From positions 95,163 to 159,162 of the forward strand of contig NZ_AWFF01000065.1 of NCBI RefSeq assembly GCF_000682755.1: DNA of 64,000 nucleotides, in the 5' to 3' direction. Position numbers and translations under genes: made by a program. The notes beneath the pieces are model-generated. The model searched no databases, was not told the DNA's origin, and was given only the letters and a program-made list of their open reading frames with translations. Of the stretch, positions 1 to 64,000 are shown in pieces (position 1 is the stretch's first letter; each line of letters opens with the position of its first letter). The DNA is from Hyphomonas beringensis (GTDB taxonomy: Bacteria > Pseudomonadota > Alphaproteobacteria > Caulobacterales > Hyphomonadaceae).

Positions 1-521
1 GCCGTCTTGGCCACAATTCCGGTAATCGGCGGGGCATTGCGCGTCTGCAGCACCAGTCCGCCAAAGCCGAAGGCGGCGGCAGAGCGATAGATGGCGCCCA
101 GATTGTGCGGGTCTGACACCTGGTCCAGCACGACAATATGGCTGGCACCCGAATCGATCAGGTCTTCCAGGGCCAGCGGCTCCAGCGGGTCCACTTTCAG
201 CGCAACGCCCTGATGCACCGCGCCATCCGGCACGCGGTGGTCAATCTCCTTCGCCGTCACCAGCGTCGGCGCAATCGCGCCCTGGGGCAGGCGGCTCGCG
301 GCATTTTCGGTCGCCAGCAGCTCGTGACAGGTCCGCGCCGGGTTTGCCAGCGCCGCGGCGACGGCATGTGTGCCCCACAGCCAGACCGGGCCGTCTTCGG
401 GCTCTGAGTGGCGGTGACTTCCGCCCCGTGGATGCGGGCGGGACGGCTTGCCGGAATGCCGGCGGGGGCCACTATCTGCACTGTCGTGTGCTTTTCGCCG
501 TTTAGAATGGTTGCGCGCCAT
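1..521 (-). CDS. rlmB: TrmH/SpoU-family 23S rRNA 2'-O-ribose methyltransferase (RlmB-like), C-terminus outside window
   Basis: The ATG lies at 519-521 on the minus strand and the frame runs off the left edge without a stop, so about 173 residues are visible. The first ~45 residues are basic and low-complexity (MARNHSKRRK...). They are followed by WGTHAVAAALANP, typical of the RlmB substrate-binding N-domain, and then by VVLDQVSDPHNLGAIYRSAAAFG, the first SpoU motif (Asn-Leu-Gly-Ala and the conserved Arg) that starts the knotted SAM-binding fold. The family methylates a 2'-hydroxyl in 23S rRNA. The gene is divergent from two tRNA genes. Family assignment is firm; the exact target (G2251 for RlmB) is inferred. 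Confidence 0.88.
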   Translation of the reverse strand, partial: MARNHSKRRKAHDSADSGPRRHSGKPSRPHPRGGSHRHSEPEDGPVWLWGTHAVAAALANPARTCHELLATENAASRLPQGAIAPTLVTAKEIDHRVPDGAVHQGVALKVDPLEPLALEDLIDSGASHIVVLDQVSDPHNLGAIYRSAAAFGFGGLVLQTRNAPPITGIVAKT

Positions 522-628
522 TTCGGGTTTCCCTATAAGGCCGCTTCCGGTGTGGATCAGCGGCGTGTCAGCGCCTATGTGAAGCCCCGGCGCGACGGCG
601 TCAAACGGCGTGTGGTCGCGGGTCCCGT

Positions 629-713
629 GGAGGGATGGGAGAGTGGTTAAATCCACCAGACTGTAAATCTGGCCGCCTAGCGTACGCTGGTTCGAATCCA
701 GCTCCCTCCACCA
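629..713 (+). tRNA. tRNA-Tyr (anticodon GTA)
   Basis: The acceptor stem GGAGGGA (629-635) pairs with TCCCTCC (703-709). The anticodon GTA is at 663-665, the T-loop reads TTCGAATC, and a class II long variable arm is present, as expected for bacterial tRNA-Tyr. Discriminator A at 710 and CCA at 711-713 are encoded. Confidence 0.97.
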
Positions 714-744
714 CCCGCGTCCCCGCCCGCCGGACAGGCCTGAC

Positions 745-818
745 GCGGGTATAGCACAATGGTAGTGCAGCAGCCTTCCAAGCTGAGTATGTCGGTTCGA
801 TTCCGTCTACCCGCTCCA
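745..818 (+). tRNA. tRNA-Gly (anticodon TCC)
   Basis: The acceptor stem GCGGGTA (745-751) pairs with TACCCGC (808-814). The anticodon TCC is at 777-779, the T-loop reads TTCGATTC, and discriminator T is followed by encoded CCA at 816-818. It lies 31 nt after tRNA-Tyr and is probably co-transcribed with it. Confidence 0.97.
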
Positions 819-982
819 AGCCCTTCTCCCTTCCGCTGTAATGCTTGCGCCTTGGGCGATCTTTCTGCTGCCTGATCCCGGTCAAAGCCCTCGGGAAAAT
901 ATGAATTTTTGGTTCCCCGAAATTTGGGAATTGCCCCGCAGGCGACGCGTTGGCGTTAACTCTAATTGGGTATCGTAGCGTC

Positions 983-2806
983 ATGCGTTTATCTACGATT
1001 ACAAACACCGCCTATGTTACCACGGTTGCGCTCTCCATGATTGCGGGCGCAGCCATGCTGATGGCCTCAAATGCCATTCGGATGGAGCGCGCCGCCGTAG
1101 AGCGGCGCCATATGCTGGATACGGCCACGTCTGGCCTGGATCGCGAGATCTTCTACCAGTCCGAAAAGGCCCGGGAATATGTCATCTCCGGCAATCCGGA
1201 ATATCTGGAAGACTTCAATGCGGGCGTCGTCAATCTGAATGACACGCGGGCCATGCTGGGCCGGGTGAACGATGCGGGCGCGCGCCAGGAAGAATTGTCC
1301 ACGCTGATGACAGCCGTCGACATGGCGAAAACACTGGTCAACGACCAGCAGCGCGCCATCGAGGCCTATCAGGCCGGCGATATTGAGACCGCCCGCCAGA
1401 TGCTGTTCAGCGACCATTATGAAGGCGAGCTGAGCCTGATCGATTCCACCATCATGCGCTTTCAGGCCCTGCTGGACCAGCGCACGCAGGTGGACGTGGA
1501 ACAGGCCATCATCCGCTCACGCTTCTGGCGGGTGATGTCTGAAGTGGTTCTGGCCGCAACGGCGCTGATGTTCCTGTGTGTTTTGTATTTCATCCTGAAG
1601 CGCCGCATCCTGCGCCCTGTGGTCAAGCTGAGCGATGTGGTCACCCGCCTTGCCGCGGAGGATTTCAGCGTCGAGATCAGCGAGTTCCGTCACATGGACG
1701 AGATCGGCGACATGGCCGAGGCGGTGAAGGTCTTCCGCGAAAATGGCCTGGAGCGCCTGCGTCTGGAGGAGAAGCTGGAGCAGGACCTCAAGCTGAGAAA
1801 CCTGTTGAGCCGCATGACGCACCGGATGCAGGCCTGTGAGAGCAAGAAGGAAGTGGCCAATGTCGTGCGCCTGTTCCTGCCGGCCATTCTGCCGGGCTTT
1901 CCAGGCAGGATGTACCTGTTTGACGAGAACAATTCCGTCATGCGTCAGGTCTGTGACTGGCGTGAGCCGCTCGGCTCGGCCATGACATTTGACCCCGCTG
2001 AATGCTGGGCCATCCGGCGCGGTGCCCCGCATCGTCAGGGGGGGGAACAAACCGACATGCCCTGTCAGCACATGTTCAAGCCTGACGCGCCAGAGGAACA
2101 GCAAGCAAACGAAATTGCTACGCTTTGCGTGCCGCTGACGGCGCAGCGCGAGGTGATCGGCCTGTTATATTGCGAGATGCCGGAAGGCGTGATCAGCATA
2201 GAGGATGAGCACTATGTGTTCATGATGGCGGAGAACATCGCTCTGTCACTGGCCAATATGCATCTGCGCGAGGAATTGCACGATCAGGCGATGGAAGATT
2301 CCCTGACGGGCCTCTCCAATCGCCGCAAGATGGAGCAGCGCCTCGGCACCCTGTTGTCTGATGCGCGCGAAACCACCCAGCCGATCAGCTGCATCATGCT
2401 GGATGTGGATAATTTCAAATCCTTCAACGACACCTTTGGCCATGAAATGGGCGACCGTGTGCTGATGGAAGTGGCCAGTGTTCTGAAATCCCACACGCGG
2501 GAAGACGGCCTGTCTTTCCGCTATGGCGGAGAGGAGTTTGTCCTCCTTCTGCCGGGCGTTGAGCCAGGCGAAGCGGTGCGGCGGGCAGAGATCATCCGCA
2601 AGGAGATTTCCGCGCTGCACTTCATGTTCAATGGCACACCGATCGACAAGATTACGGCCTCTTTCGGGGTCGCGACAACGCCCAATCACTGCCCGGGCAA
2701 CAAGTTGATCATGACGGCGGATGAGGCGCTGTACGAGTCCAAGGAAAACGGCCGCAACCGCGTTACCAAGGCCATGCTCAGCCAGGGTGAGGACATGGTG
2801 GCGTAA
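983..2806 (+). CDS. Membrane-anchored GGDEF protein (probable diguanylate cyclase)
   Basis: This is a 607-residue protein. A TM helix (about 8-28) is followed by a CHASE3-like helical periplasmic region, a second TM (about 185-206), HAMP, a GAF-like domain (about 275-420), and a C-terminal GGDEF domain with DSLTGLSNRR and the active-site motif RYGGEEF. Such proteins make cyclic di-GMP from GTP at the inner membrane. The inhibitory I-site, normally RxxD just before the active site, reads R-E-D-G here, so product inhibition may be absent. The ATG at 983 (MRLSTITN) is preferred because it starts the TM segment; an upstream in-frame start at 950 has no obvious ribosome site. Confidence 0.9.
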   Translation: MRLSTITNTAYVTTVALSMIAGAAMLMASNAIRMERAAVERRHMLDTATSGLDREIFYQSEKAREYVISGNPEYLEDFNAGVVNLNDTRAMLGRVNDAGARQEELSTLMTAVDMAKTLVNDQQRAIEAYQAGDIETARQMLFSDHYEGELSLIDSTIMRFQALLDQRTQVDVEQAIIRSRFWRVMSEVVLAATALMFLCVLYFILKRRILRPVVKLSDVVTRLAAEDFSVEISEFRHMDEIGDMAEAVKVFRENGLERLRLEEKLEQDLKLRNLLSRMTHRMQACESKKEVANVVRLFLPAILPGFPGRMYLFDENNSVMRQVCDWREPLGSAMTFDPAECWAIRRGAPHRQGGEQTDMPCQHMFKPDAPEEQQANEIATLCVPLTAQREVIGLLYCEMPEGVISIEDEHYVFMMAENIALSLANMHLREELHDQAMEDSLTGLSNRRKMEQRLGTLLSDARETTQPISCIMLDVDNFKSFNDTFGHEMGDRVLMEVASVLKSHTREDGLSFRYGGEEFVLLLPGVEPGEAVRRAEIIRKEISALHFMFNGTPIDKITASFGVATTPNHCPGNKLIMTADEALYESKENGRNRVTKAMLSQGEDMVA

Positions 2807-2822
2807 CAGCCCGCAAGACATG

Positions 2823-2856
2823 AAAACGCCCCCCGATTTCGTCGGAGGGCGCTTTC
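2823..2856. terminator. Hairpin terminator between convergent genes
   Basis: CGCCCCCCGA (2827-2836) pairs with TCGGAGGGCG (2842-2851) with one mismatch. AAAA precedes and TTT follows the stem, so it can act in both directions between the GGDEF gene and the convergent phytase gene. Confidence 0.7.
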
Positions 2857-2883
2857 TGCAAGGCTGTGATACCTGAAAGCCGC

Positions 2884-3915
2884 TTACGGACGGTCGTTCA
2901 GGCGTGCTGCGGTTTCGATCTGGGCCCAGTCGACAATCTTGAAGTTCTGGGCGACTTCAGATGTCGGATTGGCATCATCCTGAACGATCATCACGCCTTT
3001 CGGGAAACCGGGCAGGGGCGTGGAGTTGATATCCAGACCATCGGTATGGGTAACTTCATCCACACTGCCGTCAGGGTTCGCGACGATGGTGATAACGCCG
3101 ACGCGGGCGTGCGGCGGTTCCAGATCATAGATGACATAACGGTCAGCAGCCTGGGCGGAGGCGACGAGATAGCCATAGCCTTCCTCACCTTTCCAGATGC
3201 TGATGCCTTCGACATCGGCGACGAGGCCCTGACGGGCGGCGATCGTGTCTACGGAGATGGCGGTGCTCTCATCATTGACCAGATCCAGCTTCCAGATGCC
3301 GTGCTCTTCCTCGCCGACAAAGACCTGGCGGCCATCATCTTCCACAACGCAGCCTTCCAGCTGGCTGTCGAATTTGTAGGTGCGGACAAGCTCTGCATTC
3401 AGGCCTTCGGCTTCGGCATAGGGAACAGACCAGACCTGGATCGTGCCGTCCTTATAGGTCGGGATGGCCAGGAAGTTGCCATCGATCAGGCCGGCGCAGA
3501 TGCCGTAGGGTTCGTCTTTCAGCGTCGGCGTATCACCGATATGCGTGACGGTCAGCGTGGCTGGGTCAATCGAGAACCAGCTGACGGACTTCGTCTCATC
3601 ATTGGAGGCGACGGCGATATTGCCGCGCACATCCACATTGTTGATGCGGCCGGTATCCACGAACTGGGTCTTCTTGCCGGTCAGGTCGTAGACATAGAGG
3701 CCTTCATCCTTGTTGGTGCCAAGAATCAGGCTTTTGGAGGCGTCTAGCGGATTGACCCACAGGGCCGGATCATCGGCGGTGTCGCCCTTGGTCGGCATCG
3801 GGTCCGTTTCAAAAGCGGCGTAGACATCCGCTGTTTCGACTTCGTAGATATCCTGCGCTGGCTCTGTGGCACAGGCCGCCACCAGCAGCGCAGCGAGGGG
3901 AAGATAGCGTTTCAT
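2884..3915 (-). CDS. Beta-propeller phytase (3-phytase, PF02333 type), lipoprotein
   Basis: The 343-residue protein starts with a lipoprotein signal peptide (MKRYLPLAALLVAAC, lipobox Cys15). Phytase-propeller motifs follow: DTADDPALWVNP, a repeated strand pattern LGTNKDEGLYVYDL, RINNVDVRG, and the C-terminal DGLDINSTPLPGFPKG block. The family is calcium-dependent and hydrolyses myo-inositol hexakisphosphate outside the cytoplasm. It is the second gene after a TonB receptor on the same strand, a pairing known for aquatic beta-propeller phytases. The ribosome site AAGGAG lies 9-10 nt before the ATG. Confidence 0.93.
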   Translation of the reverse strand: MKRYLPLAALLVAACATEPAQDIYEVETADVYAAFETDPMPTKGDTADDPALWVNPLDASKSLILGTNKDEGLYVYDLTGKKTQFVDTGRINNVDVRGNIAVASNDETKSVSWFSIDPATLTVTHIGDTPTLKDEPYGICAGLIDGNFLAIPTYKDGTIQVWSVPYAEAEGLNAELVRTYKFDSQLEGCVVEDDGRQVFVGEEEHGIWKLDLVNDESTAISVDTIAARQGLVADVEGISIWKGEEGYGYLVASAQAADRYVIYDLEPPHARVGVITIVANPDGSVDEVTHTDGLDINSTPLPGFPKGVMIVQDDANPTSEVAQNFKIVDWAQIETAARLNDRP

Positions 3916-3925
3916 GACGTGTCAG

Positions 3926-3937
3926 CTCCTTGAGGAG
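3926..3937 (-). promoter_or_regulatory. Palindrome enclosing the phytase ribosome-binding site
   Basis: On the minus strand the sequence reads CTCCTCAAGGAG. CTCCT can pair with the AGGAG Shine-Dalgarno of the phytase gene. The two-nucleotide centre means only a shorter hairpin could form, so an effect on translation is speculative. Confidence 0.3.
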
Positions 3938-3948
3938 GGGAAAGGGAA

Positions 3949-3980
3949 GAGGCCGGGCAAGGTGTGTCCTGCCCGGCCTC
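3949..3980 (-). other. Perfect 11-bp stem-loop between TonB receptor and phytase genes
   Basis: GAGGCCGGGCA (3949-3959) is exactly complementary to TGCCCGGCCTC (3970-3980) with a 10-nt loop. It sits between the receptor stop and the phytase start. The minus-strand transcript after it is pyrimidine-rich but has no long U run, so it may be an attenuator or mRNA stabiliser rather than a full terminator. Confidence 0.6.
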
Positions 3981-4005
3981 AGAGATCAAGCTCTATCCGG
4001 CCAGA

Positions 4006-6804
4006 CTAGTAGGTGTAACGAACGCCGAAGACGTAGCGGGAGCCGTATTCGTCATACTGGGACAGACGGCTCTTGGAGCCGTGATAGTAGTATTCCGGCT
4101 CGTCCGTCAGGTTCTTGCCTTCGACATAGACTTGCAGATGGTCGTTCACGTCATACTTGGCAGACGCTTCGACGCTCATATGGTCGTCTGTGTAACGGTC
4201 AATGCCTGCGCCGAACAGCTCGTCCAGATAGGCAGAGCGGTAGTTGGCAGAGACGCGGATATCCCACGGGCCCTTGTCGTATCCGATGGCGACGTTCCAG
4301 ACGCGGTCATTCTGCTTCAGCATCGGGACCTCGCGGGTCAGGGCGGCGTCATCCTCATCCTGCACTTCGGTTTCGGAGTCAGCCAGGGTCAGGTTGCCGG
4401 AGACCAGCAGGCCTTCCCAGGCGTCGCCGAGGAAATCAAGCTGCTGGACATAGTTGAACTCGATGCCCTTCACCGTGGCGCTGCCGCCATTGATGTAGGT
4501 TTTGACCTCTTCGAGAGATGCCAGCGTGGTGGCATCCAGGAAGGACAGGTCAATCGAGTCAGGCAGCTGGTCGATATCATAGGTCGCCTCGAAGATCGGG
4601 TTCGAGATGTCCTTGTAGAACAGGCCCGCTGACAGCACGGACAATTTCGTCGGATAGTATTCGATGGAAAGATCGAAATTGTTGGCTTCGTACGGATCGA
4701 GCGCCGGGTTGCCGAGCTCTGCCTCGTCACGATCAGTGTTCAGGGCAATGGTCGGGCGCATTTCACCGAAGGCTGGGCGCACGATGGAAGCATAATATGC
4801 CGCGCGGCCAACGAGGTTGTCTGCGAAGGCATATTTCAGGTTCAGGCTGGGCAGGAAGTGGGCATAATTATCATCATATTGACGTGTGCCAACATTTGCC
4901 GGGTCGTCTTCCTCAACAAAGATATTGCCCTTGGCGGAGACATCGGTTGCCTCGACACGTGCACCTGCCACGACGGTCAGGTTCTGCATCTGGAACGTGC
5001 CCATGCCATAGCCGGCGATGATCATCTCGTCGATCGTGTAGTCTTCGGAGAGGCTGTCGAAATTGGAGCCGTCTTCGTCCAGTTCATCTGGCGTGAACGT
5101 TCCGCGCAGGGCCTTGGTCAGGCTTGCGGAGGGCCAGCGGTACATCGGATTGGCCAAGCGCCAGTTGGAGATGCGGGAATCGTCGGTGATGTAGTCTGTC
5201 AGCAGAACATCATCACGCTCATAGATGTTCAGGTTCACGTCCCGCACTTTTTCGCGGTCGCGGACCTTTACACCCATCTTCCAGGTGACCGGCGTGTCGC
5301 CGAGGACGGTGTCGTTCGACAGGTCCAGCTTGTAGGACCATTCGGTGTCTTCGTTCGTTGTGTATTCACGCTCGAAGGCGTCCATTTTATAATTGGACGG
5401 GTCGCGCAGGAAGTCATAGCCCGTGCCGGAGAGTTTCGGCTTTTTCGGGTCGGAATTGTCCCAGACGATAATATCGTCGCCTGTCAGCTTTTTAGAGCGG
5501 AAGGTGACATCGTGATTGTTGGAATCATCCTCTTCGGCATAGGCGTAGGAGACTTCGTAATCAAAGGTCCAGTTGCCGGCAAAGGTTTTGCCGCCGAGGG
5601 AGTAGGTCTGGATGTTGCGGATTTCTTCACGCTGGCGCACTTCGGCATCGGCCTGTGCAAAGTCAAAGGTGAAGCCCGTATCGGTGATGGTCGGGTCTTC
5701 TTCATCCAGCTTGCGGACTTCGAACTTGTTGCGAACTTCGTCATCCTTGTAGCGATTGTACAGCGTGCGGAGGTAGAGTTCGGTATTCTCGGTGGCCTTG
5801 AAGTCCACATTGAAGACGAGGCCAACGCGCTCGCGGGTCAGATCATACCAGCGCATTTCGTAATCATCATCCGGAACGAAGGCGCCAACATCCTTGTTGA
5901 AGCCCCAGCCGCCGGTTTCGTTATTGTCGGCCTGGATGCTGAGATCCTGATAGTTGAAGGATGCGGCCACGCCCAGTTTATCGCCGAACACGTTGGAGTA
6001 GGTCAGCGTGGCTTTCGGAGACACTTTCTCGGTCAGTTCATTGTAGGAGCCTTCGAGCTTGGCGCGGACAAACTGGCCGTCCCGGTCAAAGGCGGAGATG
6101 GTTTTCAGATTGATCACACCGCCAATCGTGTCGGCATCGACATCCGGGGTCAGGGATTTCTGAACCTCGATGCCGTCGAGAAGGTCAGACGGCACACCGT
6201 CCAGCAGAACGCCGCGGCGGTCTTCCGGGGAGGGGGTACGCACGCCGTTGATGGTGGCAGAGATCAGGTCTGTGTTGATCCCGCGGATAGAGACGTAGCG
6301 GCCTTCGCCCTGGTCGTTCTCGATGGAGAGGCCAGGTACGCGAGAGAGGCTGTCTGCGACGGTCGTGTCAGGGAAGTTGCCAAGGCCGTCGGAGTCGATG
6401 ACGTTGATGATGGAGTTGGAGGCGCGCTGCTGGTTGATGGCACCGGCCTGGGCGGCTGCAGAGCCGACGACCAGAACGTTGTCGAGATAGCGCACATCGC
6501 CGCCCATCACGATGTCATAGGTGGCGTCGCCGGAGACGTTCACCGAGTCCGTAACCGTGTCTGCACCGACATAGGAGATCGACAGCGTATAGTCGCCAGC
6601 CGGAATGCTGGTGAAGCGGTATTCGCCGAAGCGGTCTGAGGAGGCGCTGCGGCCGAGTTCCTCGATCGTCACGATTGCGCCTTGCAGCGGCGCTTCGCCG
6701 GTCGCGTCGGTGACAACCCCTTTGAGGATGTCAGCGGAAGCAGCCTGGGCCAGCGTGGCCGTGGCGGCACCCAGGAGCAAAAGCTTGCGGGTGGTTGAAG
6801 TCAT
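4006..6804 (-). CDS. TonB-dependent outer-membrane receptor, probably for phytate
   Basis: This 932-residue protein has a signal peptide (MTSTTRKLLLLGAATATLAQAASA), a carboxypeptidase-regulatory-like beta-sandwich (about 25-105), a plug domain (SRVPGLSIENDQGEGRYVSIRGI...) and a 22-strand-type barrel ending in aromatic RYVFGVRYTY. The start is set at 6804; AAGGA lies about 12 nt upstream and the signal peptide begins there, although the frame stays open to 6999. The phytase gene follows in the same direction, so phytate or another inositol phosphate is the likely substrate. That specificity is inferred from the neighbour alone. Confidence 0.9.
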   Translation of the reverse strand: MTSTTRKLLLLGAATATLAQAASADILKGVVTDATGEAPLQGAIVTIEELGRSASSDRFGEYRFTSIPAGDYTLSISYVGADTVTDSVNVSGDATYDIVMGGDVRYLDNVLVVGSAAAQAGAINQQRASNSIINVIDSDGLGNFPDTTVADSLSRVPGLSIENDQGEGRYVSIRGINTDLISATINGVRTPSPEDRRGVLLDGVPSDLLDGIEVQKSLTPDVDADTIGGVINLKTISAFDRDGQFVRAKLEGSYNELTEKVSPKATLTYSNVFGDKLGVAASFNYQDLSIQADNNETGGWGFNKDVGAFVPDDDYEMRWYDLTRERVGLVFNVDFKATENTELYLRTLYNRYKDDEVRNKFEVRKLDEEDPTITDTGFTFDFAQADAEVRQREEIRNIQTYSLGGKTFAGNWTFDYEVSYAYAEEDDSNNHDVTFRSKKLTGDDIIVWDNSDPKKPKLSGTGYDFLRDPSNYKMDAFEREYTTNEDTEWSYKLDLSNDTVLGDTPVTWKMGVKVRDREKVRDVNLNIYERDDVLLTDYITDDSRISNWRLANPMYRWPSASLTKALRGTFTPDELDEDGSNFDSLSEDYTIDEMIIAGYGMGTFQMQNLTVVAGARVEATDVSAKGNIFVEEDDPANVGTRQYDDNYAHFLPSLNLKYAFADNLVGRAAYYASIVRPAFGEMRPTIALNTDRDEAELGNPALDPYEANNFDLSIEYYPTKLSVLSAGLFYKDISNPIFEATYDIDQLPDSIDLSFLDATTLASLEEVKTYINGGSATVKGIEFNYVQQLDFLGDAWEGLLVSGNLTLADSETEVQDEDDAALTREVPMLKQNDRVWNVAIGYDKGPWDIRVSANYRSAYLDELFGAGIDRYTDDHMSVEASAKYDVNDHLQVYVEGKNLTDEPEYYYHGSKSRLSQYDEYGSRYVFGVRYTY

Positions 6805-6861
6805 GGGAGGAAGTCCTTCTCTCTGGATGGCGGCCCGTTCCCACGGCTCCGTTACGCCTGA

Positions 6862-6890
6862 ATGACAGATGCGTAATGTTTTTGTGACGG
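6862..6890 (-). promoter_or_regulatory. Candidate Pho box upstream of the receptor-phytase operon
   Basis: On the minus strand three heptamers lie at 11-bp spacing: CCGTCAC, N4, ACATTAC, N4, CTGTCAT, about 58 nt before the receptor ATG. The last matches the PhoB half-site CTGTCAT exactly, the first matches 5 of 7, and the middle one is weak. A phytase operon is an expected phosphate-starvation target. Confidence 0.45.
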
Positions 6891-7027
6891 CCTGCGCTTT
6901 CATTAGGTTTTTGGCCCAAGACCCGGTCATGCGGGGAGAAATTCGTGCTTTTCCTGCAACACATCTGCGTGCGGAGAGGCGGCACAGCGGGAGAATCATA
7001 CGGGATTTATGAACTCTCCCGGCGCGC

Positions 7028-7041
7028 GAATCCGATGGGGG
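7028..7041 (+). repeat. 14-bp direct repeat upstream of the GTA TerS-like gene (copy 1)
   Basis: GAATCCGATGGGGG occurs here 40 nt before the ATG at 7082, and again exactly at 10833-10846, 50 nt before the portal gene. The shared position before two GTA genes suggests a common promoter or activator site. Confidence 0.5.
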
Positions 7042-7081
7042 TGAGCAGGGGGCAAACTGCTCTCACACTACGGAGGCACGC

Positions 7082-7876
7082 ATGTCACATCATCCGAAGA
7101 GAGACCGTCTGAAGCGCCAGATCCGGCTATGCTGGCTGCTCGGCTGGAGTGTTCCGCGCATTGCGGCGCAGGTGGGGCTGCACCGGTCCACGGTCTATCA
7201 CCTGATGCGGCAGCATCAGCTGACCGAACCCGAACAGGCGCTGGAGCGCCTGCAGCTGTCCATGGACGAGGCGCAGGACCTTGCGACGGAACAGATGCTG
7301 GCCGCTGCGGCGGCGGGTGAGGACATCACGCCGAAAGTAACCCAGCTGGTGCGGGTCAGCACAGAAGTGCGCCAGCTGGAAATGGCAGGAATAAAGATTG
7401 GGGGAAATGCCAGTGAACGGGAGGCCGATAGTGGCGCAGAAGAGGCGCAAGAAGACATCTATGCCTTCCTCACCCATGAGGGAAAAGGGCGACCAGTTGA
7501 TGGACCCGGTCTTCCGCAGAGAGGTGCGCCATGCGTACGAGACGCGGGACTGGAGCGGCCTGCCGCCGAAGACGGGCGAATTGGTGGCGGAAAATCCGTG
7601 GCTGCGGCTGGCCCGCGATACACAGGTTCCGCCGCGGGCGGGCTGGCGGACATGTCTGTTCATGGGCGGACGTGGCGCTGGCAAGACACGGGCCGGGGCC
7701 GAATGGCTGCGCTGGAGCCTGCTGCACAGCAGGAAGAGGCGTGCGGCGCTGGTGGGGCCGGCCCTGCACGATGTGCGCGAAGTGATGATCGATGGGCCGA
7801 GCGGCCTGAAATGGATCGAGCCAAGGCAGGACTATCGCCCAGTCTATCATGCGAGCCGGCGTATCCTGAGCTTTGA
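7082..7876 (+). CDS. GTA small-terminase-like (gp1/TerS) helix-turn-helix protein with run-on 3' end
   Basis: The N-terminal ~45 residues form a helix-turn-helix (RLCWLLGWSVPRIAAQVGLHRSTVYHLMRQHQL), followed by a helical segment to about residue 135. This fits the small terminase gene that precedes TerL in RcGTA-type clusters. A GGAGG-type ribosome site precedes the ATG. The family is normally about 110-140 residues, but no stop occurs in this frame until 7876, giving 264 residues and a ~375-nt out-of-frame overlap with TerL. Past about residue 140 the translation looks like antisense-style shadow sequence. A lost stop or small frameshift near 7430-7500 is likely. Confidence 0.55.
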   Translation: MSHHPKRDRLKRQIRLCWLLGWSVPRIAAQVGLHRSTVYHLMRQHQLTEPEQALERLQLSMDEAQDLATEQMLAAAAAGEDITPKVTQLVRVSTEVRQLEMAGIKIGGNASEREADSGAEEAQEDIYAFLTHEGKGRPVDGPGLPQRGAPCVRDAGLERPAAEDGRIGGGKSVAAAGPRYTGSAAGGLADMSVHGRTWRWQDTGRGRMAALEPAAQQEEACGAGGAGPARCARSDDRWAERPEMDRAKAGLSPSLSCEPAYPEL

Positions 7877-8798
7877 TAATGGCGCAGAGGCGCATGTCTT
7901 CTCTGCCGAAGACCCGGACAGTCTGCGGGGCCCGCAATTCGATGTCGCCTGGTGTGACGAGATTGCCGCATGGGCGAAGGGAGAGACGGTTTGGGACACG
8001 CTGCAGATGGGCCTGCGCCTGGGGCAGGCGCCGCGCTGCTTTGCCTCCACGACTCCGCGGGCGGTGGACCTGATGCGCCGCCTGCTGTCGGCAGATACGG
8101 CAGAGGCCGTGCATGTGATGCGCGCGGGAACAGAGGAGAATGCGGAGAATCTCTCGCCGGGCTTCCTCAGCGCCATGAAGGCCGCCTATGGCGACAGCCA
8201 GCTGGCACGGCAGGAACTGAATGGCGAATTCATGGAAGACCCCGAAGGTGCATTGTTCCGCAGGGGGATGATTGACGGGGCGCGCGTGGACGCCCCGCCC
8301 ATGATGGAGGATGTCATCATTGCGGTCGACCCGCCGGCGACCAGCGGCCCGGCGGCAGATGCGTGCGGCATCATCGCGGCGGGCGTGCGCAGCGGACATG
8401 CCTATGTGCTGGCCGATGCGTCCGCGCCGGGGCTGAAGCCGCTGGACTGGGCCCGGCGCGCGGTGGCGGTGTGCCGCGAAACGGGCGCGCGGGAGATTAT
8501 TGCAGAGGCCAATCAGGGCGGCGAAATGGTGCGGCAGATATTGGAAAGCGCCGGGGCGGGCGTGCCGGTGCGCCTGGTCCATGCGCGCCTCGGCAAGCGC
8601 GCCCGCGCCGCGCCGGTGGCGGCATTGTACGCACAGGGACGGGTCAGCCATGTAGGCCTGCTGCCCACGCTGGAAGACCAGATGTGCCGGTTTGGCGCGG
8701 AAGGGTTCAGGGGCTCCCCGGACCGCTTGGACGCGCTGGTCTGGGCCGTCTGGGCCCTGGTGCTGGAAGGCGCCGGGCCATGGGTGCGGGCGTTGTGA
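7500..8798 (+). CDS. GTA/phage large terminase subunit (gp2)
   Basis: The 432-residue protein has the Walker A motif FMGGRGAGKTRAGAEW (about residues 55-70), a Walker B-like segment FDVAWCDEIAAW, and a C-terminal RNase H-like nuclease domain (VIIAVDPPAT, then REIIAEANQGG and PDRLDALVWAVWAL). It packages DNA into proheads. The ATG at 7500 is chosen because AAGGG lies 10 nt upstream; ATGs at 7476 and 7398 are in frame. Length and motifs look intact despite the damaged surroundings. Confidence 0.92.
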   Translation: MDPVFRREVRHAYETRDWSGLPPKTGELVAENPWLRLARDTQVPPRAGWRTCLFMGGRGAGKTRAGAEWLRWSLLHSRKRRAALVGPALHDVREVMIDGPSGLKWIEPRQDYRPVYHASRRILSFDNGAEAHVFSAEDPDSLRGPQFDVAWCDEIAAWAKGETVWDTLQMGLRLGQAPRCFASTTPRAVDLMRRLLSADTAEAVHVMRAGTEENAENLSPGFLSAMKAAYGDSQLARQELNGEFMEDPEGALFRRGMIDGARVDAPPMMEDVIIAVDPPATSGPAADACGIIAAGVRSGHAYVLADASAPGLKPLDWARRAVAVCRETGAREIIAEANQGGEMVRQILESAGAGVPVRLVHARLGKRARAAPVAALYAQGRVSHVGLLPTLEDQMCRFGAEGFRGSPDRLDALVWAVWALVLEGAGPWVRAL

Positions 8799-8831
8799 TT
8801 GGGCTGGGTGTCGTGTGGAGAGTGCGTAGGA

Positions 8832-8932
8832 ACCCCCTCTGTCTCCCCCTTTTCAAGGGGGAGGACGCAGACAGGATCTGAGGTGCTTGGAGGTGGCTCT
8901 CCCCCCTTCAAGGGGGGAGCTGGAGGGGGGTA
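8832..8932. repeat. Palindromic REP/MITE-like element with two G/C-tract hairpins
   Basis: The element opens with ACCCCCTC and closes with GAGGGGGGT. Inside are two perfect hairpins, CTCCCCCTT...AAGGGGGAG (8843-8863) and CTCCCCCC...GGGGGGAG (8899-8919). It lies between the convergent ends of TerL and the DUF559 gene. Elements of this form are dispersed in many alphaproteobacterial genomes; no second copy was found in the window. Confidence 0.65.
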
Positions 8933-8951
8933 AAGCGGGGGCGCGGGAAGG

Positions 8952-9317
8952 TCAGTCTTTCTGACGCAAGCGCAGCTCCACCTCTCGTCTTATTCTGTCG
9001 GCAACCGCTGCCAGAGAGTCGTCAATATGGGAAACCGGGATGCGCAGCACGGTTATGTGCTTGCTGGCAAGAAAGGCGTCGCGGCGGGCGTCTGCAGCTT
9101 CGTCGTGCCAATCACCATCGACCTCGACGGCGAGTTTCAGGGACGGGCAGTAATAGTCGAGGAAATAGGGGCCGACAGGGTGCTGACGGCGGAAGGAAGC
9201 GCCCATTTGTCCCCGGCTGAGGAGAGGCCACAGGCGGCGTTCGGTTCGGCTGGCGGATTGGCGAAGTTCGCGGGCGCGGCGGGTCTGTTCAGGCTTGCGC
9301 GAGAACGAACCCGGCAT
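8952..9317 (-). CDS. DUF559 (very-short-patch-repair endonuclease-like) protein
   Basis: The 121-residue protein carries the DUF559 pattern: LRQSASRTERRLWPLLSRGQMGASFRRQHPVGPYFLDYYCPSLKLAVEVDGDWH. These are the conserved Arg-Arg-Gln, the Asp in FLDYYCP and the Glu-Val-Asp-Gly of a PD-(D/E)xK-type nuclease fold. The biological role of the family is unsettled. The gene ends 20 nt from a palindromic element and lies on the opposite strand to the GTA genes, as part of a block separating TerL from portal. Confidence 0.85.
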   Translation of the reverse strand: MPGSFSRKPEQTRRARELRQSASRTERRLWPLLSRGQMGASFRRQHPVGPYFLDYYCPSLKLAVEVDGDWHDEAADARRDAFLASKHITVLRIPVSHIDDSLAAVADRIRREVELRLRQKD

Positions 9318-9320
9318 GCA

Positions 9321-9797
9321 TCAGCCCCCCGTACGAAAGGCCTTGCGGCCGAAATAGGCGTTTTTGGGGGGCGTGGGGTTGTCGTCTTCGGGCGTGGTTT
9401 CTTCCGTGGGCGTTTCTTCTGCGGTGACCTCTGCCGGTTTGCTCTCTGCGCTCTCCAGCGGGGCCGGCATGTTGCCGGTCATCAGGCCGCGGATCCAGGC
9501 GCAGGCGGCGCCGGCGGTGGAGACTTCGATGTCCGGCACGGTCTTGTCCATCCGGCGGGCGAGTTGGCGCGCCTGGTGGGCCGTCAGGGATTTCAGGACT
9601 TTCTCGAAGATGTCCGGCCCGACCGTTTCGCGCAGGGCCTTCATGTCTTCCGTGGTCTGACCAGCGGAGACCATCAACCTCTTGACGAGGATTTCGGTGG
9701 CGGCGGAGAAGTCTTTCTCGCCCAGCCTGCCGAAGCGGTCTTTCTGGCCCAGCAGGGCGCCGAGCGCGTTGGCGCTGTCCTTGGGGGCGTCGGTCAT
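9321..9797 (-). CDS. Unknown 158-residue protein coupled to ParA
   Basis: No family was recognised. Residues 1-105 are predicted helical and charged (GRLGEKDFSAATEILVKRLM..., LTAHQARQLARRMDK). Residues 110-145 are Glu/Thr/Pro-rich and probably disordered, and a short basic tail (NAYFGRKAFR) follows. Its ATG overlaps the ParA stop as ATGA, so the two are translationally coupled. In ParA systems the gene directly after parA usually encodes the partner that stimulates ATPase activity or binds cargo, so this is a candidate ParB-like or adaptor protein by position only. Confidence 0.7.
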   Translation of the reverse strand: MTDAPKDSANALGALLGQKDRFGRLGEKDFSAATEILVKRLMVSAGQTTEDMKALRETVGPDIFEKVLKSLTAHQARQLARRMDKTVPDIEVSTAGAACAWIRGLMTGNMPAPLESAESKPAEVTAEETPTEETTPEDDNPTPPKNAYFGRKAFRTGG

Positions 9798-10678
9798 TGG
9801 ATCTTCTCCCGCACTTCCTTGAGAAGGCTTTCCACGACGCCGAGCGCTTCGCCCGGCCATTTTGCCTTCAGGGTGGGTTCCGGGCCGAGCTCGATCGGGT
9901 TTGTGGCAAAGCCCTGTTTCATCGGCACGACGGTCTTGAACATGGTGAATTCGGTTTCCTTGGCGTTCGCCGCTTCGCGCATGGCATTGAGGACCACTTG
10001 CTGGTGCGGTGTGCCATCATAGCGAGTCGCCAGCACACAGGGGAGACTATCAATATCACGCCCGCGCAGATTGCGCATGATGTCCCCGGTGAAGAGGTCC
10101 AGGCCGAGGGTGGACATGAAGTCCGGAATGGTGGGCACGATGATCAGGTGGCTGGCGGCCAGCACGGTTTCGGTCATCACGGAAATGCCGGGCGGGCAGT
10201 CACAGATGATGACGTCATAGTCGGCTTTCAGCTTTTCAAAGTCGTCACGCATGCGTCGGCCGACCTGGCCCTGCAGCGCCTCCATGGAATAGCCCTTGGC
10301 GGTCAGCTCATAGATCAGCTCGCGCTCTGTCTTGCGCAGGCGCGGTGAGGAGGGGATCAGGTCCAGCTCCAGCGACTTGCCATTATAGGTGACATCGGAC
10401 GCATCTGTGACGATGAAGTCTGACAGGCGCTTGTGCTCACCCGCGAAGAAATTCTCCAGCAGCCAGTCGGAAATCGTGACGTATTCATTGATCGCGCGGA
10501 ACAGATGCTCGTCGCCCTCATGCCCGAAAACCAGCAGCGAGGCGTTGGCCTGCGTGTCCAGATCCACGACCAAAGTGCGGAAGCCATTGGCGGCAAATGC
10601 CTCTGCAAGGCTGACACAAGTGGTGGTCTTGCCGACCCCGCCCTTGGAGTTGGCAATGGATATGACACGTGCTGACAT
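9794..10678 (-). CDS. ParA/MinD-family ATPase
   Basis: The 294-residue protein has the deviant Walker A motif SKGGVGKTTT at residues 9-18, LVVDLDTQAN (switch I/Walker A' region) and a Walker B segment DYDVIICDCPPG. It lacks an N-terminal DNA-binding domain, so it resembles the short class of cargo-positioning ParA. The start at 10678 has AGGGAG about 7-8 nt upstream and places the P-loop at the usual distance. Co-transcribed with an unknown partner and a DUF559 gene, it sits in reverse orientation inside the GTA locus. It is not MipZ by sequence pattern. Confidence 0.88.
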   Translation of the reverse strand: MSARVISIANSKGGVGKTTTCVSLAEAFAANGFRTLVVDLDTQANASLLVFGHEGDEHLFRAINEYVTISDWLLENFFAGEHKRLSDFIVTDASDVTYNGKSLELDLIPSSPRLRKTERELIYELTAKGYSMEALQGQVGRRMRDDFEKLKADYDVIICDCPPGISVMTETVLAASHLIIVPTIPDFMSTLGLDLFTGDIMRNLRGRDIDSLPCVLATRYDGTPHQQVVLNAMREAANAKETEFTMFKTVVPMKQGFATNPIELGPEPTLKAKWPGEALGVVESLLKEVREKIQ

Positions 10679-10832
10679 TCTGTTAGCTCCCTGGGCGCCT
10701 GATAGTTCGGCGAAAAAGCAGATTTGCACCGATCTGGCTATGCCTGCACGGGAATAAAATACAGGGAAAAATCCGGCGCTCTCCCTGATATTCTGGCGGC
10801 AAACACCTGTTTTTGAAGGGCTTTTCCAAACT

Positions 10833-10846
10833 GAATCCGATGGGGG
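10833..10846 (+). repeat. 14-bp direct repeat upstream of the portal gene (copy 2)
   Basis: Exact second copy of GAATCCGATGGGGG (first at 7028-7041). It lies 50 nt before the portal ATG in the gap that separates the divergent ParA operon from the portal gene. Confidence 0.5.
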
Positions 10847-10896
10847 CGCTGAAGATTTAATTTCTGCTCATCGAACGAAACAGAGCGGAGCCCTTC

Positions 10897-12051
10897 ATGA
10901 AACCCATCTGGCCTTTCCGGTTGCCCCAGCGCGAAGCGAAAGCGGCGGTGCCTCTGGTCGCGCTCTCAGAAATCGGGGCGGCCCGGTGGGGCGCACGCGA
11001 TGGCGCGGCGCTGACACGAGACGGGTATTTGCAGAATGCCGTGGCCTATCGCGCCGTGCGCATGGTGGCGGAGGCGGCGGCGTCCGTTCCGCTGGTCACG
11101 GCGCATGACGGGGCGGCGCGGCTGATCCGCCGGCCACAGCCGGATGGGGTCGCGGCCGAACTGTTAGAAGCGGTCTATTCCCAGCTTCAGCTGACGGGCA
11201 ATGCGTTTCTGGAAGGCGTGTGCCTGGAGGCTTTGGGGCAGGCTGGGGGGGCGGCAGACGGGGCGGGGGTGCACGCGCTTTATGCGCTGGCCCCGTCTGC
11301 CATGCGGCCCCTGAAGGATACGCGCGGCTGGGTGGAGGCCTGGGCCGTGAAGGAGCGCCATGGCGAGCGGGTGATCCGCCGGGATGCGGAAACAGGCTGG
11401 AGCCCGGTGCTGCACCTGAAACTGTTCAACCCGGTGAATGACACGCTGGGCCTGGCCCCGCTGGGCGCGGCACGGCGGGCGCTGGACCTGCACAATGCCA
11501 GCGCGGACTGGGCGAAGGCGCTGATCGACAATTCGGCCAAGCCGTCTGGCGCGCTGGTCTATGGCGGACATGGGCGGATGCCGCCGGACCAGTTCGAGGC
11601 GCTGAAGACGGAACTGGAGAACATGTATTCCGGCGCGGCCAATGCGGGCCGGCCCCTTCTGCTGGAAGGCGGGCTGGACTGGCGGCCGATGTCTCTGTCA
11701 CCGGCCGAGATGGACTTTCTGGAAGCGCGCCATGCGGCGGCGCGGGAGATTGCGCTGGCGCTGGGCGTGCCGCCCATGCTGTTGGGCATTCCGGGGGATA
11801 ATACGTATTCGAACTATAAGGAGGCAAACCTCGCCTTCTGGCGAATGACGATTTTGCCGCTGGTGCAGAAATTCGCCGGCGCGCTGTCGGCCTGGCTGGA
11901 TGTGCCATTCGGGCAGGATGTGGAGATCCGCGCAGATATTGACCGCGTGCCGGCGCTGTCGGCTGAGCGCGATGCGCTGTGGGCGCGGCTGGAGAGCGCG
12001 AGCTTTGCCAGCGTTGAGGAAAAACGGCGGCTGGCGGGGCTGCAGCCATGA
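10897..12051 (+). CDS. GTA/HK97-family portal protein (gp3)
   Basis: The 384-residue protein shows portal features: RAVRMVAEAAASVPL near the N-terminus, LLEAVYSQLQLTGNAFLEGV in the middle, and the C-terminal core LALGVPPMLLGIPGDNTYSNYKEANLAFWRMTILPL. Portals form the dodecameric DNA entry channel of the capsid. GGAG precedes the ATG. It would normally follow TerL directly; here 2.1 kb of opposite-strand genes intervene. The reading frame is complete. Confidence 0.92.
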   Translation: MKPIWPFRLPQREAKAAVPLVALSEIGAARWGARDGAALTRDGYLQNAVAYRAVRMVAEAAASVPLVTAHDGAARLIRRPQPDGVAAELLEAVYSQLQLTGNAFLEGVCLEALGQAGGAADGAGVHALYALAPSAMRPLKDTRGWVEAWAVKERHGERVIRRDAETGWSPVLHLKLFNPVNDTLGLAPLGAARRALDLHNASADWAKALIDNSAKPSGALVYGGHGRMPPDQFEALKTELENMYSGAANAGRPLLLEGGLDWRPMSLSPAEMDFLEARHAAAREIALALGVPPMLLGIPGDNTYSNYKEANLAFWRMTILPLVQKFAGALSAWLDVPFGQDVEIRADIDRVPALSAERDALWARLESASFASVEEKRRLAGLQP

Positions 12052-12278
12052 AGATGGAACAGAAGGTGACGGCGGGGTTCGTGCTGGCGGTGCTGGTGCA
12101 GACCGGCGGGGCGCTGGTCTGGGCCGGGGCAGCGGCAGAGCGGATTTCGCACCTGGAGCAGACCGTCCGGGAACGGCGCACAATGGTGGAGCGGCTGGCG
12201 CGTCTGGAAGAGGGTGTCGACCGGATGGAAAGCCAGCTGGACCGGATCGAGCGGAAGATGGAGGTGGGGGATGAGTAG
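12048..12278 (+). CDS. Small GTA-cluster membrane/coiled-coil protein
   Basis: A 76-residue protein with one N-terminal TM helix (VTAGFVLAVLVQTGGALVWAG) and a C-terminal heptad coiled coil (LEQTVRERRTMVERLARLEEGVDRMESQLDRIERK). It overlaps the portal stop by 4 nt and the protease start by 8 nt. Its position matches the small unnamed gene between portal and protease in RcGTA-type clusters. No function is claimed. Confidence 0.75.
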   Translation: MKMEQKVTAGFVLAVLVQTGGALVWAGAAAERISHLEQTVRERRTMVERLARLEEGVDRMESQLDRIERKMEVGDE

Positions 12279-12807
12279 CACCCAATATGGCGCTCATCCC
12301 GGCGCAGGCCGGGATCCAGTGCGGCGGAGCCTGCTGCCTGACTTTCTGGGCCCCGACTTTCGTCGGGGTGAGCGGACGTCATCGGACCTCCTCATCGAAG
12401 GCTATGCCTCTCTGTTCGGGGTGCCGGATGCGAGTGGGGATGTGGTGCGGGCGGGGGCGTTTTCGCGCAGCCTGCAGAGGGCCGCGCCTGTGCCGATGCT
12501 GTTGCAGCACAGGCCGGGCGCGATTGCCGGGCGCTGGGTGCGCATGGTGGAGGATGGCCGTGGGCTTTACGTGCGCGGACTGATCGAAAGCGCGGCGGCG
12601 CGCAGCATGGCGGAAAGCGGCTTGAGCGGCCTGTCCATCGGCTTTCGTCCGCGCATCTGGAACCGGCGAAGGCCCGATGGGCGCGAACTGGTTGAGGTGG
12701 ACCTGGTGGAAGTGTCGCTGGTGGCGAGCCCGATGCAGGCACGGGCGCGGTTCGCCCTGATGGGCGCAGCGGCAGCGCGAAACAATTTTCAAATGGAGAG
12801 AACATGA
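12271..12807 (+). CDS. GTA/phage prohead protease (gp4) with in-frame repeat insertion
   Basis: The 178-residue protein has the HK97 prohead protease pattern LIEGYASLFGVPDASGDVVRAGAF, PMLLQHRPGAIAGRW (His active-site region) and SGLSIGFRPR (Ser). It normally processes capsid and scaffold. Residues ~7-34 come from an 84-bp palindromic element inserted in frame just after the start, giving the HPGAGRDP peptide typical of these repeats. The ATG at 12271 overlaps the previous stop. With no capsid gene left, its substrate is missing. Confidence 0.88.
   Translation: MSSTQYGAHPGAGRDPVRRSLLPDFLGPDFRRGERTSSDLLIEGYASLFGVPDASGDVVRAGAFSRSLQRAAPVPMLLQHRPGAIAGRWVRMVEDGRGLYVRGLIESAAARSMAESGLSGLSIGFRPRIWNRRRPDGRELVEVDLVEVSLVASPMQARARFALMGAAAARNNFQMERT
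12291..12374 (+). repeat. 84-bp palindromic HPGAGRDP-type repeat inside the protease gene
   Basis: Ends are inverted: CGCTCATCCC at the left and GGGGTGAGCG at the right (9 of 10 match). Internal hairpins are ATCCCGGC/GCCGGGAT and CCCCGAC/GTCGGGG. The length of 84 bp is divisible by three and the element carries no stop in the host frame, so the gene stays open. Confidence 0.75.
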
Positions 12808-13364
12808 CCAAGGAAACGAAAATGGCAGGCGGGACGGATCAGGGCTGGGAGCTGATCCAGTTTGAGGAGGCTGTATTGGTCGCAGAAGACACATGGCGGC
12901 TATCCGGCCTGTTGAGGGGGCAACGCGGCAGTGTGCCGGGCGTGGCCGAGGCAGGGGCGCGGCTGGTGCTGCTGGATGGCGCTGTCGTGCAGGCGGCGGT
13001 GGGGCCTGAGGAGATCGGGCTGGATCTCATCTGGCAGGCGGCGGGCGATGACGAGGCTGAGACGCTGTCTTTCGAAGACCGGGCCGGGCTGCCCTGGCCG
13101 GTCGCGCATCTGAAAGCCAGCAGCGGCCAACTCAGCTGGACACGGCGCGGGGCAGACCTGCCGGAAAGCTGGGCCTTGCCAGAAGGGGGAAATACCGGAA
13201 GTTTCGCGCTGGAGGCCGATACCGGAAGCGGATTTTCCGGCGAAAGCCCTGTCTCTGAGGCCTCTGCGGCTGTGCCATCTGGCGCTGTGGCGGTGCGGGT
13301 TGCGGCGATCGGCGCGGACGGTCGTTACGGCCCGTGGGTTTCAATACGCCTCGGGACTTCCTAA
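12804..13364 (+). pseudogene. Deletion-fusion remnant: start of GTA gene 5 joined to C-terminus of gp15 tail protein
   Basis: The 186-residue frame begins MTKETKMAGG, then abruptly becomes WELIQFEEAVLVAEDTWRLSGLLRGQRG, PWPVAHLKASSGQLSWTRRG and a fibronectin-like end. These match the extreme C-terminal part of the ~1,300-residue GTA gp15 host-specificity/megatron protein. The ATG overlaps the protease stop (ATGA) exactly where the capsid gene should begin. The simplest reading is one in-frame deletion of about ten genes, from the capsid start to the end of gp15. That the first ten residues come from the capsid gene is inference from position. Confidence 0.72.
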
Positions 13365-13408
13365 TTGAGGGCTGATAGAAGATTCTCTAACAGAAGGAAT
13401 AACCGACC

Positions 13409-14296
13409 TTGGCTCTTGACCCTTACAAGGTGCTCGGTGTGGACCGCAAAGCCAGCGAGGCCGAGATCAAGAAGGCCTACCGGCAGAAGGCGAAAGCCCT
13501 GCACCCCGATTTGCACCCGGATGACGACAAGAAAGCGGAAGAGTTCAAGCGCGTCTCCCAGGCCTGGGACATTCTGGGCGACAAGGAGAAGCGCGCGAAA
13601 TTCGACCGCGGCGAGATTGATGGCGACGGCAATCCGACCGGCTTTGGCGGCGGCGGTGGCGGTGGTTTCCCTGGCGGCGCGCCCGGTGGCGGCGGATTCC
13701 GCTGGGAATCGCGCGGCGGCGACCCGTTTGGCGGTACGCAGGGAGACCCGTTCGAGGATATCCTCTCCGGCATGTTTGGCGGGCGCGGACGGCGCAATGC
13801 CGGCCCGATGAAGGGCCGCGACGTGCGCTATCGTGTGGCCATCGATTTTGAAGACGCCGTGACCGGCGCGCGTCGGCGCATGACCATGGCTGACGGCACG
13901 GCGCTGGATGTGAACATTCCCGCCGGCATTGAGAGCGGCCAGACGCTGCGCCTGAAAAGCCAGGGCCAGCAATCCCCGAATGGCGGCCCGCCCGGAGACG
14001 CGATGCTGGAAGTGGAAGTCAAACCCAGCAAGGTGTGGGAGCGCGACGGCAAGGATCTTCGCATGACTGTACCGGTCAGCCTGAAAGTGGCTGTGCTGGG
14101 CGGCAGTGTGGATGTGAAGACCCCCTCTGGCAATGTGACACTGAAAGTGCCTGCGGGCTCCAATACCGGCTCTCAGCTGCGCCTGCGTGGCAAGGGCGTG
14201 CAGTCGACCCCGCCGGGCAATCTCTATGCGCGGCTGGAGATCGTGCTGGAGGATCCGAAGGATGAAAGCCTGAAGAAATGGGCCGAAGGGCAGTAA
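13409..14296 (+). CDS. DnaJ-class co-chaperone (CbpA/DnaJ-like, no zinc fingers)
   Basis: The 295-residue protein has an N-terminal J domain with the HPD tripeptide (KALHPDLHPDD), a Gly/Phe-rich linker (about 75-115) and the DnaJ C-terminal peptide-binding domains, with no Cys-rich zinc module. J proteins stimulate DnaK ATPase. The start is a TTG at 13409 preceded by AGAAGGA at good spacing; no ATG fits the J-domain start. It lies 44 nt after the GTA remnant and marks the return to ordinary chromosome. Confidence 0.92.
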   Translation: MALDPYKVLGVDRKASEAEIKKAYRQKAKALHPDLHPDDDKKAEEFKRVSQAWDILGDKEKRAKFDRGEIDGDGNPTGFGGGGGGGFPGGAPGGGGFRWESRGGDPFGGTQGDPFEDILSGMFGGRGRRNAGPMKGRDVRYRVAIDFEDAVTGARRRMTMADGTALDVNIPAGIESGQTLRLKSQGQQSPNGGPPGDAMLEVEVKPSKVWERDGKDLRMTVPVSLKVAVLGGSVDVKTPSGNVTLKVPAGSNTGSQLRLRGKGVQSTPPGNLYARLEIVLEDPKDESLKKWAEGQ

Positions 14297-14442
14297 CCGG
14301 CTGCCTTTTCCGCCCTTTCTACAGGAAATTCCCCGAACAACGTTGACATCGGCGCCCCGGCTTTGGCCTAAGGGAAGGCAAGTCATCTGCGGCCAGTCCT
14401 GCAGATGACGGGGCATTACCTTGTAGAGTGAAGAGGCAGGCG

Positions 14443-15606
14443 ATGGCACGACGCGCGCGGAGAAAGATTTTTTCCAGAGGCAGACAGGCCATCACGGCCC
14501 TCGCCATCATCGCGCTGACGGGGTGTGCGCATCCGAACCGGCCGATTGCCCCCATCGCGTCTGACACGCTGGTCTATTCCGAGGCGCTGTCGACGGCGCG
14601 CGAGGAGCAGCTGCTTCTGAATATTGTTCGTTTACGGTATAATGATCCCGTCAGTTTCGTGGATGCCGAGCGCATCACCACGACCGACAACACCCAGGTG
14701 AATGGCGGCCTGTCTTCCGCGATTGGCCTCAGCGGGCAGGATCTGGATCAGGTGCTGAACGGCAATGTCGGCACGAATATGAGCAGCCAGCCCACGATTG
14801 CCTATTCGGCCCTGCGCGGGTCTGACTATGCCCAGCAGGTTTTGCAGCCCCTGCCGCCGGCAACGATCTTCCTGATGAGCCAGTCTGGCTGGAGCGTGGA
14901 GCGGCTGATGCTGTGTTGCGTTTCCCGCATCGGGGATCTGGAAAACGCGCGCGCCGCCGCTGGCCCGCCACCGCCGGTGATGCCGGACAATGCCCGCTTC
15001 CGGGAACTCGCCAGCCTGATGAGTTCCCTGCAAGAGCGCGGCGATCTGCTGGTGCAGGTGATCGATGCGGACCAGAGCGATGAGGACAGTGACGGCAAGC
15101 CGCGTGTCATTCTGAAATGGCGGCGCACGTCTGATCTGGGCCAGCAGCTGGCAGACTTCTTCCGCCGCTATTGGGTGTCTGATGTCAGCGTGATCTCCGG
15201 GGACCGCTACATCACCGAAATCTCCACACGCGGTAATTCCCTTGGCGATTACGCCGCACGGGGACGGTCTGTGCTCGGGGTGATGTCGGCGCTCTCCCAG
15301 TCCGTGCATGTGCCGGAAGAGCACAAGCAGATCGCCCGGTCAGCCCTGCCGGTGATGGAACCCTCGTCTGACCCGTGCCGCGCGCCGGGCGGCTGGCATG
15401 ACATAAATGGCGGCCTGTTTGCGGTTCAGTCGTCCAGGGAAAAGCCGACAACTGCCACGGTTTCCGTGCAGTATCGTGGTTACTGGTTCTACATTGACGA
15501 TCGCTGCCATGATGCCAAGGCAACGCTGAATCTGCTGGATCACCTGTATGCATTACAGGCGGGTATATCTTCCGATGCCACAACGCTGTTGCTGTTGGGG
15601 GGCTGA
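14443..15606 (+). CDS. Hypothetical lipoprotein
   Basis: The 387-residue protein has a basic N-terminus, a hydrophobic stretch and a lipobox (AIIALTGC). The mature part begins with DTLVYSEALSTAREEQLLLNIVRLRYNDPVSFVD, a pattern seen in uncharacterised proteobacterial lipoproteins. No enzymatic motif was seen. A possible sigma-70 -35 TTGACA lies at 14343. ATG 14443 is chosen over a GTG at 14428. Its end overlaps the longest possible start of the following LuxR gene. Confidence 0.8.
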   Translation: MARRARRKIFSRGRQAITALAIIALTGCAHPNRPIAPIASDTLVYSEALSTAREEQLLLNIVRLRYNDPVSFVDAERITTTDNTQVNGGLSSAIGLSGQDLDQVLNGNVGTNMSSQPTIAYSALRGSDYAQQVLQPLPPATIFLMSQSGWSVERLMLCCVSRIGDLENARAAAGPPPPVMPDNARFRELASLMSSLQERGDLLVQVIDADQSDEDSDGKPRVILKWRRTSDLGQQLADFFRRYWVSDVSVISGDRYITEISTRGNSLGDYAARGRSVLGVMSALSQSVHVPEEHKQIARSALPVMEPSSDPCRAPGGWHDINGGLFAVQSSREKPTTATVSVQYRGYWFYIDDRCHDAKATLNLLDHLYALQAGISSDATTLLLLGG

Positions 15607-15676
15607 TCTTCTCAGGCTTGTGTCCAGGTCGGCGCTACAGTACGATAAAAGCCTGTGTCAGCTTGAAGGGCCCGCC

Positions 15677-16444
15677 GTGCGTGACGCTATAAACAGAATC
15701 TTTTCTGCAAAAACCGCTCCAAATATCTATGAGGCCACAAATGCTGCGCTGGCAGAATTAGGCCTTACAAGGACATTTTACCTTGGGCCTATCAGCAATG
15801 ACCGCACACGCGGGCGCAGCCTGTTGAGCTTTGGATACTCTGAAGACTGGGAAATGAAATACCGTGACGGGTTGCGGTCTGTGGATCCGATTCCCAGTGC
15901 GGCAGCTTTGACGTCGACGCCGATGTTCTGGCATCGCCTGCCGCCGGATCTATCTTTGCGTCCTGAAGAACAGGCCTATCTGGACATGCTGCCGGATTGG
16001 AACATGGAGCAGGGAATCTGTACCATGGTGTTTGGCCCGCACAGCCGTGTGGCGATGATCGGCGGCAGTATGCCCCCCGGCGATGACAACATTGATTCCA
16101 TAGACGTGAATGCCTTTCACGTCATCGCCATGGCCAGCTTTGCCGCCTATTACCGCAAGGTGGGCATTAAGGGCGAAAACACGCTGAGCTTCTCTACAAG
16201 CGAACTGGATGTCTTGTACTGGATGGCGCAGGGCCTCAGCAATATTGGAATCGCGAAGGAACTGGGTCTCAGTCCCGAAGCGGTTGCCAGCGCAACCAAG
16301 CAGCTTTTCCTGAAGATGAATGTCTTTGATCGGACATCTGCCGTCATGAAGGGCGTCCGCCTTGGCTATGTCATCGTGTCGGATGATGTCTCCCGCCGGA
16401 TCGACAAGCAAACCGGTGAGGACGTGGCCGAGCCGGGCAGGTAG
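15677..16444 (+). CDS. LuxR-family regulator with autoinducer-binding-like domain (LuxR solo)
   Basis: About 255 residues: an N-terminal autoinducer-binding-like domain (MFWHRLPPDLSLRPEEQAYLDML, then ICTMVFGPHSRVAMIGGS) and a C-terminal LuxR HTH (STSELDVLYWMAQGLSNIGIAKELGLSPEAVASATKQLFLKMNV). GTG 15677 is preferred: GAAGGG lies 6 nt upstream and the length is family-typical. Starts at 15620 (GTG) and 15548 (ATG, overlapping the previous gene) are also open. No luxI-type synthase is in the window, so the signal is unknown. Confidence 0.82.
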   Translation: MRDAINRIFSAKTAPNIYEATNAALAELGLTRTFYLGPISNDRTRGRSLLSFGYSEDWEMKYRDGLRSVDPIPSAAALTSTPMFWHRLPPDLSLRPEEQAYLDMLPDWNMEQGICTMVFGPHSRVAMIGGSMPPGDDNIDSIDVNAFHVIAMASFAAYYRKVGIKGENTLSFSTSELDVLYWMAQGLSNIGIAKELGLSPEAVASATKQLFLKMNVFDRTSAVMKGVRLGYVIVSDDVSRRIDKQTGEDVAEPGR

Positions 16445-16489
16445 TTTCAGCAGGCCGCCTTCAGACCCGAAACATGGCTTTCTGTCACC

Positions 16490-16507
16490 ATACCCCCTTG
16501 GGGGGAT
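16490..16507. promoter_or_regulatory. G/C-tract dyad upstream of a lipoprotein operon
   Basis: ATACCCCCTTGGGGGGAT is a near-perfect dyad 62 nt before the ATG at 16569. It has no U-run, so it looks more like an operator than a terminator. LuxR-type and CsoR/FrmR-type operators can have this C-tract/G-tract form; which applies is unknown. Confidence 0.35.
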
Positions 16508-16568
16508 GCGTCGGCTATCTTGCTGCGCTTAAGGTCACGCCATCTTCAAGGTACCGGGGAATTCGAAA

Positions 16569-17171
16569 ATGAGAGTTTTGCTTTTGCTGCCTTTGGCAAT
16601 GCTGGCTGCGTGTGGAGAGACCAAAACGGCGGAGGCAAAAGATCCGTGCGCGCAGGTCTCCGCCATGATGGAAGGCCGCCAGGAAGTGCCGCCCTTCAGC
16701 AACCTTAAGGGTGAGCAGGCCATGATGGGAGAGACGCCGCTGCCGGGTAGCTGGGAGTCCACCGAGGACACGCTGGGCGGGGCGTGCAGGGTCAACAAGA
16801 TGGGTGGTTTCTTTGGCGGGGACACATCCATCTACACCTATTCCTGCAAGCTGTTCGATGCCGGCACAACGAATGAAGAGGCCGACGGCAAGCTGGCTGA
16901 GGCGGCTTACCAGAAGGCGGTCGACCAGATCACGGCCTGTCTGGGCGATGCCTGGACTGCCGAGGTCGAAACCAAAAGCTCCGACCACCCGGTCTATCAC
17001 AAGACGACCTTCGAGCCGGTTGAGCCGGAAGAACAGGTCGGCAATTTCAGGGCCTATCCGCTGTATGTTGAAAAGAGCTTCACGCCCTTCCTCGGGAGTA
17101 AGCGGGGCACGACTCCCGGCTGGAGTGTGATGTTTCAGGCGCAGCAGCAGGTAGAGGAGTCAGGAGAATGA
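16569..17171 (+). CDS. Hypothetical exported lipoprotein
   Basis: 200 residues with a clear lipoprotein signal (MRVLLLLPLAMLAAC). The mature part has three further Cys and mixed charge; no known domain was recognised. It overlaps the next exported protein by 4 nt (ATGA), so the two are likely co-expressed and may work together in the envelope. Confidence 0.75.
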   Translation: MRVLLLLPLAMLAACGETKTAEAKDPCAQVSAMMEGRQEVPPFSNLKGEQAMMGETPLPGSWESTEDTLGGACRVNKMGGFFGGDTSIYTYSCKLFDAGTTNEEADGKLAEAAYQKAVDQITACLGDAWTAEVETKSSDHPVYHKTTFEPVEPEEQVGNFRAYPLYVEKSFTPFLGSKRGTTPGWSVMFQAQQQVEESGE

Positions 17172-17830
17172 GTCGGGATGTCGGACACATGAAAGCGCTG
17201 GCCATGGGCGGCATGGTGGCGGTGACGCTGCTGGCCGCCCGGCCCGGCGTGGCCCATGCCGATTGCGCCGAGGTGAAACAGGTGGTCAGCCGTGTGGAAC
17301 AGGAGCGGCCCCTGACGGCGGAGTATCCGTTGCCGATAGGCTGGCAGGCACGGAGTATCGTGCTTTCCGGTGACGAAATTCTGGATGGCTTTGATGCCTG
17401 CCGTCTGGAGGATGACCGTCTGTCAGAAAACAAGAAGATCCGAAGCCAGGTGACCACCGATTATATCTGCGAAATCCGCGAGATGCCGGAAGAGCCGGAG
17501 AATGCCGAGATCATGATGTCGGATGCCACGACCTTCGATGCTAAGGTGACGTCCGTCATGACATGGCTGGCACCGTGTCTGCAGACGGATATGGCTTATG
17601 AAATGGATGACCAGTCGACCAGTGTGAACATGCGCTTTGTCAAACCCCGGCCAGCGGGTAGCGGTCTTGGTTATTTCGATGTGCCGCAGATCCACATCAC
17701 GATGGGCCAGGAAGGCAGCGTCCGTGATTTCAACCACCCAAAGATGGGCGTCAACATGCCGAGGCCGATGCGTGTGGTGCGGATGACGATTCTCAGCCCG
17801 ACCTGGTACCTGAAGCCTGAACAAAACTGA
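17168..17830 (+). CDS. Hypothetical exported protein
   Basis: 220 residues; an N-terminal hydrophobic signal ending AHA before a Cys-containing mature chain (DCAEVKQ). Cys residues occur in pairs across the chain (ADC, DAC, YIC, PCL), suggesting disulfides. No domain was recognised. It is translationally coupled to the preceding lipoprotein. Confidence 0.72.
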   Translation: MSRDVGHMKALAMGGMVAVTLLAARPGVAHADCAEVKQVVSRVEQERPLTAEYPLPIGWQARSIVLSGDEILDGFDACRLEDDRLSENKKIRSQVTTDYICEIREMPEEPENAEIMMSDATTFDAKVTSVMTWLAPCLQTDMAYEMDDQSTSVNMRFVKPRPAGSGLGYFDVPQIHITMGQEGSVRDFNHPKMGVNMPRPMRVVRMTILSPTWYLKPEQN

Positions 17831-17879
17831 CTGCCCGCGTTCACTTAACATTCAGAGCTAACTGCCTATACGGCAGGGT

Positions 17880-18191
17880 ATGAAACGGCTCTTTGCTCTC
17901 TGTCTGGCTATCGGTCTGGCGCTGACGCCCCCGGCGATGGCGCAGGACTGGAAGAATTCCTGGTCTCCCGGCCAGGCACGCGACTCTGTGCGCGAAGGCA
18001 AAACTGTGCCGCTGAGCCAGATATTCCGCAGCCTGAAGCGCCAATATGGCGGCTATCAGCTGGGCGCGGACCTGTTCGACCGGGGCGGCAGTCCGCAATA
18101 CCGCATCGACTGGATGACCGGAGATGGCCGGAAGGTGCGCTTCATTGTCGACGCCCGTACGGGCCGAATCCTTGACCGGCAAGGCGCTTGA
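17880..18191 (+). CDS. Small exported PepSY-domain protein
   Basis: 103 residues: a signal peptide (MKRLFALCLAIGLALTPPAMA) followed by one PepSY-like unit (PLSQIFRSLKRQYGGYQLGADLF...YRIDWMTGDGRKVRFIVDARTGRIL). Genes like this commonly precede PhoP/PhoQ-type pairs in alphaproteobacteria and may modulate the sensor in the periplasm. The GGCAG of its ribosome site can pair with CTGCC at 17862-17866, a small hairpin directly before the ATG. Confidence 0.82.
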   Translation: MKRLFALCLAIGLALTPPAMAQDWKNSWSPGQARDSVREGKTVPLSQIFRSLKRQYGGYQLGADLFDRGGSPQYRIDWMTGDGRKVRFIVDARTGRILDRQGA

Positions 18192-18228
18192 CCCGACATT
18201 ACTCACGAGATTTGTAAAGGACGTTCCT

Positions 18229-18912
18229 ATGCGTATCCTGGTAGTTGAAGATGATGCAGACCTGCGCCGCCAGTTGGCGGATGTGCTGTCGCAATCCGGC
18301 TATGCCGTGGATCTGGCGGCAGACGGCGAGGACGGCCACTTCCTGGGCGATACCGAGCCATATGATGCCGTGATCCTGGATCTTGGCCTGCCCAAGATGG
18401 ATGGGGTCAGCGTTTTGAAGAAATGGCGCGCCGACGGCAAATCCTTCCCCGTGTTGATCCTGACCGCCCGAGATTCGTGGAGCGAGAAGGTGGCAGGCTT
18501 TGATGCCGGCGCGGATGATTATCTGACCAAGCCCTTCATCACCGAGGAATTGCTGGCCCGTCTCCGCGCCCTGCTGCGCCGGGCGGCAGGCCATTCTGCG
18601 GCGACGCTGGAGGCTGGCAAGCTGGTGGTCGACACGCGCGCGGCCCGCGCCAGCGTGAATGGCGAGCCGGTGAAGCTGACCGCGCATGAATACCGCGTCC
18701 TGTCTTACCTGATGCACCATATGGGCCGCGTCGTGCCGCGCACGGAACTGGTCGAGCATATTTATGATCAGGATTTTGACCGCGACTCCAACACGATCGA
18801 GGTGTTCATCGGACGCCTGCGCCGCAAGATCGGCCAGGACCGGATCCAAACCGAGCGGGGCCTCGGCTATCGCCTGGTGGTGCCGGACGTCGAAGCCCGC
18901 GTTGCGGGATAG
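18229..18912 (+). CDS. OmpR/PhoP-family response regulator (FeuP/PhoP-like)
   Basis: 227 residues. The receiver has acidic pocket EDD (8-10), phospho-acceptor Asp in VILDLGLPKMDG and Lys in DDYLTKPF. The winged-helix effector domain has LTAHEYRVLSYLMHHMGRVV and NTIEVFIGRLRRKIG. AAAGGA lies about 8 nt before the ATG. It follows a PepSY protein and precedes its sensor kinase, the usual PhoP/PhoQ-like layout in alphaproteobacteria. The controlled genes are not known from this window. Confidence 0.92.
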   Translation: MRILVVEDDADLRRQLADVLSQSGYAVDLAADGEDGHFLGDTEPYDAVILDLGLPKMDGVSVLKKWRADGKSFPVLILTARDSWSEKVAGFDAGADDYLTKPFITEELLARLRALLRRAAGHSAATLEAGKLVVDTRAARASVNGEPVKLTAHEYRVLSYLMHHMGRVVPRTELVEHIYDQDFDRDSNTIEVFIGRLRRKIGQDRIQTERGLGYRLVVPDVEARVAG

Positions 18913-18937
18913 GGCGCCGAGGCGCTAAAGCGGACGG

Positions 18938-20371
18938 ATGAGCGACAGCGCCCCTTCCAAACCGACCTTGCTGGACCGCTGGACGCGCCTGTCCCTGGCG
19001 CGGCGCATCATGCTGGCCGCTGCAGTGTGGGGGCTGGTCGTGCTGGTCGGCGGAGCGATTGCGCTGTCGGCGGTTTATCGTGCGCAGACGCTGACCCTGC
19101 TGGAAGAAGACCTGGAGCAGACACTGGTTGCCCTGACGCGGGAAATGACCCGCGAGGACGCCTTCCTGCCGGATGGCCGTGTGACGGATTCAGACCGGGA
19201 ATTCTTTGCCGGGGATGTGCGCTTTCGCACGCAATATTCCGGGCGGTACTGGTTAATCGTCGGCGTGAATGAGGCCGGCCAGATCGTCGGCGATATACGC
19301 TCCAAAAGCCTGTGGGATGAGCCCGTCCCGATCCGGCAGAAACAATTGGACCGCACGCTCGCCTCCCCCGGCACGACGCATTTTGGTGACTATCGCTTCA
19401 GCGGCCCGGCGGGCCAGCGTGTGCGGGTTGCCTCCCGCGCCATCCTGATTGCCGAGCGTCCGACGCCGCTGGTGCTGATCACTGCGGCTGACCGTGCGCC
19501 GAATGATGAAGCGGCCGAGCGCTTTCGCAGCTTGCTGTTGTTCACGATGATTGCGCTGTTCGGTGGCGTGTTCGCGGCGATGGTGGCGGGTATCCGCTAT
19601 TCCCTGCGGCCCCTGCAGAAGATCGGTCATGACATTGCCGAAGTGCGCGAAGGCACGCGGCAGAAGCTGTCAGAGGATTACCCGTCAGAAGTGCGCCCGC
19701 TGGCCGATGAGTTGAACAAGCTGATCGATCACAACCGGCAAGTGGTCGAACGCGCCCGCACGCATGTCGGTAACCTTGCCCATGCCCTGAAAACACCGCT
19801 GGCCGTGCTGCGCAATGAAGCGACAGGCGACACCCAGCTGGATGATGTCGTACGCCGCCAGAGCGAAGCGATGCAGACCAATGTGGAACATTATCTGAAG
19901 CGCGCCCGGGTTGCCGCGCGCGCCGAGGCGCTGGGCGCGCGGACCGAAATCCGCCCCGTTCTGGATGGCCTTGCGCGGATGCTGAACCGCCTGTTTGACC
20001 GCAAGGGCGTCAACGTGTCCGTTGACGGCGGGACGAATGCCGTGTTCCGGGGAGAGCAACAGGATCTGGAAGAGATGGTCGGCAATCTGATGGAGAACGC
20101 CTGCAAATGGGCGCGCAGCGAAGTTCTGGTGCGCGTGGACAATACTGCAGATGCGTTGGTCATTGCGGTGGAAGATGACGGTCCAGGCCTGACGCCGGAG
20201 GAGCGCGAAGGCGCCCTGAAGCGCGGCGTGAGACTGGACGAGACGACGCCTGGAACGGGTCTGGGCCTGTCTATTGTGAACGAACTGGCGGAGTTGCACC
20301 GGGGGAGCCTGGAACTCGGCGATGCCAGTCTGGGCGGCCTGAGCGCCGTATTGAGGTTTCCGAAGAGATGA
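18938..20371 (+). CDS. PhoQ/FeuQ-like sensor histidine kinase
   Basis: 477 residues. TM1 (about 24-48), a periplasmic sensor region, TM2 (about 195-215), a HAMP-like linker, the dimerisation/phosphoacceptor helix VGNLAHALKTPLAVL with the phospho-His, an N box (MVGNLMENACKWA), G1 box (VEDDGPGL) and G2 box (GTGLGLSIVNELAELH). It partners with the regulator just upstream. Its stop overlaps the ccmI start (ATGA), coupling it to cytochrome c maturation genes. Confidence 0.92.
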   Translation: MSDSAPSKPTLLDRWTRLSLARRIMLAAAVWGLVVLVGGAIALSAVYRAQTLTLLEEDLEQTLVALTREMTREDAFLPDGRVTDSDREFFAGDVRFRTQYSGRYWLIVGVNEAGQIVGDIRSKSLWDEPVPIRQKQLDRTLASPGTTHFGDYRFSGPAGQRVRVASRAILIAERPTPLVLITAADRAPNDEAAERFRSLLLFTMIALFGGVFAAMVAGIRYSLRPLQKIGHDIAEVREGTRQKLSEDYPSEVRPLADELNKLIDHNRQVVERARTHVGNLAHALKTPLAVLRNEATGDTQLDDVVRRQSEAMQTNVEHYLKRARVAARAEALGARTEIRPVLDGLARMLNRLFDRKGVNVSVDGGTNAVFRGEQQDLEEMVGNLMENACKWARSEVLVRVDNTADALVIAVEDDGPGLTPEEREGALKRGVRLDETTPGTGLGLSIVNELAELHRGSLELGDASLGGLSAVLRFPKR

Positions 20372-21000
20372 CACGTCTGAACTGGATCATTGCCGCAATC
20401 TGTGTCGCCCTTGGCATTGGCGGCTATTTGCTGATCGGCAAGCCCGGCATGGCGGACCAGCCCATGGCCGAACGGCAGGCGGGCCTGATGAAGAAGATCC
20501 GCGAACACCCGGAACAGCTGACCCCGGCAGAGACCCTGTCGCGCCTGGAAGCCACAGTGAAGGAACGCCCGGACGATCCGCAGCCGCATTTCTTCATTGG
20601 AGAGATCCTGCGGGCACAGGGCCGAACCTCTGATGCCGCGCGGGCGTATCAATCTGCGCTGCGCCGGGACAAGGATTTCGTGCCGGCCCTGGTGGCGCTG
20701 GCCAATACGCTGGTGGAGCTGAACAATGGCGCGGTCAGCCCGGAAGCGACGCGCCTCTTCGCCAAGGCCTATGAACTGGACGAGACGCAGGTCCGCTCCG
20801 GCATGTGGGCCGCGATGGGCGCAGCGCAGGCAGGCGACCAGGAAAAGGCCGAGCAGGCCATGCGCTATATTTATTCCCGCCTGCCGGAAGACGACCCGCG
20901 CCGCGACCGCTTCCGTGCCATGATCGATGCCATCGGCCAGGACGGCGACGCAGCCCCACCCGCCGCAAGCCCTGAAACGCCGGAACCGCAACAGGAATAG
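20368..21000 (+). CDS. ccmI: Cytochrome c maturation protein CcmI/CycH, short form
   Basis: 210 residues with one N-terminal TM (WIIAAICVALGIGGYLLI) and a TPR-type periplasmic region (PHFFIGEILRAQGRTSDAARAYQSALRRDKDFVPALVALANTLVELN). CcmI binds apocytochrome c and hands it to the CcmF/H heme ligase. Only the C-terminal TPR module of longer CcmI proteins is present. Position directly before ccmE-ccmF supports the call. The C-terminal tail is Pro/Ala/Glu-rich. Confidence 0.85.
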   Translation: MTRLNWIIAAICVALGIGGYLLIGKPGMADQPMAERQAGLMKKIREHPEQLTPAETLSRLEATVKERPDDPQPHFFIGEILRAQGRTSDAARAYQSALRRDKDFVPALVALANTLVELNNGAVSPEATRLFAKAYELDETQVRSGMWAAMGAAQAGDQEKAEQAMRYIYSRLPEDDPRRDRFRAMIDAIGQDGDAAPPAASPETPEPQQE

Positions 21001-21099
21001 GCTTCCCGCAAGCCGGCAAAGGATCTTGTTGCAGCTCCCTGACAAAAGGTTACATCTGCCGCACTCCCAAAAGGGAGCGGTGCAGCCTATAAGGGCCCC

Positions 21100-21525
21100 A
21101 TGCGAGCACGTACACGGCGACTCTATACATTCGGCATTGCGGCCTTGCTGCTGGCAGCAGCGGCGGCGCTGGCATTCTTTGCCCTGCGCGAGAATGCGAA
21201 CCTGTTCTACACGCCGGAAATCCTGGCTGAGAAGGGCACGCCCGATCATGGCAAGGAAGTGAAAGTCGGCGGCTGGGTAGAGCCCGGATCGCTGACCTAT
21301 TCCGAAGATGGCGCAACGATGATCTTCACGGTCATCGACAACAGCCCGAACACCATCACCGTCAGCTATACCGGCATTGCACCGGACCTGTTCCGCGAAG
21401 GCCAGGGCGTCGTCGCGACCGGTACATTCCAGGCTGATGGCAGCTTCACTGCGCGCCAGATTCTGGCCAAGCATGACGAGAATTACCAACCGCGGGAACT
21501 GAAACCGCTGGAAGCGGCGGGATGA
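21100..21525 (+). CDS. ccmE: Heme chaperone CcmE
   Basis: 141 residues; an N-terminal membrane anchor, an OB-fold beta barrel (KVGGWVEPGSL, ITVSYTGIAPDLFREGQGVVATG) and the heme-attachment motif LAKHDENY with the covalent-heme His and the following Tyr. CcmE carries heme from CcmC to CcmF in the periplasm. It overlaps ccmF by 4 nt. Confidence 0.96.
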   Translation: MRARTRRLYTFGIAALLLAAAAALAFFALRENANLFYTPEILAEKGTPDHGKEVKVGGWVEPGSLTYSEDGATMIFTVIDNSPNTITVSYTGIAPDLFREGQGVVATGTFQADGSFTARQILAKHDENYQPRELKPLEAAG

Positions 21526-23414
21526 TCGAACTTGGCCATCTGGCGGCCTTCCTGTCTCTGGCGCTGGCGCTGGCGCAGGGGATTTACGGCCTTATGGGGC
21601 AGCGGCGTATAGCTGGCTGGGCGGCGATGGCCGCGTTCGGCCTGATGCTGATCTCGTTCCTGACGCTGGTTATGGCCTTTGTGCGGTCTGACTTTTCCGT
21701 GGCGCTGGTGGCGCAGCATTCCCACACGCTGAAGCCGATGCTGTACAAGATCTCCGGCGCGTGGGGGAACCATGAGGGCTCCATGGCGCTGTGGTGCCTG
21801 GTGACGCTGGGCTTTGGCGCGGCGGGTGCAGTGTGGATGAAGACCGGGCGCGAAAAGCTGGAAGCGCGTACGCTGGGCATTCAGGGCCTGCTGGCCGTTG
21901 GCGCGATGAGCTATCTGCTGTTTGCGTCGTCGCCCTTCCTGCGCCTGGACCCGGCCCCGTTTCAGGGCGCGGGCCTGAACCCCCTGTTGCAGGACCCGGC
22001 GCTGAGCTTTCACCCGCCCATGCTGTATCTCGGCTATGTCGGCTATTCCTTTGTCTTTGCGCTGGCCGCGGCCGGCATGATGGAAAGCCGCATTGATGCG
22101 GTCTGGGCGCGCGAAGCGCGGCGCTGGTCTCTGGCGGCCTTTGTGCCGCTGACCATCGGCATCGCGCTCGGGTCCTACTGGGCCTATTACGAGCTCGGCT
22201 GGGGCGGCTGGTGGTTCTGGGACCCGGTGGAGAATGCCTCCCTGATGCCGTGGCTGATCGGTGCCGCGCTGCTCCATTCCGTCATCGTGACGGAGAAGCG
22301 CGAGGGCTTTTCTGCCTGGACCGCGCTGCTGGCGGTGCTGGCATTCCTGTTCTCGATCATGGGCGCCTTCCTTGTGCGCTCCGGCGTTTTGACCTCCGTG
22401 CACGCCTTTGCTGTTGATCCGGAGCGGGGGGCGATCCTGCTGTTCGGTCTCGTCCTGTATGGCGGATTTGCGCTGATCCTGTTTGCGCTCAGGGCCTACA
22501 AGCTTTCCGGGGGCAAGCCCTGGGTATTGCTCAGCCGCGAAGGTGCGCTGATGGCGAATAATATCGTGTTGATCGTGGCGACGCTGACGGTGCTGCTGGG
22601 CACATTGTTCCCGCTGATGGCGGAAGCGGCCGGCAAGACGATCTCAGTTGGCGAGCCCTATTTCCGGCTGACCTTCACGCCGATGCTGGCCGCCTTGCTG
22701 GTGATCTTGCCTGTGGTACAGGCCTGGGCGTGGGGCAAGGCGGATCTCAGCAACTGGATGAAATGGGCCGCAGGCGGCATTGCGCTGGTGCTGGTGTTCA
22801 TGGCTTTGGGCGTCGGCATCTGGAGCATTTCGCTGGGCGCGGCCTTTGGCCTGGCGCTGGGCGTATGGCTGGTGTTTGGCGCGCTGTATGAACTGTCACG
22901 CCGGGCGGTGACCGTGAAACGTGTGTTCAAGATGCCGCCACGTGTCTGGGGTATGACGCTGGCGCATGTCGGTCTCGGCCTGTTCGTGATCGGCGCGGTT
23001 GTGGAGACGACGGGGCGTTATGAAACCACGGTCGCCCTGGCCGAAGGTGGCACGGGAACGGCGGCTGGCTGGACGCTGACGCTGGACGAAGTGCGCGCGA
23101 TCGAAGGCCCGAACTGGTATGCAGACCGCGCGGTGCTGACGGCGGTGAAAGGCGGCACGAAAGCCGTGCTGGCCCCGATGAAACGCTACTATCCCGCCGC
23201 GCAGATGCCGACGACGGAAACGGCGATCCACAAGACCGGCACAGGCGACCTCTATATGGCGCTTGGCGAACAGCGCATTGTGGATGGTGAGCCGCGCTGG
23301 GTGTTCCGCGTCTATTTCAATCCGCTGATTGACCTTGTCTATTTCGGCGTCATCCTGATGGCGATTGGTGGCGGCTTCTGCCTGTGGCCGCGCAAGAGGA
23401 CGAAAACGGCATGA
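21522..23414 (+). CDS. ccmF: Cytochrome c heme lyase subunit CcmF
   Basis: 630 residues with about 14-15 TM helices and the Trp-rich WWD signature (ELGWGGWWFWDPVENASLMPWLIGAALLHS). It reduces and ligates heme to apocytochrome c with CcmH and CcmI. Start and stop overlap ccmE and ccmH by 4 nt, so the genes form one operon. Confidence 0.97.
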   Translation: MIELGHLAAFLSLALALAQGIYGLMGQRRIAGWAAMAAFGLMLISFLTLVMAFVRSDFSVALVAQHSHTLKPMLYKISGAWGNHEGSMALWCLVTLGFGAAGAVWMKTGREKLEARTLGIQGLLAVGAMSYLLFASSPFLRLDPAPFQGAGLNPLLQDPALSFHPPMLYLGYVGYSFVFALAAAGMMESRIDAVWAREARRWSLAAFVPLTIGIALGSYWAYYELGWGGWWFWDPVENASLMPWLIGAALLHSVIVTEKREGFSAWTALLAVLAFLFSIMGAFLVRSGVLTSVHAFAVDPERGAILLFGLVLYGGFALILFALRAYKLSGGKPWVLLSREGALMANNIVLIVATLTVLLGTLFPLMAEAAGKTISVGEPYFRLTFTPMLAALLVILPVVQAWAWGKADLSNWMKWAAGGIALVLVFMALGVGIWSISLGAAFGLALGVWLVFGALYELSRRAVTVKRVFKMPPRVWGMTLAHVGLGLFVIGAVVETTGRYETTVALAEGGTGTAAGWTLTLDEVRAIEGPNWYADRAVLTAVKGGTKAVLAPMKRYYPAAQMPTTETAIHKTGTGDLYMALGEQRIVDGEPRWVFRVYFNPLIDLVYFGVILMAIGGGFCLWPRKRTKTA

Positions 23415-23827
23415 GGTTTCTGGTCATCCTGTTGGCATCTGTCTTCATGATGGGCGCCGCCTGTGCAGAGGATGTGGCGCTGGACAATCCGAATGAGGAA
23501 GCCCGCGCCCAGGCCCTGATGCGTGAGCTGCGCTGTGTGGCCTGTGAGAATGAGCCGATCTCCCAGTCTTCCGCGCCGATTGCTGAAGACATGCGGGCCC
23601 GTGTGCGCGTGATGATCGAGGGCGGGGCGAGCGATACCGAAGTGCGCAACTGGTTTGAGGACCGGTATGGCGAGTTCGTACTGTTCCGTCCCAAGAGTGA
23701 CAGCCTCTCCGGATGGGTGCTGTGGGGCACGCCGTTTGCCTTGCTGGTGTTTGGAGGCCTGATTGGCCTGGCCGTCGCGCGCTCGCGCAAGGCATCGGTC
23801 GAGCCGGTGAGGCCGGAAGATATCTAG
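23411..23827 (+). CDS. ccmH: Cytochrome c maturation protein CcmH (CcmH/CycL domain)
   Basis: 138 residues: signal peptide, periplasmic thioredox-like three-helix domain with LRCVACENEPISQS (the CxxC that reduces apocytochrome thiols), and a C-terminal TM (WVLWGTPFALLVFGGLIGLAVA). ATG 23411 overlaps the ccmF stop. In most alphaproteobacteria ccmG (a thioredoxin) lies between ccmF and ccmH; it is missing here. Confidence 0.95.
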   Translation: MRFLVILLASVFMMGAACAEDVALDNPNEEARAQALMRELRCVACENEPISQSSAPIAEDMRARVRVMIEGGASDTEVRNWFEDRYGEFVLFRPKSDSLSGWVLWGTPFALLVFGGLIGLAVARSRKASVEPVRPEDI

Positions 23828-23953
23828 CCTGAGCGTGAGGGGATCGACCCACTGTCGCCTCACCGGGGCCGCGGCCCGCAATAGGCTCTGCTAATATTTG
23901 AAAAGTTTTAGGGGTGCGATTAAACCATACGCGTATGCAAAAAGGGGACGCGT

Positions 23954-25582
23954 ATGATCCGGATTTTTCTGACTCTTTTGGGGTTTGTGACGGCGTTTGC
24001 CGCGAGTGCACAGGCGCAGACCGTTCAGCGGGACTGGACGCCCTATGAGCAGAACAAGCAATGCATGATTTCCGAGAACTATTTCAATCCATCCCTGCAA
24101 ATGGATGGAACGAAGAAATGGTTTATCGTGGATGCCTCGATCGCGACGACGATCCTGAAATGGTATATCAGTGGCGACCAGTTCCTGAACGAAATGGAGT
24201 TTCCGGCCCGTGAGCGCCTCGCGGCCTGTTTTAACGGAACGCGCGACTGCGGTCTGCCGCGCAATGACGACATCGCCCGGGATCTCGATCTCTTGGACCT
24301 TTCCGACTTGCCGGCGAACAGCGTTTCGATCGCCTATTTCAAAAACCCGCCCCCTGAAAGCGCCGTGCGCTATGCCATGGCGACGGTCGGCGACTGTTTC
24401 GGCTCTGCGGGTGATGGCGTCTATCTCGACGAGGTCGGGCTGACGGAAGCCGCGCTACCTATTGATATCTGTTATCGTGCCGGCAACGCGATGTTCTATC
24501 GCAGCAGTAGCAAGTACCGCAGTGAAGCGCCGGCCATGACCGATGCCCAGATCGCAAAGTATGGCGACTGGGGCATTCTCGCCAAAAATCTTATCGATCA
24601 GAGATTCAACAAGCCTGATGAAGAGGTCACGCAGTGCGGCGTCGCGCCAGCAGAGCTGATGCCATCCTTCATGCAATTCTATGATGACAATGGCTACGGC
24701 CTTCTGGAGGACGCGGAATACGTGGCTGCGCAGGAAGCGGAGGCTGCTGCAGCGGCGCAAGCTGCTGCCGAGAAGCAGGCGCGCGAGGATGAATATCTGC
24801 GCAAGTCCAAGCGCGAGCGCCTTCTGGCTCGCAACGACTATCAGCGCTTCGGCACGCTGGATGGCTGCCAGATCGCCTATTCCTACGTCTTTGGCGGTAT
24901 CAACCGCGACAAGCTGAGTTTCATCGTCGACCCGGTGCCGGATAGCGGCATCAGCTGGGCCCTGCAATTCGAGAAGACACAGGCTGCCGGACAGGAATGC
25001 CCGGCCATGCCGCAGGAGCTGGGCGACTGGATCGCGAAACAGGATCCGAAACTGTTCGAAGCCTATGGGGCCGAGGAGGAATTCCGGAACAACAAGCCGA
25101 ACGTCTGGAACGACAATGACTGGAAGGCCTTTGTCGAACGCTGGATGTGGCGCGACCAGACCTTCGCCGAGACCTATGTTCAGGGCGGGAATTGCCAGGC
25201 GGCAATCTGGTACTCCCGGAACATTGCCCATGACTGGAGCAAGTTCAGTCAGGCTGAAGAGGATTTCGTCGGCCTCGCCCGCGTCTTTGGGCGTTGGGGC
25301 GCCCCCGACAAAGCCTTATGCGCGGCTATCCCGCCGGATGTGCTGCCCTTGGCCCGCAAGACCTGGGAGCGTCATTACAATCAGGTGATGCGTGAGAAAG
25401 CCCGGCAACAGGCCGAGTGGGACGCCGCCAATCGCCGGGAAGCTGCGCGCCGCGCCGAGATCGACGCCGCCTATGATGAGCTGCTCAACTGGAAGCCGCC
25501 CTATCAGAAGCAGTCCGAATTGCGCTGCTACAATGTGGAAGAGACCAAATACGGCACGCGTCAAAGGTGCTTCAGCGACTAG
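23954..25582 (+). CDS. Large exported protein of unknown function
   Basis: 542 residues with a Sec signal peptide ending SAQAQ. Cys residues are spaced through the chain, and an Ala/Glu-rich coiled-coil stretch (about 255-290) separates an N-terminal half from a C-terminal half. Both halves contain a similar strand-like segment (KWFIVDASIATTILKW and LSFIVDPVPDSGISWALQF), hinting at a repeated domain. No family was recognised. It is AT-richer upstream (23890-23950) and stands alone between ccmH and a convergent prepilin peptidase. Confidence 0.75.
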   Translation: MIRIFLTLLGFVTAFAASAQAQTVQRDWTPYEQNKQCMISENYFNPSLQMDGTKKWFIVDASIATTILKWYISGDQFLNEMEFPARERLAACFNGTRDCGLPRNDDIARDLDLLDLSDLPANSVSIAYFKNPPPESAVRYAMATVGDCFGSAGDGVYLDEVGLTEAALPIDICYRAGNAMFYRSSSKYRSEAPAMTDAQIAKYGDWGILAKNLIDQRFNKPDEEVTQCGVAPAELMPSFMQFYDDNGYGLLEDAEYVAAQEAEAAAAAQAAAEKQAREDEYLRKSKRERLLARNDYQRFGTLDGCQIAYSYVFGGINRDKLSFIVDPVPDSGISWALQFEKTQAAGQECPAMPQELGDWIAKQDPKLFEAYGAEEEFRNNKPNVWNDNDWKAFVERWMWRDQTFAETYVQGGNCQAAIWYSRNIAHDWSKFSQAEEDFVGLARVFGRWGAPDKALCAAIPPDVLPLARKTWERHYNQVMREKARQQAEWDAANRREAARRAEIDAAYDELLNWKPPYQKQSELRCYNVEETKYGTRQRCFSD

Positions 25583-25621
25583 GGGTGACCAAGCCACGAC
25601 GGGCTCATATGAGCCTTCGCC

Positions 25622-26185
25622 CTAGTAGAGCCCGGCGGGCAGGAGATAATCCGCGCCCAGCCACACGATCCAGCCGCCGAGGGCGATGAAGGGCCCGAAG
25701 GCGATTGCGCTGGTGCTGTCGAATGTGCGTTTGCTGGTCAGTGACAGGATGCCGACAGCGAGCAGTCCGCATACGGAGGCAACAAGCATGATCGGAGCAA
25801 GGCCGGCCCAGCCGGTCCACATGCCGAGTGCGCCGAGCAATTTGGCGTCGCCCCGGCCGAGGCCGTCCCGGCCCCGCATCTGGCGATAGGTAATCTCTAC
25901 CATTACCAGAAGCGTATAGCCCGCGAAGGCACCGATCAGATGATGGGGCCAGGCATCAGGCCGGGTCAGCCATACCATCAGCGCGCCCAGAATCAGGACG
26001 GCGAGATTTAGCGCGTCCGGTAATGTCAGCGTGCGCAGGTCAATGATGCTGAGCGCTACGAGCAGGGCGCCCAGCCCAAGGCTGAACCAGAGCAGAGGGC
26101 CATTGGGAACAAATGCAATCGCGCTGATCGCCACTATGGAGAGCAGGGCCAGGCTGGCCAGTATGAGGAGCGCATTGCGGGTCAA
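25622..26185 (-). CDS. A24-family prepilin peptidase, short form
   Basis: 187 residues with about six TM helices and the two catalytic Asp motifs of aspartic prepilin peptidases: SIIDLRTLTLPDALN (Asp in TM1-2 loop) and GRGDAKLLGALGMWTGW (GxGD). It lacks the N-terminal Cys-rich methyltransferase domain of PilD and so resembles CpaA/TadV-type enzymes that process Flp pilins. No pilin genes are adjacent. Confidence 0.88.
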   Translation of the reverse strand: MTRNALLILASLALLSIVAISAIAFVPNGPLLWFSLGLGALLVALSIIDLRTLTLPDALNLAVLILGALMVWLTRPDAWPHHLIGAFAGYTLLVMVEITYRQMRGRDGLGRGDAKLLGALGMWTGWAGLAPIMLVASVCGLLAVGILSLTSKRTFDSTSAIAFGPFIALGGWIVWLGADYLLPAGLY

Positions 26186-26508
26186 ACGGACAGCCTTTCA
26201 GTGTCTGGAACCGCGACAGGGAAACAGCACGCCGGCAGAAAAATCAATCGATTGCAGGCCTTGGTATGCCGGCGTCGCCATCCTGTACCTTCCGTCAGCT
26301 GGGTGGGGACGACGCTAGACGTATGGCAAGACCCCCGGGCGATGTCCTGGCAGAGGACGGTGCCAGAGGGTGGCAAAAGCCGCAAAGCCCGCAAAGCAGG
26401 CCTTGGCGACGCCGGCAACTCTTTCAGGGGCTAAATCGCATGTCTGCTGGGACGAATAAACCTGTCATCTGATGCAGGAGCACCAGCAAAGCTATCGTCC
26501 GTTCCCAA

Positions 26509-26529
26509 CCCCAGAAACATATTCTGGGG
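26509..26529 (+). other. Perfect 8-bp hairpin in the degP upstream region
   Basis: CCCCAGAA (26509-26516) pairs with TTCTGGGG (26522-26529) across a 5-nt loop. No U run follows, so it is not a standard terminator. Confidence 0.55.
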
Positions 26530-26590
26530 GCATGATGCGTTGGGGTAACAGAGATTACAAGATTTTTTTGGGCGGATTTCGAACAATATT

Positions 26591-26606
26591 TTTAACATGC
26601 GTTAAA
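26591..26606. promoter_or_regulatory. TTTAAC-N4-GTTAAA dyad upstream of degP
   Basis: TTTAACATGCGTTAAA is an inverted repeat about 200 nt before the degP ATG. It resembles a CtrA site (TTAA-N7-TTAA) but has N6 between TTAA elements, so CtrA binding is only a possibility. Confidence 0.3.
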
Positions 26607-26803
26607 TTCTCGCAAGAGGCGAGAAGCTGGCGATGACACTGTACATCTGGTACCCTGATTTTGCCTTTCGCGTTCACATTCCGGAGAGCATACCCCCGAG
26701 ACGGCCCCCCTTACTGTCTTTTAATGACCACATTCCTTGTGGCATGCTTATGCTGACCCACATTCGCTTTAACCGGCAATTTTTCAGTGACTTGGAGAGA
26801 TTT

Positions 26804-28345
26804 ATGAAGACGATAGGCATCTCGAGACAGGCCTTGGTAGCCGCGCTGTTTGGTGCAGCAGCAGTCGGCACCATGGCCGTCGCCCCGAAGGTCTTCAGCC
26901 CGGAAGCGGGCGCGCAGCCGATTACGGTGCAGGCGCCCCACAATGCCCCGCTGAGCTTTGCAGACCTGATTGAGCAGGTTGAACCTGCCGTTGTGAGTGT
27001 GAACGTCACAACCGAGCGGGAAGTTGGCCGTCTGCGCGACATGGACCAGTTTTTCGAACAATTCCGCGGAATGCCGGGCTTTGATGAATTCCTGGAACAG
27101 CGCCGCCAGGAACAGGAAGACCAGCAGGATGAGCCGGAAGTTCAGGAAGGCCGCTCGCTCGGCTCCGGCTTCTTCATCTCTCAGGATGGCTATATCGTTA
27201 CCAACAACCACGTTGTTGATGGCGCCAAGGAAATTCAGGTTGTCCTGAAGGATGGCCGCGAGCTGGACGCTGAACTGGTCGGCACCGACAAGCAGACCGA
27301 CCTGGCCGTTCTGCGTGTGACCGAAAAGGGCGAGTATCCTTTCGTGCACTTCGGTTCAGCTGAGACCATGCGCAAAGGCGACTGGGTCGTCGCGCTGGGC
27401 AACCCGTTCGGCCTGGGCGGCACGGCAACGGCAGGTATCCTGTCCGCTGACGGCCGCGAGATTGGCCCGGACAGCCCGTACACAGACTTCCTGCAAATTG
27501 ATGCGTCCATCAACCGGGGTAACTCTGGTGGTCCGACATTTGACCTGGATGGCAATGTCATTGGTGTGAACACGGCGATCTTTTCGCCGACGGGCGGTTC
27601 TGTCGGAATTGGTTTTGCCATTCCGGCAGAGCTCGCCGATGAAATCACGCAGGCGATCATCAAGGACGGCAAGGTATCCCGCGGCTGGCTGGGTGTTTCC
27701 ATCCAGGATCTGACCGAGGACATGGCCGAAGCCCAGGGCATCAAGAATGCCGAAGGCGCGATCATTGCCGATGTGACCAATGGCAGCCCGGCAGAAAAAG
27801 GCGGCCTGGAGCGCGGCGACATCATCCTGTCTGTCAACGACAAGAAAGTGACGGACGCGACCTCCACAACCCGTGTTGTCGGGTCTTTGATCGCGAATAC
27901 GTCGAACAAGTTCGAGATCATTCGTGGCGGCAAGCCGAAGACACTTAAGGTGACTGTGGGTGAGCGTCCGGAAGATCCGTATGCCCGCACCGTCCCGGCC
28001 TCTTCCAGTGCGCCAGCTGACAAGCCGGAGAAGGGTACGACCGTCAAGGATGTCGGCGCGACGTTCGAGCAGATGGATGACGAGCTTCGCAGCCGTCTTG
28101 GCCTGCGCAGCGGTGAAAGCGGTCTGGTCGTCACGCATGTCGACAAGGGCGGCGTGATGGACAAGGCGGGCCTGGCGGAAGGCATGGTGATCCTTGAGGT
28201 CAACAACAAGCCTGCTGCATCTGTGGATGATTTCCGCAAGGCCATCGCCGATGCCCGCAAATCTGATCGTACAAAAGTGTTGATCGCCATCCGTGTTGGT
28301 CAGATCACGAACTACCGTACGATTGACCTTTCAGATGCTAGCTAG
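26804..28345 (+). CDS. degP: DegP/HtrA-family periplasmic serine protease (Do)
   Basis: 513 residues: signal peptide, trypsin-like domain with triad His (VTNNHVVDG), Asp (KQTDLAVLRV) and Ser (NRGNSGGPTF), then two PDZ domains (GWLGVSIQDLTEDMAEAQG and the C-terminal LVVTHVDKGGVMDKAGLAEGMVILEVN). It degrades and refolds envelope proteins. ATG 26804 is chosen because GGAGA lies about 7 nt upstream and a signal peptide starts there; the frame is open upstream to 26633. Confidence 0.95.
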   Translation: MKTIGISRQALVAALFGAAAVGTMAVAPKVFSPEAGAQPITVQAPHNAPLSFADLIEQVEPAVVSVNVTTEREVGRLRDMDQFFEQFRGMPGFDEFLEQRRQEQEDQQDEPEVQEGRSLGSGFFISQDGYIVTNNHVVDGAKEIQVVLKDGRELDAELVGTDKQTDLAVLRVTEKGEYPFVHFGSAETMRKGDWVVALGNPFGLGGTATAGILSADGREIGPDSPYTDFLQIDASINRGNSGGPTFDLDGNVIGVNTAIFSPTGGSVGIGFAIPAELADEITQAIIKDGKVSRGWLGVSIQDLTEDMAEAQGIKNAEGAIIADVTNGSPAEKGGLERGDIILSVNDKKVTDATSTTRVVGSLIANTSNKFEIIRGGKPKTLKVTVGERPEDPYARTVPASSSAPADKPEKGTTVKDVGATFEQMDDELRSRLGLRSGESGLVVTHVDKGGVMDKAGLAEGMVILEVNNKPAASVDDFRKAIADARKSDRTKVLIAIRVGQITNYRTIDLSDAS

Positions 28346-28381
28346 GAGAGCAGAATGCTGGATACGGTTCAGGAAGACACC

Positions 28382-29053
28382 ATGCGCGTTCTGGTAATCG
28401 AAGACGATCTGGAAATGGCCAGCTTCATCGAGAAGGTTCTCGTTGAGGCGGGTCACCAGGTGGACATGGCCACGGATGGCGAGCGTGGGCTCGCCATGGC
28501 GCGGGCGTCGGAATTCGACGCCCTCGTGGTCGACCGGATGCTGCCGGAAAAGGATGGCCTGACGCTGGTCAAGGAATACCGGGAAGCTGGCGGTCAGACG
28601 CCGACCCTGTTCCTGTCCGCGCTTGGCGATGTCCAGAACCGTGTTCAGGGCCTGAAGGCCGGGGCGGATGACTATCTGGCCAAGCCGTTTGCGCCGTCCG
28701 AGCTGGCCGCGCGGGTCGAAGCGCTGGGCCGCCGTGTGCCGACCGAGCAGCAGGTTACCGTGCTGAAGGCAGGCGACCTGGAAATGAATCTGCTGACCCG
28801 CAAGGTGACGCGGGCCGGGCAGAAGATTGATCTCCAGCCGCGCGAATTCCGCTTGCTGGAATATCTCATGCGCCATGCCGGGCAGGTGGTGACGCGCACC
28901 ATGCTGCTGGAGAAAGTCTGGGATTATAATTTCGACCCCCAGACCAATGTGATCGATGTTCACATCTCTCGCCTTCGTGCGAAGATCGACAAGGAATTTG
29001 AAGAACCCCTGCTGCACACAGTACGCGGTGCCGGCTATCGGCTGCAGGGCTAG
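28382..29053 (+). CDS. OmpR-family response regulator
   Basis: About 223 residues with a receiver (EDD pocket, phospho-Asp in LVVDRMLPEKDG, Lys in DDYLAKPF) and a winged-helix domain (LQPREFRLLEYLMRHAGQVVTRTMLLEKVWDYNF). Family members begin MRVLVIEDD, giving ATG 28382 with AGGAAG upstream; ATG 28355, coupled to the degP stop by AGGAG, adds nine residues and is also possible. degP, this pair and glnE keep a common alphaproteobacterial order, suggesting envelope-stress signalling. Confidence 0.92.
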   Translation: MRVLVIEDDLEMASFIEKVLVEAGHQVDMATDGERGLAMARASEFDALVVDRMLPEKDGLTLVKEYREAGGQTPTLFLSALGDVQNRVQGLKAGADDYLAKPFAPSELAARVEALGRRVPTEQQVTVLKAGDLEMNLLTRKVTRAGQKIDLQPREFRLLEYLMRHAGQVVTRTMLLEKVWDYNFDPQTNVIDVHISRLRAKIDKEFEEPLLHTVRGAGYRLQG

Positions 29054-29086
29054 ACGCGGATGCAGACGACTGGCACGTAGCGAGGC

Positions 29087-30490
29087 ATGAAACTCGCCCT
29101 GCCGACTTTTCTGCGAACGACGACGTTCAAACTGGCGCTGATCTACAGCGCCATGTTTGCGGCGTTTTCGGCTGCGCTGCTGGTCTATCTGTATTACTCG
29201 ACCGTCTACTACATCCGTGCCGAAAGCGAGCGGCGGATGGATCTGGAATTCGAGCAGCTGGGCAATGCCTACTATACCGGCGGCATGGAGCGGCTGAGCC
29301 AGTCTGTGCTGGAACGCATGACACGCACGGGCTCGACCTATTTCTACTATCTTGAAGATGCATCCGGCCGAAAGATTGCCGGGCACTTTGGCCGGTTGCC
29401 CGCTGCACCGCCGCAGTCTGATGTGGTGCAGACGGTGTATTTCACCTTCGAACAGAAAGAGCCGGACGGGACAATTGTGGAGCGCCCGGCGGCGGGCCGA
29501 ATCGTGCGGTTGACGAATAATGGCGGCGCCTTGCTGGTCGCGTTCGACACCGCGCAGCAGACCGCGATTGTTGGCCGTATTCAGCGGGCGATCTTTATTG
29601 CCGCGCCGATTGGTCTTGTCCTGTCTCTGCTGGGCGGTATCCTGATCTCTCGCGGCGCGGCGCGGCGGGCCGACGAACTGGCGCGAACGGCGGAGGCCGT
29701 GATGGGCGGAGAGCTGGGGCGGCGCGCGCCGGTACGCGGCTCTGGCGACGAGTTTGACCGGCTGGCCTCCCGCCTCAATGCCATGCTGGACCAGATCGAG
29801 AAGCTGGTGGAATCCACGCGACATACAGGCAATGCGATTGCGCACGATCTGCGCTCGCCCCTGTCACGCCTGCGCAACCGGCTGGAGATTGCGCTGTCAG
29901 AGCCGATGTCCAAGGAAAGCGCTGAGGCGACTTTGGGCGAGACGGTGGAAGAGGTGGACCGCGTGCTGGGCACGTTCAACGCCATTCTGCGCCTCGCGCG
30001 ACTGGAGGCCGGAGCCGAGGGCGAACGCGTGCGCATGGATGTGTCCGGCCTTGGTGAAGAACTGGCCGAACTGTTCGATCCGGCCTGCGAGGAAGCGGGC
30101 CTCAGCTTCAAGAGTAATATCAGCCGTAATATGATGGTGCTGGCTGACCGGGATCTGGTGGGCCAGGCACTTTCGAACCTGCTGGACAATGCCGTGAAGT
30201 ATACACCGGAGGGCGGCGCGATCTCTTTCAGTATCGCACGCGGGCCGAACAATACGGTCGATATGATGGTCGTGGATTCCGGGCCGGGTGTGCCGGAAGA
30301 GGCGCGGGCGCGCGTGGTACAGCGCTTCCAGCGGATGGATTCGGCGCGGACACAGCCAGGCTCCGGTCTTGGGCTGGCACTGGTCGATTCCGTGGCCGAT
30401 ATGCATGGGGGGGATTTTATCCTGACAGACGCGGGCGGGCCGCCTGAAGCCCCCGGGCTGAAAGCCATCCTGCGCCTGCCAAGGGTTTAG
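29087..30490 (+). CDS. Sensor histidine kinase
   Basis: 467 residues: TM1 (about 14-36), a periplasmic region with many aromatic residues, TM2 (about 165-185), HAMP, the phosphoacceptor helix GNAIAHDLRSPLSRLRNRLE, N box (LSNLLDNAVKYTPEGG), G1 (VDSGPGVPEE), F and G2 (GSGLGLALVDSVADMHGG). GAGG precedes the ATG. It is the cognate kinase of the regulator 33 nt upstream. Confidence 0.93.
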   Translation: MKLALPTFLRTTTFKLALIYSAMFAAFSAALLVYLYYSTVYYIRAESERRMDLEFEQLGNAYYTGGMERLSQSVLERMTRTGSTYFYYLEDASGRKIAGHFGRLPAAPPQSDVVQTVYFTFEQKEPDGTIVERPAAGRIVRLTNNGGALLVAFDTAQQTAIVGRIQRAIFIAAPIGLVLSLLGGILISRGAARRADELARTAEAVMGGELGRRAPVRGSGDEFDRLASRLNAMLDQIEKLVESTRHTGNAIAHDLRSPLSRLRNRLEIALSEPMSKESAEATLGETVEEVDRVLGTFNAILRLARLEAGAEGERVRMDVSGLGEELAELFDPACEEAGLSFKSNISRNMMVLADRDLVGQALSNLLDNAVKYTPEGGAISFSIARGPNNTVDMMVVDSGPGVPEEARARVVQRFQRMDSARTQPGSGLGLALVDSVADMHGGDFILTDAGGPPEAPGLKAILRLPRV

Positions 30491-30494
30491 ACGT

Positions 30495-33173
30495 ATGCTG
30501 ACTATCAAGCCGATTGCTGAAACGCCGGAGCGGGTGCTGGGAGAGGCGCTGGACGCCGCGCCCTATCTGCGCCGCCTGAAAGAGCGCGGAATTTCCGGAA
30601 GCTGGCAAGAGGCGCTGGCAGATGTGAAGGCTATTCCGGAGGGCACGCCCGAAGACGAGGCCATGCAAATCATGCGCCGGGCAAAGGCGCAGACGCATTT
30701 GTCGCTCGCCTCGGAAGACCTCTCCGGCGCTTTGGGCGTGATGGACGTGACACGGGCCCTGACTGAGTTTGCCGGGGCGAGCGTTGATGCCGCCCTGCGG
30801 ACGGCGCTTTCCAAACGCGGTCTGAAAAATCAGGGCATGTTTGCCGTCGCGCTCGGCAAGATGGGCGCGTATGAGCTGAACTATTCCAGCGATATCGATA
30901 TTGTCGTCATGTATGACCCCGAGGTGTTCGACGGCGGCGACAAGGGCCCCGCAGAGACAGCTCAGCGCGTCGCGCGCGATCTGGTGCGTTTGATGGAAGA
31001 GGTGACCGGAGACGGATATGTGTTTCGCACAGATCTCCGCCTGCGCCCGGACCCATCTTCAACGCCGTTGGCCGTCTCTACACGGATGGCGGATGTCTAT
31101 TATGAGAGCGTTGGTCAGAACTGGGAGCGCATGGTCTGGATCAAGGCGCGCGTTGCGGCGGGCGATCTGGCATGCGGGGCGAAGTTCCTGAAAGTGATCG
31201 AGCCGTTCGTGTGGCGGCGTAATCTGGACTATTGGGCGATTGGCGATATTCAGGCCATCAAGCGCATGATCAATAGCAAGGCGGGCAGTGCCGGGCTGGA
31301 GAATGTCGCCCCCGACGTGAAGCTGGGGCCGGGTGGCATTCGGGAGATTGAGTTCTTCGCCCAGACGCAGCAGCTGATCCTGGGCGGGCGTCAGCCACAG
31401 CTGCGTGACAACACAACGCTGGGCGCGCTGAAGGCGCTGACCGAGGCAGGCGTGGTGCAGCCGGACACGGCTGAAAATCTGGAAACGGCCTATCTGGCGC
31501 TGCGCAATCTGGAGCACCGCGTCCAGATGCGGCGGGACGAGCAGACCCACACCGTGCCGGCAGATGAGGGTGACCGCGCCGATGTTGCCCGGCTGTGCGG
31601 CTATGAGGATCTGGCGAGCTTTGACCGCGACCTGCTGGAAACCCGCCGCATGGTGCAGGCAGCCTATGATGATCTCTTCGCGCATGAGGATCGCGCCCTG
31701 CACGACAATCCGCTGGGCAATTTGGTCTTTACCGGCGTGGATGATGATCCGGGTACGATAGACACACTGGCAGGCCTGGGGTTCAGTGATCCAAGCGCAG
31801 CCATCAATACGATCCGCAACTGGCATAGAGGGCGCGTTCCGGCGACCCGCACGCCGCGAGGCCGCGAATTGCTGACGGCGTTGTTGCCGGGCATGTTGAT
31901 GGCGATGGGCAAGGTGGGCGAGACGGATGAGGCGTTCCGCTGGTTCTCCCGCTTCTTTGAAGGGCTGACCTCCGGCGTGCAGACGCTGGCCATGTTGCTG
32001 GCCGAGCCGGAACTGCTGGATGATCTTGTCGCGACATTGGCCCTGGCGCCTCGCCTGGCGGAAATCCTGTCGCGCAGGCCGGATCTGCTGGAGGCGCTGG
32101 TCAGCCGTCAGGAGCCGATGCGGCCGATCATCACCGATGACATGTCATTTGATACAGCGCTGGATGTCTGGCGACGGTATCATCGTGAACGGAGCTTCCT
32201 GACCGGGCACCGCCTGTTGCACGGCCTGATCGATGCGCAGGATGCAGCGGGCTATTGGTCCGAACTGGCGGATGAAACGATCCGCGAAATGGCCGCCGCA
32301 GCGGAGCGTGAGACGGCTGGCCGGTATGGTCCGCCGCCAGGGCGCTGGGGCATTTTCGCCATGGGTAAGCTGGGCGGTCGGGAACTGACGGCGGGGTCTG
32401 ATCTGGACATCATCGTTATTTACGATGCGGACCCGCTGGAAGCGCAGACCTGGTACACACGGTTCACGCAGCGCCTGATCACGGCGCTGACTGCCCCGAC
32501 AGCGGAAGGTGAACTCTATGAGGTCGACATGCGGCTGCGTCCCTCTGGCCGGGCGGGGCCCGTGGCGGTCAGCCTGCCAGCCTTTGAGCGCTATCAGAAC
32601 CAGGACGCCTGGACCTGGGAGCATATGGCGCTGACGCGGTTGCGCCCTGTGGCCGGGGATGCTGGTCTCAGCCAGTCCATCATGGACATTGCGCATGAGG
32701 CCATTGTGAGCCGCGCGAAGACAGATGACGGCAAGATTTCCGCCGACATCACCGAGATGCGTCAACGCCTCTATCGCGAAAAACCTGGCAAGGGGCTCTG
32801 GGATCTCAAGACGGCAGAAGGCGCGTTGATCGATGCGGAGTTCATCGTGCAGCAGGACATGCTGCTGGCGGGTGATCCTGATGTGATCATTCCCAACATA
32901 CGCGATGCGATTGCCCAAGCCTCTTTGGCGCCAGCCGATCGGCAGAAGCTGGGCGAAGGCGTGAAGCTGATGCAGTCCCTTCAGCAGGTGCAGCGGCTGG
33001 CCCTGGGCAGCGATATCCAGGCCGACAATTTGCCCGAAGGCCTGAAGGACAGGCTGTGCCGCGCAGCCGGGGCAGAAAATTTTGCAAAGCTTGAAGAAGA
33101 ATTATCTTCAATGAAATCAGGCGTTCATGCGCTGGCAGTGGAAAAATTGCATCTGGGAGCGACGGATTCCTGA
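30495..33173 (+). CDS. glnE: Bifunctional glutamine synthetase adenylyltransferase/adenylyl-removing enzyme
   Basis: 892 residues. Two nucleotidyltransferase domains are visible: the N-terminal deadenylylase (GKMGAYELNYSSDIDIVVMYD) and C-terminal adenylylase (GKLGGRELTAGSDLDIIVIYD, then EVDMRLRPSGRAGPVAVSL). Each is followed by a GlnD/PII-like helical region. GlnE reversibly modifies glutamine synthetase in response to PII and so tunes nitrogen assimilation. It starts 4 nt after the kinase stop, consistent with co-transcription. Confidence 0.96.
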   Translation: MLTIKPIAETPERVLGEALDAAPYLRRLKERGISGSWQEALADVKAIPEGTPEDEAMQIMRRAKAQTHLSLASEDLSGALGVMDVTRALTEFAGASVDAALRTALSKRGLKNQGMFAVALGKMGAYELNYSSDIDIVVMYDPEVFDGGDKGPAETAQRVARDLVRLMEEVTGDGYVFRTDLRLRPDPSSTPLAVSTRMADVYYESVGQNWERMVWIKARVAAGDLACGAKFLKVIEPFVWRRNLDYWAIGDIQAIKRMINSKAGSAGLENVAPDVKLGPGGIREIEFFAQTQQLILGGRQPQLRDNTTLGALKALTEAGVVQPDTAENLETAYLALRNLEHRVQMRRDEQTHTVPADEGDRADVARLCGYEDLASFDRDLLETRRMVQAAYDDLFAHEDRALHDNPLGNLVFTGVDDDPGTIDTLAGLGFSDPSAAINTIRNWHRGRVPATRTPRGRELLTALLPGMLMAMGKVGETDEAFRWFSRFFEGLTSGVQTLAMLLAEPELLDDLVATLALAPRLAEILSRRPDLLEALVSRQEPMRPIITDDMSFDTALDVWRRYHRERSFLTGHRLLHGLIDAQDAAGYWSELADETIREMAAAAERETAGRYGPPPGRWGIFAMGKLGGRELTAGSDLDIIVIYDADPLEAQTWYTRFTQRLITALTAPTAEGELYEVDMRLRPSGRAGPVAVSLPAFERYQNQDAWTWEHMALTRLRPVAGDAGLSQSIMDIAHEAIVSRAKTDDGKISADITEMRQRLYREKPGKGLWDLKTAEGALIDAEFIVQQDMLLAGDPDVIIPNIRDAIAQASLAPADRQKLGEGVKLMQSLQQVQRLALGSDIQADNLPEGLKDRLCRAAGAENFAKLEEELSSMKSGVHALAVEKLHLGATDS

Positions 33174-33228
33174 GGGCCCGGGCGTTCAACACGCGATGGG
33201 TACAACACTGAACAGGAATTATTCTCTC

Positions 33229-33720
33229 ATGAAACGTATTACCCTTGCGACCGTATCCCTTGGCGCCATTGCCGCTATTGCTTTGCCTCTGGCAGCCAAT
33301 GCCGGACCGCGTGGTCATGGCGACCATCATCGTGGCATGATGAAGGCCTATATGGCCGAGATCGACGCCAACGGAGATGGCGATATTACCACCGAAGAAG
33401 TCGAAACTTTCCGTGCGGCCAAGTTCGCCGAAATCGACACCAATGCTGACGGCGAAGTCTCCCCGGCAGAGATGACGGCCCATCACGAGGCAGAGCGCGC
33501 CAAGCGCCGCGCCGAGCGTGAAGCCCGCATGTTTGCGAAAATGGACACCGATGGCGACGGCGTGATCAGCGTCGAGGAATTCAACAGTCGCCAGATGCCA
33601 GGCTTTGAAAAGGCTGACACGGATGGTGACGGTGTGGTCACCGCAGAAGAGCGTGACGCCATGAAAGCCAAGATGAAAGAGCGCTGGAGCAAGAAAAAGG
33701 CTGGACCGAAACCCGAATAA
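33229..33720 (+). CDS. Exported four-EF-hand calcium-binding protein
   Basis: 163 residues: signal peptide (MKRITLATVSLGAIAAIALPLAANA), a His/Gly-rich patch, then four canonical EF loops: DANGDGDITTEE, DTNADGEVSPAE, DTDGDGVISVEE and DTDGDGVVTAEE. A Lys/Arg-rich tail follows. The likely role is periplasmic calcium or metal binding. ATG 33229 begins the signal peptide; ATG 33196 is in frame upstream. Its position before an ECF sigma factor and a metal-sensor-like protein recurs in alphaproteobacteria. Confidence 0.88.
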   Translation: MKRITLATVSLGAIAAIALPLAANAGPRGHGDHHRGMMKAYMAEIDANGDGDITTEEVETFRAAKFAEIDTNADGEVSPAEMTAHHEAERAKRRAEREARMFAKMDTDGDGVISVEEFNSRQMPGFEKADTDGDGVVTAEERDAMKAKMKERWSKKKAGPKPE

Positions 33721-33820
33721 TCCCTCCCAAGGGACGGGCCGGATGGACACGCATGTTAAAGCACATACAAGCGCAACATGATCTCGCCCTTTCGGCCCGT
33801 TTTCGGTTAGGCTCTGCTTC

Positions 33821-34363
33821 GTGGCTTTTTCATCCGACCTTGACCAGATCACCCGGGCGGCGGCAGGCGATCCTGCGGCCGTTTCGGCTCTGGTGGACAG
33901 ATATAGCGGCGGCGTACTGGCGGTTGCCACGCGCATGCTGGGCGATGTTCAGGAGGCGGAAGACGTGACACAGGAAACATTCCTGCGCGCGTGGAAGGCC
34001 CTGCCGGACTGGCAGCCGCGAGCGAAGTTTTCCACCTGGTTGCACAGGGTGGCGCTGAACCTCTGCTATGACCGGCTGAGGAAGCGACGCGAAGTAACGA
34101 TGGAACACCTGCCGGAAAGAACGGATCCGGCGCTGAACCCGGCAGAAGAGCTGGAACAGAAACAAAGAGTGCGCGCGGTTGAGGCAGCCATTATTGCCCT
34201 GCCAGAGCGTCAGGCAGCCGCCTTGACCTTGTGCGCCCTGCAAGGCCACTCTCAGGCAGAGGCTGCAGAGATTATGGAAGTCAGCGTGGACGCGCTGGAG
34301 AGCCTGCTGGCCCGCGCCCGACGCGGATTGAGGGCCAGCCTGATGGAAAGGACCGGGTCATGA
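33821..34363 (+). CDS. ECF-type RNA polymerase sigma factor
   Basis: 180 residues with sigma region 2 (LVDRYSGGVLAVATRMLGDVQEAEDVTQETFLRAWKAL, FSTWLHRVALNLCYDRLRK) and region 4 (ALPERQAAALTLCALQGHSQAEAAEIMEVSVDALESLLARARRGLR). The start is a GTG. It overlaps the next gene by 4 nt, as ECF factors do with their anti-sigma genes. Its regulon is not known; the upstream EF-hand gene and itself are natural candidates. Confidence 0.93.
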   Translation: MAFSSDLDQITRAAAGDPAAVSALVDRYSGGVLAVATRMLGDVQEAEDVTQETFLRAWKALPDWQPRAKFSTWLHRVALNLCYDRLRKRREVTMEHLPERTDPALNPAEELEQKQRVRAVEAAIIALPERQAAALTLCALQGHSQAEAAEIMEVSVDALESLLARARRGLRASLMERTGS

Positions 34364-34806
34364 GTGCACGGAACATCACTGCAGAACGTTTGCTCGCGCT
34401 GATCGAGACGTACGGCGCAGATGTCGACGCCTACCCGGAAGATGAACGCGACAGTGCCCGCGCGCTGTTGACGGCTGAGCCGCAGACTTTTGCCGCCGCG
34501 GTGGAAGAGGCCCGCAGTCTGGACATGCTGCTGCAGGCTGTGCCGGCCGTGGATACGCCAGCAGATTTGCGCGCGCGCCTGATAGACAGTGCACCGAAAC
34601 CGGCAAAGGCGGCGGGCCGCAGATGGCGCCTGCCGGTATGGATTCCGGCCGGGGCGATTGCGTCGCTGTCGCTGGGCCTCTTTGCCGGGATGAGCGTTGC
34701 CCAAACCTCCACACCTGCTCAGGAAGATCAGGCGCAGCAACTGGTCTATGCCGCGCTTGGTTTTGATACCTATTCCATGGACCTTGAAGATGAGGCCCCG
34801 CAATGA
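34360..34806 (+). CDS. Putative anti-sigma factor (single-pass membrane protein)
   Basis: 148 residues. The N-terminal ~60 are helical and cytoplasmic-looking (ERLLALIETYGADVDAYPEDERDSARALL), a TM lies at about 88-108 (VWIPAGAIASLSLGLFAGMSVA), and a short acidic periplasmic tail follows. No zinc-binding ZAS motif is visible. Overlap with the sigma gene (ATGA) on one side and the Spy-like gene on the other supports an anti-sigma role, which is inference from layout. Confidence 0.7.
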   Translation: MSARNITAERLLALIETYGADVDAYPEDERDSARALLTAEPQTFAAAVEEARSLDMLLQAVPAVDTPADLRARLIDSAPKPAKAAGRRWRLPVWIPAGAIASLSLGLFAGMSVAQTSTPAQEDQAQQLVYAALGFDTYSMDLEDEAPQ

Positions 34807-35264
34807 CCGAGCCAGTTTCTTCCCCGCGCCGTATTCCGTTCTGGCTGACCATCTCATTGCTGGGCAACATGATGTTGCTGGGGCTGGTGGGCGGCATGGT
34901 GCTGCAAAAGCGCGGGCCCGGTGATGAGCCACCGCCCGGACCTCCGGGAAAGGAAAGGCCGCTGTCTGAAGAAGACCGCAAGGCCTTCTATATGCTTTTG
35001 AAGGAATCCTACCGCTCGACCAAGCCGGAACGCAAAGCCCGGGATGAGGTGCGCAGCCAGTTGGCCGATGTGCTGACCCGGCAACCTTTCGATCGGCCTG
35101 CTGCAGAGGAGGCTTTCCGCAAGCTGCGCGCGTCTGATGAGCGTGTGCATGCTGCGGCGCATGAGGCCATGATTGACCGGCTGGAGGCCATGGACCCGGA
35201 AAAGCGGGCCATGATGGCCGAGCGTCTGGCACGCGGGCCGGAGCGCCACCGCCACAAGGACTGA
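34803..35264 (+). CDS. Periplasmic heavy-metal-sensor/Spy-CpxP-like protein
   Basis: 153 residues: one N-terminal TM (FWLTISLLGNMMLLGLVGGMVL), a Pro-rich linker and a charged all-helical domain with LSEEDRKAFYMLLKESYRS...ARDEVRSQLADVLTRQPFDRPAAEEAFRKLRASDERVHAAAHEAMIDRLEAMDPEKR. This matches the Metal_resist/LTxxQ-like helical hairpin family. The His/Lys-rich end could bind metal. It is the third gene of the sigma operon. Confidence 0.8.
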   Translation: MTEPVSSPRRIPFWLTISLLGNMMLLGLVGGMVLQKRGPGDEPPPGPPGKERPLSEEDRKAFYMLLKESYRSTKPERKARDEVRSQLADVLTRQPFDRPAAEEAFRKLRASDERVHAAAHEAMIDRLEAMDPEKRAMMAERLARGPERHRHKD

Positions 35265-35327
35265 GCCTGTGGGGCTTTCCTTCCCTGCGCATACACGACA
35301 ATATGCGCGCGAAAAGGGAGAGAGGCG

Positions 35328-36776
35328 ATGAAGGAATACTCCGATTATGACGCGATGGGCCTGGCGGAACTTGTCAGGACGCGTCAGGTATCCGCGAGTG
35401 AGTTGCTGGATGAAGCCGTGCAGCGGGCAGAGGCCGTGCAGGGCGATCTGAATTGCTTCTCGGTGCTCTACCCCGATCTTGCGAAGCAGCAACTGTCAAA
35501 GGGAGACCAGACTGGCCCCTTCGCTGGCGTGCCCTTCGTGACGAAGGATCTGGCCGTTGCGGTGAAAGACGCGCCCCTCACCAATGGATCGGTCAGCTGG
35601 AAGGGACATATTGCCAGCCAAGACTCCACGCTCACCCAGCGCTACCGGGATGCGGGCCTTGTGTTCTTTGGCCAGACGACCAGCCCCGAATTCGGCCTGA
35701 CAACCACCACCGAGTCCACGCTCTATGGCCAGACCCGAAACCCCTGGGATGTGACCCGCACATCCGGTGGATCTTCTGGCGGGGCCTCTGCGGCGGTCGC
35801 GGCGGGTGTGTTGCCCATGGCGCAGGCCAGCGATGGCGGCGGGTCTATCCGCATTCCTGCGGCCTGTTGCGGCCTGTTCGGCATGAAGCCGTCACGCGGG
35901 CGCATTCCGATGGGACCAGGGCGCACAGAGAACTGGAACGGCCTCTCCACGGTACATGCCCTCAGCCGCAGCGTGCGCGACAATGCGGCCCTTATGGACG
36001 CAACGCATGGACCGGAGACCGGCAATCGCTATCAGGCGCCCAAGCCGGCCCGGCCTTTTCTGGAAGAGGTATCGCGCGATCCGAAGTCGCTGAAGATTGC
36101 GCTGTGGAGCACCGCGCCGAATGGCACCCAGCCTGATGAGGATGCGGCGGCCGGACTGGCCGCGACGGCAAAACTGCTGGAAGACCTTGGCCATACGGTG
36201 GTTGAGGCCTCTCCGAAGATTGATGGGGAAGCCATCAGCAAGGCAGCCCTGTTCACGATCTCCGCCAATATTGCCGCCATGATAGATGATCGTGCCGAGA
36301 TCACCGGGCGCCAGCCCGAGGAGGGTGAGCTGGAGCCGATTACGCTGGCCATGTCCACGCTCGGGCGCACTGTGCCGATGGTGGAACTGGCCAAGGCCAA
36401 TAATCTGTTCAACGAGAATGCCATCACGTTTGAGACATTCCTGAATGAGGGCGGATATGATCTGATCCTGACGCCAACCCTGTCACGGACGCCGGAACAG
36501 CTGGGTGTGATGGCCCTGACGGCCAATCCGGAATCGATGGGTGCTGCCGTGGCGAGCTTTTCGCCACATTGTCCATTCTTCAATCAGATCGGGGCGCCGG
36601 CCATGTCTGTCCCGCTGCACTGGACGCCGCCAAGTGAGGAAGCCCCGCAAGGCCTGCCAATCGGGATGATGTTTGGCGGACGTTATGGTAGCGAGGCCCT
36701 ACTGTACTCTCTGGCCGGACAATTGGAGCGTGCACAGCCTTGGGCGCATCGACGTCCACCTGTGTGGGCAGGATAG
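35328..36776 (+). CDS. Amidase-signature family hydrolase
   Basis: 482 residues with the Ser-cisSer-Lys triad: Lys in FVTKDLAV, and the Gly/Ser-rich signature [19 protein letters not shown] followed by [23 protein letters not shown]. The C-terminal half resembles bacterial amidases of the 6-aminohexanoate-cyclic-dimer-hydrolase/general amidase group. Substrate unknown. A good GAGAGAGG ribosome site precedes the ATG. It is not GatA, since no GatB/GatC genes are near. Confidence 0.9.
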
Positions 36777-36866
36777 CCTTAAAATTTTCAACTTTTACAG
36801 CCATTGATGTCTTCCGTGCCAGCATGTCAGAATGCTGAAAGATCAATTGTGTAGGGGAAATATGGG

Positions 36867-37346
36867 ATGATCAGACCTCTCTTTTGCGCGGTGGCGGCTT
36901 TTGCAATGGCGGTTCCTGCACTTGCCTGGCCAATTGCACCGGAAAATGCCGGCAAGGTTTTGACCAGTGCCGGCAGCGAGAACGTGGAAGTCACTTGGTT
37001 GGACGATGATGTTGCGCGCGTGGACGCAAAGCAGGACGAGTATTACTACTCTGTGCGGCTGATGGATTGTGATGAGTCGAAAATGTGCGCTTCGGCCATG
37101 TTCTTTGCGACATTCACGATGGCAGGATCACCCGATCTTGCGATGTATGAGCAGACCAATCTCTATAATGACAGTTACCCGTTCGGGCGCGCCTTCATCC
37201 TGCCGAGCGAGAATGGCGAAAGCTATAGCATTGGTGTGGATTACGGGCTTGATCTGCAGAACGAGCATAATTTTGACGTCGAAGACCTGAAGATGTTTGA
37301 AGATATCCTCTCCTCCTATGCGGTGCATATGTCTGAAGAGAACTGA
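36867..37346 (+). CDS. Exported YbjN-like protein
   Basis: 159 residues with a signal peptide (MIRPLFCAVAAFAMAVPALAW) and a mature domain containing VRLMDCDESKMCASAMFFATFTM and the C-terminal LKMFEDILSSYAVHM, the layout of YbjN-type bacterial sensory-transduction-like domains. Two close Cys could form a disulfide. It lies 1 nt before the GFA gene, so co-transcription is likely. The YbjN assignment is moderate. Confidence 0.65.
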   Translation: MIRPLFCAVAAFAMAVPALAWPIAPENAGKVLTSAGSENVEVTWLDDDVARVDAKQDEYYYSVRLMDCDESKMCASAMFFATFTMAGSPDLAMYEQTNLYNDSYPFGRAFILPSENGESYSIGVDYGLDLQNEHNFDVEDLKMFEDILSSYAVHMSEEN

Positions 37347-37347
37347 T

Positions 37348-37752
37348 ATGACAGAAACTAGCTGGCGCCCCGGCGGGTGCCATTGCGGGGCAGTACGCTA
37401 CGAGGTGAAACTGCCCCACGCTTTTGAAGTTGAGGATTGCAACTGCTCCATCTGCGCGATGAGCGGCAATATCCATGTCATCGTGCCAGGAATGAATTTC
37501 CGCCTTCTTCAGGGGGCGGATAAATTGTCTGAGTACACGTTCAATACGGGCGGGGCGAAGCATCGCTTTTGCAGTGTCTGCGGCGTGAAGAGCTTCTATG
37601 TGCCGAGGTCAAACCAGGATGGCTATGCCGTAACCTGGCGGTGCCTGGACTATTGGCAGGATTTCGATGTGACCATCAATCGTTTCGATGGTCAGAATTG
37701 GGAAGCGAATGCGGGCGCACTGGCGCATAAGTCAAAAGCCCCGGCGCCCTAG
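37348..37752 (+). CDS. GFA/CENP-V-family zinc protein
   Basis: 134 residues with the GFA zinc ligands: GCHCGAVRYEV, DCNCSICAMSG and HRFCSVCGVKSF. The family was named after a glutathione-dependent formaldehyde-activating enzyme, but most members have no proven reaction. ATG 37348 follows the YbjN-like stop by 1 nt. The stop overlaps the convergent zincin gene. Confidence 0.9.
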   Translation: MTETSWRPGGCHCGAVRYEVKLPHAFEVEDCNCSICAMSGNIHVIVPGMNFRLLQGADKLSEYTFNTGGAKHRFCSVCGVKSFYVPRSNQDGYAVTWRCLDYWQDFDVTINRFDGQNWEANAGALAHKSKAPAP

Positions 37753-38153
37753 TCTTCGCCGCCCAGCGTGCGGTGCATATCTTCATCGGACCAGCCGAAA
37801 TGGTGGCCAAGCTCGTGGATGAAGACGTGCTCCACCATCTCGGTAATTGTGGCATCCTCCCGCACGGCCCACTCCATCAGCATCGGCATGCGGTAGAGAT
37901 AGATCAGCGGGCGGTTCATGGAAGGGTAGGTCACGCTTTCATGCGTTAGCGGAACCCCAACATAAAGACCGCTGAGGCCAAGGGCGTTAGGGATCTTCAT
38001 GTCGCGCAGGATGGCCTCTTCGGCATAGTCCGACACGATGATGCGGATGTCGCCTGCAGCATCGCGCATATGCTTTGGCAGGCGCTCAAGGCAGGCGGTT
38101 GCGATGTCCAGCATCGCGTCTGCTGTCGGGGCAGTTTCGTCCAGAACGCTCAT
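37749..38153 (-). CDS. Small zincin-like metallopeptidase (PF06262/DUF1025 type)
   Basis: 134 residues with the family pattern [31 protein letters not shown] and the zinc motif [17 protein letters not shown] (HExxH plus downstream Asp). Cytoplasmic minimal gluzincin/zincin; substrate unknown. It follows the YbjQ gene with a 4-nt overlap and converges on the GFA gene. Confidence 0.88.
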
Positions 38154-38470
38154 GCGAGGGTGACGGCTGTTCCAGAGACAGCGACCATCATCATGGAGCC
38201 GTTCTGGCCGATGACCGTGTAATCGAATTTCAGGCCAACAACCGCGTCCGCGCCGAGTTTTGTGGCTTCCTCCACCATCTCCGCCAGCGCATCGTCTCGC
38301 GTTTCGCGCAGCGTGCTCTCATAGGCATTGGAGCGACCGCCAACGATATTGGTGAAGCTGGCGAGAATGTCTTTCCCGATATGTGCGCCAATCACAATCT
38401 CTCCGCAGACAATGCCGAGATATTTCGAGATTTCATGCCCTTGAAGGGTCGGTGTGGTGGAGATGATCAT
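38150..38470 (-). CDS. YbjQ/UPF0145 heavy-metal-binding-like protein
   Basis: 106 residues matching UPF0145: [24 protein letters not shown] near the start, then [36 protein letters not shown] and [13 protein letters not shown]. Forms small oligomeric rings; role unclear. AAGGAG precedes the ATG. Operon with the zincin gene. Confidence 0.92.
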
Positions 38471-38526
38471 GGTAGGCGCGCTCCTTATCGAATAACAATA
38501 TATAGATGGGAGGCTCTGCTACCGTT

Positions 38527-39141
38527 TCAAGTGGCTTTTTCAAAGACGAGCGCAGTCCACTCAACGCCGCGTGCCTTGTTTTCTGCCATGATGGAAGTCT
38601 TGCGGATGTGGCTGATAGATTGGAGCCCATGAGCAGCGGCCAGGGCGATGGTTTCCTCGCCGGTCACATCGAACATGCGCCGGCCGTCCGGGATGGGGCC
38701 GTGACGCAAACTCATGAAGAGCCGGGCGCCTGGAGCCAGCAGCGTGGAAATGCGCTCCATTCCTGTGGCTCTCTCATCTTTGGTCAGGTGCATCCAGACG
38801 GCATTCATCATCACCATGCCGAACACCTCTTCACGTGCGCGCGTATTGGTAAGGTCCGGCAGGATGTCTTCCAGCCATGTGATCTCAGGTTCCGGATGAA
38901 GCTTTGCCGCCCGCAGGCGCAGGGCCGCGACAGGTTCCACCGCCAGCACGGTGTGGCCAAGCGAGGCGAACCAGGCCGCGTCACGCCCGGTGCCTGCGCC
39001 GATGTCCAGCGTGCGGACCGGTGGCTCAGGAAACAGATGTCGCCAGTGCGCATGCGTTTCGGACGCCGCCCGCGCTTCATAGCGCACGAACAGATCGTCT
39101 GCCTCTTCGGCATATCCGGAAGTTGAGGTTAGCTCGGCCAT
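38527..39141 (-). CDS. Class I SAM-dependent methyltransferase
   Basis: 204 residues with SAM motif I VRTLDIGAGTGRDAAWFASLGHTVLAVEP, motif II-like ITWLEDILPDL and VFGMVMMNAVWMHL. The fold is Rossmann-type; substrate cannot be told. ATG 39141 is preferred over an upstream TTG at 39180 because the methyltransferase alignment begins there. Confidence 0.85.
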   Translation of the reverse strand: MAELTSTSGYAEEADDLFVRYEARAASETHAHWRHLFPEPPVRTLDIGAGTGRDAAWFASLGHTVLAVEPVAALRLRAAKLHPEPEITWLEDILPDLTNTRAREEVFGMVMMNAVWMHLTKDERATGMERISTLLAPGARLFMSLRHGPIPDGRRMFDVTGEETIALAAAHGLQSISHIRKTSIMAENKARGVEWTALVFEKAT

Positions 39142-39158
39142 GCGGACGCTTTCTGCTT

Positions 39159-39740
39159 TTAGTCTGTCGTTTGAGTGCAAGACTTGACCCAGGCGTTCGG
39201 AGCAGCCCTCTTGTAAGCGTCCGGGCTTAACTCGATGAAGCTCATACTTTTATAGCTCCAGATATAGATCCGACAATCCTTCAGGGCGGCAGCATGCGGA
39301 TGGGTTTTGAACGGTTCAAGTGCGCGATGATAGGACCATAGCACGGAGTGCTGAGTAGAGGCGTCAGCATCGAATTTCGCGATTGCAACGCGCCTTGCAA
39401 CCTCAAGACTGACGGTCAGCATAAGCCAGGTAACAATCACGAATATTGATACGAAGGCAGGAGCAGAAAATTTCCAATTCATTCCCCGCCTTCTCGCGAG
39501 TTTGATGGAAATATATGCTGCGGTGATGCCTAGTATAGTGGCAAGGCTTGCATACGCTTTCGCCAGGCTCTCGTCATTGCTCATAAGCCAGAGAAAACCT
39601 AATGCTGGCAAAAAGGTGTTTCTAAATAAGCCTGCGCTTAGCAAGAAGAAAATGATGATGGCTGCAGCGATTGATGCTGCGCCACCGATAATCTCATACA
39701 GAATCCGCAATTCACCCTCCAAAGGTCGACTCAACGCCAC
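39159..39740 (-). CDS. Hypothetical multi-pass membrane protein
   Basis: 193 residues with about four TM segments (IIGGAASIAAAIIIFFLLSAGLF, NTFLPALGFLWLM, LATILGITAAYISI, FVSIFVIVTWLMLTVSL) and a soluble C-terminal tail with Cys-Arg-Ile-Tyr and Trp residues. No family recognised. Base composition is visibly AT-richer than neighbouring genes, suggesting recent acquisition or weak constraint. Confidence 0.65.
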   Translation of the reverse strand: MALSRPLEGELRILYEIIGGAASIAAAIIIFFLLSAGLFRNTFLPALGFLWLMSNDESLAKAYASLATILGITAAYISIKLARRRGMNWKFSAPAFVSIFVIVTWLMLTVSLEVARRVAIAKFDADASTQHSVLWSYHRALEPFKTHPHAAALKDCRIYIWSYKSMSFIELSPDAYKRAAPNAWVKSCTQTTD

Positions 39741-39789
39741 TTTAAGGGTGAATTCGGATTCAGTTTGTAAACTTCAGGGAGATTCTGTG

Positions 39790-41952
39790 TTACTCCGCCG
39801 CCGTTTTCGCGCCGTCGTCGTCACCGTTCAGCACTTCCAGCATCTTGATGGCGCTGTCGGCGATGACAGTGCCGGGCGGGAAGATGGCGGTAGCGCCGGA
39901 GGCGTAGAGCGCATCGAAATCCTGCGGGGGGATCACGCCGCCCACAATGATTTGCGTGTGCGCGGCGCCTTCATTGCCCAGCGCGCGTTTCAGCTCCGGC
40001 ACCAGGGTCAGGTGTCCGGCCGCGAGCGAGGAGGCGGCGACAATGTCCACACCGGCTTTGCGGGCATCGGCCGCGGCCTCTTCCGGCGTCTGGAAGAGCG
40101 GGCCGATCTCGACATCCCAGCCCAGATCCATCAGCGCTGAGGCGACGACCTTCTGGCCACGGTCGTGCCCGTCCTGGCCCATCTTGGCGATGTAAATCTT
40201 GGGGCGGCGCCCGGCTTTCTTCTCGAATGCCTGGGCGAGGGAGACGGCCTGTTCAGCCTTGTCATTGCCCTTCACGCCGCCGCCATAGACGCCCTTGATG
40301 GAGCGGATAACGGCGCTGTGGCGGCCTTGGCTGCGTTCGACGGCTTCGGAGATTTCGCCAACGGTCGCCTTGGCGCGCGCTGCGTCCACGGCCAGCGAAA
40401 GGAGGTTGCCTTGCGTGCCAGCGGCGGCCTCGGCAATCGCGTCCAGCTTGGCAGTGACTTCGGCCTCATCCCGCTCTGACTTTAGGCGGGCGAGCTTGTC
40501 CAGCTGCATGCGGCGCACGGCGGCATTGTCAACCTTCAGCACAGGGACATCTTCTTCTTCGTCCAGCAGGAATTTGTTGACGCCGACAACGGTCTGCGTG
40601 CCGCTATCGATGCGCGCCTGCGTATTGGCGGCGGCTTCCTCGATACGTAGCTTCGGCACGCCTTCCTCGATGGCCTTGCGCATGCCGCCCAGCTTTTCGA
40701 CTTCCTCAATATGGGCGAGGGCCTTTGTGGCCAGGTCATGCGTCAGACGCTCGACATAATAGGAGCCGCCCCACATGTCGATCGTCTGGCAAGCGCCGGC
40801 TTCCTGTTGCAGGAAGAGCTGCGTGTTCCGGCTGATACGGGCGGAAAAGTCTGTCGGCAGGGCGAGGGCTTCGTCGAAGCTGTTGGTGTGCAGCGATTGC
40901 GTCTGCCCGCCGGTCGCGGCGATGGCCTCAAGACAGGTGCGGATGACGTTGTTGTAAACATCCTGCGCGGTGAGGGACCAGCCGGATGTTTGCGAGTGTG
41001 TCCGTAGGCTGAGGGATTTCGGGTTCTTCGGATTGAACTCTTCCTTCACCAGCTTCGCCCAGAGCAGGCGCGCCGCGCGCATCTTTGCAACTTCCATGAA
41101 CGTGTTCATGCCGATAGCCCAGAAGAAGGAGAGGCGCGGCGCAAACGCGTCCACATCCAGCCCTGCATCCACACCGGCGCGGATGTATTCGATGCCATCT
41201 GCCAGCGTGTAGGCGAGTTCCAAATCTGCCGTCGCGCCCGCTTCCTGCATGTGATAGCCGGAAATGGAGATCGAGTTGAATTTCGGCATGTTCTGCGACG
41301 TATAGGCGAAGATGTCAGAAATGATCCGCATCGACGGTTTGGGCGGATAGATATAGGTGTTCCGCACCATGAACTCTTTGAGGATATCGTTCTGGATCGT
41401 CCCGGCCAGTTTCTCCGGTCCTACGCCCTGTTCCTCAGCCGCCACGATATAGAGCGCCAGGATCGGCAGAACCGCGCCGTTCATCGTCATGGAGACGGAC
41501 ATCTTGTCCAGCGGGATGCCGGAAAAGAGGGTGCGCATGTCGAGAATGGAGTCGATGGCCACACCGGCCATGCCGACATCGCCCGAGACGCGGACGTGAT
41601 CGGAATCATAGCCGCGGTGCGTGGCCAGGTCGAACGCGACCGAGAGGCCTTTCTGCCCAGCGGCCAGATTGCGGCGATAGAAGGCATTGGAGTCTTCAGC
41701 CGTTGAGAAACCCGCATACTGACGAACTGTCCAGGGTTGGTTCGTGTACATGGTCGGATAGGGGCCGCGGCCAAAGGGCGGCAGGCCCGGATAATCGTCC
41801 AGATAGTCCAGATTATCACGGTCATCGGCCATGTAGGCCGATTTCACATCGACGCTTTCCGGCGTTTCCCATGGCTCGCCCAGATCAGGCGATTTTGCCT
41901 TGGCGTGCGGGCTGCCGAGATCAATCTTGGTGAAGTCAGGAAATTTGCTCAT
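39790..41952 (-). CDS. Methylmalonyl-CoA mutase large (alpha, catalytic) subunit
   Basis: 720 residues. The N-terminal TIM barrel has the substrate-channel region ([47 protein letters not shown]). The C-terminal B12 domain has the DxHxxG motif in [13 protein letters not shown]. It isomerises methylmalonyl-CoA to succinyl-CoA in propionate and odd-chain/branched-chain catabolism. It starts at the stop of the small subunit gene (TAATG). Confidence 0.97.
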
Positions 41953-43871
41953 TACTTCACTCCCAGTTCTGCGTGGGCAAGTTTTAGCGTGTGCAGCACA
42001 TCGCAGCCCATGAAGATGTTTGTGTCGATGCCTTCGCCTTCGAATTTTCCGGCGAGCCAGACATGCAAAGCGCCAGCGGCTTTCAGGGCATTGGCTGTTT
42101 CGGCGGCCTCATTCTCATACCGGGCGTCTGCGCCGCAGATGCAGGCGAGCTTGCTGCCTGAGGCCTTGAAGGCCGCGACGGCTTCTGCAGCCGATTGTGG
42201 CGGCACGGGCGGCTGCGTCGCTTCCAGTCCGCCAGCGGCGAACAAGTTGCGGGCAAAGTCCGCACGGGCATTGTGCTCCGCCAGCGGACCAAGTGTCGCC
42301 AGGAAAATGGTCGGCGTCTTGGCGGCAGAGGCGGCCGCATCGCGCAGGGCTTCATATTCGCCGGCCAGTCGGATCGGCTCCAGCGGCGCGCAAGTGACGT
42401 CGTCCTCGGCAGGCGGCATTTCCTTCTGGACGAAATGCTTGAAGCCTTCATCTGACATGCTGCCCTGCGGCGTAACGGACACCTCTTCGGCCACAGGCGC
42501 GGTGATCTCGTCGAGCAGCGGGAATTCGCTGATACCCGTGATCGGCACTTTGCGCTTGGCGATGGCCTTGGCGCGCTCTGTGCGGGTGGCTGCAACGCGG
42601 TCCTGGAAGGCACCAGAGATGAGAGAGGCTGCGAAACCGCCCTCATGCTCAATGGCTTGGAATTCCTTCCAGGCGGCTTCGGCCAGATTGTCTGCAAAGG
42701 TCTCGGTGAACCATGCGCCGCCGGTTGGATCTGCCACGCGGCCCAGCTGGCTTTCTTCCATGGCGATAATTTGTGTGTTGCGCGCGATACGGCGACCAAG
42801 CTCTTCCGGAATGCCGAGGGCTTCGTTGAACGGGCGGATCGTCACGATGTCTGCGCCGCCGACGGCTGCGGCAAAGGCCGCGCCCGTGTTGCGCAACATG
42901 TTGGTCCAGGCATCATACCGCGTCAGCATCCGCGCAGAGCTTGTCGCGTGCAGACGCATCGGCACAGCGTCCTGGTCCATTGCATCCAGGCAGCGGGCCC
43001 ATAGGCGGCGAGCGGCGCGCAGTTTGGCAACGCCGAGCCCGTAATTGGAATCCAGTGCCAGCGCGAAACTCATGCGTGGGATCACTGTGGAAATGTCCAT
43101 GCGATGGTCGAGGCGGCGCAGCGTGTCGACAGCGCTGGCGATCAGGGCCGCGAGCTCTTGTGCTTCAGAGCCGCCAGCCTCGTGCACCATCCTGGCATCA
43201 ATGCGCAAAAGACCCGCATTCAGATAGGCCTTGCCCAGCTGCTCCAGCGTTTCCGCAAGTCGCGCAAAGGACGGGTTCAGCCCGCCTTCCAGCGTGCCTG
43301 TGCGGGCAAGATTGCCGAGCGGGTCCATGTTGAAGTCGAGCTTCAGATTTCGGGAATCGGCCTGGCTTTGCCCCCACAGGGCCAGCAGCGTCGCGGCTTG
43401 CGCCCCAGTGTCTGCAGCATGGTCGAGGGCGATGGTGGCGATGTCTGCGCGCACGTCATCCAGCGCGGCTTTCAACTCGTTCAGCGTGGTGATCTGAATG
43501 CCGTCGCGGCCTGTCGAGTCCAGTTTCAGCTCAATCGACATCACGCCGCGTTCAAGATCGCGCAGGATTTCCTCATTCGTCACATGGGGGGACGGATGCG
43601 TGAAAGTCTGGCGGATATCCCAGGGCATGAATTTGTCCGGCGCAGCGGTCGGGCCGCGCAGATAGGGCGCTTCGCCCGGTGTGCCGAGCGGATCGGAGGC
43701 CGAAGGAAAGTCACTCTCGCGATAGAGGGGGTGGATCTCCAGCCCGTCTGCGGTCTTGCGCGTGATCGAATCAATACCGCGGCCTTTAAGGGCCTTTTCG
43801 ACGCTCGCGAGCCAATCGGCCTCGGTCGCATCGGGGAAGCTGCTGCTCAGGGAAAGGATGTCATCTGCCAT
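41952..43871 (-). CDS. mutA: Methylmalonyl-CoA mutase small (beta, non-catalytic) subunit
   Basis: 639 residues with mutase-barrel features ([56 protein letters not shown]) but no DxHxxG cobalamin motif in its C-terminal domain, as expected for the structural beta subunit. It forms a heterodimer with the downstream catalytic subunit. No meaB chaperone or epimerase gene is next to the pair. Confidence 0.93.
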
Positions 43872-43967
43872 GAGCCGGCATTTATGCTGAACAGATAGGG
43901 TTTGTGAACTCTTTCCGATGCGTCAGGGGCGAAAGGTCGCTTGACTGAGACAGCACAAGCATGCGAT

Positions 43968-43982
43968 TGAGAATTATTCGCA
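43968..43982. promoter_or_regulatory. Fur-box-like dyad upstream of a small gene
   Basis: TGAGAAT-T-ATTCGCA forms a 7-1-7 dyad (6 of 7 arms symmetric) that closely matches the TGATAAT-N-ATTATCA Fur consensus. It ends 3 nt before the AGGAG ribosome site of the gene at 43998. A possible -35 TTGACT lies at 43941. Confidence 0.5.
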
Positions 43983-43997
43983 AATAGGAGCGAAGTG

Positions 43998-44216
43998 ATG
44001 TCAGCCAAACTTCTTACTTTCCAGCCCCGCCAGACTGAACGTTCTGATGCAATGAAACGCCAATCGCCTCAGGACTTCATGCAGCGTCACATGCAGGTGT
44101 CCAGTGTCGCCATTGACGGGCTGTTGGAGAGTGGGGATCCGGATGACGTCATATCCATGCTGCATCGCCAGCAGAGCTGGTTGGCGATGATGCAGGACCG
44201 GCTGGCCAAGGGTTGA
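43998..44216 (+). CDS. Small protein of unknown function, possibly iron-regulated
   Basis: 72 residues starting MSAKLLTFQPRQ, preceded by AGGAG with 7-nt spacing. The C-terminal half is helical (VSSVAIDGLLESGDPDDVISMLHRQQSWLAMMQDRLAKG). It is not HemP and no family was recognised. A Fur-box-like dyad lies directly upstream, so iron control is plausible. Confidence 0.7.
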   Translation: MSAKLLTFQPRQTERSDAMKRQSPQDFMQRHMQVSSVAIDGLLESGDPDDVISMLHRQQSWLAMMQDRLAKG

Positions 44217-44250
44217 GGGACCCGGGGCCAGCCGGCAGATGCATGACAGT

Positions 44251-44691
44251 CTAGCCGCGCGCGTAATTCCACGCGGACAGGTGACCAATCAGAGATGAAA
44301 TGTCGGACTGGTTGCGGATTGGATACCGCTCAAGCTGGGAAACTTCGAATGGCTTGGCATCGCCATAGGTCTCGTTCCAGGCGGTATCGAGTTTTTCTTC
44401 CGTCAGTTCACCTTTGAACTGCGCCGTCTGAATGTTGTCATCAGAGGCGTCTGAGGTCTGGGTGCCTGGCAGGTAAATCGTACCGTTTGAGAAGTCGACG
44501 GCGAAAGCGATCACGCCCGGCACAAGGAAAAGGAGGAGGCCGATGCCATCGAGAATGGCAATGGACGGGTCGATGCGGCCATTCCTCTGGCCTTTGCGTT
44601 CCGGATAAAGGATGGTTCCGCAGGCGGAAAGAGATGTTGCCAGCATGGCGGTGCCACCTGCAAGCAGGATACGGCGTCGAGCTGAATTCAT
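44251..44691 (-). CDS. Small lipoprotein with GTILYPERKGQ motif
   Basis: 146 residues: lipoprotein signal (LLAGGTAMLATSLSAC) followed by GTILYPERKGQRNGRIDPSIAILDGIGLLLFLVPGVIAFAVDFSNGTIYLP, a pattern found in short conserved proteobacterial lipoproteins, with a second hydrophobic stretch. Function unknown. The C-terminal half is hydrophilic. Confidence 0.78.
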   Translation of the reverse strand: MNSARRRILLAGGTAMLATSLSACGTILYPERKGQRNGRIDPSIAILDGIGLLLFLVPGVIAFAVDFSNGTIYLPGTQTSDASDDNIQTAQFKGELTEEKLDTAWNETYGDAKPFEVSQLERYPIRNQSDISSLIGHLSAWNYARG

Positions 44692-44769
44692 GGGGGCGTC
44701 TCCTTGTTATGGCCGCTAACGCGGCGGGGCCACAACGCGCAGACCGCGAAAGAGTTGCTCCAGACACGA

Positions 44770-44803
44770 AAAAAGCTGGCGAGAGCCCCGCCAGCTTTCT
44801 GGT
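44770..44803 (-). terminator. Rho-independent terminator after the GH43 gene
   Basis: AAGCTGGCG and CGCCAGCTT form a 9-bp stem; on the minus strand it is followed by TTTTTT (plus-strand AAAAAA at 44770-44775). It lies about 20 nt after the GH43 stop. Confidence 0.85.
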
Positions 44804-44821
44804 GTTCGTGTGTTGCCTGGC

Positions 44822-46003
44822 TTATTGGCCTGGCATCGGATTTACCGGCTCGATGGTGCCATCATCGTTTACGGTCAGCTCCGTAATCTTGACGTTCCGC
44901 AAATGGCTTTTCCCGGACAGCTGAACGTCATGATAGGCGAGATACCACTTTCCATTGTGCTGGAAGATGGAGTGGTGATTGGTCCAGCCTTCGACCGGTT
45001 GATTGACGACGCCCTGATAGGTGAACGGGCCATAAGGGCTGTCACCCGTCGCATAGACAATCTTGTGCGTGTCGCCTGTGGAATAGGACAGGTAATATGT
45101 GTCCCCGATGCGATTGACCCAGGCGGCCTCAAAGAAGCGGCGGTCATGATCCTTTGCCTTGATCGGGTCTCCGTTCTCATCAAGGATCATCACATCCTTT
45201 GGCGCTTCTGCGAAGGAGACCATATCGTCAGCCATTTTGGCGATCTTCGGCATCAGCGCGACATCGTCTGGCTGGTCGGCTTCATCCTCATTTGTCAGCG
45301 GATCATCGTTGACCAGATCCGTGTTCAGGTTCGGATCATCATTGTATTCGCCTGTTGCCCAGCGTTGCAGCTGGCCGCCCCAGATGCCGCCGAAATACAT
45401 GTAGTATTCGCCGTCATCATCTTCGAAGACAGACGGGTCCATCGAGAAGGACCCTTCAATGGCTTCCGGCTCGGCGGTGAAGGGACCGGTCGGGCTGTCT
45501 GACACAGCCGCGCCTATGTGGAACACTCCGTTCTCATCCTTGGCCGGGAAATAGAGATAGTATTTGCCATCCTTGTGGGCTGCGTCCGGTGCCCACATTT
45601 GCTGGGCGGCCCATGGCACATCGTCCACGTCTAGGCCTACATCATGGATCGTAACATCGCCCCCGACCTCATCCATGGAAAGAACGATATAGTCGCGCAT
45701 TGCGTACTGGCTGCCGAGATCATCTTCCGGAATGCCCGCGTCATAGTCGTGGCTTGGATAGACATAGATACGCTCATCATCCCAGACATGGACGGACGGG
45801 TCGGCCGTGAAGATTTCGGTGACGAGTGGCTGTTCCAGATATTTCGAATCAGAGGCGGTGGTGTCTTCCGCTGTCTCCGTTTCGACAGGTGGTGTCTGTG
45901 TGACCGTCTCCTGCCCAGCAGGTGCAGGCTTTTCGCCAGAGCAGGCGGCAAGATGCGTCGCGAGTATGATAGCGCTACCAAAAATAAGGCTGGCTTTCCG
46001 CAT
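44822..46003 (-). CDS. Glycoside hydrolase family 43-type lipoprotein
   Basis: 393 residues: lipoprotein signal (IILATHLAAC), an acidic Thr/Pro/Glu linker, then a five-bladed propeller with GH43 landmarks FTADPSVHVWDDERIYVYPSHD (catalytic-base Asp), SMDPSVFEDDDGEYYMYFGG (pKa-modulating Asp) and RRFFEAAWVNRIGDTYYLSYS (catalytic Glu). Likely an exo-acting arabinosidase/xylosidase on the cell surface or periplasm. ATG 46003 follows GAGGGAG and starts the signal peptide; the frame is open to 46096. Confidence 0.9.
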   Translation of the reverse strand: MRKASLIFGSAIILATHLAACSGEKPAPAGQETVTQTPPVETETAEDTTASDSKYLEQPLVTEIFTADPSVHVWDDERIYVYPSHDYDAGIPEDDLGSQYAMRDYIVLSMDEVGGDVTIHDVGLDVDDVPWAAQQMWAPDAAHKDGKYYLYFPAKDENGVFHIGAAVSDSPTGPFTAEPEAIEGSFSMDPSVFEDDDGEYYMYFGGIWGGQLQRWATGEYNDDPNLNTDLVNDDPLTNEDEADQPDDVALMPKIAKMADDMVSFAEAPKDVMILDENGDPIKAKDHDRRFFEAAWVNRIGDTYYLSYSTGDTHKIVYATGDSPYGPFTYQGVVNQPVEGWTNHHSIFQHNGKWYLAYHDVQLSGKSHLRNVKITELTVNDDGTIEPVNPMPGQ

Positions 46004-46135
46004 TCCGTTTTCTCCCTCGGTGGTTTCTTGTGTGAATGTGCTGGATTGGGTGACAGTCTGGCCTGAAGCTGCTGTGAGGGCAAGAGGTATCCCCAACGTA
46101 ACGGGTTGTGCCGCATGGACCAGCCGCTAGTTTCC

Positions 46136-46147
46136 GTTTACGTAAAC
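46136..46147. promoter_or_regulatory. Perfect 12-bp palindrome GTTTACGTAAAC
   Basis: The palindrome lies 31 nt before the ATG of the oxidoreductase at 46179. TTTACGTAAAC-type sites are used by regulators of fatty-acid and branched-chain amino-acid breakdown, such as LiuR (MerR family). The identity of the regulator is not known. Confidence 0.45.
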
Positions 46148-46178
46148 TGTATCCTATTCAGTAATGAGGTATTCGCTC

Positions 46179-47180
46179 ATGGCACTGCCCCCCATTCTTC
46201 AGAATATGCGCCTGCCCGTCATCGGGTCTCCGCTGTTCATCATTTCCAATCCGGATCTCGTGATTGCACAATGCAAGGCCGGTGTGGTCGGCAGCTTTCC
46301 CGCGCTGAATGCGCGCCCGGAACATGTTCTGGACGAATGGCTCGACCGGATCACAACAGAGCTGGCCGAGTACAATGAGAAGAATCCTGACCAGCCCGCC
46401 GCACCTTTTGCGGTGAACCAGATTGTTCACAAGACGAACAACCGCCTCGATCATGACGTAGAGATGTGCGTGAAGTACAAGGTGCCGATCGTGATCACGT
46501 CGCTTGGCGCGCGTCAGGAAGTGAATGACGCGATACATTCCTATGGCGGTATCGTGCTGCACGACATCATCAATGTCGTCTTCGCGCACAAGGCGCTGGA
46601 AAAGGGCGCCGATGGCCTGATCGCGGTTTGCACGGGCGCAGGCGGCCATGCCGGCACGCTATCGCCCTTTGCGCTGATCCAGGAGATTCGCCAGTTCTTC
46701 GACGGCCCGCTGGCGCTCTCTGGCTCCATCGCCAATGGCGGCGCCATCGCGGCAGCCCAGGCCATGGGCGCAGACCTTGCCTATATGGGCTCTGCCTTCA
46801 TTTCCTGTGACGAAGCGAATGCGGTTGATGGCTACAAGGACATGATTGTCGACTCCAAGGCGGGCGACATTGTCTACTCAAACCTGTTCACTGGCGTGCA
46901 TGGCAACTATCTGGCCCCGTCGATTTCCCGCGCGGGCCTAGACCCGAACGATCTGCCGGAAAGCGATCCGAGTAAAATGAATTTCGGGTCCGGCGGCAAT
47001 CAGGACGCTAAAGCCTGGAAAGATATCTGGGGCTGTGGCCAGGGCATTGGCGCCATCCAGAAGCGTATGCCGACGGCAGAATATGTCGCCCAGTTGAAGC
47101 GCGAATATGATGAGGCGCGCGCGGCCCTGGCAGAGGGCAAAGGTTTCTCTCCGAAACCGATCCCTGCGCAAATGGTCTGA
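46179..47180 (+). CDS. Nitronate monooxygenase/2-nitropropane-dioxygenase-like FMN oxidoreductase
   Basis: 333 residues with an FMN-binding TIM barrel: MRLPVIGSPLFIISNPDLVIAQCKAGVVGSFPALNAR at the start, GADGLIAVCTGAGGHAGTLSPFALI (phosphate/His region), and PLALSGSIANGGAIAAAQAMGADLAYMGSAFI. Substrate is uncertain; family members oxidise nitronates or reduce enoyl-CoA-like compounds. ATG 46179 follows GAGG at 9 nt; ATG 46164 overlaps that site. A palindromic operator is upstream and a terminator is downstream. Confidence 0.88.
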   Translation: MALPPILQNMRLPVIGSPLFIISNPDLVIAQCKAGVVGSFPALNARPEHVLDEWLDRITTELAEYNEKNPDQPAAPFAVNQIVHKTNNRLDHDVEMCVKYKVPIVITSLGARQEVNDAIHSYGGIVLHDIINVVFAHKALEKGADGLIAVCTGAGGHAGTLSPFALIQEIRQFFDGPLALSGSIANGGAIAAAQAMGADLAYMGSAFISCDEANAVDGYKDMIVDSKAGDIVYSNLFTGVHGNYLAPSISRAGLDPNDLPESDPSKMNFGSGGNQDAKAWKDIWGCGQGIGAIQKRMPTAEYVAQLKREYDEARAALAEGKGFSPKPIPAQMV

Positions 47181-47202
47181 CTTATCCCCTGCTTCTGATG
47201 CT

Positions 47203-47246
47203 GAAAGGCCCCTGAAGTCCGAGTGATTTCAGGGGCCTTTTCTTTT
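47203..47246 (+). terminator. Strong Rho-independent terminator
   Basis: GAAAGGCCCCTGAA pairs with TTTCAGGGGCCTTTTC around a loop, followed by TTTTCTTTT. It ends the oxidoreductase transcript at 47180. Confidence 0.9.
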
Positions 47247-47296
47247 CTGGGCCAAATCGAATCCGGCAGGGCTGGGCCCGTGTCAGCCTTGCGCTC

Positions 47297-47716
47297 ATGC
47301 TGATCCGATCTTTCACCCTGTTCGATACAAGCGGCTGGCAGTGGCCGCATTTTTCTCCCAGAGAGCTGTCCTGCAAATGTGGCGGACGTTTGTGCGATGG
47401 CGAATACTGGCACGATCCGGAGTTTCTGGATGCGCTGGAGACGTTGCGCTCGGCGGTTGGCCAGCCGCTGGTCATCAATTCGGGCCATCGCTGCGCGCTC
47501 TGGAATACGCATGTCGGCGGCGCCGCGCATTCCATGCACAGGCAGATCGCCGTTGATATTGCGCTGGCCGGGCATGACCGCTTCGCGCTGCTGGACGCGG
47601 CCGAGCAGGGCGGATTTACCGGCATCGGCTTTGGCCGTCATTTTCTTCATCTGGACCGGCGCGGCAAACCTGCCCGCTGGTATTATTCGGGGAGCAAGGC
47701 GCTATGGGAGAGGTAA
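47297..47716 (+). CDS. M15-family peptidase, phage/GTA endolysin type
   Basis: 139 residues: FSPRELSCKCGGRLCDGEYWHDPEFLDALETLR, LVINSGHRCALWNTHVGGAAHSMHRQIAVDI and FLHLDRRG. The zinc ligands are His and Asp of HRQIAVDI and His of FLHLD, as in M15A D-Ala-D-Ala peptidases and RcGTA/phage endolysins. It overlaps the following holin-like gene by 13 nt, forming a lysis cassette. It is unlinked to the GTA locus at 7-13 kb. Confidence 0.85.
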   Translation: MLIRSFTLFDTSGWQWPHFSPRELSCKCGGRLCDGEYWHDPEFLDALETLRSAVGQPLVINSGHRCALWNTHVGGAAHSMHRQIAVDIALAGHDRFALLDAAEQGGFTGIGFGRHFLHLDRRGKPARWYYSGSKALWER

Positions 47717-48171
47717 TCAGCCTGGCGGCCAGCGCAGCCGGGGGCGGCGTATTTGGTTTGGTCGGCACGGTGATCGGTCGGGTCGCCGGCTATTTCGAGC
47801 AGCGTCAGGCGCAAGCGCATGAGCAGGTGCGCTGGCAGCATGAAGCCCAGCTGCTTACCCTGCAGATGGACGCGCGGCGAGAGGCCGCCGAAGCCGAAAT
47901 TCGCCAAGCCGAGACGGCGGGCAGCTGGACGGGGCTTGCTGCATCCATTGAAGCCGACGCCGCGATTGGCGACAGCTATGCTTGGGTGAATGCCGTGCGG
48001 GCGCTGACCCGGCCCGTGCTGACCCTGCTGCTGTGGCTAATCACCTGGCTGGTCTACACCAGCGCACCAGAGCCGGAGCAGGCCAAGATTGTCGAGACGG
48101 CGACCTTTGCAGCAACGGCGGCCACGCTCTGGTGGTTCGGGGATCGCGGGACAAAGCGCATGGCGCGTTGA
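47704..48171 (+). CDS. GTA-type 3TM holin-like protein
   Basis: 155 residues: an amphipathic Gly-rich N-terminus (SLAASAAGGGVFGLVGTVIGRVAGYFEQRQ), a coiled coil (about 35-75), WTGLAASIEADAAIGDSYAWVNAVRALTRPVLTLLLWLITWLVYT and a last TM ending WWFGDRGTKRMAR. This matches the 3TM holins of gene-transfer release. It would make inner-membrane holes to free the M15 endolysin just upstream. Confidence 0.75.
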   Translation: MGEVISLAASAAGGGVFGLVGTVIGRVAGYFEQRQAQAHEQVRWQHEAQLLTLQMDARREAAEAEIRQAETAGSWTGLAASIEADAAIGDSYAWVNAVRALTRPVLTLLLWLITWLVYTSAPEPEQAKIVETATFAATAATLWWFGDRGTKRMAR

Positions 48172-48224
48172 CCAGATGCGGCCGCCCGGTCCATCCTGCC
48201 TGAAACAGCTAAAGGGCAGGATGC

Positions 48225-49706
48225 ATGGGCGACTATATTCTCGTCATTGATGAGGGCACGACCTCGACACGGGCCATCGTGTTTGACCGCGATCTGGAGC
48301 AGGTCGCCGTCGCCCAGAAGGAAGTGCCGCTGACCTATCCCAATGATGGCTGGGTAGAGCAGGATGGCGAGGAGATCTGGCAGAAAACGCTGGACGTCTG
48401 CCGGGATGCGATCACGCAGGCTGGTGGTGTGGAGAAAATTTCCGGCATTGGCATCACCAACCAGCGCGAGACAACGCTGGTGTGGGACAAGACAAGTGGC
48501 AAGCCCCTTGCCCCGGCCATTATCTGGCAGGATCGGCGCACGGCACAAATCTGTGACCGGATGAAAGCGGACGGGCATGAACCTGCCGTCCAGGCGGAAA
48601 CAGGGCTGCTGATCGACCCGTACTTCTCTGGCACGAAGATCGGTTGGGTTCTGGACAATGTGGAGGGCGCCCGGGCGAGGGCCGAGGCAGGCGAGTTGGC
48701 CTTTGGCACGGTGGAGAGCTTTCTGATCTGGAAACTGACCGGCGGTGCCTCCCACGTCACCGATGTGACCAATGCCTCGCGCACCTTGCTGTATCGCCTT
48801 GGCCTCGGAGACGATGGCGGCTGGAGCGAAGCCATGTGCGCGCTGTTTGGTGTGCCTGCCTCCATGCTGCCGGAGATTCGGCAGAATGCGGATGATTTCG
48901 GCACAAGCGAGGAAAGCCTTTTCGGTAAGGCGCTGCCCATCCTGTCTGCGGCGGGCGACCAGCAATCTGCGCTGGTTGGACAGGCCTGTATTCTGCCAGG
49001 CACGGCGAAGATCACCTATGGCACGGGTGCGTTCCTGGTTGCGAATTCCGGCACGGACCGACCGCATTCGTCCAATCGCCTCCTTGGCACCGTCGGGTAT
49101 GAGGGCGCCGGCAAGGGGGCGATGGCATTGGAAGGCTCCATCTTCAATGCGGGCACGATTGTGCAATGGCTGCGCGATGATCTGCGCCTCGTCTCCGATG
49201 CCGGCGAAACCGAAGAGATCGCCGCGGGGCTCAGCAATAATGGCGGGGTCTATATCGTGCCGGCCTTTACCGGCCTCGGCGCGCCGCACTGGGCGGCGGA
49301 TGCGCGCGGCACGATTACCGGCATCACACGTGCGACGACGGCGGAGCATCTGGTACGCGCAGGCCTTGAATCCGTGGCCTATCAGACGCGGGATCTGCTG
49401 GATGCTTTCGAGGCAGATGGCGTCGCCATCAAGGAGCTGCGCGTCGATGGGGGCATGGTGGCCAATGACTGGCTGATGCAGTTCATTGCCGACATTTGCG
49501 AACGGCCAATCCTGCGGCCGGACTATCGCGAGATGACGGCCCTCGGTGCGGCGGCTTTGGCCGCGATCCAGCTTGGCTGGCTGAAGCCGGAAGACTGGGC
49601 TGAGCGCGACGTGCCTGGCACGACATTCGAGCCAAAGATGCAGCCCACCGAAGCGGCCAGACTGCGCCAGGGCTGGGCCACGGCCCTGCGCAAGACGCTG
49701 GCCTGA
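48225..49706 (+). CDS. glpK: Glycerol kinase
   Basis: 493 residues of FGGY fold: LVIDEGTTSTRAIVFDRD (phosphate 1), GITNQRETTLVWDKTSGKPLAPAIIWQDRRT, AGDQQSALVGQ, KITYGTGAFLVANSG, and LRVDGGMVANDWLMQF (adenosine motif). Makes sn-glycerol-3-phosphate. No glpF or glpD is adjacent. An ATG 53 nt after the holin stop begins it. Confidence 0.96.
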   Translation: MGDYILVIDEGTTSTRAIVFDRDLEQVAVAQKEVPLTYPNDGWVEQDGEEIWQKTLDVCRDAITQAGGVEKISGIGITNQRETTLVWDKTSGKPLAPAIIWQDRRTAQICDRMKADGHEPAVQAETGLLIDPYFSGTKIGWVLDNVEGARARAEAGELAFGTVESFLIWKLTGGASHVTDVTNASRTLLYRLGLGDDGGWSEAMCALFGVPASMLPEIRQNADDFGTSEESLFGKALPILSAAGDQQSALVGQACILPGTAKITYGTGAFLVANSGTDRPHSSNRLLGTVGYEGAGKGAMALEGSIFNAGTIVQWLRDDLRLVSDAGETEEIAAGLSNNGGVYIVPAFTGLGAPHWAADARGTITGITRATTAEHLVRAGLESVAYQTRDLLDAFEADGVAIKELRVDGGMVANDWLMQFIADICERPILRPDYREMTALGAAALAAIQLGWLKPEDWAERDVPGTTFEPKMQPTEAARLRQGWATALRKTLA

Positions 49707-49812
49707 CGCGACAGGGATATTTCCGCGCACCCGTGAAAATTTAACCACTCTGAAAGGGATGGGCGACAGGTCCTAATTCTCATACGCCGGTGTCATCAGG
49801 GTCGGCGAAACG

Positions 49813-51324
49813 ATGGGATTATTTGTCATGATGAACCGGGTTGCCTCTTCTGTGTTTGCGCTCGCCATGTCGCAAGTTCTACTTCCTGCCGCGCTGGCAG
49901 AAGACGCAGAGACGGAAGCGCTGAAGGCGCGTATCGAGAAACTGGAAGCCGACAATGCCAAGCTGATGGCAATGGTTGAGCGCCTTGTGGATGCAGCCGA
50001 GATCGACCGCATCTCGCCCGCGCCGACCGCTACGCCGGACAATGGTGAAACGACGGTTGAATACAGGGAAACGCCAGGGGCCATCGGGATTGACCCGTCC
50101 TATGGCTACAAATTGACTGACCATGCCGAGGGCGTGAACAAGAAGCGCATCCTGCAGCTGAAGGCGCGTCAGAGCGGCGAACTGGACAGGGTGGTAACGC
50201 TGTCGGGCGGCATCACGGCCATCGCGGACTATCAGACCAGCAATCGGGACGACAAGTTTGGCTATCTGATGCGTCACCCGACCCTGAACAACCAGATTGG
50301 CGATACAGCCTCAGAGGCTGTGCTGCATAATGCGACCCTCGCCGCGACGGCCAACCTGACGGATGACATCACCGCCTATATCGAATTCCTATATGATCCC
50401 GAGCAGAGCTTTGGCAGCGGAACGATCACAAGCCTTACCCGCAACCAGGTACAGCTGCGCCGTGGCTATGTGATGTGGGGCAATCTGGACAAGACGCCGC
50501 TCTATGCCGCGATCGGCAAGATGGACACACCGTTCGGCATGAATGACACGGTCAGTCCGTTCACCAACTCTACCGTCTGGCACTCCTTTGCGGGCCTCGC
50601 CTATGGCGCGGAGGTTGGTTATCTGAAAGACGGGCTCAGCCTGCGGGCCATGGCCATTCAGGGCGGTGCCCAGTTCCGCGCGGCAAATACCTCGGTCGAT
50701 GGCACCAATGTGCCGTCAAAGCTGAACAATTTTGCGGTGGATGCGAATTACACGGCAGACCTGGGCGAGGGCAATGATGTGATGCTCGGCGCCAGCTATG
50801 AGCATGGCAGCCCGTATTGCCAGAGCTATCCAGTGGTTCACTTCAATCCGTGTGATGACAATAATCCCGCCTGGTCAACCTATGGCGCGATGGACTATGG
50901 CCCGTTCCGCATCCTGGCAGAATACGCGCAGACGACCGATGTATGGCCGGGCAGCGAAGTGCCAGACCTGACCAATCCGCTCAGCCAGTATGCCGCGCAA
51001 AAGACAAAATCCTACATGCTGGGCGGCCGCTATGGCTTTGGCACTGAAGTGGAAGACGGGCTGATGCAGTCTGCCCTGTCGCTGGAATTCAGCACCTTTG
51101 TTGCCGGAGATGAAGGCGCCCCATGGGAAAACCAGGACCAATGGGTGCTCGGCTATTCGCGCTACCTCGTCGCCAATGTGAATCTGTTCGGCGAACTGAT
51201 CCATGTCGATGGTTACGCGCCGCTCAACTTTGTCAGCGGGGGTAATCTCGATGATGGTAGCACCTGGTCTGACCGTGACGGCAAGACCGATGTGATTCTC
51301 GTTGGAGCGCAGGCAGCCTTTTGA
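49813..51324 (+). CDS. Outer-membrane porin-like beta-barrel with N-terminal coiled coil (LbtU-like)
   Basis: 503 residues: signal peptide ending ALA, a coiled coil ALKARIEKLEADNAKLMAMVERLVD (about residues 35-60), then alternating beta-strands with aromatic girdles and a terminal Phe (DVILVGAQAAF), the outer-membrane barrel end signal. Motifs YIEFLYDPEQSFG and YAAIGKMDTPFGMNDTVSPFTNSTVWHSF resemble LbtU/OprP-like porins. The substrate is unknown; the neighbouring glpK is not evidence for glycerol. ATG 49828 is an alternative start. Confidence 0.82.
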   Translation: MGLFVMMNRVASSVFALAMSQVLLPAALAEDAETEALKARIEKLEADNAKLMAMVERLVDAAEIDRISPAPTATPDNGETTVEYRETPGAIGIDPSYGYKLTDHAEGVNKKRILQLKARQSGELDRVVTLSGGITAIADYQTSNRDDKFGYLMRHPTLNNQIGDTASEAVLHNATLAATANLTDDITAYIEFLYDPEQSFGSGTITSLTRNQVQLRRGYVMWGNLDKTPLYAAIGKMDTPFGMNDTVSPFTNSTVWHSFAGLAYGAEVGYLKDGLSLRAMAIQGGAQFRAANTSVDGTNVPSKLNNFAVDANYTADLGEGNDVMLGASYEHGSPYCQSYPVVHFNPCDDNNPAWSTYGAMDYGPFRILAEYAQTTDVWPGSEVPDLTNPLSQYAAQKTKSYMLGGRYGFGTEVEDGLMQSALSLEFSTFVAGDEGAPWENQDQWVLGYSRYLVANVNLFGELIHVDGYAPLNFVSGGNLDDGSTWSDRDGKTDVILVGAQAAF

Positions 51325-51470
51325 TGATCGTTTGAGTGGAGGGGGCAGAATTGCTCGCCCCGCTTTGAGTCTCCTGTCGATCCAACAATTCCTGGCCGCA
51401 TCGGAACAGACAGAATCCCCTTGCGTTGATGAGTTATCGACAAGCCAAGCAGAACAGATGGGAGGCTCTC

Positions 51471-51692
51471 ATGAGCAATCAAAAGCAAGAGAAGACAACA
51501 CAAGCCGACATTGCCCGCCGCGCGCTTGAAGAAAAGCAGTCTGCAGATACCGAGCAGGGGCATGAGCATCTTGAAACCGAGACATCTCATGAAGGCCAGG
51601 TTCAGGGCACCCAGCGCGGCGCGCCAACAAACGGCCTGTTGAATGCCGAAGGCAACCGGCCTGTTCTGGAGCGCAGCCGCAAGGTGCGGTAG
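51471..51692 (+). CDS. Small hydrophilic, probably disordered protein
   Basis: 73 residues, rich in Glu, Gln, Lys and Thr (MSNQKQEKTTQADIARRALEEKQSADTEQ...), no hydrophobic core, GGGAGG before ATG 51471. Composition resembles small stress-associated proteins, but no family is claimed. Confidence 0.65.
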   Translation: MSNQKQEKTTQADIARRALEEKQSADTEQGHEHLETETSHEGQVQGTQRGAPTNGLLNAEGNRPVLERSRKVR

Positions 51693-51753
51693 CGCCGAAA
51701 GCGTCAGAGTGTCTGCTGTACACTCAGTTCAGGATGTATCGGAAACCTGTTGC

Positions 51754-51828
51754 TGGTGCCGCGAGGGAGAATTGAACTCCCGGCCTCATCATTACCAATG
51801 ATGCGCTCTACCACTGAGCTACCGCGGC
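51754..51828 (-). tRNA. tRNA-Thr (anticodon GGT)
   Basis: On the minus strand GCCGCGG pairs with the 3' acceptor CCGCGGC-type arm with a normal D-arm; the anticodon loop is TTGGTAA and the T-loop TTCAATTC. CCA is encoded at the low-coordinate end (51754-51756). Confidence 0.96.
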
Positions 51829-51905
51829 GTTGCAGAAACAGAATGCGGGCTTTAGCTTATGAAACCTGACATGAAAAGACCGTTTCAGCGCGAAATACAC
51901 CTCAT

Positions 51906-52040
51906 ATGACAGACAAGAGCACAGCAGATGACAAAGCAGCTCGCCGGGCAGAGGCCTTGCGGGCAAATCTGAGGCGTCGGAAAGCCGCCAATCGCAAGGC
52001 GAAGGATGCCCAGTCCGATGAGGGCAAGGACAAGAAATAG
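51906..52040 (+). CDS. Small basic conserved protein upstream of murA
   Basis: A 44-residue frame starting MTDKSTADDKAARRAEALRANLRRRKAANRKAKD and ending DKK before TAG. The alternating basic helix AARRAEALRANLRRRKA recurs in tiny genes preceding murA in alphaproteobacteria. Function unknown. Between it and murA lie 156 nt with no gene. Confidence 0.65.
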   Translation: MTDKSTADDKAARRAEALRANLRRRKAANRKAKDAQSDEGKDKK

Positions 52041-52196
52041 CTTGGCAGCCTTCATGGGAAGGAAGCGGCCGGACGGTATTTGGACGCCGAAATCGTGCCG
52101 GCGAGCCTAGGCATAAGTAAGTCTTGGATAAAATCGTACAGTCCCTGCCACATTCAGGCCCTTTCAAAGCCGCGAAGCGCTGTATAAGCGGTTTCC

Positions 52197-53477
52197 ATGG
52201 ATAGATTGCACATCAAGGGCGGCGCTCACCTGAACGGCCGCATTCCGGTATCCGGCGCGAAGAATTCTGCGCTGAAGCTCATGGTCGCCTGCCTGTTGAC
52301 GGACCAGCCAATCACGCTGACCAACATGCCCAGCCTGGCAGATACGCGCTTTCTGGCGCAGCTCATGGAAACGCTGGGCGTGGAAGTCTACTGGCCGAAA
52401 GGCGAGTCGACCTGCCACCTGAATGGCGCGGAGCTGAAAAGCACCATCGCGCCTTACGACCAGGTGCGGAAGATGCGTGCCAGCTTCAATGTGCTTGGCC
52501 CGCTGATTGCCCGCTCTGGCCACGCCACCGTGTCTCTCCCGGGCGGCTGTGCGATCGGGGCGCGTCCGGTTGACCTGCACCTGCAGGCACTGGAGGCGAT
52601 GGGCGCAGATCTCCGCGTGGAGCAGGGCTATGTGAAGGCTGCGGCCATTCATGGCCTGAAGGGCGCCCATATCAATTTCTCCATGCCGAGTGTCGGCGCG
52701 ACCGAGCATGCCATGCTGACGGCCACGCTGGCCGAGGGTGAAACCGTGCTGGAAAACGCCGCGCGTGAACCTGAAATCGAGGATCTGGCAAACTGTCTGA
52801 ACTCAATGGGCGCGAAAATTACCGGCGCGGGCACATCAAAGATTCGCATTCAGGGCGTTGAGAAGCTGAACGGCACGACCCACGCTGTAATGCCAGACCG
52901 GATTGAGGCGGGCACCTATGCCATGGCCGCGGCAGCTGCTGGCGGAGATGTCACGCTGGAAGGCGCGCCGGTGGCGGCGTTGGGTGCGATGATCTCCAAG
53001 CTGAAAGAAGCTGGCGTGACGGTTGAAGCAGACGAGGCGGCCAATACGGTACGTATCGTACGCAATGGGACGCGGCTGAAATCCGTGAATGTCTCTACCC
53101 AGCCGCATCCGGGCTTCCCGACAGATCTGCAGGCCCAGTTCATGGCCCTGATGAGCCTGGCAGACGGCACAAGCATCATTCGCGAAACCATTTTCGAGAA
53201 CCGCTTCATGCACGCGCCGGAACTGCAGCGCCTGGGCGCGGAAATTCTGGTGCGCGGGCAAGAGGCCATTGTAAAAGGCGTGCCGCAGCTGACAGGCGCG
53301 CCAGTAATGGCGACAGACCTGCGCGCGTCTGTCTCTCTGGTGATTGCGGGGCTTGCCGCAGAGGGGGAGACTGTGGTGAACCGTATTTATCACCTGGACC
53401 GGGGTTTTGAGCGACTGGAAGAGAAGCTTAACGCCTGTGGTGCAAGCATTGAGCGCCGGTCGGGAGACGACGAATAG
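52197..53477 (+). CDS. murA: UDP-N-acetylglucosamine 1-carboxyvinyltransferase
   Basis: 426 residues; an EPSP-synthase-like double inside-out barrel. [10 protein letters not shown] (UDP-GlcNAc contact), the active-site loop [24 protein letters not shown] with catalytic/fosfomycin-target Cys, and [15 protein letters not shown]-like region ([20 protein letters not shown]). First committed step of peptidoglycan synthesis. Heads a cluster with DUF2948, hisD and UPF0262. Confidence 0.97.
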
Positions 53478-53495
53478 ATTGTTCAAGGGGCTGTT

Positions 53496-53948
53496 ATGGC
53501 TGACGTAAAACCACTTCGCCTCCTCGCCGAAAGTGTCGAGGATCTGGAAGTCATTTCAGCGGCCATTCAGGATAGCGTCGTCAAGGCGGAAAACCTGAAT
53601 TATGAGTCCCGCCACCGTCGGTTCACGCTGGAACTGAACCGGTATCGCTGGGAAGGCCAGGGCAAGCGCGCCAAGGAAGGTGAGCGTGTCCGCTCATTGC
53701 TGGCTTTTGACGGGGTATTGGGCGTTAAAACCCGTGCGGTGAACAAGGCCGATCCGGAAATGATCCTGTCGCTGTTACAGGTGACATTCACGCCGTCTCA
53801 GGAACCGCCGGGCGGAACCGTGACGCTGCTGTTCGCTGGGGACGGCGAAATTGCACTCGACGTTGAAGTACTGGATGCAACCCTGCTGGATAGTGACTAT
53901 GTGTGGCCCACGCGCCACCTGCCCAATCACGAGCGGCGCCGGAGATAG
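53496..53948 (+). CDS. DUF2948-family protein
   Basis: 150 residues matching the alphaproteobacterial DUF2948 pattern: PLRLLAESVEDLEVISAAIQDSVVKAENLNYESRHRRFTLELNRYRWE, then LAFDGVLGVKTRAVNK and a C-terminal LFAGDGEIALDVEVLDATLLD. Function unknown; almost always between murA and hisD. Confidence 0.93.
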   Translation: MADVKPLRLLAESVEDLEVISAAIQDSVVKAENLNYESRHRRFTLELNRYRWEGQGKRAKEGERVRSLLAFDGVLGVKTRAVNKADPEMILSLLQVTFTPSQEPPGGTVTLLFAGDGEIALDVEVLDATLLDSDYVWPTRHLPNHERRRR

Positions 53949-53950
53949 AT

Positions 53951-55252
53951 ATGGCCCGCCATTTTGATGCCTCACACGCCGCTTTCGAAAGCGAGTTCGC
54001 CGCCTTCCTGAAGGAAGAGCGCGGCACGGGGCATGATGTGGCGGATATCGTTTCCGGCATTCTGAAGGATGTTCAGGCGCGTGGCGGTGAGGCCGTGGCC
54101 GAATACACTGCCAAATTCGACAAGTTGCAGATCGATCCTGCGACACTGCAATCGGACAATGTGAATCTGCATCTTCTGGCTGCGCAATGCCCGCAGGATC
54201 TGCGCGATGCCATTGATTATGCGCATGACCGTATCGCGGCGTATCACACCGCGCAGCGCCCAAGCGATCACAGCTTTACCGACGATGCAGGTGTGCAGCT
54301 CGGCTGGCGGTGGACGGCGCTGGAAAGTGTCGGCGTCTATGTGCCGGGCGGCCGGGCAAGCTATCCGTCTTCGGTTCTGATGAATGTCGTGCCGGCGAAA
54401 ATTGCCGGTGTGGACCGGATCGTAATGGTCGCGCCTGCGCCAGATGGCCAGCTGGCCCCGGCGGTCGCCTATGCTGCCGTGAAGGCGGGCGTAGATGAGT
54501 TTCACCCGATTGGCGGCGCACAGGCCGTTGGCGCGCTGGCGTTTGGAACGTCAAGCCTCGCGCCGGTCGACAAGATTGTCGGTCCCGGAAATGCCTTTGT
54601 CGCAGAGGCAAAACGCCAGGTTTTCGGCCGCGTCGGCATCGATACGATTGCAGGCCCATCAGAGATTCTGGTGATCGCAGATGAAACGGCAAACCCGGAC
54701 TGGATCGCCGCTGATCTGCTGTCTCAGGCAGAGCATGACCCCTCGTCTCAATCCATTCTGATCACCGTGGACAAGTCTGTGGGCAAGGCTGTGGATAAGT
54801 CTGTGGAAAGTCAGTTGAAATCCCTCTCGACGGGCGAGCGCGCGGCCGAAAGCTGGAACGCGCATGGCGCCATCGTCGATGCGCCGGATCTTGCCACTGC
54901 AGCAAACATTGCGAACCAGATCGCTGCCGAGCACCTTGAGCTGGCGATTGCCGATCCAGATGCCCTTTTGCCGAGCATTCGCCATGCTGGCGCAGTCTTC
55001 CTGGGCCACCACACGCCCGAAGCGCTGGGCGATTATGTGACGGGCTCCAACCACGTTCTGCCGACCAGCCGGGCGGCGCGGTTCTCGTCAGGCCTTGGTC
55101 TGTATGATTTTCTGAAACGCATGAGTGTTCAGCGCGCGAGCCCTGAAGGCTTTGCGGCCCTTGCGCCAGCCGCCCTGCGCCTGGCTGAGGCCGAGCGCCT
55201 GCCAGCCCATGCGCGCTCTGTTTCCATTCGGTCCAACAGGGAACCGGGCTGA
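53951..55252 (+). CDS. hisD: Histidinol dehydrogenase
   Basis: 433 residues: [85 protein letters not shown] and [10 protein letters not shown] with the catalytic Glu-His, then [26 protein letters not shown]. Oxidises histidinol to histidine in two steps, zinc-dependent. ATG 53951 starts 2 nt after the DUF2948 stop; the frame is open upstream. Confidence 0.97.
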
Positions 55253-55737
55253 TGAGCAATGACAGGCTCATCGGTGTCGAGATCGACGATGAGACGCTGG
55301 GCGCCTCCGGCCCGGATGCCGAGCATGAGCGGCGCGTTGCTATCTTTGATCTGCTGGAAAGCAATTCCTTCAAGCTGCTCGACAAGGATCAGGGGCCCTA
55401 TCTTCTGGTCCTGTCAAAGATTGAGCGCCGTCTCGTCTTTGCTGTGCGGGACGAGAAGGGCAATGAGGTGCACACCTTCATCCTCTCGCTGGGGCCGTTC
55501 CGGGGCGTGATCCGTGATTACTTCATGATCTGCGACAGCTATTATGACGCCATCCGCACGCAAACGCCGCACCAGATCGAGGCGATCGACATGGCGCGGC
55601 GCGGCATTCACAATGAAGGCTCGGAATTGCTGGCCGAGCGCCTGGAAGGCAAAGTGCATGTTGATTTCCAGACGGCCCGCCGGCTCTTCACGTTGATCTG
55701 CGCCCTGCATGCCGGACAGACCCGCTCAGCCGGCTAG
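55252..55737 (+). CDS. UPF0262-family protein
   Basis: 161 residues with the UPF0262 signature [52 protein letters not shown] and [45 protein letters not shown]. Conserved after hisD in alphaproteobacteria; role unknown. Its stop overlaps the convergent PepSY gene. Confidence 0.95.
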
Positions 55738-56468
55738 AGCCTGCTGAGACTTTTCCGGCGCTTCATGGCGGCTCTGCCCTGAAGAAAGCGACGCATTCGG
55801 AAGAACAGGATCACCAGACCGGCGATAGAGACCAGAACGCCCAGAAAAGCCGATATAATCAGCAGGGGGTGGTTGAAGTCCGCCCCGTCATTATAGTCCA
55901 TCACGTGCAGTCGCCAGAAAAAATCAAATAGTCGCCAGGTAGAAGATCGCCGGGCGCGAACGATTCCGCTATCTGGGTCGACATAAAGCCGCGTGTCTCC
56001 CTCATCCTGGAAGACAATCTGCCAGACAGGGCCTCCTGGACCATACTCCGACGGCGGATTTTCCAGAAGCTGGACGCTTTTCACCGGTACGTCGGGGGCA
56101 AAATCATGCTCCGCAATTGTGCGGGCCAGAGTCTCGGGCAAGGGCGTCAGGCGCTTGCCATCCTCAGCAGAGACCAGGACGACCTGGTCGCCGCTCTGCA
56201 GCCGCCAGACCGGCGTGCCGGCCAGCCCGTCAAGCGTTGCCTCGTCAATCGCCATGAGACCAGCAGCGTCAGTCGCCTGTTGCAGAGAGAGCAAGGATGC
56301 AGGTGAAACCGCCAGTGCCGGGTGCTCGGCAATGTTATGTTCACTGCGCACCTGCTCGATCGGCAAAGCGCTCATTACCAGACCGCCGAGCAGCCAGAGA
56401 AAAACCTGCAGGCCGATCAGCAGGGCCAGCCATTTGTGGACCCGAACGGCCCATCGCAGAATGATCAT
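55734..56468 (-). CDS. PepSY-associated TM protein (SiaB/FhuF-like membrane reductase)
   Basis: 244 residues: TM1 ([21 protein letters not shown]), a periplasmic PepSY region ([53 protein letters not shown]) and a C-terminal TM ([26 protein letters not shown]). Proteins of this type are thought to reduce metal-siderophore complexes. It follows a TonB receptor on the same strand. Confidence 0.82.
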
Positions 56469-56525
56469 TATATCTATCCTGAAAGGGCGCTCCCGGCAGC
56501 GCTAACCACCGGAAGCGCGTTGGGC

Positions 56526-59213
56526 CTAGTAGTTCAGCGTCGCCCGCATATAGAAGAAGCGGCCGAGCAGCGAATAGGTCATCGTGTCGGTATTGCCATC
56601 GGACCAGGACTGAACAAATGGCGCTTTCTCATCGAACAGATTGTCGATGCCAAAGCCCAGTTCTGCCGTGTCTGACACGCGATACCGCCCTTGCAGATTG
56701 TGATAGATGACGGGATCGATATTGTACCCGACGCCTTCAGGGTCTCCGTACAGGTCTGTCGCTTCGCCAATATATTGTGCGTTCCAGGTTGCGCCCCAGC
56801 GGTCAGAAGACAGCGTCCAGCTCATCTGGCCACGCCATTCCGGATAGCCACCTTCGCAACAGCCAACTCCGCCGACATATTCAAACGGATCCGCCCCGTC
56901 GAAAGCTACGGTTTCATAGTCGATCAGATAGGTTGCCTGCAGCTCGACATGGCTATCCAGCTGGCCGAGTTGGCCGGTGTGGAAGACGCCGAAATCGATG
57001 CCGCGCATGGTCTCGTCGCCGGTATTGGAGCTTTGCGCCGATAGAAAGTTCACATCGCCTGTCAGCGGATTGCGCGTATGCTGGCTGCTGTCACAGAAAG
57101 GATGGCTGAAGCCCGGCGTTGTGTAGCAGCTGGCCAGCTTTGCCGAGCCAGACGTCTGCCGGATCGCGTCTTCAATCTCGATGTCGAAATAGTCGACGGT
57201 GACGGACAGGCCAGGTACAAAGTCAGGCTCTGCAACAAGGCCCAGGGTGAACGTTTCTGAGGTTTCCGGTTCCAGGTCCGGGTTGCCGCCCTGATCTGTC
57301 AGGATGACGGAGCCGAACTGTTCGAAATTGATCGGCACGCCTGCCGCCTGGCAGTTCTGGTAGATTGTGCTGGACGGGTCGAGATCCGCGTAATTGGAAC
57401 ACGGGTCTGTCGTTGGCAGTTGCGCTTCGCTGACCCCGGAGAACAGTTCCCGGACGCTCGGTACACGGAAAGCGGTGGACCATGTCCCGCGCAATTTGAA
57501 GGATGGAACAACCTGCCAGTTAAGGCCGAGCTTGTAGTTCGTGTCTCCGCCGAACAGGTCGTAATCGGAATAGCGAACGGCTGCATCGAGATCCAGCACG
57601 TCTGCAAAGGCGGCGTCTTTCAAGAGAGGCAAATTGATTTCGCCGTAAATCTCGCTGGCCTTGATGCTGCCCCGGATGGCGTCCTGGGCACTGCCGAGCG
57701 CATCGCCGGAAGCGAGCAAGGCATCCGGCTCCAGCCAACCTTCATCCTCGCGCACTTCAAAGCCGACCGCGATGCCGACCGGGCCTGCGGGCAAGTCAAA
57801 CACCTGACCCGTGAGATTTCCGGTCAGGCTGCGTTGCTCATTGCCGCCTGTGTCTCTCTGATTGACGAGGATATAGTCGCCCACCTCCTGCGTCAGGTCG
57901 CCCTCGCCGAGAATGTCGGCGCATGGGATGCCGTTGGAGCCGCAAAGGTTCGGGTCCAGGGTCTCGGCAAAGCGCCGCGTGTTGATGTTGTTGAGTAGCG
58001 CATCTGTGGCGGTGTTGCGGCCCCAATTGAGGGCAATGTCATATTGCCAGCCAGAACCAAACTCACCTTCAAGCCCGGCGACAATGCGCCAGGTTTCGAC
58101 ATCCTGCTCAAATGTACGGGCACCGAACTCGGTCGTACGGCGCCGGAGAACGATGATGTCCTCTCCGGTCGGGTTCGTTGGGTGCGACGCGGAAATCTCA
58201 ATGTCTTTCAGGGTCGCGGGCGATGCCGGCTGGGTAGAGGTGCGCCAGTTGAACAGGGCTTCCGAGAAGAAATTGGTGGTGTCGTTCAGCCGGTACTTCC
58301 CAAAGGCGCTGAAGCTGAGGCGTTCAACAGGGTTCGAGGCGTTGAAGTAAGGGTTGAAGTTGAAGCCATGCTTCTGGATATCAAACGGCTCGTAGACATC
58401 CCCGCCAATGAAGTTGATCTGATCGCCATTTGGCAAGACGGCGCGGCCGCCAGCTGTTGCGGAGCTGCCCGGTGTGCACTCCAGACTGCCATTGCCGTCC
58501 AGATCTGCAAGAGAGCAGGGCGCGCGCGGCGACAGCGGCGCGGCCTGATTGTCCTGATAGTTCATGTTGAGCATCAGGCTGCCGCGGTCATTTTGAACGC
58601 CCCATGTCAGGTCCAGCAGGTATTCTTCGCCGTCCCCTTCGCCGGTCACGCCATATTTGCCCTCAATCTGCAGGCCATCAAAGGCGTCTTTGGTGATCAG
58701 GTTTACAACGCCTGCCACTGCATCTGCGCCATATACCGCCGAGGCGCCGTCTTTCAGAACTTCGACCCGGTCGAGGATCGAGACGGGGATCATGTTCAGA
58801 TCAACGGAGTCATTGGCGCCTGATCCACCGGCAACCACTCGGCGGCCATTCAGCAGGACCAGCGTGCGGTTCACGCCGAGGCCGCGCAGATTGACCTGCG
58901 CGGTGCCCCAGCCGCCCCCGACCCAATAGGCCGCATTGGCATTCCCGGCAAAGCCGGCAGAGAAAGGCGCGCGCTGTAGCAGCGTTTCGACATTGGTAAT
59001 GCCCAGATTCTTGATCTGGTCTTCATCATAGATCGACATCGGGCCAACAGATGTCAGGTCATCACGGACGATCCGGCTACCGGTCACGATGACGGTTTCC
59101 TGGACGGCGTCCTGATCCTGGGGGGCCTCCTGAGCGAAGGCGGTGTTGTAGTTTGTAGCGGCAAGGGCCGCGAGCGAGGTGCCTGCCAGCAGCAGGGTTT
59201 GAAGGTGTTTCAT
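56526..59213 (-). CDS. TonB-dependent outer-membrane receptor
   Basis: 895 residues: signal peptide ending AFA-QEA, TonB-box-like ETVIVTGSRI, plug (GITNVETLLQRAPFSAG, VNLRGLGVNRTLVLLNGRRVV, VLKDGASAVYGADAVAGVVNLITK) and a barrel ending FFYMRATLNY. ATG 59213 starts the signal peptide. Between the DUF2946 gene and the PepSY gene in one direction, it probably takes up a metal complex; copper or iron cannot be told from sequence. Confidence 0.9.
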   Translation of the reverse strand: MKHLQTLLLAGTSLAALAATNYNTAFAQEAPQDQDAVQETVIVTGSRIVRDDLTSVGPMSIYDEDQIKNLGITNVETLLQRAPFSAGFAGNANAAYWVGGGWGTAQVNLRGLGVNRTLVLLNGRRVVAGGSGANDSVDLNMIPVSILDRVEVLKDGASAVYGADAVAGVVNLITKDAFDGLQIEGKYGVTGEGDGEEYLLDLTWGVQNDRGSLMLNMNYQDNQAAPLSPRAPCSLADLDGNGSLECTPGSSATAGGRAVLPNGDQINFIGGDVYEPFDIQKHGFNFNPYFNASNPVERLSFSAFGKYRLNDTTNFFSEALFNWRTSTQPASPATLKDIEISASHPTNPTGEDIIVLRRRTTEFGARTFEQDVETWRIVAGLEGEFGSGWQYDIALNWGRNTATDALLNNINTRRFAETLDPNLCGSNGIPCADILGEGDLTQEVGDYILVNQRDTGGNEQRSLTGNLTGQVFDLPAGPVGIAVGFEVREDEGWLEPDALLASGDALGSAQDAIRGSIKASEIYGEINLPLLKDAAFADVLDLDAAVRYSDYDLFGGDTNYKLGLNWQVVPSFKLRGTWSTAFRVPSVRELFSGVSEAQLPTTDPCSNYADLDPSSTIYQNCQAAGVPINFEQFGSVILTDQGGNPDLEPETSETFTLGLVAEPDFVPGLSVTVDYFDIEIEDAIRQTSGSAKLASCYTTPGFSHPFCDSSQHTRNPLTGDVNFLSAQSSNTGDETMRGIDFGVFHTGQLGQLDSHVELQATYLIDYETVAFDGADPFEYVGGVGCCEGGYPEWRGQMSWTLSSDRWGATWNAQYIGEATDLYGDPEGVGYNIDPVIYHNLQGRYRVSDTAELGFGIDNLFDEKAPFVQSWSDGNTDTMTYSLLGRFFYMRATLNY

Positions 59214-59261
59214 ATGTATCTCACACAAGGAAGGCATGCCGCGCCAAGGCGCAGCTCAGGG

Positions 59262-59280
59262 CGTTCCGCCAGGCGGAACG
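59262..59280. other. Perfect inverted repeat before the TonB receptor gene
   Basis: CGTTCCGCC, one nucleotide, GGCGGAACG. In RNA it gives a 7-bp stem with a 5-nt loop, about 49 nt before the receptor ATG and just after the DUF2946 stop. It could be an operator or an attenuator. Confidence 0.5.
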
Positions 59281-59293
59281 GCGTCAAATGCGT

Positions 59294-59695
59294 TCAGATG
59301 TGTGAGGGAGGTGCGCGCGAGCCGAGGGGCGGCCCATGCGAATGCCGGGAAAAGCAAGGCTCGTAGCGAACCGGAACGAAATGCGGACCAAAAGGCGCCG
59401 GCGCCGCGGGAAGGCTCAGCGTTGGGACAACCATCCCATGCGCCATGACGCAGAGCGGACAGTGATTTGAATGGGAAGGTGCATCAGGCTGTTGCTCGTC
59501 TGCCAGCCTGGCAATCTTCGACAAGGTTCTGGTGACGGCGGCATTGGGGACTTCGCCTGAGGGGCCACAGTAAAAGCCGGAAAAATCCAGTCCCCGTGCC
59601 TGGCCATAAGACATCGCGCCTGGCTGGAGCCCCAGCAGGCTGATGGCAAGCATCGCCAGGAAGCGTGCTGTCGCAGAGTGTAGCCGTGACCACAT
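59294..59695 (-). CDS. DUF2946-type small exported protein
   Basis: 133 residues: hydrophobic N-terminus (FLAMLAISLLGLQPGAMS) and the DUF2946-like motif HSNHCPLCVMAHGMVVP (HxxHCPLC). These proteins usually precede TonB receptors and PepSY proteins and are linked to copper handling in the periplasm. A 24-bp inverted repeat lies just upstream. Confidence 0.72.
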   Translation of the reverse strand: MWSRLHSATARFLAMLAISLLGLQPGAMSYGQARGLDFSGFYCGPSGEVPNAAVTRTLSKIARLADEQQPDAPSHSNHCPLCVMAHGMVVPTLSLPAAPAPFGPHFVPVRYEPCFSRHSHGPPLGSRAPPSHI

Positions 59696-59728
59696 GGCCG
59701 GGCTGTTAGCTCATTCTGAAAATGCTGT

Positions 59729-59752
59729 CATGTGCGGCATGATGCGCACATG
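59729..59752. promoter_or_regulatory. 8-8-8 inverted repeat upstream of the metal-uptake genes
   Basis: CATGTGCG, 8 nt, CGCACATG is exact. It lies 34-57 nt upstream of the DUF2946 start, the right place for a repressor site; the regulator is unknown. Confidence 0.5.
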
Positions 59753-59884
59753 TCGCGGTGTATTTATTACAGATGGAGCAGTTTGTGGGGTAATTCGGCG
59801 TTGCTTAAGGCGTCTTGCCCCCACGTCCTCTATTCCTGACGCAGCGTCATTGTGTATGATCCGGCAAAAGTATCCGGAGGAAGC

Positions 59885-61585
59885 ATGCACTATACCGAAC
59901 TGCTGAAGGCACGTGAGGAACTGACAGGGCCAGGCGGCGATTTCGAGATCGTTGAAGCCGATGTCCTGGGCAACAAATTGCGCGTTTACAAGAATGCGCC
60001 GCCCAGCATCCGCGAGTTATGGCTGTCGACGCTGCAATACGCTGAGCGTCCTTATCTGGTCTATGAAGACGAAACGCTCACTTACGCCGAAACCCACCAG
60101 CGGACCAATGCGCTGGCGGCCTGGATGTTCGCGCAGGGCGTGAAGCCGGGGGACCGTGTCGCAGTCGCGATGCGCAATTATCCCGAATGGATGCAGATCT
60201 ACTGGTCCTGCGCCTCGGTTGGCATCGTGGTTGTGGGCATGAATGCCTGGTGGACGCCGGAGGAAATGGCCTACGCCCTGAAGGATTCAGAGCCGAAAGT
60301 GCTGTTTGTGGATTCCGAGCGCCTGGAGCGCGTCCGCGCCATTGGAGACATTGGCGACATCAAGCTGGTCGGCGTGCGGCTGCCTGAAGTGCCGGATGAT
60401 GTGATGGCTTGGGACGAGGTGATCGCGCATGGCGGAGAAATGCCTGCGGTCACGGTCGACCCGGATGCCGATGCGTGCATTTTCTATACGTCTGGCACGA
60501 CGGGGTTTCCGAAGGGCGCGCAGCTGACCCATCGGGGTTGTGTGGCGAATCTGTTCAACATGATGTTCTCTTCCGCCTCCACGGCGCTGGCGACACAATG
60601 GGCGACGGGCGAAGTACCCCCGGAAGAGCCGCCCGTGCCGGTGGGCTTGGTCTGCACGCCTCTGTTCCATGTCACGGCCAATAATTGCGCGGCCTATCTG
60701 ATCACGGCGGCTGGCGGCAAGATCGTGCTGATGTATCGCTGGGATGCTGGCGAAGCGCTCAAGCTGATCGAGCGGGAGTCTATTACGGCGATAAGCGGTG
60801 TGCCAGTCATGGCGCGGGAGCTGATCAATCATCCGGACTTTGAAAAGACGGATACGTCCACACTTGCATCACTTGGCGGGGGTGGGGCGCAATTGCCGCC
60901 GGATTTGGTGCAGAAGATCGATTCGCAAGTTGCAACGGCCCGCCCGAACACGGGCTATGGTATGACAGAGACATGCGGCATCATCACCTCGGTCTCGGCA
61001 GACTTCTTCGTCGACAAGCCCGACAGCGCCGGCCCGGCCATGCCGAACTTTGAGACAAAATGCGTGAACGAGTTTGGCGAAGCCGTACCGCAAGGCGAAG
61101 TGGGCGAGCTGTGGGTGCGCGGGTCATCCGTCATCAAGGGCTACATCAACCGGCCTGAGGCGACGGCGGAATCGATCACTGATGGCTGGCTGCACACCGG
61201 CGACATTGCGCGCATCGACAAGGATGGCTTCATCTACATTGTTGACCGCAAGAAAGACATGGTGCTGCGCGGCGGCGAGAATGTGTACTGCGCGGAAGTC
61301 GAATCGACGCTCTACCGCCATCCTGCTGTTGCAGAATGTAGCGTGTTTGGCGTTCCGGATGACCGGCTGGGTGAAGAGGTCGGCGCCGCGGTTGTGCTAA
61401 AGGATGGTGAAAGCCTGACAGCAGAAGAGCTGCGCGCACATAGCGCGGCGATCATGGCGAAGCACAAGGTGCCACGCTACATCTGGTTCCTGAATGCGTT
61501 GCCCCGCAATGCCAGCGGCAAGTTCATCAAGCGTGACCTGAAGGAACAGCTGACCAAGGAAATGGACAACGCGGAAGTCAGCTAG
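59885..61585 (+). CDS. Fatty-acyl-CoA synthetase/ligase (AMP-binding family)
   Basis: 566 residues of the ANL fold: phosphate loop FYTSGTTGFPKGAQLTH, GYGMTETCG, LHTGDIARIDKDGFIYIVDRKKDMVLRGGENVYCAEVE (hinge and core) and the catalytic Lys in NASGKFIKRDLKEQL. Activates a carboxylate with ATP and CoA. ATG 59885 has AGGAGG upstream at ideal spacing. Chain-length specificity is not evident. Confidence 0.94.
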   Translation: MHYTELLKAREELTGPGGDFEIVEADVLGNKLRVYKNAPPSIRELWLSTLQYAERPYLVYEDETLTYAETHQRTNALAAWMFAQGVKPGDRVAVAMRNYPEWMQIYWSCASVGIVVVGMNAWWTPEEMAYALKDSEPKVLFVDSERLERVRAIGDIGDIKLVGVRLPEVPDDVMAWDEVIAHGGEMPAVTVDPDADACIFYTSGTTGFPKGAQLTHRGCVANLFNMMFSSASTALATQWATGEVPPEEPPVPVGLVCTPLFHVTANNCAAYLITAAGGKIVLMYRWDAGEALKLIERESITAISGVPVMARELINHPDFEKTDTSTLASLGGGGAQLPPDLVQKIDSQVATARPNTGYGMTETCGIITSVSADFFVDKPDSAGPAMPNFETKCVNEFGEAVPQGEVGELWVRGSSVIKGYINRPEATAESITDGWLHTGDIARIDKDGFIYIVDRKKDMVLRGGENVYCAEVESTLYRHPAVAECSVFGVPDDRLGEEVGAAVVLKDGESLTAEELRAHSAAIMAKHKVPRYIWFLNALPRNASGKFIKRDLKEQLTKEMDNAEVS

Positions 61586-61624
61586 CTCGCTGAGGGCCGC
61601 ATTTCAGGCGTGGGGACGCAAGCG

Positions 61625-62326
61625 ATGAAGATATTTTACGGACTTCTGGCGGCAGCATTTTGTGTGATGTCGCCAGGTGCGATTGCCGAAGAGGGGGCCG
61701 GGATTCCCTTCTGCGAAGCCGGCGTGATGTGGGATACGCACCAGATCAAGGCGGGCTATTTCAAAGACGCCGATGGCCATGTCACCCTTCAGCAGATCAC
61801 CTTCTTTCCAGACAAGAAGCTGGAATTCATGGATGAGGCACTGGCTGCAGCCCCTCCCGCCAGTTCGGTCTGGCTGGAGTATCGCGGGGACCTGAACGGG
61901 GAGAATGCGAAAGAGTCGATCATCTTGGCTTTTTATGATTTCCCCGGCGCAAAGGACCAGTTGAAAGCCTGTGGCAAGTATGGGTTTGGCTCTCAGGACT
62001 TCGTCTACACACCTGTCGCACGAACTGTGCAGGCTGCAGATGGCAGCACGCAGACAGAGTGGCGCTGCACCATCGATTCGCGTTTTTATTTCTATGAGAA
62101 GAATCCCGAGGCGGCGGGCGGCGATGAGGTGGATGTTGAAATAGGGGGACGCGAGGTGACCCAGCCGCCATTCATTCGCCGGGACGTGGTGATCGTCTCC
62201 CCGGTCGTGGCTCGGCTCCTCATCCCGGTAGATTTCGGGAAGGACGTCCTGTTCCACCTGGACCTTCAGAAAACCCGGATGAAGAAACGGTACGAAGCCG
62301 GTGAATGCATCCCGCGTCCCGAATAA
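61625..62326 (+). CDS. Hypothetical exported protein
   Basis: 233 residues with a signal peptide (MKIFYGLLAAAFCVMSPGAIA) and a soluble mature chain with Cys at several positions (PFCEAG, KACGKYG, WRCTID, GECIP). No domain recognised. Starts 39 nt after the acyl-CoA synthetase and could be co-transcribed. Confidence 0.7.
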   Translation: MKIFYGLLAAAFCVMSPGAIAEEGAGIPFCEAGVMWDTHQIKAGYFKDADGHVTLQQITFFPDKKLEFMDEALAAAPPASSVWLEYRGDLNGENAKESIILAFYDFPGAKDQLKACGKYGFGSQDFVYTPVARTVQAADGSTQTEWRCTIDSRFYFYEKNPEAAGGDEVDVEIGGREVTQPPFIRRDVVIVSPVVARLLIPVDFGKDVLFHLDLQKTRMKKRYEAGECIPRPE

Positions 62327-62461
62327 GCCGGTGATCGTTTAGGTGAATGCCAATGCGGCATAAGCTTGCACGTTTTGGCGATTTTCATGCACACCCCCCT
62401 GTCAAGCGCTTTATGCCCGACGCAGAGTGGGAGTGAAGTACGAAGTTGACGTTCGTGCTCT

Positions 62462-62506
62462 GTGCAGCAAAAGTCTCGAATGAGCTCTTATCGTTTGTTG
62501 CTGCAC
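62462..62506. other. Inverted repeat upstream of the GNAT gene
   Basis: GTGCAGCAA (62462-62470) and TTGCTGCAC (62498-62506) are exact inverse copies around 27 nt. It lies 30 nt before the ATG at 62536 in an AT-richer gap. Confidence 0.4.
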
Positions 62507-62535
62507 GAATCTCGAGCGGCTGCTAAGAGACGGGC

Positions 62536-63330
62536 ATGTCGATTGTCACACTTACTCCTGGATCCCTTTCAAACGAGCACATTTGCTGCGCCATTTCGGA
62601 CAAGAAATGCGTGACGGGCTATAAAGCCAAGAAGCGGTGGCTCTCAGACCAGTACGAGCATGGATATCGCTTTTCCCGTTTGGATGAACGCGGCAAGGTC
62701 TTCATAGAATACGGTCCCGGGGAACACACTTGGATGCCTGTCGAGGCACCGGACTGGATGGTGATGGGATGTTTCTGGGTTTCGGGTCGATTTAAGCAGC
62801 AGGGGCATGGAAAGGCACTTCTGCAAACCGCTCTTGATGAGGCTCGTGCGGCCGGTTTGGCCGGATTGGTATCTGTCGTGGGCAAGAAAAAGATGCATTT
62901 TCAGAGCGATGGGAAGTGGCTTCTTAGACAGGGCTTTCGAGAGATCGATGAGACCGAAAGCGGTTTCAGTTTGCTTGCACTCGGTCATGAGGATGATGGC
63001 GCAGTCAGAATTCCAAGATTCTCTGAGAGCGCCAAGCGGGGCCTTCCATCTGACACGAAAGGCATCACCGTCTTCTATTCTGAGCGGTGCCCTTTTACGG
63101 ACTTTCATATCAGTAGCTCACTTAGGGAAACTTGTAAGAAACGGGGACTTTCCGCAACTGTGGTAAAGCTGGATAGTCTCGACAAAGCACAAAACGCGCC
63201 CACACCCGCGACCATTTTCAGCTTGTTTGTCGATGATCGTTTCGTGACCACCGATTTGAGTGTCTGCATGGATAGCCGGTTTGACAAAATCATCGAAAAG
63301 GCAGGCGAAGGCAAAGCGCTCGGTTTGTAG
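62536..63330 (+). CDS. GNAT acetyltransferase with C-terminal YoaP-like domain
   Basis: 264 residues. The N-terminal ~150 have the GNAT core (WMVMGCFWVSGRFKQQGHGKALLQTALDEARAAGLAGLVSVV). The C-terminal part has a YoaP-type thioredoxin-like/Cys segment (GITVFYSERCPFTDFHISSSLRETCKKRG...APTPATIFSLFVDDRFVTTDLSV). Acyl substrate unknown. Codon use is visibly AT-richer than neighbours, which may indicate transfer. Confidence 0.82.
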   Translation: MSIVTLTPGSLSNEHICCAISDKKCVTGYKAKKRWLSDQYEHGYRFSRLDERGKVFIEYGPGEHTWMPVEAPDWMVMGCFWVSGRFKQQGHGKALLQTALDEARAAGLAGLVSVVGKKKMHFQSDGKWLLRQGFREIDETESGFSLLALGHEDDGAVRIPRFSESAKRGLPSDTKGITVFYSERCPFTDFHISSSLRETCKKRGLSATVVKLDSLDKAQNAPTPATIFSLFVDDRFVTTDLSVCMDSRFDKIIEKAGEGKALGL

Positions 63331-63540
63331 GGGCTGGACGGTCTTCGGCAGTGCAAGGATTCTGGTAATCGTCACCGATAGATAAGCAGTCGTCAGGCTT
63401 GCCGGTGCGAAAGCCAACTTCGCCCGCTGAGCCGCCATTCACGACGGTCATGATCAATGTCTCGAAACAGCCGGTATGTGCATCCTTATGTGTACAGTGT
63501 GCAAGCTTATGGTTCATTGGCAGTGAATGCCATAAAGTCA

Positions 63541-63617
63541 TGGCGACCCCGGCAGGATTCGAACCTGCGACCGTCCGATTAGAAGTCGGGTGCTCTATCC
63601 AGCTGAGCTACGGGGCC
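63541..63617 (-). tRNA. tRNA-Arg (anticodon TCT)
   Basis: On the minus strand GGCCCCG pairs with CGGGGTC; the anticodon loop is TTCTAA with TCT, T-loop TTCGAATC, discriminator G, and encoded CCA at 63541-63543. Confidence 0.97.
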
Positions 63618-63636
63618 GGACAGTGCCGGCAGCCCC

Positions 63637-63945
63637 CTAGTGCGTCCAGGGTTGCTTGCGATCTGCGTCAAAATTAGCCGAGTAAGACTTTACAAGGCGT
63701 TTGCGCTCATGCGTCGGCTCAACCGTGAAGGTCATGCCCTGGCTCTGCGCATAATCGATGGCCTGTTCCCGTGTGTGGAAGGTCAGGCGGACCTGGCCGG
63801 ATGTATCATCGATACTGGTCCAGCCCATCAGCGGGTCAGCAGAGCGCTTTGCGTCATTGTCTACAAATTCGAGAACCCAGGTTTTCGTCTTGGCCCGGCC
63901 AGACGTCATGGCGCTCTTGGCAGGTTTGTAGATACGCGCTTGCAT
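63637..63945 (-). CDS. NADH dehydrogenase accessory subunit (NDUFS4/ETC complex I 18-kDa-like)
   Basis: 102 residues matching the NDUFS4-like family: ARIYKPAKSAMTSGRAKTKTWVLEFV, DPLMGWTSIDDTSGQVRLTFHTREQAIDYAQSQGM and KSYSANFDADRKQPWTH. Alphaproteobacteria carry this mitochondrial-type accessory subunit of complex I. It lies between two tRNA genes, away from the nuo operon. Confidence 0.93.
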   Translation of the reverse strand: MQARIYKPAKSAMTSGRAKTKTWVLEFVDNDAKRSADPLMGWTSIDDTSGQVRLTFHTREQAIDYAQSQGMTFTVEPTHERKRLVKSYSANFDADRKQPWTH

Positions 63946-63972
63946 TGATGAGCCTCACCGCTGCGAAAGAAA

Positions 63973-64000
63973 TGGTCGGAGCGATAGGATTCGAACCTAC
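63973..64000 (-). tRNA. Partial tRNA, probably tRNA-Pro
   Basis: Only the 3' end is inside the window: T-arm with TTCGAATC, acceptor strand CGCTCCG, discriminator A and CCA (63973-63975). The C1-G72 pairing implied by CGGAGCG is typical of tRNA-Pro; the anticodon lies outside. Confidence 0.6.

Follow-up and report, generated by a model that had tools for sequence, protein, structure and literature searches.

The closest described counterparts of the locus reported here are the RcGTA-like head-tail clusters of gene transfer agents (GTAs), with which it shares, when its homologues in genome G016 and in Hyphomonas pacifica (G009) are included, the Phage_portal, Peptidase_S78, Phage_capsid, GTA_TIM and Rcc01698_C families. 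Recurrent GTA loss and the idea of GTA cheaters have already been published (PMC10883770). There, ComEC and DprA are given roles in RcGTA reception, DUF2793 is named a tail fibre protein, and rate co-evolution is reported to link uptake genes with the GTA, incomplete regions having been dropped before the analysis (PMC10883770). The pseudogenised or lost alphaproteobacterial clusters described there were likewise inactivated while relatives kept theirs, and this occurred recurrently. The Hyphomonas case differs from those losses in that a break can be placed to within a few bases and belongs to a series of an inferred 13–17 losses in one genus. No publication on this Hyphomonas series was recognised in the GTA literature on Hyphomonadaceae and Caulobacterales, on GTA loss and on comEC/dprA, a scope that took in the accessible parts of PMC10883770, PMC9836097, PMC7200025, PMC9765227, PMC11150451 and PMC6821227, with subscription journals mostly outside it.

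The stretch analysed (the window) comprises 64,000 nucleotides of a Hyphomonas beringensis contig (genome G000), and carries genes for TerL, portal and an HK97-type prohead protease, in that order. The terminase large subunit gene (gp2; 7413–8798, + strand; Terminase_6N/6C) is intact and its product is 90% identical in amino acids to TerL of the related genome G016. The portal gene (gp3; 10897–12051, + strand; Phage_portal, 4.6e-74; 95–96% aa identity to G016) and a small gp3.5-like gene (12048–12278, + strand; 93% aa identity to its positional counterpart in G016) are also intact, and the prohead protease gene (gp4; 12367–12807, + strand; Peptidase_S78, proheadase_HK97) has an uncertain start and a stop that overlaps the next ATG. 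The numbering of gp3.5 and of gp6–gp14 is presumed to follow the RcGTA gene order. A preliminary description of this DNA had placed an intact-looking TerL-portal-protease set directly before the capsid site; the genes are indeed intact, but they are not contiguous, as an antiparallel parA-like pair, also present in G016, separates TerL from the portal, and the gp3.5-like gene intervenes between portal and protease. The parA-like ATPase gene at 9797–10678 (− strand; AAA_31) is the left boundary of the portal–gp15 block, and a dnaJ-family chaperone gene (13409–14296, + strand; DnaJ, DnaJ_C) is the right boundary of the collapses described below. Family searches at the cluster covered TerL, portal, protease, capsid and gp15. 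Rfam gave no match within 12000–14400 (E <= 0.1), and the junction pattern had no match among viral contigs. As a side observation, window positions 8822–8937 and 12290–12319 match other spacers of the G016 cluster, the latter as 30 bases identical to G016 rc 2916–2945, and may represent a small interspersed repeat.

The nearest relatives of G000, namely G016 and G009 (the latter H. pacifica), have a full cluster. In G016 it lies complete on one contig, in the order terL, antiparallel parA pair, portal, gp3.5, protease and capsid through to gp15 and dnaJ; G009 has the same genes spread over two contigs. Both share the flanks of the G000 locus, which is thus the site of the intact cluster in relatives, as the preliminary description had expected. 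The gp15 product of G016 matches 6tba and 6teh, entries titled putative gene transfer agent protein, which we take to be RcGTA structures.

In place of a capsid gene, the window has an open reading frame of 186 aa (12804–13364), found in its reading-frame listing. This frame had been read beforehand as the C-terminal end of gp15, an assignment borne out by Pfam, PHROG, NCBIfam, the solved Megatron chain 8gtc and the match to G016. Residues 11–186 are the C-terminal end of gp15 (the GTA megatron) and residues 1–10 are the start of gp5 (capsid). The frame matches Pfam Rcc01698_C (E 9.5e-15) at profile positions 49–98 of 98 only, the domain being severed mid-way and its N-terminal half gone. It also matches PHROG tail protein 4271 (8e-19) and NCBIfam GTA_megatron (2.9e-19, positions 1097–1232 of 1299), the latter with 68 bits, far under the whole-protein cut-off of 800, as is expected for a fragment. 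On the left side, 12804–12833 (+ strand) holds the first ~10 codons of gp5 and matches the G016 capsid start (locus L061) in both DNA and protein, with MTKETKMAGGT in the window and MTKETKMAGGS in G016. On the right side, 12834–13364 (+ strand) holds codons 1034–1209 of gp15 and the stop, with 86% aa identity to G016 over 12834–13361. The two parts are joined in frame, with the four bases ATGA holding both the new start and the protease stop, unlike in G016, where the capsid start lies ~50 bases past the protease stop; the spacer ahead of the capsid start differs between the two.

DNA alignment of the window with G016 yields blocks at 9323–12278, 12385–12777 and 12795–12839 on the left and at 12833–15625 on the right. 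Three-way comparison with the capsid and gp15 genes of G016 places the deletion junction at 12834–12839 (+ strand), where CGGAT (12835–12839) is common to both parents. By coordinate subtraction, ~8.46 kb of G016 sequence is absent from the window, and the missing span, from capsid codon ~10 to gp15 codon ~1033, is what sets G000 apart from an RcGTA-like cluster. Homologues of capsid and gp13 were found nowhere in the whole G000 genome at E <= 0.001, and those parts have therefore been lost rather than moved; the other tail genes, sought at the locus only, are absent there, where gp15 is represented by codons 1034–1209 only. Since the nearest relatives have a full cluster between the same neighbours, one deletion of ~8.46 kb explains the difference, and the middle of the cluster would most simply have been removed in one recent event. 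As the breakpoint was placed by comparison with a relative at dS ~0.3–0.4, several successive deletions are also possible. The end points and the shared bases are observed, and joining through short homology at CGGAT was probably the mechanism. The single large deletion and the missing capsid and tail genes that the preliminary description had proposed are thus upheld, within the search scopes just given; of its two counter-signs, a close relative combining the short gene with a full capsid-tail set elsewhere in the locus and a frame lacking gp15 similarity, neither was encountered.

As established for GTAs and phages, particles cannot form unless genes for capsid, neck, tape measure and tail are present. 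These are absent from the G000 locus, and the lineage is therefore, judging from its genes, a non-producer. What the genome has kept is TerL, portal, gp3.5, protease, an unlinked tail-fibre gene, comEC and dprA. Our main reading, held at a probability of roughly 0.86, is that an RcGTA-like GTA cluster was inactivated by the ~8.46 kb deletion, leaving a non-producer lineage, that this is one of presumably 13–17 independent collapses in Hyphomonas, and that the rest of the system then decays.

The genus survey consisted of the 42 Hyphomonas genomes returned by the search. A strong parA match was obtained in 41 of the 42 (G031 is cut by a contig end), and dnaJ is present in the fetched loci of all 42. 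At the parA–dnaJ site, the cluster is collapsed in 22 genomes, counted intact in 19 and uncertain in one (G027, contig gap). Six of the 19 intact-counted clusters are split over contigs (G001, G002, G004, G009, G010 and G029), with some genes lost in contig gaps (gp13 and gp14 in G004; the capsid start not seen in G029), and gp15 has a frame break in intact-counted G018 and G029. Dollo counting on a tree of parA and dnaJ gives 17 losses (17–20 over other rootings), or 13 once branches under 90% support are collapsed; when gains are costed as losses, the same tree requires 14 changes, and gains may be among them. From this two-gene tree, we infer that the GTA cluster was lost independently 13–17 times in Hyphomonas. 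The breakpoints vary, e.g., portal(1–~49)::gp15 in G019, portal(1–~240)::gp15 in G020, portal(5–349)::gp15 in G034 and gp8::gp15 in G003. Close pairs of an intact and a collapsed genome are formed by G035/G064 and by G000/G016. Among 24 genomes sampled from four other families of the same taxonomic order, the gp15 frame exceeds 1,200 aa in 19, is shorter in one and has no match in four.

Several further observations were made in the survey. By eye, G005 (L099) and G028 (L079) have gp6–gp15 fusions within ~8 bases of the same place, and the tree sister of G005 is the intact G002, which could reflect a repeated hit, a tree error or a cluster regained by recombination. The emptied GTA site of G011 (L100) and G023 (L103) holds a 392–393-aa ATPase gene (AAA_16 for the G011 copy), adjoined by frames that appear transposase-like by eye. 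G064, the close sister of the collapsed G035, has a complete cluster and a TGA inside its tail-fibre (DUF2793) match, which may mark the onset of functional loss. Some members of the genus have the terminase gene apart from the cluster: in G061 and G010, terL is ~13–14 kb away from parA, and in G001, G008, G022 and G029 it is found on a different contig, where contig breaks are possible. None of the 42 genomes, the 19 intact-counted ones included, matched DUF6456, the family of GafA/GafZ-type activators. Its absence from intact genomes makes loss of gafA uninformative as an explanation of collapse, and the GTA activator in Hyphomonas may differ from the DUF6456 type.

The last bases of gp15 are retained in 22 of 22 collapsed genomes, even at the most eroded loci. 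Over the last gp15 codons of the window (13339–13366, + strand) lies a promoter-like element of dnaJ, conserved ahead of that gene. In the alignment, 41 of the 42 genomes (22/22 collapsed and 19/20 others) have the block TT[TC]CA[AT]T-N13-19-TA[ACT][CT]T at a distance of 65–72 bases ahead of dnaJ. The pattern was drawn from the same 42 sequences, and the 41/42 figure is thus no independent test; with both strands of the loci scanned, it has 42 matches in total, and the one other match in the window lies at 23315. Independent support comes from the position of the block beside dnaJ where gp15 ends elsewhere: in G003, G024, G025 and G063, gp15 ends ~140 or 626 bases from dnaJ, and the block keeps its place beside dnaJ and does not occur at the end of gp15. 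Two loci from other families (L029 and L030) lack it ahead of dnaJ, which limits the claim to Hyphomonas. A sigma-70 and terminator scan of 13200–13450 found nothing; as the element fails the sigma-70 pattern used, the term promoter derives from conservation and position. The end of gp15 probably survives in all 22 genomes because this putative dnaJ promoter overlies it; loss of the element would harm dnaJ, and deletions would stop short of it.

Other components of the system are associated with the state of the cluster. A long terL is present in all 19 intact-counted genomes and in only 5 of the 22 collapsed ones, and a full-length portal in 2 of the 22 (G000 and G003). A match to the tail-fibre family DUF2793 is found in 18/19 intact versus 9/22 collapsed genomes, full-length comEC in 19/19 versus 9/22, and dprA in 18/19 versus 9/22. 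In these counts, partial (G031, G033) and broken (G064) DUF2793 matches were scored as present and partial dprA as absent, and the comEC of G034, split by the full-length profile into two overlapping pieces, was scored as full by domain search. Among genomes at least 99% complete, comEC and dprA are each present in 14/14 intact and 8/15 collapsed genomes (Fisher P 0.0063). The exceptions among intact genomes are G002, with a cluster and no DUF2793 match, and G001 (84% complete), with a cluster and no dprA match. With the full-length ComEC profile, comEC fragments were found in 10 of the 13 collapsed genomes lacking the full gene; they were not found in G011, G021 and G030, and are weak in G065. 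Collapsed lineages, which make up 40% of tree length, account for all nine comEC losses reconstructed on the tree (binomial P 0.0003) and for nine of the ten dprA losses (P 0.002); the remaining dprA loss joins G001 with G021. Phylogenetically independent pairs all point in one direction for ComEC and DprA, at borderline significance (median sign-test P 0.0625); the association is weaker for the tail fibre (on average 5.3 pairs for and 1.0 against, median P 0.22). Five collapsed genomes, G000 among them, retain all four of terL, tail fibre, comEC and dprA, and nine retain none of the four in full.

This gene content reads as a decay series with G000 at its start: after collapse, TerL, the tail fibre, ComEC and DprA would decay in their turn, although what the counts demonstrate is an association. 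We place collapse first because ComEC is present in every one of the 19 intact-counted genomes. The comEC and dprA losses might instead reflect genome reduction at large in the collapsed lineages; the flanking control genes parA and dnaJ are kept in collapsed genomes. The preliminary description of a locus able to make packaging parts but no particle holds for the gene content of G000, but the genus shows this to be a passing state, given how few collapsed genomes keep a long terL or a full portal.

The same distribution bears on whether the G000 lineage is a cheater, i.e., one that stopped production, uses particles from its neighbours and had its deletion favoured by selection. ComEC and DprA are intact in G000, and a costly lytic trait has been lost repeatedly, in keeping with the general proposal in PMC10883770. 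Across the genus, however, collapse goes together with loss of the very uptake genes that a lasting cheater needs. As a full account this explanation is rather doubtful, and it may hold for the first stage only.

For terL, portal, gp3.5 and gp4 together, 13 changing (N) and 56 silent (S) differences fall on the G000 branch, compared with N=19 and S=48 on that of intact G016 (Fisher P 0.23), counts that leave out 34 changing and 95 silent codon differences without branch assignment. In neutral sequence of the same composition, 2.2 to 2.8 changing differences would be expected for each silent one. With a pre-deletion N/S of 0.23 and a neutral N/S of 1.5–2.5, at most 7–13% of the G000 branch has been neutral; with a pre-deletion N/S of 0.15, the limit is 10–18%. 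Such absence of relaxed selection indicates either a recent deletion or leftover genes still under selection, and TerL, portal and protease might be kept for another job, such as packaging for a helper phage or satellite. Their intact state in G000, as well as the TerL of collapsed G019, which exhibits no rise in N/S, is compatible with such a job. On the other hand, most other collapses lost them, and the TerL N/S is somewhat higher in collapsed G003 than in intact G025 (12/27 versus 6/28) and in collapsed G012 than in intact G002 (13/24 versus 10/29), all as bare counts. An independent function of TerL and portal is thus unsupported across the genus, and as a recent deletion accounts for the same data, we consider another job improbable. 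Recency is the simpler reading because most other collapsed genomes are without these packaging genes, and the deletion is probably young since the packaging genes of G000 lack relaxed selection.

The fused frame itself could be a domesticated, functional protein under selection, as it is open and overlaps the protease stop. The preliminary description, which had emphasised that the junction stays open and coupled to the protease, was accurate on both points, but as evidence of function an open in-frame junction is weak at best. By a rule that pairs adjacent recognised pieces of non-neighbouring genes (overlap <= ~60 or gap <= ~150 bases), the two sides share a frame, open through the joint, at 7 of 13 Hyphomonas junctions (G000, G013, G019, G020, G030, G034 and G062; P 0.10 against one third). 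The rule omits G003, G012, G014 and the portal::gp11 junction of G035, all of which are in a count by eye, and finds no junction in G005, G006, G011, G021, G023 and G065; the count by eye, in which G013 and G062 are not among the in-frame junctions, gives 6/14 (P 0.31). The in-frame excess is thus not clearly above chance and is not established as a sign of selection. Moreover, the left-side break is different in each of the seven, other lesions are present in G013 and G062, and the cut runs through the middle of Rcc01698_C. On the G000 branch, the gp15 piece shows N=7 and S=7, versus N=5 and S=10 in the intact relative (bare counts); for the portal portion of the G020 fusion, the values are N=26 and S=24, versus N=3 and S=9 in intact G010. 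A functional fusion is therefore very improbable; the 186-aa product, a capsid start followed by half of the C-terminal domain of gp15, is most likely a functionless by-product, and its in-frame state most likely a matter of roughly one-in-three chance. A misjoining of distant points in the assembly, with a full cluster in the true genome, is scarcely credible even for a draft of 119 contigs, as the junction sits inside a 159-kb contig, the stretch common to the parents (~5 bases) is below usual assembly k-mers, which are longer than that, and a search of the whole assembly, 99.99% complete, yielded neither capsid nor gp13.

The G000 locus, inactivated by deletion, is a further case of known GTA loss, and interest centres on the series across the genus. 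The persistence of lysis-dependent GTAs, and the possible exploitation of producers by non-producers, can be addressed through comparisons and experiments in a genus that offers 19 intact-counted and 22 collapsed loci. Where the cluster has collapsed, the loss of ComEC and DprA provides gene-content evidence that uptake genes are kept for the GTA, and complements the rate co-evolution described in PMC10883770. We would give even odds to the broader proposition that GTA making and DNA uptake form one selected unit in Hyphomonas: collapse would recur at one site, anchored by a dnaJ promoter within the last gene, ComEC, DprA, tail fibre and terminase would then decay in turn, competence would serve mainly for GTA receipt, and non-producers would not persist as cheaters.
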